A stretch of DNA of 22,192 nt from positions 1 to 22,192 of IMG/VR virus record IMGVR_UViG_3300024999_000436. One strand, written 5' to 3'. A program made the translations under genes and the position numbers. Below the pieces are notes generated by a model. That model was given only the letters and a program-made list of their open reading frames with translations. It had not been told where the DNA came from and did no database searches. Below, one piece after another: positions 1 to 22,192 of this stretch (positions are counted from its first letter, which is position 1; each line of letters opens with the position of its first letter). The stretch is from a virus.

Positions 1-253
1 GTGAGTCGTTTGAGCCGACCGACTTTTTTAAGTCAATATAGTCAGTTCCTTCTTCAAAGTATTTATTATTTATATTATTGTTTATTAATTCATTTACGTG
101 TTTTAATTCTTTGCTATGAATGGTTGCAACGGTTTTTGCTAACATAACTTTCTGATCTTTACTAAATCCACCATAAATATTCTGAACATCAATTCCACAT
201 ACTTTTGTTGTTCCTTTTACAACTAATTTATTAATATTATTATTTTCCATCAT
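1..253 (-). CDS. ORF6N/antirepressor-like DNA-binding protein, N-terminal part
   Basis: The gene runs off the left edge; the first 84 residues are present and the C-terminus is missing. It starts at 253 (two adjacent ATG codons) behind a GAAGGA ribosome binding site. After about 20 residues comes a segment (KVMLAKTVATIHSKELKHVN, then NNNINNKYFEEGTDYIDLK) that follows the pattern of the ORF6N/KilA-type phage regulator fold: hydrophobic strand, a helix with an AxIH-type motif, a helix rich in N, then FxEGxDYIxL. Such proteins are usually antirepressors or regulators with a variable C-terminal domain, which cannot be seen here. It lies beyond the terminators that end the structural cassette, so it is probably a separate unit. 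The family call rests on pattern memory only. Confidence 0.6.
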   Translation of the reverse strand, partial: MMENNNINKLVVKGTTKVCGIDVQNIYGGFSKDQKVMLAKTVATIHSKELKHVNELINNNINNKYFEEGTDYIDLKKSVGSNDS

Positions 254-298
254 TTTAAATTCCTTCTTTCATAATTTAATTTTAATCACTTATAAATA

Positions 299-490
299 CT
301 ATTTCTTCCTTGCCCTATCACACCATTCGCAGTATGCATCATAACTTTCTTTTCTGGAAAATTTGTACCATACTTTTTTAGTGTCTGGATGTACACCAGT
401 GGCCTTGATTACAACACCTTTATAGGCGTAGAAATTGGCTTGCAAAGGGTTGTAAACGTAAATAAATCCATCTGACTCTTTTTCTGTCAT
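299..490 (-). CDS. Small protein, possibly DUF5659-like
   Basis: A 63-residue protein that starts best at the ATG at 490. An upstream in-frame GTG at 502 directly abuts the AAGGAAG ribosome binding site and is too close, while the ATG sits about 11 nt from it. The sequence has the shape of the short phage DUF5659 family: an N-terminal 'YNPLQANFYAYKGV' strand-helix, a 'TKKVWYKF' strand and a C-terminal 'SYDAYCEWCDRARKK' helix. The function of that family is not known. It lies just upstream (in transcription) of the ORF6N-like gene, with about 45 nt between them, and may be cotranscribed with it. Confidence 0.55.
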   Translation of the reverse strand: MTEKESDGFIYVYNPLQANFYAYKGVVIKATGVHPDTKKVWYKFSRKESYDAYCEWCDRARKK

Positions 491-542
491 TTTAATTTTC
501 ACTTCCTTTCATTTTAAACTTGCATCTACTTTGAGACACATC

Positions 543-568
543 AAAAATACACCTCAATGAAGAGATGT
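543..568 (-). terminator. Possible weak terminator or leader hairpin
   Basis: A 7-bp stem (arms 549-555 and 562-568, one G-U pair) is followed on the minus strand by ATTTTTGATG. It lies about 50 nt upstream of the small gene starting at 490, so it may be an attenuator-like leader hairpin rather than the end of a transcript. Confidence 0.35.
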
Positions 569-693
569 CTTTTAATCAATCACAAAATATTAAATTATCA
601 TAAAATCCCAATTTCCAAAACCATTGCTACAAGCTACTTTCATGGTTCAATAAATAACATAAAATCAGTGATTTATTTGGATTGATGTTAATA

Positions 694-740
694 AAAAAAT
701 AAGGAGAAGAAGACAATTGTGTTTTGTCTGTCTTCTCCTT
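694..740 (-). terminator. Rho-independent terminator after the GIY-YIG gene
   Basis: Arms at 701-715 and 725-740 form a 15-bp stem (10 perfect outer pairs, then 5 more past a one-base bulge at 730) with a 9-nt loop. Read on the minus strand, the stem is followed by ATTTTTTTATT. On the plus strand it is followed by ATTTTTG, so it could work in both directions. It closes the structural cassette. Confidence 0.8.
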
Positions 741-803
741 ATTTTTGTGTGGGAATGGGTAATTATAAACTTAGCTATTGTTTATAATTGTTTAGATTGT
801 TGT

Positions 804-1718
804 TTATTGTATTTGAGATTGTGGAAGGTTTGGATCATTTTCTATGTAATAGAATTTGAAGCCACCAGTTGATTTGCGTTTATTATTAAGACACATGGAT
901 ATTTTTGTATTATTTATATCCAATTTAAGACTACACTCAATTTGATTGTCGTATGTGTTTATATATTCATTAGTGTCTTTATCATATACATTAAATTGCT
1001 TTGGATTTTTAGGAGGATAATACTTAGGTAACATTTTATTTAAGTATATTTCCAAATCTTGATTTTCGTCTTCATGTATAAAAATATATCCCTTTGATGT
1101 TTTATGTCTTTTATTTAAACAATGTGATACATCTTGGCTATTAATTCCTAAGCTTTCTGCAACCTCGGTTTGATTTATATATTTACCAACAAAAGACCCA
1201 TCTACCTTGTATACATTAAAATACTTAGCATGTTGGTTTAGAGCATTAATATCTCTACTTTCTAAACTTTCAAAATAGAGTTTTATTGATTTTGATGCTT
1301 TTTCTCTGTTATCAATATTTTTAAAATACTCTTTCATTCTTTCTGAAGCTACTTCTTTTTGTTCACCTGTACGTTTGTATCCAAAAATACCGTCTCCACC
1401 AAGGGTGGCATTTAATCCATTGTTATATGTATTATAATTTTCTATATAATATATTTCTAATTCTACCATTTCTTCTTTTGAATTAGCATAATCAATAATT
1501 TCAATTTTTATATTATCTATTCCATATTTTTTTATTGTTCTACAAATTGGCCTATTGCCTATTTGGTTTTCAGAATCATATACATGTTGTTTAATTCTAT
1601 TTTTTATATTTAAACTTGTTAGTCCAATATACTGTTTGTTGCTTGGTGAAGTCATAAGATATATTTTGAATTGAGTCTGTTCTTTATCGGTTGATATAAT
1701 TACATTATGCTTATTCAT
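804..1718 (-). CDS. GIY-YIG homing endonuclease with two NUMOD1-like repeats
   Basis: A 304-residue free-standing GIY-YIG endonuclease. The catalytic domain is at about 17-110: K18-I-Y20, Y30-I-G32, R41 in the 'NRIKQH' helix, acidic residues around 86-88 in 'ELEIYYIENY', and the 'GLNATLGGDG' end motif. After a charged linker come two repeats of the NUMOD1/IENR kind at about 167-214 and 242-290, each reading FNVY-x-D...-Y-x(3)-Q-x-E-x(2)-S/A-L-x-I... and ending CLNxKxKxSxGxxF; these bind DNA in known homing enzymes. The ATG at 1718 follows AGAGGTAA. Terminator-like hairpins flank the gene on both sides. It would cut a cognate site in a related phage and be copied in by repair. It lies about 1 kb from the ORF-less group I intron. 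Confidence 0.9.
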   Translation of the reverse strand: MNKHNVIISTDKEQTQFKIYLMTSPSNKQYIGLTSLNIKNRIKQHVYDSENQIGNRPICRTIKKYGIDNIKIEIIDYANSKEEMVELEIYYIENYNTYNNGLNATLGGDGIFGYKRTGEQKEVASERMKEYFKNIDNREKASKSIKLYFESLESRDINALNQHAKYFNVYKVDGSFVGKYINQTEVAESLGINSQDVSHCLNKRHKTSKGYIFIHEDENQDLEIYLNKMLPKYYPPKNPKQFNVYDKDTNEYINTYDNQIECSLKLDINNTKISMCLNNKRKSTGGFKFYYIENDPNLPQSQIQ

Positions 1719-1755
1719 TGTTTATTACCTCTTTCTATTTAAGAGTTATCATGGG

Positions 1756-1788
1756 AAAAGAGACGTACAATAGAAATACGTCTCTTTT
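1756..1788 (-). terminator. Terminator-like hairpin upstream of the GIY-YIG gene
   Basis: A perfect 12-bp stem (AAAAGAGACGTA at 1756-1767, TACGTCTCTTTT at 1777-1788) with a 9-nt loop. Read on the minus strand it follows the small gene at 1851-2117 and its 3' arm ends in CTCTTTT, so the U-run is partly inside the stem. It probably ends the tail transcript before the endonuclease gene. Confidence 0.65.
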
Positions 1789-1850
1789 AATTACTTCATA
1801 TTTAGTTGCAACTGAATATGAAAACCATATGTAATTATTTTATTTGTTGC

Positions 1851-2117
1851 TTATTTCTTTAAAAAATAATTTTCTTCCACTTCTTTAGTATCTTTCTTAA
1901 CCTCTTCTTTAAAGTTAACATCTTTCCACTGTATATCTCCGCTAGGAGTAAACAGCATCTTTATATAACTTTCGCCTCCTTCAAATTCAGTAACCCCATC
2001 TGTAAAATAAAATTTACCATCTTTATTAATAATGTGATAAAGTTTATCCATTTTTACACCGTCAGGAGGAAAAGAAGCACATGTATAAGATAATTTTACT
2101 TCATTAAATTTTACCAC
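1851..2117 (-). CDS. Small protein of unknown function downstream of the tail tube gene
   Basis: An 88-residue protein starting with GTG at 2117, nine nt from a strong AGGAGG site. It begins 18 nt after the tail tube stop, so it belongs to the same transcript, and the 1756-1788 hairpin follows. It looks beta-rich in the first 70 residues (LYHIINKDGKFYFTDGV, then SYIKMLFTPSGDIQWKDV), with a charged K/E-rich tail. There is no signal peptide or membrane segment. I do not recognise the family. Its place after the tail tube would suit a tail assembly chaperone or minor tail protein, but the sequence gives no direct support for either. Confidence 0.6.
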   Translation of the reverse strand: MVKFNEVKLSYTCASFPPDGVKMDKLYHIINKDGKFYFTDGVTEFEGGESYIKMLFTPSGDIQWKDVNFKEEVKKDTKEVEENYFLKK

Positions 2118-2135
2118 TAAATAAAGCCTCCTAAC

Positions 2136-3155
2136 TTATACCTCAATATAGTGCATCATATCTCCTGCACTATCTGACATGATATCCCATTCAATAGACA
2201 ATTTTGCGACGTTATCTGCATCCATCGTCAGGCTCACATTACTCTTGGGTTTACAATTGAGTAATTGATATTGAACATATTTATCAACTTGGTCTGTCCC
2301 ACGAATGGCACTGTCTGCATAAATTTTATATCCACCTGGGAAACTTACATTATCAACTGTAAATGTAGGGTGTGAACCATCCAATAGGTAGTAACAAACT
2401 ACTTTACCTGCACTTGCAAATGTCGTAGCATTAAATGTTAATTCCGTATTATTAGCTATTGAATATTTATCTGTGGTTGTAGCTGGCGTACCTACTGTTT
2501 GTTCAACTCCGTGAGAAATCATATCACTATCTAGCACAAATACGGTTAAACTACCACTTTTAGGTGTAGCACTTAATACTGCTCCTAATCCACCAGCAGC
2601 AACGGATAATACTTCTCGTTTTGCGACAGACATTGTTGCTGTAGAAATCATAGTTCCGAACAATAGGGCAATCATCTTTGTCTCAAAAATTTCCATTTCA
2701 GTTTTATAGCTACCCTCGCGATTTTTGTCCCCAAATTATGTTATCCTACGAGCTTTTTATCCCATAGTTCTTATACTTTTTCTTCGCATAAGTTCAGCAT
2801 ATCTTTTTACCCTCGACTTTACGTTAGGGTAGTGCGACCTCGTGGGAGAATTATATTCTGTTAAAAACAGTTTCATCTCCTATGCGTTGCGTGTGACCAT
2901 TATATTATTAATAGCCTTCCACTCTGATTAGCATTTCAGCTTTCCAGTTTTCTTTCGCACTCATGATTTAAAATGTTTCCACTTTAAACGGCAGGATTTC
3001 TACCTAATGGCTTTTGTAGTCTTGTTGTACGCATATACCTCTTCGCTCGTAAAATCAATTGAACTAGTTTTGGCGTAGTTAATATACATGGTCGGTTTTC
3101 CCGAAGCTAACGGAACAATTTGCATATTGGCACAATCTTTTATTCCAAATAACAT
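2136..3155 (-). CDS. Tail tube (major tail) protein, split by a group I intron
   Basis: Two exons, 3155-3002 (154 nt) and 2731-2136 (596 nt), give 750 nt: 249 residues plus stop, with no frame problem. Exon 1 starts at ATG 3155 behind AAAGGGG (MLFGIKDCANMQIVPLASGK) and would otherwise hit a stop right after ...TTKAIR. Joined to exon 2 the junction reads KAIR-W-DKNREGSYKTEME, with the Trp codon formed by T from exon 1 and GG from exon 2. The fold signs fit phage tail tube proteins: N-terminal 'VPLASGKP' strand, central 'TKMIALLFGT' segment and C-terminal 'SLTMDADNVAKLSIEWDIM'. The ATG at 2696 is internal to exon 2 and is probably not a true start. Sampled lines look less AT-rich than neighbouring genes. 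The tail tube identity is inferred from this pattern and gene order; no search was run. Confidence 0.75.
2732..3001 (-). ncRNA. Group I intron (compact, ORF-less, IA-like) in the tail tube gene
   Basis: Intron of 270 nt. The 5' exon ends in U (3002) and the intron ends in G (2732), as in group I introns. The guide sequence holds UCCU-GCC (2996-2990): GCC pairs with exon-1 GGU (P1, with the splice-site U-G), and the adjoining UCCU pairs with exon-2 GGGA (P10). P3: GUGCGA (2960-2955) with UCGCAC (2837-2832). P5: CUGA 2939-2936 with UCAG 2927-2924. P6: 2916-2910 with 2901-2895. P7: GCAUA (2885-2881) with UAUGC (2801-2797), inside the typical AAGAUAU-GCUGAAC box. P7.1: GGAGA 2880-2876 with UCUCC 2849-2845. 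P7.2: CUGUU with AACAG (2870-2858). P8: ACCCU 2830-2826 with AGGGU 2813-2809. P9: CUUAU with AUAAG (2792-2770). The extra P7.1/P7.2 stems suggest subgroup IA. P1 is only three pairs long, which is short. Confidence 0.9.
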
Positions 3156-3203
3156 ATTTTTATCCCCTTTCAAATTTTAATTTTTTATTGTTTACTATGT
3201 ATA

Positions 3204-3234
3204 TAATAAAAAACCTATCATCTCTAATAGGTTT
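3204..3234 (-). terminator. Terminator overlapping the stop codon of the 3233-3964 gene
   Basis: An 8-bp perfect stem (AAACCTAT 3211-3218, ATAGGTTT 3227-3234) is followed on the minus strand by TTTATTATATAC. The outer arm overlaps the TAA stop (3235-3233). It lies about 50 nt upstream of the tail tube start, so tail tube mRNA probably depends on partial read-through or a promoter just after it. Confidence 0.65.
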
Positions 3235-3964
3235 AATACTCAGGTGGTGGCATATAATCAAGTTTTATTACTTCGCTCCAATGTTTTCCTTCAATCAGTT
3301 CTTTTTGACCACTAATTAAGTAAATACTGAAACTATCTTCATAATTCTTAATTCCCATGATTGATTTGTAGCAATTTATTATTCTCCATAAGCTCCATTT
3401 TTTTATTTCTTCAATAGAAATATATGAATTACCACCAAGTTCACAAACATTAATTACATCTTCTAATTTTAATTCATTTTTCTTAGCATGACGATTGCGA
3501 CCTTCTTGAAGTTTTTCCCATATATCTCTTTGTCTATCATTTGCAAAAACCTTTTTCTTTTCTTTTTTCTGTCGTTCTCTTCCGCAAGTTTTTAATATAA
3601 TGTTGGCAAGTTCATCAAAATTATCTCTATTTAATCTTCCGCCAAAAGAATCAAAAGAAATTCCTTTTTCGTCAAAATCAAGTTTTGATTTACAGAAAAA
3701 TTCTAATGATACAAACAAATATGACATAAATTCTTGAGAACTGCATAATAAATCAAAATTAGTTAAACCTTCTTTTTGTTCATCTGTAATTTCTTCGGAA
3801 AGATTATCAAGAGTAATATAATAAGGAATAAGAAGTTTCTCGAATCCATCTATTCCATATTTAAATATTTCTAAAAAACTCGGCTGATATATAGTGCAAA
3901 TATCATAGAATTCAATTGGTTCTTGAATCTTTAAATAGATATTATATTTATCCACATCAGTCAC
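3233..3964 (-). CDS. Uncharacterised phage protein upstream of the tail tube gene
   Basis: A 243-residue protein. I choose the GTG at 3964 because it overlaps the TGA stop of the preceding gene (GTGA), a typical translational coupling; a TTG one codon earlier is possible. No separate ribosome binding site is visible. The protein is mainly helical and acidic, with one very basic stretch near 130-145 (RERQKKEKKK) and a C-terminal third with aromatic helices (KKWSLWRIINCYKSI). No membrane segment or signal peptide is seen. Its place between a tail-terminator-like protein and the tail tube suggests a tail assembly role, possibly chaperone-like, but I do not recognise the family. Confidence 0.65.
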   Translation of the reverse strand: MTDVDKYNIYLKIQEPIEFYDICTIYQPSFLEIFKYGIDGFEKLLIPYYITLDNLSEEITDEQKEGLTNFDLLCSSQEFMSYLFVSLEFFCKSKLDFDEKGISFDSFGGRLNRDNFDELANIILKTCGRERQKKEKKKVFANDRQRDIWEKLQEGRNRHAKKNELKLEDVINVCELGGNSYISIEEIKKWSLWRIINCYKSIMGIKNYEDSFSIYLISGQKELIEGKHWSEVIKLDYMPPPEY

Positions 3965-4452
3965 CAACTGCCAAAATCAAGTATTTTAAATGATATATAA
4001 TGCCCTACATAATTTACATCGATTGGCATATCACTACGTTTAACAAATTCAAATTTGCCTATTCCTCTATCTCCAAATATCTCGTCTAATTTATCTCCAA
4101 TATAGTCATATCTAGTTCCGTATGATGTTTTTTCTAGAGTATTTGGAATAATAATGTAGAAATATACAAGTCCACTTTGATAGGTCAGACTAGTCTTTTT
4201 AAAATCTACATACATAGAAGTGATATATGGCAACTCTTTATTTGTTTTTGCAGTAATATTATTTGTCAACATTATTTGTTGTCTTATTAATACATCAGGA
4301 TTATTTAAGATAATTTCCTGTTCTGGTGTGGGAATAGCATTTAAGAAATCTTCATCTTTTATAATTAAAGATTTTATTATATCTATATTACTAGTTATTT
4401 TCCTTACTATTTGATTTTTAATTTCTGTTAATGATTGACCAACTTTTTGCAA
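3961..4452 (-). CDS. Probable tail terminator/neck protein
   Basis: A 163-residue protein starting with TTG at 4452, nine nt after a strong AAAGGAGG site. The first 70 residues are helical (ITSNIDIIKSLIIKDEDFLN, then a PTPEQEIILNNP stretch); the rest is alternating strands (ITSMYVDFKKTSL, GLVYFYIIIPNTL, FKILDFGSW) with a helix at 'YDYIGDKLDEIFG'. Size, layout and place after a head-closure protein and just before the tail genes are those of tail terminator or tail completion proteins, which cap the tail tube and join it to the head. This is inferred from position and shape, not from a recognised motif. The next gene overlaps its stop by 4 nt. Confidence 0.55.
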   Translation of the reverse strand: MQKVGQSLTEIKNQIVRKITSNIDIIKSLIIKDEDFLNAIPTPEQEIILNNPDVLIRQQIMLTNNITAKTNKELPYITSMYVDFKKTSLTYQSGLVYFYIIIPNTLEKTSYGTRYDYIGDKLDEIFGDRGIGKFEFVKRSDMPIDVNYVGHYISFKILDFGSW

Positions 4453-4467
4453 AATACTTTTCCTCCT

Positions 4468-5682
4468 TTAGAACAGATTAATTATTTTAATTTGTCTTTC
4501 AGTATAAACAGAAACATCGCTAGTTAACTTAACTTTTACTACAACATATTTATTAGCACTACTGCTAATACTACTTGCTAAAACAGTACAAATATCATCG
4601 TTTGGAGTTATTGTTGCATACACATTAGAACTTTCGTCTAGATTTGACAAACTCCATATAAACTCCCTAGTTGAATCTTCAACTCCGTTTTTCATAGCTT
4701 TTGCTGTTAATACTATACTCCTACTTAATTTTAATGTAGTATCAGTTGGAGAAATAACTATATTATAATCATCAATTTCAGATATTTCACCATGAATAGT
4801 AATACTCGCACTAACTGTTCCATAGGTTACAGTAACCACAACATCTCCTGTACCAACACAAGTTATTAGTCCCGTCGAAGAAACCGTTGCAATTCCTGTA
4901 TTAGAAGATGAATATGTAACAGTTGGATTACTAATAATCACACCATTATCCTTACATAGTATATTGAGTTGCAATGTAGCACTAGTGAATAATAAGTTAG
5001 CAGAAGTGCCATTTAAGATGTAAATTTCTTTTACGCTTTGATGCGAATAATAATTAGCAATCCCTAAATCTATATTATCGTCTTCAACTATTTGGCCTTC
5101 CTTAACTCTAATATTAAGCAAACCTATATTTGAGATATTATCAATACCAACCACACTATAAGCACTACCAGATAGTATAAATCTAGTATTTTCATCAATA
5201 TTCAAAGTATCTACAGTATTTGGAATAGCCACTACATACTCATCAGCAGGAATTGATAGAAATTTATTTTCTTCAAGAGATAAATTACCCTTACCAACAA
5301 TGCAAGGAATCTCATATAAAATTGAATTTTTATCGTAGAATTTTAATGTGTTGTTGGATTTAATCATACTTGCAGTTTTATATGCTTGTAAATTATCAAT
5401 ATTGCTTATAATAATCCACTTATTACCTTCCCATTCTACAATTGATCCAGTATCGACAACTGTTTCAATTGGCATATGAATCTTTTTATCATATTTACCT
5501 TCATTTAATGGATTTAAATGTGATTGAATTATAACTTGTGTTTCAATATTGTCGATAATTACACTTTTTCCTTCAGCACTATAATATCTTCGAATATCAA
5601 AATTTTCTTTTACGTCTGATACAATTTCTTCTTTAGAAGAATAATTTGAGTCACTACTTATCCAATTTTTTCTAATATTCAT
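4468..5682 (-). CDS. Head-closure-like protein fused to C-terminal Ig-like (Big_2) domains
   Basis: A 404-residue protein. The first 125 residues (with 'VVDTGSIVEWEGNKWIIIS' and 'KTASMIKSNNTLKFYD') resemble phage head-closure proteins, which seal the connector after packaging. A second beta-rich unit at about 125-215 continues it (RFILSGSAYSVVGIDN, then LGIANYYS). At about 235-297 is a bacterial Ig-like domain of the Big_2 kind: 'VTYSSSNTGIATVSSTGLIT' followed by VGTGDVVVTVTYG. A second, more divergent Ig-like domain fills 305-402. Ig-like domains on virions are thought to aid weak binding to cells, mucus or sugars. The start has only a weak AGGT site, and a terminator-like hairpin (5709-5742) lies just upstream, so expression may be lower than that of its neighbours. 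Confidence 0.75.
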   Translation of the reverse strand: MNIRKNWISSDSNYSSKEEIVSDVKENFDIRRYYSAEGKSVIIDNIETQVIIQSHLNPLNEGKYDKKIHMPIETVVDTGSIVEWEGNKWIIISNIDNLQAYKTASMIKSNNTLKFYDKNSILYEIPCIVGKGNLSLEENKFLSIPADEYVVAIPNTVDTLNIDENTRFILSGSAYSVVGIDNISNIGLLNIRVKEGQIVEDDNIDLGIANYYSHQSVKEIYILNGTSANLLFTSATLQLNILCKDNGVIISNPTVTYSSSNTGIATVSSTGLITCVGTGDVVVTVTYGTVSASITIHGEISEIDDYNIVISPTDTTLKLSRSIVLTAKAMKNGVEDSTREFIWSLSNLDESSNVYATITPNDDICTVLASSISSSANKYVVVKVKLTSDVSVYTERQIKIINLF

Positions 5683-5708
5683 GTTTCACAACCTGTCACA
5701 ATTAAATA

Positions 5709-5742
5709 AGTAGAGAATCATATTATTAATAGACTCTCTACT
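5709..5742 (-). terminator. Terminator-like hairpin between the 5754-6023 and 4468-5682 genes
   Basis: Arms AGTAGAGA (5709-5716) and TCTCTACT (5735-5742) form an 8-bp perfect stem that extends to about 11 pairs with one G-U. On the minus strand it is followed by TATTTAATTG, a weak U-tract, so termination may be partial. Confidence 0.5.
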
Positions 5743-5753
5743 CAAATTACAAA

Positions 5754-6023
5754 TTAGAATTCTGCTTTTGCCAATCCTTCAATTCTTAAAGCAGATGTAT
5801 CTGCAGCAGCTTTGTAGTACAATTTACTAAAAGGTACAGCAATATTTTTTCTTGCTTCCCCTGCTTTTAATACCATTACATTTGTACCTGCTGTAACATC
5901 AAAGGAAAGTGTGACCACACTCGCACTATCATTTACAATAAGATTAATAAAAGACATATCCAATGTTACATTTTGTTCCACAATATTCGCCGTTAGCGAT
6001 CTTCCGATGAAATTAGTTGCCAT
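5754..6023 (-). CDS. Small beta-rich structural protein
   Basis: An 89-residue protein with a clear AGAGGAGGAATT site before ATG 6023. It consists of short beta strands with small residues (VTLSFDVTAGTNVMVLKAGE, then VPFSKLYYKAA and LRIEGLAKAEF), with no Cys and no membrane segment. Small proteins of this kind, built round an 'LKxGExxxNxxVxxxxLYYK' pattern, are common beside head-fibre genes in phages of Gram-positive hosts. They are presumed virion decoration or fibre parts. It lies between the head-fibre-like gene and the head-closure gene. The exact role is not shown by the sequence. Confidence 0.6.
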   Translation of the reverse strand: MATNFIGRSLTANIVEQNVTLDMSFINLIVNDSASVVTLSFDVTAGTNVMVLKAGEARKNIAVPFSKLYYKAAADTSALRIEGLAKAEF

Positions 6024-6054
6024 AATAAATTCCTCCTCTTAATTTTATTTTAAA

Positions 6055-6438
6055 TTATTCAGCAATAACATTAGCAAGTCTTAACTTTGCTAAAATATCA
6101 TTTATTTTTGCTTTATTTGCATTTGCTAACGCAACAACAACATCATATTCTGCTTTAGTTGGGTTAGCACCTACTGCTGCAACACCATCTGCATCTGTAA
6201 TATTAACAATTGCAGCCTGTTCAACAATTGGCAAAGCATTTATTTCTGCTGCTGTTTTTGTAACTGAAGTTCCTGCTCCAGCACCCAACTTTAAATCCGC
6301 CACAGCTAAAACATCAACATTTTTGTTTGCTCCAACAACTACAACTTTATTAGCTAATACTGTTCCTGCTGTTACTCCATCTAAAGTTATTTCTTCGCTT
6401 TCAGATATTCTAATAAATTCAGAATCACTATATCCCAT
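6055..6438 (-). CDS. Head-fibre-like protein
   Basis: A 127-residue protein starting at ATG 6438 after AAAAGGAGG. It has an N-terminal 'ESEEITLDGVTAGTVLANKVVVVGANKNVD' region, an Ala/Val-rich middle with the motif 'VTKTAAEINAL', and the C-terminal helix 'NANKAKINDILAKLRLANVI'. The C-terminal 'IN-x-LLAKLR-x-A-x-VI' end resembles the phi29 gp8.5-type head-fibre family (a trimeric fibre on the capsid) and the 'TA-x-EIN' coiled-coil motif found in many capsid accessory proteins. It is probably an accessory virion protein, not essential for assembly. The family assignment is by motif recall. Confidence 0.6.
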   Translation of the reverse strand: MGYSDSEFIRISESEEITLDGVTAGTVLANKVVVVGANKNVDVLAVADLKLGAGAGTSVTKTAAEINALPIVEQAAIVNITDADGVAAVGANPTKAEYDVVVALANANKAKINDILAKLRLANVIAE

Positions 6439-6487
6439 TATCTACTTTCCTCCTTTTCCTATATTTTATTGGTTTATTATTATTAAA

Positions 6488-6709
6488 TTACATGATTTCT
6501 CTTTGATAATTAGGCATCCTCTTAATAAAATTACTTATGCCAAGAATTTCCCCTCTTAGTTCTGGATGATCATGTAAAGAAATACCAAATTCTTTCTCAA
6601 TCATATGCATTAGATGATTTATTTTAAGATACTCTTTTTTGCACAAATTTTCAAAACTAATCTCACAATTTGGAGTTTTAATTAATATTTTCTTATTGTT
6701 ATTATTCAT
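6488..6709 (-). CDS. Small hypothetical protein
   Basis: A 73-residue protein starting at ATG 6709, six nt after a GGTGG site that overlaps the end of the head-tail adaptor gene (stop at 6720), so it is translated from the same mRNA. It is basic and helical; the central 'YLKINHLMHMIEKEFGISLHDHPELRG' segment has several His residues. I do not recognise a family. Short genes at this place in siphovirus neck modules are often unannotated. Confidence 0.55.
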   Translation of the reverse strand: MNNNNKKILIKTPNCEISFENLCKKEYLKINHLMHMIEKEFGISLHDHPELRGEILGISNFIKRMPNYQREIM

Positions 6710-6719
6710 TTTTTACCAC

Positions 6720-7400
6720 CTAATTTGAATATGAATTAAATTCTTGTCTAAAATCTTTAATCTCTTCCTTTAAATTACTTAACATTAATGAATAAACTTT
6801 TAATTCTTCTACTTTACTTTCCAAACGATTAAAATCTTTAGTCCCAATTTGCTTTTTTAGACGAGATAATGGTTTTAATAAGTAATCTAAATATGCTTTC
6901 TTCATATTTAATGAAATTAGCTCAATTTCATCTATATCTAAATCATTAATTGTTATTCCATCGTATGTTTTACTGATTACTAAATTTAAAAAAGTATCAT
7001 CTGTATCAGTAAATGTTACTACAATATCATCGACATCTGTTTTAGTGATTGTTAACATTGGATTTTCAATATTGTCTAAATCTACAGTGTAATCCAATTC
7101 TATTGCAGATTTAATTTTTGTTGATATTTCTAATTTTGTATCAGTATTTAATAAAGCAATTATATATGTATCAGAATTAATTTGAAGAGTTATATCACCA
7201 CTAGTTTCTATTACATCATAAATTATTAAAACTGCATTGTTATTGTATAAAGTATAACCTAAATCATGCGGTGTAGTTTTGTAACTATACCCAATAGAGG
7301 TTTCAAAAAACTCAAAAACTAAATCTTGTTTGTAAGTAAAATCCACATCTGATACTTTTATGAAAAATTTATCATATATTTTTTGGAGTAAAGTTCCCAA
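6720..7400 (-). CDS. Head-tail adaptor (Ad1-like) with an inserted beta-rich domain
   Basis: A 226-residue protein starting with TTG at 7400, nine nt after GAGG in AGAGGTGAT. Residues 1-45 (LLQKIYDKFFIKVSDVDFTY, then QDLVFEFFETSIGYS) and 150-226 (helices 'EIELISLNMKKAYLDYLLKP' and 'LKVYSLMLSNLKEEIKDFRQ') match the all-helical shape of phage adaptors that sit under the portal. Between them, at about 60-148, is an Asp/Thr/Ile-rich stretch of short strands (SGDITLQINSDTYIIALLNT, then MLTITKTDVDDIVVTFTD) that is not part of the usual adaptor. It looks like an inserted beta domain exposed at the neck. The role follows from gene order (after capsid genes, before head closure) and helix pattern. Confidence 0.65.
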   Translation of the reverse strand: MGTLLQKIYDKFFIKVSDVDFTYKQDLVFEFFETSIGYSYKTTPHDLGYTLYNNNAVLIIYDVIETSGDITLQINSDTYIIALLNTDTKLEISTKIKSAIELDYTVDLDNIENPMLTITKTDVDDIVVTFTDTDDTFLNLVISKTYDGITINDLDIDEIELISLNMKKAYLDYLLKPLSRLKKQIGTKDFNRLESKVEELKVYSLMLSNLKEEIKDFRQEFNSYSN

Positions 7401-7428
7401 AATCTATCACCTCTTTTCTTTGATTCGG

Positions 7429-7917
7429 TTATTCTTTATCATCTATTTTATCAGTTTTGAATGAGAGAGAAGTGTACTCGGTTAAATACTGAATCTTGTC
7501 ATAATCATTTATCTTCATTTTCTTAGCATAATTAACTATTTTTGATTTTTCTTGATTTGTAATGATATTTTCAGTTACATGCTTTTTAAAAGTGCTAAAT
7601 GTTTTATAATCAAATATTTCTTTGCATTTTTCATCACTTAGAATTAGTTGAGTTCTTTTTTCTTCTTTGTTGTCGAAACCTAAATGTTCTCTCATTTCTG
7701 GATTTTCAATTATCACACGGGCATGTGAACCAATATTGTCCGTACCGGAAAAGAAGAGATTATTATTCTGTACTTGTGTTTCAATCTCCATATTTGGAAT
7801 ATATACAGTTTGATTAGCTTTGATGAATTCATCACCTTCCATACTGTATCTTTCCCATGAAACATTCCAATCACATAAATTTTTAACCTTTGAACGACTG
7901 TTCATATCAATTGCCAT
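7429..7917 (-). CDS. Uncharacterised phage protein downstream of the capsid gene
   Basis: A 162-residue protein. ATG 7917 follows GGAGGGAA at about 12 nt, which is slightly long spacing. The N-terminal half is beta-like and has two Trp (LCDWNVSWERYSMEGDEFIK, then QTVYIPNMEIETQVQNNN); the C-terminal half is charged and helical (YKTFSTFKKHVTENI, then KSKIVNYAKKMKINDYDKIQ). With the second endonuclease gene removed it would directly follow the major capsid gene, a place usually held by structural or head-tail proteins. No known motif is seen, and I do not assign a function. Confidence 0.6.
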   Translation of the reverse strand: MAIDMNSRSKVKNLCDWNVSWERYSMEGDEFIKANQTVYIPNMEIETQVQNNNLFFSGTDNIGSHARVIIENPEMREHLGFDNKEEKRTQLILSDEKCKEIFDYKTFSTFKKHVTENIITNQEKSKIVNYAKKMKINDYDKIQYLTEYTSLSFKTDKIDDKE

Positions 7918-7976
7918 AATTATTTATTCCCTCCATTTTACCCTTTATTTTTGGTTTGTTATTGTTTGTTGAGTTT

Positions 7977-9260
7977 TTAGATTGCTTCTTGGATTTGGAT
8001 ATCTGTTGATTTAATTCTTCTTAATTCACCAAAATCATAGTCAAATTCACCTTGAGAGTTTATTATTTTTGAATTGTCAAGGTCGAATTTTATGTAATGA
8101 TGATTTTGATTGAGGTATGTACGTGCGTACGATATGATTTCTAGGAGTTTTTGGTCTGATGGGATTAGGTCATCTTTTTCACTAATGATTCTAATTTCTT
8201 TCCAACCAGAACGTAGTAACCCATAGGTTCTATTTCTTTCTCTCTTTATGAATTCTTTTTCTGTAAATGTACCGTATATGATGCTATTCTTGTGTCCTCC
8301 ACCATCGTATTCCAGATAAATCATTTCATCAGGGAATGCTATATCTAGAGAAGATGTTTTTACTGGGTAATTAAGTTCACCACCTATAAGATTGTGTATA
8401 TATTTTTGTTGGTTGCTACATGGTGCTGATCCATTTTTATAAAGAGTTTGTCTAATTTTTTCTCTTATTTCTGGACTTTGCACAGCAGAGGGAAATCCAT
8501 ATCTCTCCATATTCGTTTTTGCTACTTTATCTTTTATCTCTTGATTTTGCATTGGATTTTCTACACCGTATTTTTCCAAACAGTCTAATTTCTTTTTTAT
8601 TTCAGAACATTTATCACATTGATGCTTATTGCTATGTACAAAAGTTGAAAAACTTGCATGAAATACTTCTCCACACTTACATTGGATATCCAATCTTGGA
8701 ATTACTCCAAAATAATCTTTGCTTAATAATTTACAACCACTATTACTTTCTACCTCAACATAATTTTTTACTTCATCAAATGTGCTTGAACGTTCCGCTA
8801 TACGTCTAATATGACTACATCTCGGACACTCTGTTTGATTAGCATATTTAAATTTACCAAAAGACACTTTATAAACAGTACTACATTTACATTCTACTTC
8901 CAATTTTTCTATTGCATTGATATATGCTTTACTTACTATTTTACATCCACTATCGCTTTCGACGTTAATATAATTTTTAACATCTAGAAAATTAAGAGTC
9001 TTTTTATCTATCATAAGTAATTTTCCACAGTCATTGCATTGTTTTTTATTATACGATTTAAAATTATTAAAATCTGTAATAAAAGGTTCATCACAGGAAC
9101 ATTTAATTTCGATTTTTATCCGACCAGAAGCTTTTGATGATCTGTTTTTTTCTAATTCAAAATCTTCTTTACTTATTATTATACTGCAACCATTTCCTGT
9201 AATATCGCTGTTTATATATTCTTTTATCATATCGTAATTAAGTTTATTTGCTTTCCCCAT
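7977..9260 (-). CDS. Free-standing homing endonuclease, Vsr/EDxHD-like, with three Zn-binding repeats
   Basis: A 427-residue protein starting at ATG 9260 after TAGGAGGAG. Residues 1-220 hold three repeats, each about 70 long: 'VKNYxxVESxSGCKxxSK' followed by CxC about 20 residues on and CxxC about 20 further (C54/C56-C75/C78; C124/C126-C145/C148; C194/C196-C215/C218). Residues 225-280 carry two 'KYG/RYG...NQEI/SPEI' modular repeats. The nuclease lies at about 280-380: D306 in 'SLDIAFP', E317 and D319 in 'YLEYDGGGH', H323, then 'GWKEIRIIS', the pattern of Vsr-like EDxHD homing endonucleases. It sits between the capsid gene and the neck genes, with a terminator just upstream. The Zn repeats probably bind DNA. 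Confidence 0.85.
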   Translation of the reverse strand: MGKANKLNYDMIKEYINSDITGNGCSIIISKEDFELEKNRSSKASGRIKIEIKCSCDEPFITDFNNFKSYNKKQCNDCGKLLMIDKKTLNFLDVKNYINVESDSGCKIVSKAYINAIEKLEVECKCSTVYKVSFGKFKYANQTECPRCSHIRRIAERSSTFDEVKNYVEVESNSGCKLLSKDYFGVIPRLDIQCKCGEVFHASFSTFVHSNKHQCDKCSEIKKKLDCLEKYGVENPMQNQEIKDKVAKTNMERYGFPSAVQSPEIREKIRQTLYKNGSAPCSNQQKYIHNLIGGELNYPVKTSSLDIAFPDEMIYLEYDGGGHKNSIIYGTFTEKEFIKRERNRTYGLLRSGWKEIRIISEKDDLIPSDQKLLEIISYARTYLNQNHHYIKFDLDNSKIINSQGEFDYDFGELRRIKSTDIQIQEAI

Positions 9261-9302
9261 TTTAACTCCTCCTATCGAATCACCTACCTAATTTTTATAA
9301 AA

Positions 9303-9335
9303 TAAAAGAAGGACGGGTTAGGAAAACCGTCCTTG
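9303..9335 (-). terminator. Terminator after the major capsid gene
   Basis: Arms AAGGACGG (9309-9316) and CCGTCCTT (9327-9334) form a GC-containing 8-bp stem that can extend past a bulge to 10 pairs. Read on the minus strand it is followed by CTTTTATTTT. It sits 64 nt after the capsid stop and upstream of the endonuclease start. Confidence 0.75.
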
Positions 9336-9398
9336 TCAAATCTTAATTAAGCATCGATTCAAAATTAAGACCTATCTTTTATAAAATTTATAATTGTT

Positions 9399-10526
9399 CT
9401 ATTCAGCTAGTGCAGAGTCATAAATATATCCAATTTGTGGAATATACTCAGGCACAAGGTAAGAACCGTATTCTATGTCGAATCTTGTCACTTCTGCTCG
9501 TAAATTAATGTCAGTTTGTGTCATACTAGTCATTCCTTTTCTAATTGCAATTTGCAAAGGACTAACAGTTCCTTGTGGTAAGAACCATAAATCGGTTGTA
9601 GGAAGTTGCGGAGCATAGAAATCACCTGCTGTATTAAGATCAATCATGTTGTAACTATTTGGCATTTCTACAACAAGACTTCCTTTATAATTCTTAACAA
9701 GACCAGTTTTCATTACTTCTTCCATCACTGAGTCTGGAAATCTAAATTCTGTACCAGCAGCAACAACACTAAAATTAGCAAGATCAGCAAGTTTACTAAC
9801 TGCACTGTAATCTCCCATAATTGTAACTGAAGTACCAAAACGTCTTGCTAATTTTCTTGTATTTTCGACATTAGTCTTAGTAATCCCCTCACTATAATTT
9901 TTCAAAGTTGTTGCCGCAGTAATACCTGCTCTTAGAACATTAATGTGAGAAAGAACCATTTGGTTTACCATATCTGTGAGAATTTGTTCATTGGCTGAAT
10001 TAAAACCATCTATACTGCCACTCTGCAATTCTCTGTAATCTACAATTAATCCACCTGTTACATTTTTAGTATCCATAATACCAGTTCTTTTCTTGACAGT
10101 AGGGAATACAAAAGAACCAGAAGATGCTTGAACTCTAGACTTGCTTCCTTGTAACTCATACACTTGATAGCGAAGCTCTTCTGATGGGCCAATAGATACA
10201 GAATTCCCCATAGCACTATTAATTGCCAATCTCTTTTCCAATGGTTGCTGAATAGTAATAGTTCGAATAGCATTCAACTCAGCTTTAGCCTGAGTATTAC
10301 CATCATTAGCCATCCCTGCTAAAGTTTTAATCTTATCCATTACTGTATCAACTTTTTTACCATATTTAGCTACATCTTTGCCATAAACAATATTAGTAAA
10401 AATCTCTACATCTTCACTAGGACGATTGTTTGCCATTGCATTTGCCAACTTATTCTTTACAATCTTATTAATCTCAACTTGTTCTGCATTCTCTTGTAAT
10501 TTTGTAAAATCTATTCCAAAACTCAT
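9399..10526 (-). CDS. Major capsid protein (HK97-fold type)
   Basis: A 375-residue protein starting at ATG 10526 after AAGAGGTATT. The first 110 residues are helical and charged, like the delta domain or N-arm of HK97-type capsid proteins that is often removed by the prohead protease. The rest has the mixed alpha/beta pattern of the fold: 'SSGSFVFPTVKKRTGIMDTK' (E-loop like), a long spine helix at 'NEQILTDMVNQMVLSHINVL', a 'VTIMGDYSAVSKLADL' strand-helix, and a C-terminal run with 'AIRKGMTSM', 'RAEVTRFDIEYGSYLVPEYI'. Length and place after portal, protease and scaffold are standard. A terminator directly follows, and a possible promoter lies in its 112-nt leader, which suits high-level expression. 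Confidence 0.85.
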   Translation of the reverse strand: MSFGIDFTKLQENAEQVEINKIVKNKLANAMANNRPSEDVEIFTNIVYGKDVAKYGKKVDTVMDKIKTLAGMANDGNTQAKAELNAIRTITIQQPLEKRLAINSAMGNSVSIGPSEELRYQVYELQGSKSRVQASSGSFVFPTVKKRTGIMDTKNVTGGLIVDYRELQSGSIDGFNSANEQILTDMVNQMVLSHINVLRAGITAATTLKNYSEGITKTNVENTRKLARRFGTSVTIMGDYSAVSKLADLANFSVVAAGTEFRFPDSVMEEVMKTGLVKNYKGSLVVEMPNSYNMIDLNTAGDFYAPQLPTTDLWFLPQGTVSPLQIAIRKGMTSMTQTDINLRAEVTRFDIEYGSYLVPEYIPQIGYIYDSALAE

Positions 10527-10554
10527 TGTTAATACCTCTTTTCTTTCTTATTAT

Positions 10555-10584
10555 TTTATAATTTTACTATTTGACATTAATCAA
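10555..10584 (-). promoter_or_regulatory. Possible promoter for the capsid gene
   Basis: On the minus strand TTGATT (10584-10579) and TATAAA (10560-10555) are 18 nt apart, about 30 nt before the capsid ATG. The region also holds TTAATGTCAA (10580-10571), which recurs upstream of the 10639-11160 gene at 11243-11234. In such AT-rich DNA chance matches are common. Confidence 0.25.
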
Positions 10585-10638
10585 AAAATATTATATATTA
10601 CTTAAAACAACACATACAATAATCTATAATCTCATAAC

Positions 10639-11160
10639 TTAGAGATTATCGTTTGCCATTACTTCTACAACATAACCACCAGCAACAGTTCCACCACCTG
10701 CATCAATTGTAAATGCACCAAAAGTAGTTTTCTTGATTACTTTAAGATAAATCTCATAAGTGGAAGGATCTGCTGTTTTAGTCCATTTCATAACATTAGT
10801 AGTATCTGCTGTAGAACGACCAATGACAAAAGCACCAACTGCAACATCAGCAAAAGCATCAGTAAGCAAATCGGCAGACATATCAAGTTGAAGTCCTACC
10901 ATATCCTTAAGTCTAAATGCACGAATATACTCATTTGCAACAACTTTATAAGAATCTGTATTGATAATTTCTGGCTTGTCAATGATATTCAACATCACAT
11001 AAATATCACCCAATTTTGCTGTAGCCAAATCTGGAACTACCACCTGTGTATCAGATACCACATTGAACTGATAACCATTATATGTATCTGCAATTGCCTT
11101 TACATTAGGTTTGTTGGATACATTAAGAAAATTTGAATCATGGAATTTAAATAAACTCAT
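10639..11160 (-). CDS. Probable head decoration/structural protein
   Basis: A 173-residue protein starting at ATG 11160 after GAGGTAAT. It has no Cys and consists of short strands with many Ala, Val, Asp and Thr (YNGYQFNVVSDTQVVVPDLA, then LGDIYVMLNIIDKPEI), a Gly-rich turn near the end (DAGGGTVAGGYVVEVMAN) and no membrane segment. It lies between protease-scaffold and major capsid genes, where decoration or cement proteins are typically encoded. The family is not recognised, so the role rests on position and composition. Confidence 0.6.
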   Translation of the reverse strand: MSLFKFHDSNFLNVSNKPNVKAIADTYNGYQFNVVSDTQVVVPDLATAKLGDIYVMLNIIDKPEIINTDSYKVVANEYIRAFRLKDMVGLQLDMSADLLTDAFADVAVGAFVIGRSTADTTNVMKWTKTADPSTYEIYLKVIKKTTFGAFTIDAGGGTVAGGYVVEVMANDNL

Positions 11161-11271
11161 TATTAATTACCTCATTTCTTTTTATTTTTGTTATTAATTA
11201 ATCAACCATTATCGTCTAACAATTATGAAATTATTGACATTAACTATACATTTATCTTTACTTTCTAAAAC

Positions 11272-11877
11272 TTAGTTAAAGAAAGATGGGATACTACCAG
11301 GAACTTTTTTCATTTCTTTTTCTTTAATAGAAATAAACATATCATTTTTAGAATTAGTTTCTACAGAAGAATCATTATTGGCGATCATTTCTTTAAATTT
11401 CTTTGCACATAATTCTGCTTCTGCTTTCTTTAATCCATCTAAATCAACAGATTCTACAAAAGCTTTTAAAGAATTTACTTCTGCTTCTTCAAAACCATTT
11501 TTTGTGATTTCTGTTTCAAAATAAGTATTAACTTCAACTTTTTTCTTTTCCATTTCCTCTTTGTCTTTTTCTTCTTCCATCATTTTCATCTTGTCTTCCA
11601 TTTTTGTTTTCTCATCTTCCATTGCAGATTTTTCAGTTTTTTCAGATTCAAGTAATTTATTAACCTCTACAATTGTGGTATTTAGTTCAACTACTTTTTC
11701 ATCTAAACCTTTTGCTTTTTCAATCAGAGTGTTAATTTCAGCTTGTTTTTCCTCCAAAGATTTAGTTAATGAATTTATTTCTACTACTTTTTGATCTAAA
11801 GAATTTGTAAGAGTATTAATTTCATTAATTTTATCTTCGATTTTTTGATTAAGTTCTAATACGATTTTTTCATCCAT
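11272..11877 (-). CDS. Scaffold protein from an internal in-frame start
   Basis: The same frame as the protease-scaffold gene, starting at ATG 11877 (MDEKIVLELNQKIEDKINEI), exactly where the coiled coil begins. The AAGGAGG site at 11895-11889 stands 11 nt before this ATG, strong enough to start translation, although it lies inside a coding region and encodes part of a Lys/Glu-rich linker. This gives a 201-residue scaffold. The layout matches known phages in which the scaffold is made in excess from a nested start in the protease gene (lambda C/Nu3 type). The product is mostly heptad-like repeats with E/K-rich segments and a more globular C-terminal 100 residues. Confidence 0.7.
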   Translation of the reverse strand: MDEKIVLELNQKIEDKINEINTLTNSLDQKVVEINSLTKSLEEKQAEINTLIEKAKGLDEKVVELNTTIVEVNKLLESEKTEKSAMEDEKTKMEDKMKMMEEEKDKEEMEKKKVEVNTYFETEITKNGFEEAEVNSLKAFVESVDLDGLKKAEAELCAKKFKEMIANNDSSVETNSKNDMFISIKEKEMKKVPGSIPSFFN

Positions 11878-12927
11878 TTTTTTATTTTCCTCCTTCGTTT
11901 GATTATTTAATATATTAATCAGCGTATTGTTAATTTCGACAGACTCTTCGCCATCAACTGGCCTCCATCCATCTTCTACTTTAACAATGTTACCGATAAT
12001 AACCTTAGAATTTTCTACTGTATAAGAGCTTCCATAATATTCACCTGTTTTATAGTAGCTTTTCATCACAAAAGTTGAACTAATTGGATAAAATTTATGA
12101 ATATAATAATAATGATATTCACCATCTGAATCTGAATTTTCTTTATTAAATTTTCTGTTGAATCCATTTTCTACTAACATTGAAAGGTCATCATAGTTTA
12201 ATTCATTTATTTCGATTGATGTTTTTGTATTTTCATCTCCCAAAATATCATTCTCCTTTCTTGGTGATTTATCTATATCAAGGTTATCCTGTTTAGAATT
12301 AACCTCAAAAACAATTGAATCGTCATCTGCTTGATTTTCTAGATTAGATAATATTGCCAGTCCAGAAAAATCAAAAATAGTGGGAGTACGACCTTGTTTT
12401 AATGTTCCGTCAGTATTTTTATTTCCATCAAGATACACAATATTTTTAGCTTTTCCTTTGCCATTTATCTCAATTGAACCATAAACTTTCCCATTTTCAA
12501 TTTCTTCCTTTAGCCATTTTACAAAAAGACTATATCGTTGTGAATTAATATATCCTTCTGTCATCATTACCTTTTTTATTTGTCCATCAATTTCTACATC
12601 ACAAACATAAGCATCTAATACACTTCCGACAACAACACCTTCAAATTTAACATTTCCATCTTCATCAAAACTCATTTCTCCATGTCCTGAAGGAATTTGA
12701 TTTTCTTCATCTGCCCAAGACACTACATAATTCATTCCTATAGCAGATTTTATATTATCTTGAGTGTATTGTTCTAACCATGTGATTCCATTTTTATTCC
12801 ACTGACCTACTTCTGGATGGATAAAATGACTAGACATTTTAATTTTTACGCGTCCAGCAACATCTTCTTCGGACATTTCACAAATTTCTATGTATGTATT
12901 ATCAGAGTTTATAATTGACTTGTTCAC
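11272..12927 (-). CDS. Prohead protease-scaffold fusion
   Basis: A 551-residue protein. I choose GTG 12927, about 12 nt after a perfect AGGAGGTGAT site; another GTG at 12939 lies inside that site. Residues 1-200 resemble phage prohead proteases: 'GITWLEQYTQDNIKSAIGMN', a 'SGHGEMSF' His motif (about H82), 'YGSIEING' with the probable Ser (about S151), and 'FDFSGLAIL'. Residues 200-350 form a separate domain with an aromatic 'EYHYYYIHKFYPISSTFVM' strand and 'VEDGWRPVDG'. Residues 351-551 are long coiled coils rich in E/K/L (EINTL, EINSL repeats; EDKMKMMEEEKDKEEMEKKK), typical of a scaffold. The protease would cleave scaffold and capsid N-arms during maturation. A second start at 11877 can make the scaffold alone. 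Confidence 0.8.
   Translation of the reverse strand: MNKSIINSDNTYIEICEMSEEDVAGRVKIKMSSHFIHPEVGQWNKNGITWLEQYTQDNIKSAIGMNYVVSWADEENQIPSGHGEMSFDEDGNVKFEGVVVGSVLDAYVCDVEIDGQIKKVMMTEGYINSQRYSLFVKWLKEEIENGKVYGSIEINGKGKAKNIVYLDGNKNTDGTLKQGRTPTIFDFSGLAILSNLENQADDDSIVFEVNSKQDNLDIDKSPRKENDILGDENTKTSIEINELNYDDLSMLVENGFNRKFNKENSDSDGEYHYYYIHKFYPISSTFVMKSYYKTGEYYGSSYTVENSKVIIGNIVKVEDGWRPVDGEESVEINNTLINILNNQTKEENKKMDEKIVLELNQKIEDKINEINTLTNSLDQKVVEINSLTKSLEEKQAEINTLIEKAKGLDEKVVELNTTIVEVNKLLESEKTEKSAMEDEKTKMEDKMKMMEEEKDKEEMEKKKVEVNTYFETEITKNGFEEAEVNSLKAFVESVDLDGLKKAEAELCAKKFKEMIANNDSSVETNSKNDMFISIKEKEMKKVPGSIPSFFN
11889..11895 (-). promoter_or_regulatory. Internal ribosome binding site for the nested scaffold
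   Basis: AAGGAGG within the protease-scaffold gene, 11 nt upstream of the in-frame ATG at 11877. It is as strong as the gene starts elsewhere in the window and decides the nested scaffold start. Confidence 0.7.
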
Positions 12928-12974
12928 AAAATATATCACCTCCTTTCAACTTTTTATTATTTAGACTATTTAGA

Positions 12975-14612
12975 CTATTTTTTGTTCTCAACTCTCTGTT
13001 CGTTACTTTTTAAATTTTTTGTTATTAAACCTGATTCTTTTAAATCTGAATTATCCTTTGTAGGTCTTCCTCCTAAATTACCATCTTCATTTGCTGTATC
13101 AGCACTATCAGTGGCTGTATAACTAGTAATATGGGGAGGATATCGCTCATCGAAACCTGCCTCAATTTCTTCGTCGCAAATGCTAAGATAATCCTCTGGA
13201 TCGAATCCTGCGGCTGCGATATAGAATTTTCTACTTCCTCCTGCTGTTAAATATAAATCCTTTGCTTTATCATAAACATCCTTCTTATTTAACCAAGTAA
13301 TTGGAAGAAATTTTATATCTATGTAACTGTTTGGTTTAATACTTAAATGCTCATTAATAATCCTAGTTTCTTCTCTTGATATTTCATTGACATATTGAAA
13401 TACTTGAGCAGATAGTAAATCTAAGTTAATTTGTAAACTTCCTAAATTAGCACTGTTACTTTCTGCATTTAAAGCAGAACTAGCAATACCTAATCCAGTT
13501 GCTATTTTTTTCATATTCTCATCACTTAAAGTATCTTTAATTAATGAAGAATCTTTACTTAGTCTACTTATTTCAGTTCCAGGAGCAAGGCTGAGAGTTG
13601 AGATTTTTGCGACATTTCCACTTGTATTTACTTTTACTGCACCCTTGAACGCTTCAATAACTTCTTTTTGCTGAGTTGAATTTAGACTAGAAGATCCCTT
13701 TTTTTCCCCTTCCGGTAAGATGATATAATATATACTACTTGCCAATTCGCTAATTAATTGATATTGACTATCATCATAATCTTGACTTGATTTCATATCC
13801 GTAAACGCAGAAATGCCAAATGGAATTCCCCATGTATCAATTTCATTAGCTTTTGCTTTTAGAACAATGGTTTTTCTATAGTCTAAAATAAACCATCTTT
13901 TACTAGCATCCTTCTTATAATCCATATAAGCTTTTACAAAATTACGTGGATAATTTTTTATTTCATTAAGTAATCCACCATATTTAAATTGGTCAAAGTA
14001 CATCATGTCAAACGCAGCGATACTAACATTATTCTGAAAACCAATTATCTTACAATAGTCTAAATCAAGTGGTTGTATCATAAAGTTATCATCTAATGAC
14101 AAACCTTCTAATCTATCAAGAGATTCTACTGTCATTGAACCTGTATCTAAATTTTTATTACTTGAAGTTGTGTCCCTCAAGATCCCAATGTAAGAACCGT
14201 CAATAAACAAATGCCTTAAAATATCCCTTGTTGTCCGATCTATATTTAATATTTTAAGTAAAGTGTTAAACTTTGTTTTATTATCTTTCATTTGTGGAGT
14301 TTTATTTCTTAATGTAGTAATATAAGATAATGTAGGAAGTGCTATCATCCGATCTATGCTCTGACCATATAACCCATTTAAACTATATGATTGCCTTGAT
14401 ATAGTTCTCAATATTTCATTATATATCATAGGATATTTTACATATTGTTTTAAATCGCTCATTGGGATATTATCTGTATCTAATCTTCCTGTTGAAAATG
14501 AATATGAATTGTAGGATAATGAATTTAATTCAATTTCATTTGAGTTTGAGAGTGGGGGAGGGGCTGAGGGAGTTTGAGAATTTATTTCTGTTTGAGTTGT
14601 TTTTTTTGTCAA
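12975..14612 (-). CDS. Portal protein
   Basis: A 545-residue protein starting with TTG at 14612, 10 nt after AAAGGAGG; no better ATG is near. The portal forms the dodecameric ring at the packaging vertex. Evidence: size, place directly after TerL (30 nt gap), and the portal-like run of features: an N-terminal low-complexity tail, 'ILRHLFIDGSYIGILRDTTS' wing region, 'DTWGIPFGISAFTDM' (a common portal motif), the stem/clip region 'VKVNTSGNVAKISTLSLAPG', a helix before 'LGIASSALNAESNSANLGSL', and a C-terminal 'GNLGGRPTKDNSDLKESG' tail. The tail GRPxKxxxxxxESG is frequent in portals of phages of Gram-positive hosts. A 9-bp tandem repeat spans the stop. Confidence 0.85.
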   Translation of the reverse strand: MTKKTTQTEINSQTPSAPPPLSNSNEIELNSLSYNSYSFSTGRLDTDNIPMSDLKQYVKYPMIYNEILRTISRQSYSLNGLYGQSIDRMIALPTLSYITTLRNKTPQMKDNKTKFNTLLKILNIDRTTRDILRHLFIDGSYIGILRDTTSSNKNLDTGSMTVESLDRLEGLSLDDNFMIQPLDLDYCKIIGFQNNVSIAAFDMMYFDQFKYGGLLNEIKNYPRNFVKAYMDYKKDASKRWFILDYRKTIVLKAKANEIDTWGIPFGISAFTDMKSSQDYDDSQYQLISELASSIYYIILPEGEKKGSSSLNSTQQKEVIEAFKGAVKVNTSGNVAKISTLSLAPGTEISRLSKDSSLIKDTLSDENMKKIATGLGIASSALNAESNSANLGSLQINLDLLSAQVFQYVNEISREETRIINEHLSIKPNSYIDIKFLPITWLNKKDVYDKAKDLYLTAGGSRKFYIAAAGFDPEDYLSICDEEIEAGFDERYPPHITSYTATDSADTANEDGNLGGRPTKDNSDLKESGLITKNLKSNEQRVENKK

Positions 14613-14642
14613 ATGAGATGTGCCTCCTTTCTTTTATTATTT

Positions 14643-16475
14643 TTAACTATACGAAAATACAAAATCAAAATCACTATCATTTTCTTTCATTAAATCTTGT
14701 TCTAACAAATCAATAAAATACAATCCATATAGCATAGACATTAGAATATCTTTCATCCCATTTTTTTCATCTATTTCTATACCACCAGATTTCATTCTTA
14801 TAACTTGTGTATTTACAGCTTCACTTATTAATATAGATGTAAGACAAAAAGGCATAATTAATCTAGTTGCCTTATCATTATCTTGCCTGTTTTCGCTATT
14901 TACAAGAGAACTATATTTATATCTTTTATCTAATTCGTCAATAATTTCATCTTCAGATAATAATAATTTTATTTTTCTTTTTTCAAAGTTTAATTTAGCT
15001 CTCCCGACCATATTTGCATGAACTGTTGATGCGCTTGCTCCTGATACTTTAATAGTAAATAGTAAAGGTTCAGCACTATCATCAATTACACGTTCTTCTA
15101 ATTTTTCATTTGCATTTCTTGTTTTCCATGCTGGATACTTTTTGTTTCTTAACAAATCTTCTGTTTTCTTAGTGCATAAATCATAAAACGTTTGACCCAT
15201 GCCACCGCAGTCAAGAGCAGCAAAATCACATTCTAAGTCATAAAATAATTGTTTAAATCTTAAAATCTGAGGCTCTACATTCATTCCACTCATTGTTTCA
15301 ATATATGCAATTTCCTTAATATATTCATCACCATTTAAAGTTAACCTAAATACAGTAAATGCAGAATTATCATTGGCACGAGATGACATTAAAGCGACAT
15401 CAAAACTAATTAATCTAAGCTCATCTTTTTCCTTTTTTTGATAAAAAGGATATTTTCTTATATCTCCTCTATATTCCATATATTCATCATCACTTATTGG
15501 AATAAGTGGTACATGAATTTTTCTACATCTATTTAGATCCTCAAATCTAAACATAGAACTTTCATTATCTCCAGTAGGAATAACTTCCATTTCCTGTCTA
15601 AAAGCTTCAATACTAGTAGTGCTTTCTTTAATCATTTTTTCAATTGTTTTCTTATTAATTACACCAGAAGATAACCCGAATTGGTACGGTAAACTAAATA
15701 CACAATAATCTTCACTGTCTTCTCTAATAAAATTTAAATATTGCTCAAACTCTGTATATAAACTACTTGTTTTTGAGCCAATACTTGATAATTCTATAAA
15801 ATGATTTGTTTCTAGTTCTTTTAAATGTTTATATTCTGCATATTTTAGATAAGGAGGTTGTCTAGTTGCAGTTAAAAATGGGATGAATACTTTGTCTATA
15901 ATATCTTTATCAACAATTTCCCGTTCATCAACTACCAAAATTTGACATCTTTCGCCACGAGCGTTATCACTTGCTACAACCGTAGCTACTTCGCTTCCTC
16001 CATGAAATAGAATTCTAGCTTCATCTTTTGCCAAACTAATATCTTTTATTTCTCTTTCTACCATAGGACAGTTTCTTTGAATTTCTTTTACTTTTGCTAA
16101 TAATAATGCTGCCTGTTTTTTGTTGGCAGCAGCGACACGAGTAATTGTCCCAGGGTATAGACAAGATTTTGCAATGCAATATACCATTGTCAAATATGTC
16201 TTGCCGATTCCTCTGCTGGCTAGAAAAATTGTGTTTCCTGTATGCCACATCATCCATAAAATAAATTGTTGCCACCAATGTAAATTTATTCCCAAATACT
16301 CCACACAAAAACGATGGGGGTTTTCTCTATAATATGTAATATAATATTCAAAATTATCCCAGAAATCTTCTGTTTTATTGTCTTTTCTACTACTTTTACT
16401 TTTTCTTAAAAATACATTGCTACTATTTTTATACTTATCTTCATCTAATTGAAATCCCTTTACGTAAGAAGCCAT
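14643..16475 (-). CDS. terL: Terminase large subunit (TerL)
   Basis: A 610-residue packaging motor. ATG 16475 follows AGAAGG at 8 nt. The ATPase domain shows the adenine-binding 'HWWQQFILWMM' (66-76), Walker A ASRGIGKT (86-93), Walker B ILVVDE (179-184) and the 'GSKTSSLYTEFEQYL' coupling region near 233. The RNase H-fold nuclease shows D359 in 'LISFDVALM', D422 in 'AALDCGGMG' and D576 in 'NGMKDILMSMLYG'. All key residues are present, so it should be active: ATP-driven translocation and cleavage of concatemeric DNA at the portal. It begins one base after the stop of the putative small terminase. Residues 151-200 and 549-583 have clear look-alikes in the 19071-20189 protein. Confidence 0.95.
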   Translation of the reverse strand: MASYVKGFQLDEDKYKNSSNVFLRKSKSSRKDNKTEDFWDNFEYYITYYRENPHRFCVEYLGINLHWWQQFILWMMWHTGNTIFLASRGIGKTYLTMVYCIAKSCLYPGTITRVAAANKKQAALLLAKVKEIQRNCPMVEREIKDISLAKDEARILFHGGSEVATVVASDNARGERCQILVVDEREIVDKDIIDKVFIPFLTATRQPPYLKYAEYKHLKELETNHFIELSSIGSKTSSLYTEFEQYLNFIREDSEDYCVFSLPYQFGLSSGVINKKTIEKMIKESTTSIEAFRQEMEVIPTGDNESSMFRFEDLNRCRKIHVPLIPISDDEYMEYRGDIRKYPFYQKKEKDELRLISFDVALMSSRANDNSAFTVFRLTLNGDEYIKEIAYIETMSGMNVEPQILRFKQLFYDLECDFAALDCGGMGQTFYDLCTKKTEDLLRNKKYPAWKTRNANEKLEERVIDDSAEPLLFTIKVSGASASTVHANMVGRAKLNFEKRKIKLLLSEDEIIDELDKRYKYSSLVNSENRQDNDKATRLIMPFCLTSILISEAVNTQVIRMKSGGIEIDEKNGMKDILMSMLYGLYFIDLLEQDLMKENDSDFDFVFSYS

Positions 16476-16476
16476 A

Positions 16477-17457
16477 TTATAGACCTTCTTTTCCAGATAA
16501 ATTAGTCAAATCCATAGTAGAGTCTTTAAAATATTCATCAAATACCTGCGTATCTTCATCTTGCTTTCCGGCAGTTCTTTTTATAGCTCCAGTCATTGAT
16601 TTCCACATGCTTTTAAAATTATCTGGATCTGCAAATTCTGGGTTTGTTTTTACAAATGGTTTTGTTTGTTCTACTTTTTTAATAAATTCACTAATTGTTT
16701 GGAATTCTGCCTGTTCAGAGGCCGTTTCTTGTCTTGGAGACAATTTACTACTTTTCATCATATCTTGAATACTTTTTAATCTTTTAGAAACATCTTCACC
16801 TGTTTGTCTTTCTTTATAAACAAATAATTCCTCAAAACATAATTGTTGAACTAATAATTCCATAGCTTTACCTTGTATATCATAATTGTCATACCATTCA
16901 TTATATTTTTGCTCTAAATAACTTAAATCGTCAACAGGTAATGTATTACCCCATTTATTTCTTAAATATTCTATTTCTACACTTTCAAATTCATCTGAAT
17001 TAAGTAACTTTTCATTTATAGCGTTAACTTGTTCAATGATGTCATCACTATCTTTAAACCTAAAATCTATTAATCCATTTGATGCTTTTGCTGTTGAACC
17101 TAACTTGCTTTTATATAGTCCAAATGTTTTATCTGTAGTCTTACCTTTTGCTAATATAGATTCAATTTGCGTTTGCAAAGATTTAAAAGCAAGTTTATTA
17201 AAACAAACATCAACATCTCTGCAAGTCAAATATATTGAATTTTCAATATTATTATTCACAGAAAAATAACCATCATATATACTGTGGCAACATGTTTTGC
17301 AAATGCTCATGAAGCCATTAGAATCTAGCATAGGGTTTGTAGCCTCATAAAAATTTGAATTATTCATTGTTTTTTGACATTTTCTGCAATATATGTCTTC
17401 ATTATTTCTTATTATCTTTTCTTTTTGTAATGTTGAAGGTTTTTTAGGTCTTGGCAT
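16477..17457 (-). CDS. Putative terminase small subunit with N-terminal zinc finger
   Basis: A 326-residue protein. I choose ATG 17457, 8 nt after AAGGAG; the ATG at 17463 is only 2 nt from that site. The N-terminus (PRPKKP) is basic, then comes a four-Cys zinc finger: C24xxC27 and C53xxC56 ('CRKCQKTMNNSNFYEATNP', 'MSICKTCCHSIYDGY'). The middle has 'YLRNKWGNTLPVDDLSYLEQ' and a helix-rich 'LVQQLCFEELFVYKERQTGE' to 'LKSIQDMMKSSKLSPRQ' segment, which I associate with terminase small subunits in phages of Gram-positive hosts. It abuts TerL. The role would be to recognise the packaging site and load TerL; the unusual Zn finger is a likely DNA contact. Assigned by position and partial motif likeness. 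Confidence 0.65.
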   Translation of the reverse strand: MPRPKKPSTLQKEKIIRNNEDIYCRKCQKTMNNSNFYEATNPMLDSNGFMSICKTCCHSIYDGYFSVNNNIENSIYLTCRDVDVCFNKLAFKSLQTQIESILAKGKTTDKTFGLYKSKLGSTAKASNGLIDFRFKDSDDIIEQVNAINEKLLNSDEFESVEIEYLRNKWGNTLPVDDLSYLEQKYNEWYDNYDIQGKAMELLVQQLCFEELFVYKERQTGEDVSKRLKSIQDMMKSSKLSPRQETASEQAEFQTISEFIKKVEQTKPFVKTNPEFADPDNFKSMWKSMTGAIKRTAGKQDEDTQVFDEYFKDSTMDLTNLSGKEGL

Positions 17458-17495
17458 AATCATTTCTCCTTTATTTATTGTCTATTTCTGTATAT

Positions 17496-17524
17496 ACAAA
17501 AGAGTATTTTAAACAAATACTCTT
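17496..17524 (-). terminator. Terminator after the HNH endonuclease gene
   Basis: A perfect 10-bp stem (AAGAGTATTT 17500-17509, AAATACTCTT 17515-17524) with a 5-nt loop. Read on the minus strand it is followed by TTGTATATAC after the CTCTTTT end of the arm. The U-tract is short, so termination may be incomplete. Confidence 0.55.
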
Positions 17525-17594
17525 ATAATTTACAGAACATTAACTTATTTTTATAATGTCGGTAAATTCTCCTAGTTTATATCTTAATTCAAAT

Positions 17595-18869
17595 TCATAA
17601 AATATTCTTATATTTATATTTATCTTCTAATAAATCATCAAATTCAAAATTCTTATATTTATTACTAAACTCCTCGAATTGTTCTGTGGTATTATCTCCT
17701 TTAGAATTAATATTATGATAAAGCATATGTAATTCAGGTATCAGTGGAATTCCAAGACCGTATTCATAGTGCTTTTTAATAAGTAAGCATTCAATAGACT
17801 TCATTTCATCTTGAGAATATTCATTAATTATATTATGTATTGGCAGATTCAACTCTTGTAATGTTTCATCTAAAATATTTTTGTAACTATACTTATGATG
17901 AACAATCAATTTTTTAGATTTAATTCCAGTTAAACCACAAGAAAAATTATAATTTGCTAATGAGTCGAGTTTCCAAATATTAATTTTGTCCCTTAAATAA
18001 TTATGTAAAGGAGATATTCCACCTTTCCAAAAATAGTGATTTTCACCTGTGACTTTTTCATATACACACTTTTTACAAGTTTCTGCACGTTTTATATTAG
18101 AATAGTTGGTTTCTTGCCATCCTGAATCTTTATGTTTGTTACATTTATATTTCAATGGCGATATATTACTTGTGTAAATATTTCCAGTATGATATTCATA
18201 ATCTCTTTCATTAAAAATATTCTTAACTACATCAATATTTACTCTTTTATTTATTCCCTGTTTTTCTCTACCACATGGAGTGCATCCTTGATTACTAAAA
18301 TTACTTGCACTTATTGTTTGTACTCCTTGTTTTATATGTTTAGGACATATATATTGATAAAATGTTGAATCGTTTTTGTATATTGTACCAACATATACAT
18401 ACCCTCTATTCTCAACAATGTTTCTATGTGTATCTTCTCTCAATTTTCTGTTATTGGTAATATTACAATATTTACAACTTTTTTCATCTCTTCTAAAATT
18501 ATTATATGAAACATATTGAACTCCCATATCTTTATGATTTTTACATATGTATGGCAAATTTGTTTTAGAATTTTTATATTCTTCCAGTTTAAATTGAGGA
18601 ATTAATTCTTTATCTAAGAATTCGTTATATACAATTAAACCATCTTTTCTTGTTTTGTCTGCTCCTGTTCTAAATCCACAATCATTGCAAAACAATTTTC
18701 CCTTGGTTAATATTCTATGAAAGTTAGCATTGAATGGATTCCCACATTTGCATGTTAAATCTAAATCATGATGAGTGTTAATATAATCTTCTTTCTTGGT
18801 TTCTAATTTACAACCTTTGTCATTTTCTTCTTCAATATAGTGTTTGATGTCTTCAAATTTTCTTGTCAT
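17595..18869 (-). CDS. Free-standing HNH-type homing endonuclease with Zn-binding repeats
   Basis: A 424-residue protein starting at ATG 18869 after AGAAGGAATT. Residues 1-64 ('FEDIKHYIEEENDKGCKLET', C40xC42, C61xxC64) are the same module found three times in the 7977-9260 endonuclease. Three further modules of another kind follow, each with CxxH, a 'NFxxxxxxCxxC' end and about 65 residues (C109/H112-C132/C135; C175/H178-C196/C199; C243/H246-C265/C268). The nuclease at about 275-400 has 'GENHYFWKGG', C311-GLTG, H324-H325 in 'LIVHHKYSYKNI', and H381/H385 in 'ELHMLYHN', which is an HNH-like pattern. It lies between the TerL-like gene and the terminase genes, with hairpins on both sides. Confidence 0.8.
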   Translation of the reverse strand: MTRKFEDIKHYIEEENDKGCKLETKKEDYINTHHDLDLTCKCGNPFNANFHRILTKGKLFCNDCGFRTGADKTRKDGLIVYNEFLDKELIPQFKLEEYKNSKTNLPYICKNHKDMGVQYVSYNNFRRDEKSCKYCNITNNRKLREDTHRNIVENRGYVYVGTIYKNDSTFYQYICPKHIKQGVQTISASNFSNQGCTPCGREKQGINKRVNIDVVKNIFNERDYEYHTGNIYTSNISPLKYKCNKHKDSGWQETNYSNIKRAETCKKCVYEKVTGENHYFWKGGISPLHNYLRDKINIWKLDSLANYNFSCGLTGIKSKKLIVHHKYSYKNILDETLQELNLPIHNIINEYSQDEMKSIECLLIKKHYEYGLGIPLIPELHMLYHNINSKGDNTTEQFEEFSNKYKNFEFDDLLEDKYKYKNIL

Positions 18870-19051
18870 CTGTCTAATTCCTTCTTTCCGTACATTTTAT
18901 TTCTCCGTACTAACCACCTAAAAAATAAATAGAAGAGAGGGTACGGAGATGGGCTAATTACTTCCCAAAAACCTCTCTTCAAGTCCACAAACAATATTTT
19001 TGCAAGACACAAAGACACTCCAAAACAAATTGAAGTGCCTATAATCCACAA
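18866..19051 (-). CDS. Doubtful small membrane-like protein
   Basis: A 61-residue frame whose TGA overlaps the endonuclease ATG (ATGA). It contains two hydrophobic stretches ('IIGTSICFGVSLCLAKILF' and 'YPLFYLFFRWLV') and a basic tail. Against it: the start would be TTG without a visible ribosome binding site, and the frame runs straight through a terminator-like hairpin (18920-18980), which would explain the repeated S/P/L/F codons. It may be chance coding. Confidence 0.25.
   Translation of the reverse strand: MWIIGTSICFGVSLCLAKILFVDLKRGFWEVISPSPYPLFYLFFRWLVRRNKMYGKKELDR
18920..18980 (-). terminator. Terminator after the TerL-like gene
   Basis: Outer arms GAAGAGAGG (18932-18940) and CCTCTCTTC (18972-18980) form a 9-bp stem with an inner TGGG/CCCA pair in the loop. 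Read on the minus strand it is followed by TATTTATTTTTTAGG. A competing stem, CTCCGTAC (18903-18910) with GTACGGAG (18941-18948), interleaves with it. Confidence 0.65.
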
Positions 19052-19070
19052 AACATTATAAATTTCTTAT

Positions 19071-20189
19071 TTACATCTCAATAGTCTCAATATTATAATT
19101 ATCTTTTAAACCCATGTTATCTTTATCTCTTTCAAACAAAACAGATGCAGGAAGAATTACACTATAAAAAATATCTTTTTCCAAATCATTATCCACTACA
19201 GCATAATGATACCTCTGTCCACGACCATTTTGACTACCGTAAACAAATCTGATAGAACTTCCATTATGAAATACAATATCCAATCCGTCTTTTGTAATAC
19301 TTAATTTCTTCATATCCTTAGAAAACAATTTCCTAAAATCTTCTTCTTCAGCAATATTCTGAAATTGCTTTATTTTATGTTTACCATTATGATAAAACAA
19401 AACCTTAATACCATCATTCTCAATACACTTGAATAAATATTTATAAAAAGTTCCATGAATTACTTCATATTGAGCGATTCTTTTAGTAACATCATACTTT
19501 TCTTTAAAACTAATATCTGAATTATCTTGTTCGACCGCCACATGACTCATAGAATAAGAATAAAATGCCAATAAACAATTAACTCTAGATTTTCCGATAG
19601 TTTCATCTGTACGAGATAATTGTAATTTTCCACTTGAATTAGTTTTAATTTCAATATTACTTATCTCATCAATTAGTTTGTCAGTTTCCTTGTGATATTC
19701 CATAATATTTGACAATCCTAAAAATGGTTTTACATAAGATGTTTTAGCCAATTCTGGTGATTGTAAAAACCTTAAATTACCATAATGCAAATCATTTTGT
19801 ATCTCATTAATGTTTGTGAATTGACTGATTTCTCTTCCGTCTAATGCTCTAATATCAACATTGTTAGGATTAATATTGTTATTAAATTTTTCAATAAATC
19901 CTAATCCCATGCCTAGTTTATCTGCTAAAATAATTTGTATATTAAATTCACAACACAACCAGTATGCCTCATCAACAAGTTCTGAAAAAGTTTTATTTTC
20001 AAAAGTTCTAATTACTAAAATATCTTTTCTAATTCCTTGATCGCTAATTGCCATCATAGTCGTTGAATCTTTGCTAACATCTACAACTAAATAATTACAT
20101 TTACGATTATTAGACATAGTAAGCACTCTGTTCTTATTTAATAATTCTTTGCTAAAAATAAAAGGAATTTCTCTTAAATCAATACTCAT
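19071..20189 (-). CDS. Rearranged TerL-like protein: nuclease-like domain followed by degenerate ATPase-like domain
   Basis: A 372-residue protein starting at ATG 20189 after AGGAGAAAT. Residues 33-212 follow the RNase H-like nuclease of TerL: D37 in 'NYLVVDVSKDS', D90 in 'IILADKLGMGLGF' (TerL: AALDCGGMGQTF) and 'LIDEISNIEIKTNSSGK' (TerL: LISEAVNTQVIRMKSGG). The third acid (TerL GMKDIL) is Ser201 here (GKSRVN). Residues 300-345 follow the TerL Walker B region: DIVFHNGSS (TerL: RILFHGGSE), SQNGRGQR (SDNARGER), YAVVDND (ILVVDER), then KDI. No Walker A is present. The domain order is the reverse of TerL. The gene lies upstream of the terminase genes, separated by the HNH gene. It could be a packaging accessory, a nuclease or a relic; activity is doubtful. 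Confidence 0.7.
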   Translation of the reverse strand: MSIDLREIPFIFSKELLNKNRVLTMSNNRKCNYLVVDVSKDSTTMMAISDQGIRKDILVIRTFENKTFSELVDEAYWLCCEFNIQIILADKLGMGLGFIEKFNNNINPNNVDIRALDGREISQFTNINEIQNDLHYGNLRFLQSPELAKTSYVKPFLGLSNIMEYHKETDKLIDEISNIEIKTNSSGKLQLSRTDETIGKSRVNCLLAFYSYSMSHVAVEQDNSDISFKEKYDVTKRIAQYEVIHGTFYKYLFKCIENDGIKVLFYHNGKHKIKQFQNIAEEEDFRKLFSKDMKKLSITKDGLDIVFHNGSSIRFVYGSQNGRGQRYHYAVVDNDLEKDIFYSVILPASVLFERDKDNMGLKDNYNIETIEM

Positions 20190-20275
20190 ATATTTCTCCT
20201 TCTCTCATGGTAGGACATGACCCAAAATATTAGTGGTAAGACACTACCTTATTTGCATAACTTATTTTGTTACAC

Positions 20276-20304
20276 AAAAATACTCCCAACAAAAGCTAGG
20301 AGCA
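20276..20304 (-). terminator. Terminator after the Cys-rich protein gene
   Basis: Stem TACTCC (20281-20286) with GGAGCA (20299-20304), six pairs with one G-T, followed on the minus strand by TTTTTGTG. A second small hairpin (TAGTG 20231-20235, CACTA 20242-20246, then ATATTTT) lies 35 nt further on in the same 163-nt gap. Confidence 0.5.
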
Positions 20305-20352
20305 CTATCTATAGCAAATTAAAACTTAGATTTTAAGCTATTTATTATAAAA

Positions 20353-20763
20353 TTAATCCTCCAAAAATTCCTTCATATCCTCTTTAGCTTCCGCATATCC
20401 CTCTTCATATCCCTCATAATTTGCCTTATCATAAATATCTCCAAGCAGTTCATATACCTGTTTTGGACACAATTCATTCTCAAATAAGAATTTTACAGAT
20501 TCAGATAGACAAACTACTCTCCTAAAATCTAAGCAATCTTCACACATGCAGTCTTCTCCGTGTTCTTGATTATCTTCATCTTCATTATCATCTTGACAAT
20601 CATCACAAGTGCAAGCAATTACACCTTCCTCATTGTCATTAACTTCTTTATCTAACTCCATAGCATATGTTTCTACGTCTACTTCCTGTCCATCAATAGT
20701 TAGAATTTGAATCCATCTTTGTTCAACTTTATCCCATCCTGATTCTGCATTAAATACACGCAT
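20353..20763 (-). CDS. Acidic Cys-rich protein, probably metal-binding
   Basis: A 136-residue protein starting at ATG 20763 after TAGGAAAC. It has a strand-like N-terminus (RWIQILTIDGQEVDVETYAM), then two matching clusters, C51-T-C53-D-D-C56 and C72-M-C74-E-D-C77, in a very acidic setting (DDNEDEDNQEHGED), with C85 following. The two CxCx2C units are 21 residues apart, fit for one zinc or an Fe-S site. The C-terminus is an amphipathic, acidic helix (EGYEEGYAEAKEDMKEFLED). I do not recognise the family. It lies between the ClpP-like protease and the TerL-like gene, with a terminator after it. Confidence 0.65.
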   Translation of the reverse strand: MRVFNAESGWDKVEQRWIQILTIDGQEVDVETYAMELDKEVNDNEEGVIACTCDDCQDDNEDEDNQEHGEDCMCEDCLDFRRVVCLSESVKFLFENELCPKQVYELLGDIYDKANYEGYEEGYAEAKEDMKEFLED

Positions 20764-20824
20764 TTTTGTTTCCTACCTTTATTATTTTATTTTAAATTCT
20801 ATTGTTTATGTTTAATGTTAATAA

Positions 20825-21409
20825 TTAAATTATTTCATCAATAAATCCATAAGTGTCTCTAGCAACTTCTGCTAAACAATAAGTTTCATTCCTTCTAATT
20901 TTCTTTAAATCTTCTGGAGTTATTTTTGTTCTTCTAATAATTAAATCATCAAAAATCTTTCCAACATCATCTTTATAAAAAGTAATTATGTCCTCTGCCT
21001 CTGCAAAGTTTGTATTTCCTAAAGAAATTGAACCTTTATGTAAAAGGAAAATTGAATTAAAATTAGCAATTCTATGTTTACAAGCAATAGCAATATATAA
21101 ACCTGCACTAGCAGCAACAGATAATACTCTTGCATGAATAGGGATTCTAGACTTTTCAATAATTTCTACAAGGAACGCACAAACGTCAGCAGAACCACCA
21201 TATGAAGAAATCCAAATCGTAATGGGTTTTAATTTTTCAAGTGGTATATCAATCTCAAGTTCATTAGTTAAAAGAATAGGTGTTGCAATCATATCTAAAA
21301 CATTTTCGTCTATCTCCGAGTTTAGATACAATATTCTTTTGTCTTCCCATAATTTCTTGTAAATTTCTTCATAAATTGAACCTGTTTTAAATCCATTTAA
21401 TAAATTCAT
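20825..21409 (-). CDS. ClpP-like serine protease
   Basis: A 194-residue protein. I choose ATG 21409 because TGAGGAA stands 9 nt before it; the ATG at 21424 has no good site. It has the ClpP/crotonase fold: 'ITIWISSYGGSADVCAFLVE' (oxyanion GG), the nucleophile Ser in 'VLSVAASAGLYIAIACKHR' (S101), the His in 'FNSIFLLHKGS' (H124), and a C-terminal 'YCLAEVARDTYGFIDEI' that matches the end of ClpP. Where ClpP has its catalytic Asp ('ERDRF') there is 'RRNETY', so the third residue seems replaced by Asn, Glu or Thr. Phage ClpP-like proteins often act as prohead proteases, but a separate protease-scaffold exists here, and this gene is far upstream. Its substrate is unknown. Confidence 0.85.
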   Translation of the reverse strand: MNLLNGFKTGSIYEEIYKKLWEDKRILYLNSEIDENVLDMIATPILLTNELEIDIPLEKLKPITIWISSYGGSADVCAFLVEIIEKSRIPIHARVLSVAASAGLYIAIACKHRIANFNSIFLLHKGSISLGNTNFAEAEDIITFYKDDVGKIFDDLIIRRTKITPEDLKKIRRNETYCLAEVARDTYGFIDEII

Positions 21410-21444
21410 AAAGTTATTCCTCATTTTTCTTATATTTTATTTTA

Positions 21445-22192
21445 CTAATCCTTAATCACAGTATTCATTACATCAATAATTCCATAATCCTTACTCACAA
21501 TAAAACTCTGACTCTTTTTAACTGTCCCTGTATATGCTTGCCCGTAACTCCAATCACTATTGCTTGAAACCGTAGGTAATCTCCTAATCTCAACGCCATA
21601 GTCATCCACCACCATCGTCTTATGCTGATGAGCAACAAACCAATACAAATAATCTGAATCACTAATATATTCTTTTGCTTCATTATGTATTGTCTTAAAT
21701 GCTGATTTCTCATTTATATCATGTGCGATTCCAATTAAGACTTTCCCATACTTTATATATTTTCTATCCAATGTTCCTACATCAATCCACACATTATCAT
21801 TATTTCTATACCAAGAATTTAAAACTTGAAATATTCCAAAAGTAGTATATCTATCATGATTAGAATTGCAATTCCACACTTCTACTGGAGCAATCTGTGA
21901 TAGCATATCAATACCTTTAATCAACAAATCAGATACTTTAGTGAACATTTCATAATAACTTACTGAGTGATCTGTCTGAGGAGTACCCTTTGTAGTCTGA
22001 TATGGAGTATCAAAATTACAAATATCACCTAGATTTAATAATATAATCTTATCAATTTCTTTATATTTAATCCTACTTATTACATCATTAATTACATAGA
22101 AAAATCTATTAGTTGCAATTACATCATCATATTCATTATTACTTGTTTCTAAGTAACTTTTTAATCCGAGATGTAAATCTGCTACGTTTAAT
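21445..22192 (-). CDS. Calcineurin-like metallophosphoesterase, N-terminus beyond the window
   Basis: The open frame continues to the right edge, giving at least 248 residues; the ATG at 21948 is internal and not the real start. Metal-binding motifs appear in order: 'NVADLHLG' (DxH), 'LLNLGDICNFD' (GD), 'WNCNSNHDRYT' (NHD of GNHD) and 'VAHQHKTM' (an AHxH version of GHxH). These are the five-motif set of metallophosphoesterases, which use two metals to cleave phosphoesters. In phages such proteins are DNA exonucleases of the SbcD type, protein phosphatases or nucleotide hydrolases; the sequence here does not decide. It ends 21 nt before the upper ATG of the ClpP-like gene, so the two are cotranscribed. 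Confidence 0.85.
   Translation of the reverse strand, partial: LNVADLHLGLKSYLETSNNEYDDVIATNRFFYVINDVISRIKYKEIDKIILLNLGDICNFDTPYQTTKGTPQTDHSVSYYEMFTKVSDLLIKGIDMLSQIAPVEVWNCNSNHDRYTTFGIFQVLNSWYRNNDNVWIDVGTLDRKYIKYGKVLIGIAHDINEKSAFKTIHNEAKEYISDSDYLYWFVAHQHKTMVVDDYGVEIRRLPTVSSNSDWSYGQAYTGTVKKSQSFIVSKDYGIIDVMNTVIKD

Follow-up and report, generated by a model that had tools for sequence, protein, structure and literature searches.

A permuted and catalytically degenerate relative of the large terminase subunit, encoded beside an intact terS-terL pair

The Perm gene, its neighbours and its leader

The window, i.e. the whole stretch of DNA analysed here, is a complete IMG/VR virus record of 22,192 bases. 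Its minus strand carries, beside the genes for TerS, TerL and the portal protein, an open reading frame of 372 codons for which we use the name Perm (Table 1); it starts with ATG behind a good ribosome-binding site, AGAAGGAG. In tailed phages, TerL ranks with the best-conserved enzymes, and as a rule it occurs once, with a fixed domain order. The TerL of the window is intact and belongs to the SPbeta YonF group, with relatives in Sundance, vB_BcoS-136 and the Staphylococcus SPbeta-like phages. Genes related to the HNH-like gene between Perm and TerS, for which a Pfam search gave no match, occupy the equivalent place in many loci. On the 5' side of Perm, a small acidic protein and a ClpP-like protease are encoded, as is the end of a metallophosphatase. 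The protease gene (20825-21424; ClpP/S14-like, Pfam 8.5e-12) stands away from the portal-capsid genes and also matches head-maturation-protease PHROGs, and further homing-endonuclease-like genes, by inspection of a GIY-YIG-like and a zinc-ribbon plus VSR-like type, are found amid the structural genes (804-1718 and 7977-9260).

Table 1. Positions of Perm, its parts and the surrounding features in the window
Feature	Position	Strand	Evidence
Portal protein	12975..14612	-	PHROG_2739 portal 6.5e-52
Intact TerL, 610 aa, SPbeta YonF-like	14643..16475	-	PHROG_15503 8e-45, PHROG_2 3e-19
Probable TerS, YonG-like, zinc-ribbon N-terminus	16477..17463	-	PHROG_3314 1.5e-38; synteny with Sundance YonG
HNH-type homing-endonuclease-like gene, between Perm and TerS	17595..18869	-	sequence inspection
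Terminator-like hairpin downstream of Perm, 11 pairs	19013..19040	-	hairpin scan
Perm, permuted, catalytically degenerate TerL-derived protein, 372 aa	19071..20189	-	ORF, hhalign of both halves, homologues, dN/dS
C-half, partial TerL ATPase core, residues 227-372	19074..19511	-	hhalign E 5e-12
Walker-B-like strand end VVD, residues 331-333, catalytic Glu replaced by Asn	19191..19199	-	BLASTP, alignment, column counts
Walker-A position remnant HGTFYKY, residues 245-251, without GK[ST]	19437..19457	-	alignment, column counts
N-half, TerL/RuvC-like RNase H nuclease domain, about residues 30-215	19545..20102	-	hhalign, column counts, Foldseek
Leader site 2, GGTCATGTCCTACC, directly 5' of the RBS	20209..20222	-	sequence comparison
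Leader site 1, GGTAGTGTCTTACC	20235..20248	-	read directly from the sequence; comparison
Terminator-like hairpin upstream of Perm, 12 pairs	20279..20306	-	hairpin scan

The scan of 17.8 kb gave only four terminator-like sites, and the two with the longest stems bracket Perm. The script recovered the upstream hairpin in 13 of 14 loci and the downstream one in most; in L007, L015, L016 and L018, hairpins with longer loops, past the script's loop limit, are visible by eye downstream of the gene and are followed by T-runs. A scan for sigma-70 promoters at Perm performed no better than chance.

Nearly every Perm gene is preceded by two 14-bp GGTnnTGTCnTACC sites, which in the window are identical at 11 of 14 positions and spaced 26 bp from start to start. 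A block of 20 nt containing site 2 is invariant in all 13 Perm genes compared and reads TTGGGTCATGTCCTACCATG in most loci; the block surrounding site 1 is recognisable in 12 of 13. The leader block (the region of 20204-20248 in the window) is found once per record, including one record of 99 kb, and it is kept although the Perm coding sequence diverges to about 55% identity; a search for constraint at the DNA level extending from the leader into the coding sequence gave nothing clear. We also considered the leader as an RNA structure and rejected this, as its folding energies are no better than those of shuffled sequences and compensatory pair changes are absent. Because folding is no better than chance, a putative protein-binding site is the more likely interpretation. 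In L022, L056 and L016, a related leader is found before another, unrelated gene of unknown function.

TerL domains in reversed order and the loss of catalytic residues

Perm consists of a TerL-type nuclease domain followed by part of the TerL ATPase core, and is truly reordered but truncated. In profile-profile comparison (hhalign), columns 9-243 of Perm align with TerL columns 308-577, which is the entire nuclease domain (probability 97.5, E 6.5e-12), and the C-half aligns with a profile of 15 TerLs with the same probability of 97.5 (E 5e-12). The latter similarity is also visible to BLASTP, which pairs Perm residues 255-347 with residues 105-199 of the phage's own TerL (E 1e-9, 29% identity), and to PHROG_15503, a family spanning the ATPase half of TerL, which matches Perm residues 252-349 (E 1.7e-8) and likewise 16 of 16 homologues. 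A TerL HMM scored 18.1 bits on the N-half and 43.5 bits on the C-half, against best values of 8.4 and 8.9 bits among 1000 composition-preserving shuffles of each half. The C-half runs from the Walker-A helix to slightly beyond Walker B, and nothing in Perm corresponds to TerL residues ~1-90 and ~210-305 or to the C-terminal tail. On inspection, the terminal strand NYNIETIEM may match the strand that precedes the TerL coupling motif. The first-pass annotation had described nuclease elements followed by Walker-B elements, the opposite of TerL, and had proposed a circular permutation: the order is borne out by both alignments, but the permutation is a partial one, since the N-terminal subdomain and roughly half of the ATPase region are missing.

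Searches of Pfam, NCBIfam and PADLOC, the last a library mainly of defence proteins rather than of inhibitors, placed Perm in no family. A sequence search of the PDB with either half of Perm gave no meaningful match; the search with TerL found T4 gp17. The structure prediction that had been suggested as a check came out in favour of a TerL relationship, albeit with low confidence: the AlphaFold2 model of full-length Perm (pLDDT 53, pTM 0.38) has the topology of an RNase H fold, then helix-strand-helix-strands up to the Walker-B-like strand, and its best Foldseek matches in the PDB are the TerL nuclease domains of Sf6 (gp2) and G20c, with viral TerLs being found in BFVD. At this confidence, the model does not allow preserved TerL surfaces to be compared. 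Foldseek found nothing in the PDB with a model of the C-half alone (pLDDT 60), so that the homology of this half stands on sequence profiles and not on structure.

The active-site positions were counted in up to 16 aligned Perm homologues. Two of the three nuclease carboxylates of TerL are kept, D37 (20079-20081) and D90 (19920-19922) being invariant in all 13 homologues that cover both, and the third is replaced in each of the 15 sequences covering its position by S (9), T (4) or else G or L. In the window it is S201 (19587-19589), the serine noticed in the first reading. E175 and N178, which correspond to the invariant E...N pair of TerLs, are kept. The Walker-A site reads HG[TVI]FYKY in 16 of 16 members; the motif had been called absent and is indeed gone, but its position can still be identified. 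Walker B ends in VVD or VID followed by N, S, T, R or K in all 16, and an acid stands one position after the replaced Glu in 15. These losses make an ATPase activity or a TerL-type nuclease activity of Perm very improbable. Measured against what characterises a TerL, Perm shares the homology of both halves and lacks the ATPase-then-nuclease order, Walker A, the acidic pair of Walker B and the complete set of three carboxylates.

Among known proteins, the YonF-type TerLs (Sundance, vB_BcoS-136, Staphylococcus SPbeta-like) contain both the nuclease and the Walker-A-to-Walker-B part of the ATPase that are homologous to Perm. Perm differs from them in i) the reversed order, ii) the absence of the lid, the C-terminal tail and half of the ATPase, iii) the lost catalytic residues and iv) its presence in addition to an intact TerL. 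The split TerL of Staphylococcus phage SPbeta-like (gp034/gp035) also has its ATPase side and nuclease side on separate polypeptides, but these follow the normal TerL order, whereas Perm fuses the two sides the other way round and accompanies an intact TerL. As a side observation, this split TerL is annotated as two adjacent hypothetical proteins (L141, NC_029119.1, 3213-5010), in contrast to the single full-length TerL gene of SPbeta-like 2, and the split may underlie the half-TerL families PHROG_15503, 26582 and 24618. In the paper library searched for permuted, duplicated or dominant-negative TerL, no description of a Perm-like protein was found.

Distribution, selection and decoupling from the neighbouring TerL

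The search for homologues proposed in the first-pass annotation was productive: among 2.9 million viral contigs, 20 further IMG/VR records contain Perm or a fragment of it, almost all of them collected in one sampling series (3300024999-3300025012), with a single record from 3300001242. Wherever a locus is long enough to tell, Perm stands upstream of terS-terL, and a single homing-endonuclease-like gene usually separates them. The searched GTDB genomes, annotated phages and plasmids gave TerL matches only, and no Perm. The reading frame is open throughout in every locus and dN/dS is 0.10-0.23 in close pairs, in either half; Perm is under purifying selection. Together with the profile comparison and the predicted topology, this upholds the earlier idea of a degenerate TerL-derived protein retained for another role.

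The two halves recombine separately. Between the Perm proteins of L004 and L013, the N-halves are 90% identical and the C-halves 51%; between those of the window and L004, the values are 75% and 90%, respectively. A separate gene of 156 amino acids that corresponds to the C-half without the nuclease half is present in L022 (6185-6655) and L021 (1604-2074), where it adjoins a divergent TerL. In trees of each half, Perm forms a single clade (100/100) on a very long stem of 2.15 (ATPase tree) or 2.9 (nuclease tree) changes per site. Perm had also been called a possible paralogue of TerL; a recent copy of the resident TerL is not supported, since the trees give neither a sister placement nor a resolved affinity to any TerL lineage. 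A tandem duplication of terL followed by deletion would yield the domain order of Perm.

The divergence of Perm is decoupled from that of its neighbour. Between L006 and L017, Perm is 97% identical and TerL 23%, between L003 and the window the values are 90% and 27%, and between L004 and L014 the TerLs are 100% identical and the Perm proteins 72%. Accordingly, a Mantel comparison of Perm and TerL distances gave r 0.04 (p 0.34); for Perm and portal distances there is a weak association (r 0.30, p 0.02). By these comparisons, the terS-terL module is exchanged behind Perm, which is not tied to the resident TerL lineage. Perm is also dispensable: it is missing in L063, whose TerL is 86% identical to that of L004, and in L067, L068, L069, L077 and L078, with TerLs 77-95% identical to that of L006. 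In such relatives its slot holds an antirepressor-like gene (according to a Pfam run on the L004 counterpart), other unknown genes, or nothing. Perm is thus present or absent at an equivalent place among close relatives, as is expected of a moron.

Some observations concern the terminase genes themselves. The otherwise similar phages L003-L022 swap terS-terL modules at one locus; these modules belong to at least five divergent lineages, and the swap boundaries often carry an HNH-like or GIY-YIG homing-endonuclease gene. The last ~10-17 residues of TerL follow the type of the neighbouring portal and not the TerL lineage, in a comparison of the window (14643-14680) with L003-L018, L022, L068, L071, L077, L079, L085 and L125: next to related portals, four TerL lineages that are only 18-30% identical share the ending DYDFVF[ST][YF]S or close variants of it, while next to another portal, in L018, L022 and L016, the TerL ending is SPSSYFAIANKSSRARR. 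The pattern suggests that the tail is a portable element for docking to the portal, or else that terL contains a recombination boundary. Perm lacks this tail. Moreover, L085, L109, L110, L112, L113 and L131 (and L083, L108) have a TerL with an interruption at the Walker-A Lys-Thr; in L109 the in-frame P-loop insert of ~437 amino acids has intein-splicing and LAGLIDADG domains and is an intein.

Possible roles of Perm

Taken together, the bracketing terminators, the near-invariant leader and the decoupling from TerL argue for a moron-like accessory gene and not for a motor subunit. Our best explanation, to which we assign a probability of about one half, is that Perm is such an accessory gene, coding for a catalytically dead, domain-rearranged TerL relative that acts by TerL mimicry; this and the gradings of the other roles are our judgement and not computed values. 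Such a protein would imitate TerL surfaces without catalysis and without the portal-associated TerL tail, and would bind and titrate a partner of the TerL nuclease or ATPase domains, or DNA, or a foreign TerL. Since Perm is encoded beside terS-terL, it is perhaps made together with TerL. The most plausible uses would be i) action as a decoy against, or an antagonist of, Avs1-3-like host immunity, in which the fold of TerL is sensed, and ii) interference with the packaging of a competing phage. The proteins sensed by Avs1-4 are TerL, the portal or another phage protein (PMC12931631). As a tentative version of the first use, for which the odds are well below even, Perm would be an inactive permuted imitation of TerL that occupies immune sensors so that the real TerL escapes notice; this idea fits the accessory-gene architecture.

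Comparable accessory genes are known from other phages. In Pseudomonas phage JBD26, a defence/counter-defence pair, Tab/aTab, sits between terS and terL; it resembles Perm as an accessory at the terminase genes and, as is likely for Perm, is transcribed separately. Unlike Perm, Tab has 83 amino acids, shows no similarity to proteins of known function, lies between the two terminase genes, and acts by blocking tail assembly (PMC10884400). In SPbeta, the portal YonE triggers SpbK, and the related phages phi3T and rho11 carry the antagonist Nip, an accessory counter-defence gene in SPbeta-like phages with a host-sensed portal (PMC11984713). In contrast to what we propose for Perm, Nip binds the TIR domain of SpbK and is not reported as an imitation of a packaging protein (PMC11984713), so that the known defence inhibitor of related phages speaks against mimicry of TerL. 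Likewise, the constant adjacency of Perm to terS-terL would equally fit an optional packaging accessory.

An accessory of this kind would bind TerS, the portal, the TerL ring or DNA ends, and would tune how its own phage initiates packaging, cuts headfuls or terminates; we regard it as a rather doubtful alternative. Besides the constant place of Perm upstream of terS-terL, it draws on the TerL-derived folds and the weak association with portal distances. However, Perm does not co-vary with TerL in spite of TerL lineages at 18-30% identity, phages with closely related TerLs manage without it, and it has no TerL C-terminal tail and forms its own terminator-bracketed unit. The absence of TerL tracking, the dispensability and the missing portal-tracking tail equally disfavour two roles named in the first-pass annotation, part of a split motor and regulator of the phage's own packaging.

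An inactive subunit in a ring motor is a classical dominant-negative design. Perm could accordingly poison the packaging of a competing phage or satellite by joining or blocking foreign TerL rings while sparing its own, and the moron-like cassette in a variable slot would suit such a weapon. We consider this unlikely, as there is no sign that an oligomer interface is retained and Perm occurs with at least five TerL lineages, all of which it would need to spare. Less likely still is a nucleic-acid-binding regulator, in which the nuclease-like domain would bind DNA or RNA uncut, for example at its own two-site leader. This leader is invariant where the Perm coding sequence drifts, and without support for an RNA fold it could be a DNA-binding site; but a related leader precedes an unrelated gene in three loci, so the reader of the leader need not be Perm, and sequence reading is not known for TerL nuclease domains. 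The nuclease role raised in the first reading would require a rearranged metal site. The invariant D37 and D90 and further invariant acids of the N-half, e.g. D117, D133 and E175, could contribute to one, but the third TerL/RuvC carboxylate is lost in every covering member, which makes an active nuclease very improbable, and L021 and L022 retain the C-half only. A decaying, functionless relic of terL module exchange would agree with the frequent terS-terL exchange at this locus and with the domain order expected from duplication and deletion; open frames in every locus, the dN/dS values and the invariant leader leave it hardly credible, and we rejected the pseudogene reading as contradicted by purifying selection.

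For annotation, our data carry a warning, as the Perm family matches TerL profiles and yet is not a terminase. A conserved, inactive and rearranged TerL relative indicates that TerL folds can be reused beyond packaging. If Perm is a mimic, phage escape from immunity that senses the TerL fold (Avs), or a block of packaging between phages, becomes testable. Should the decoy idea be true, Perm would be, to our knowledge, the first decoy of pattern recognition made by rearranging the recognised protein.
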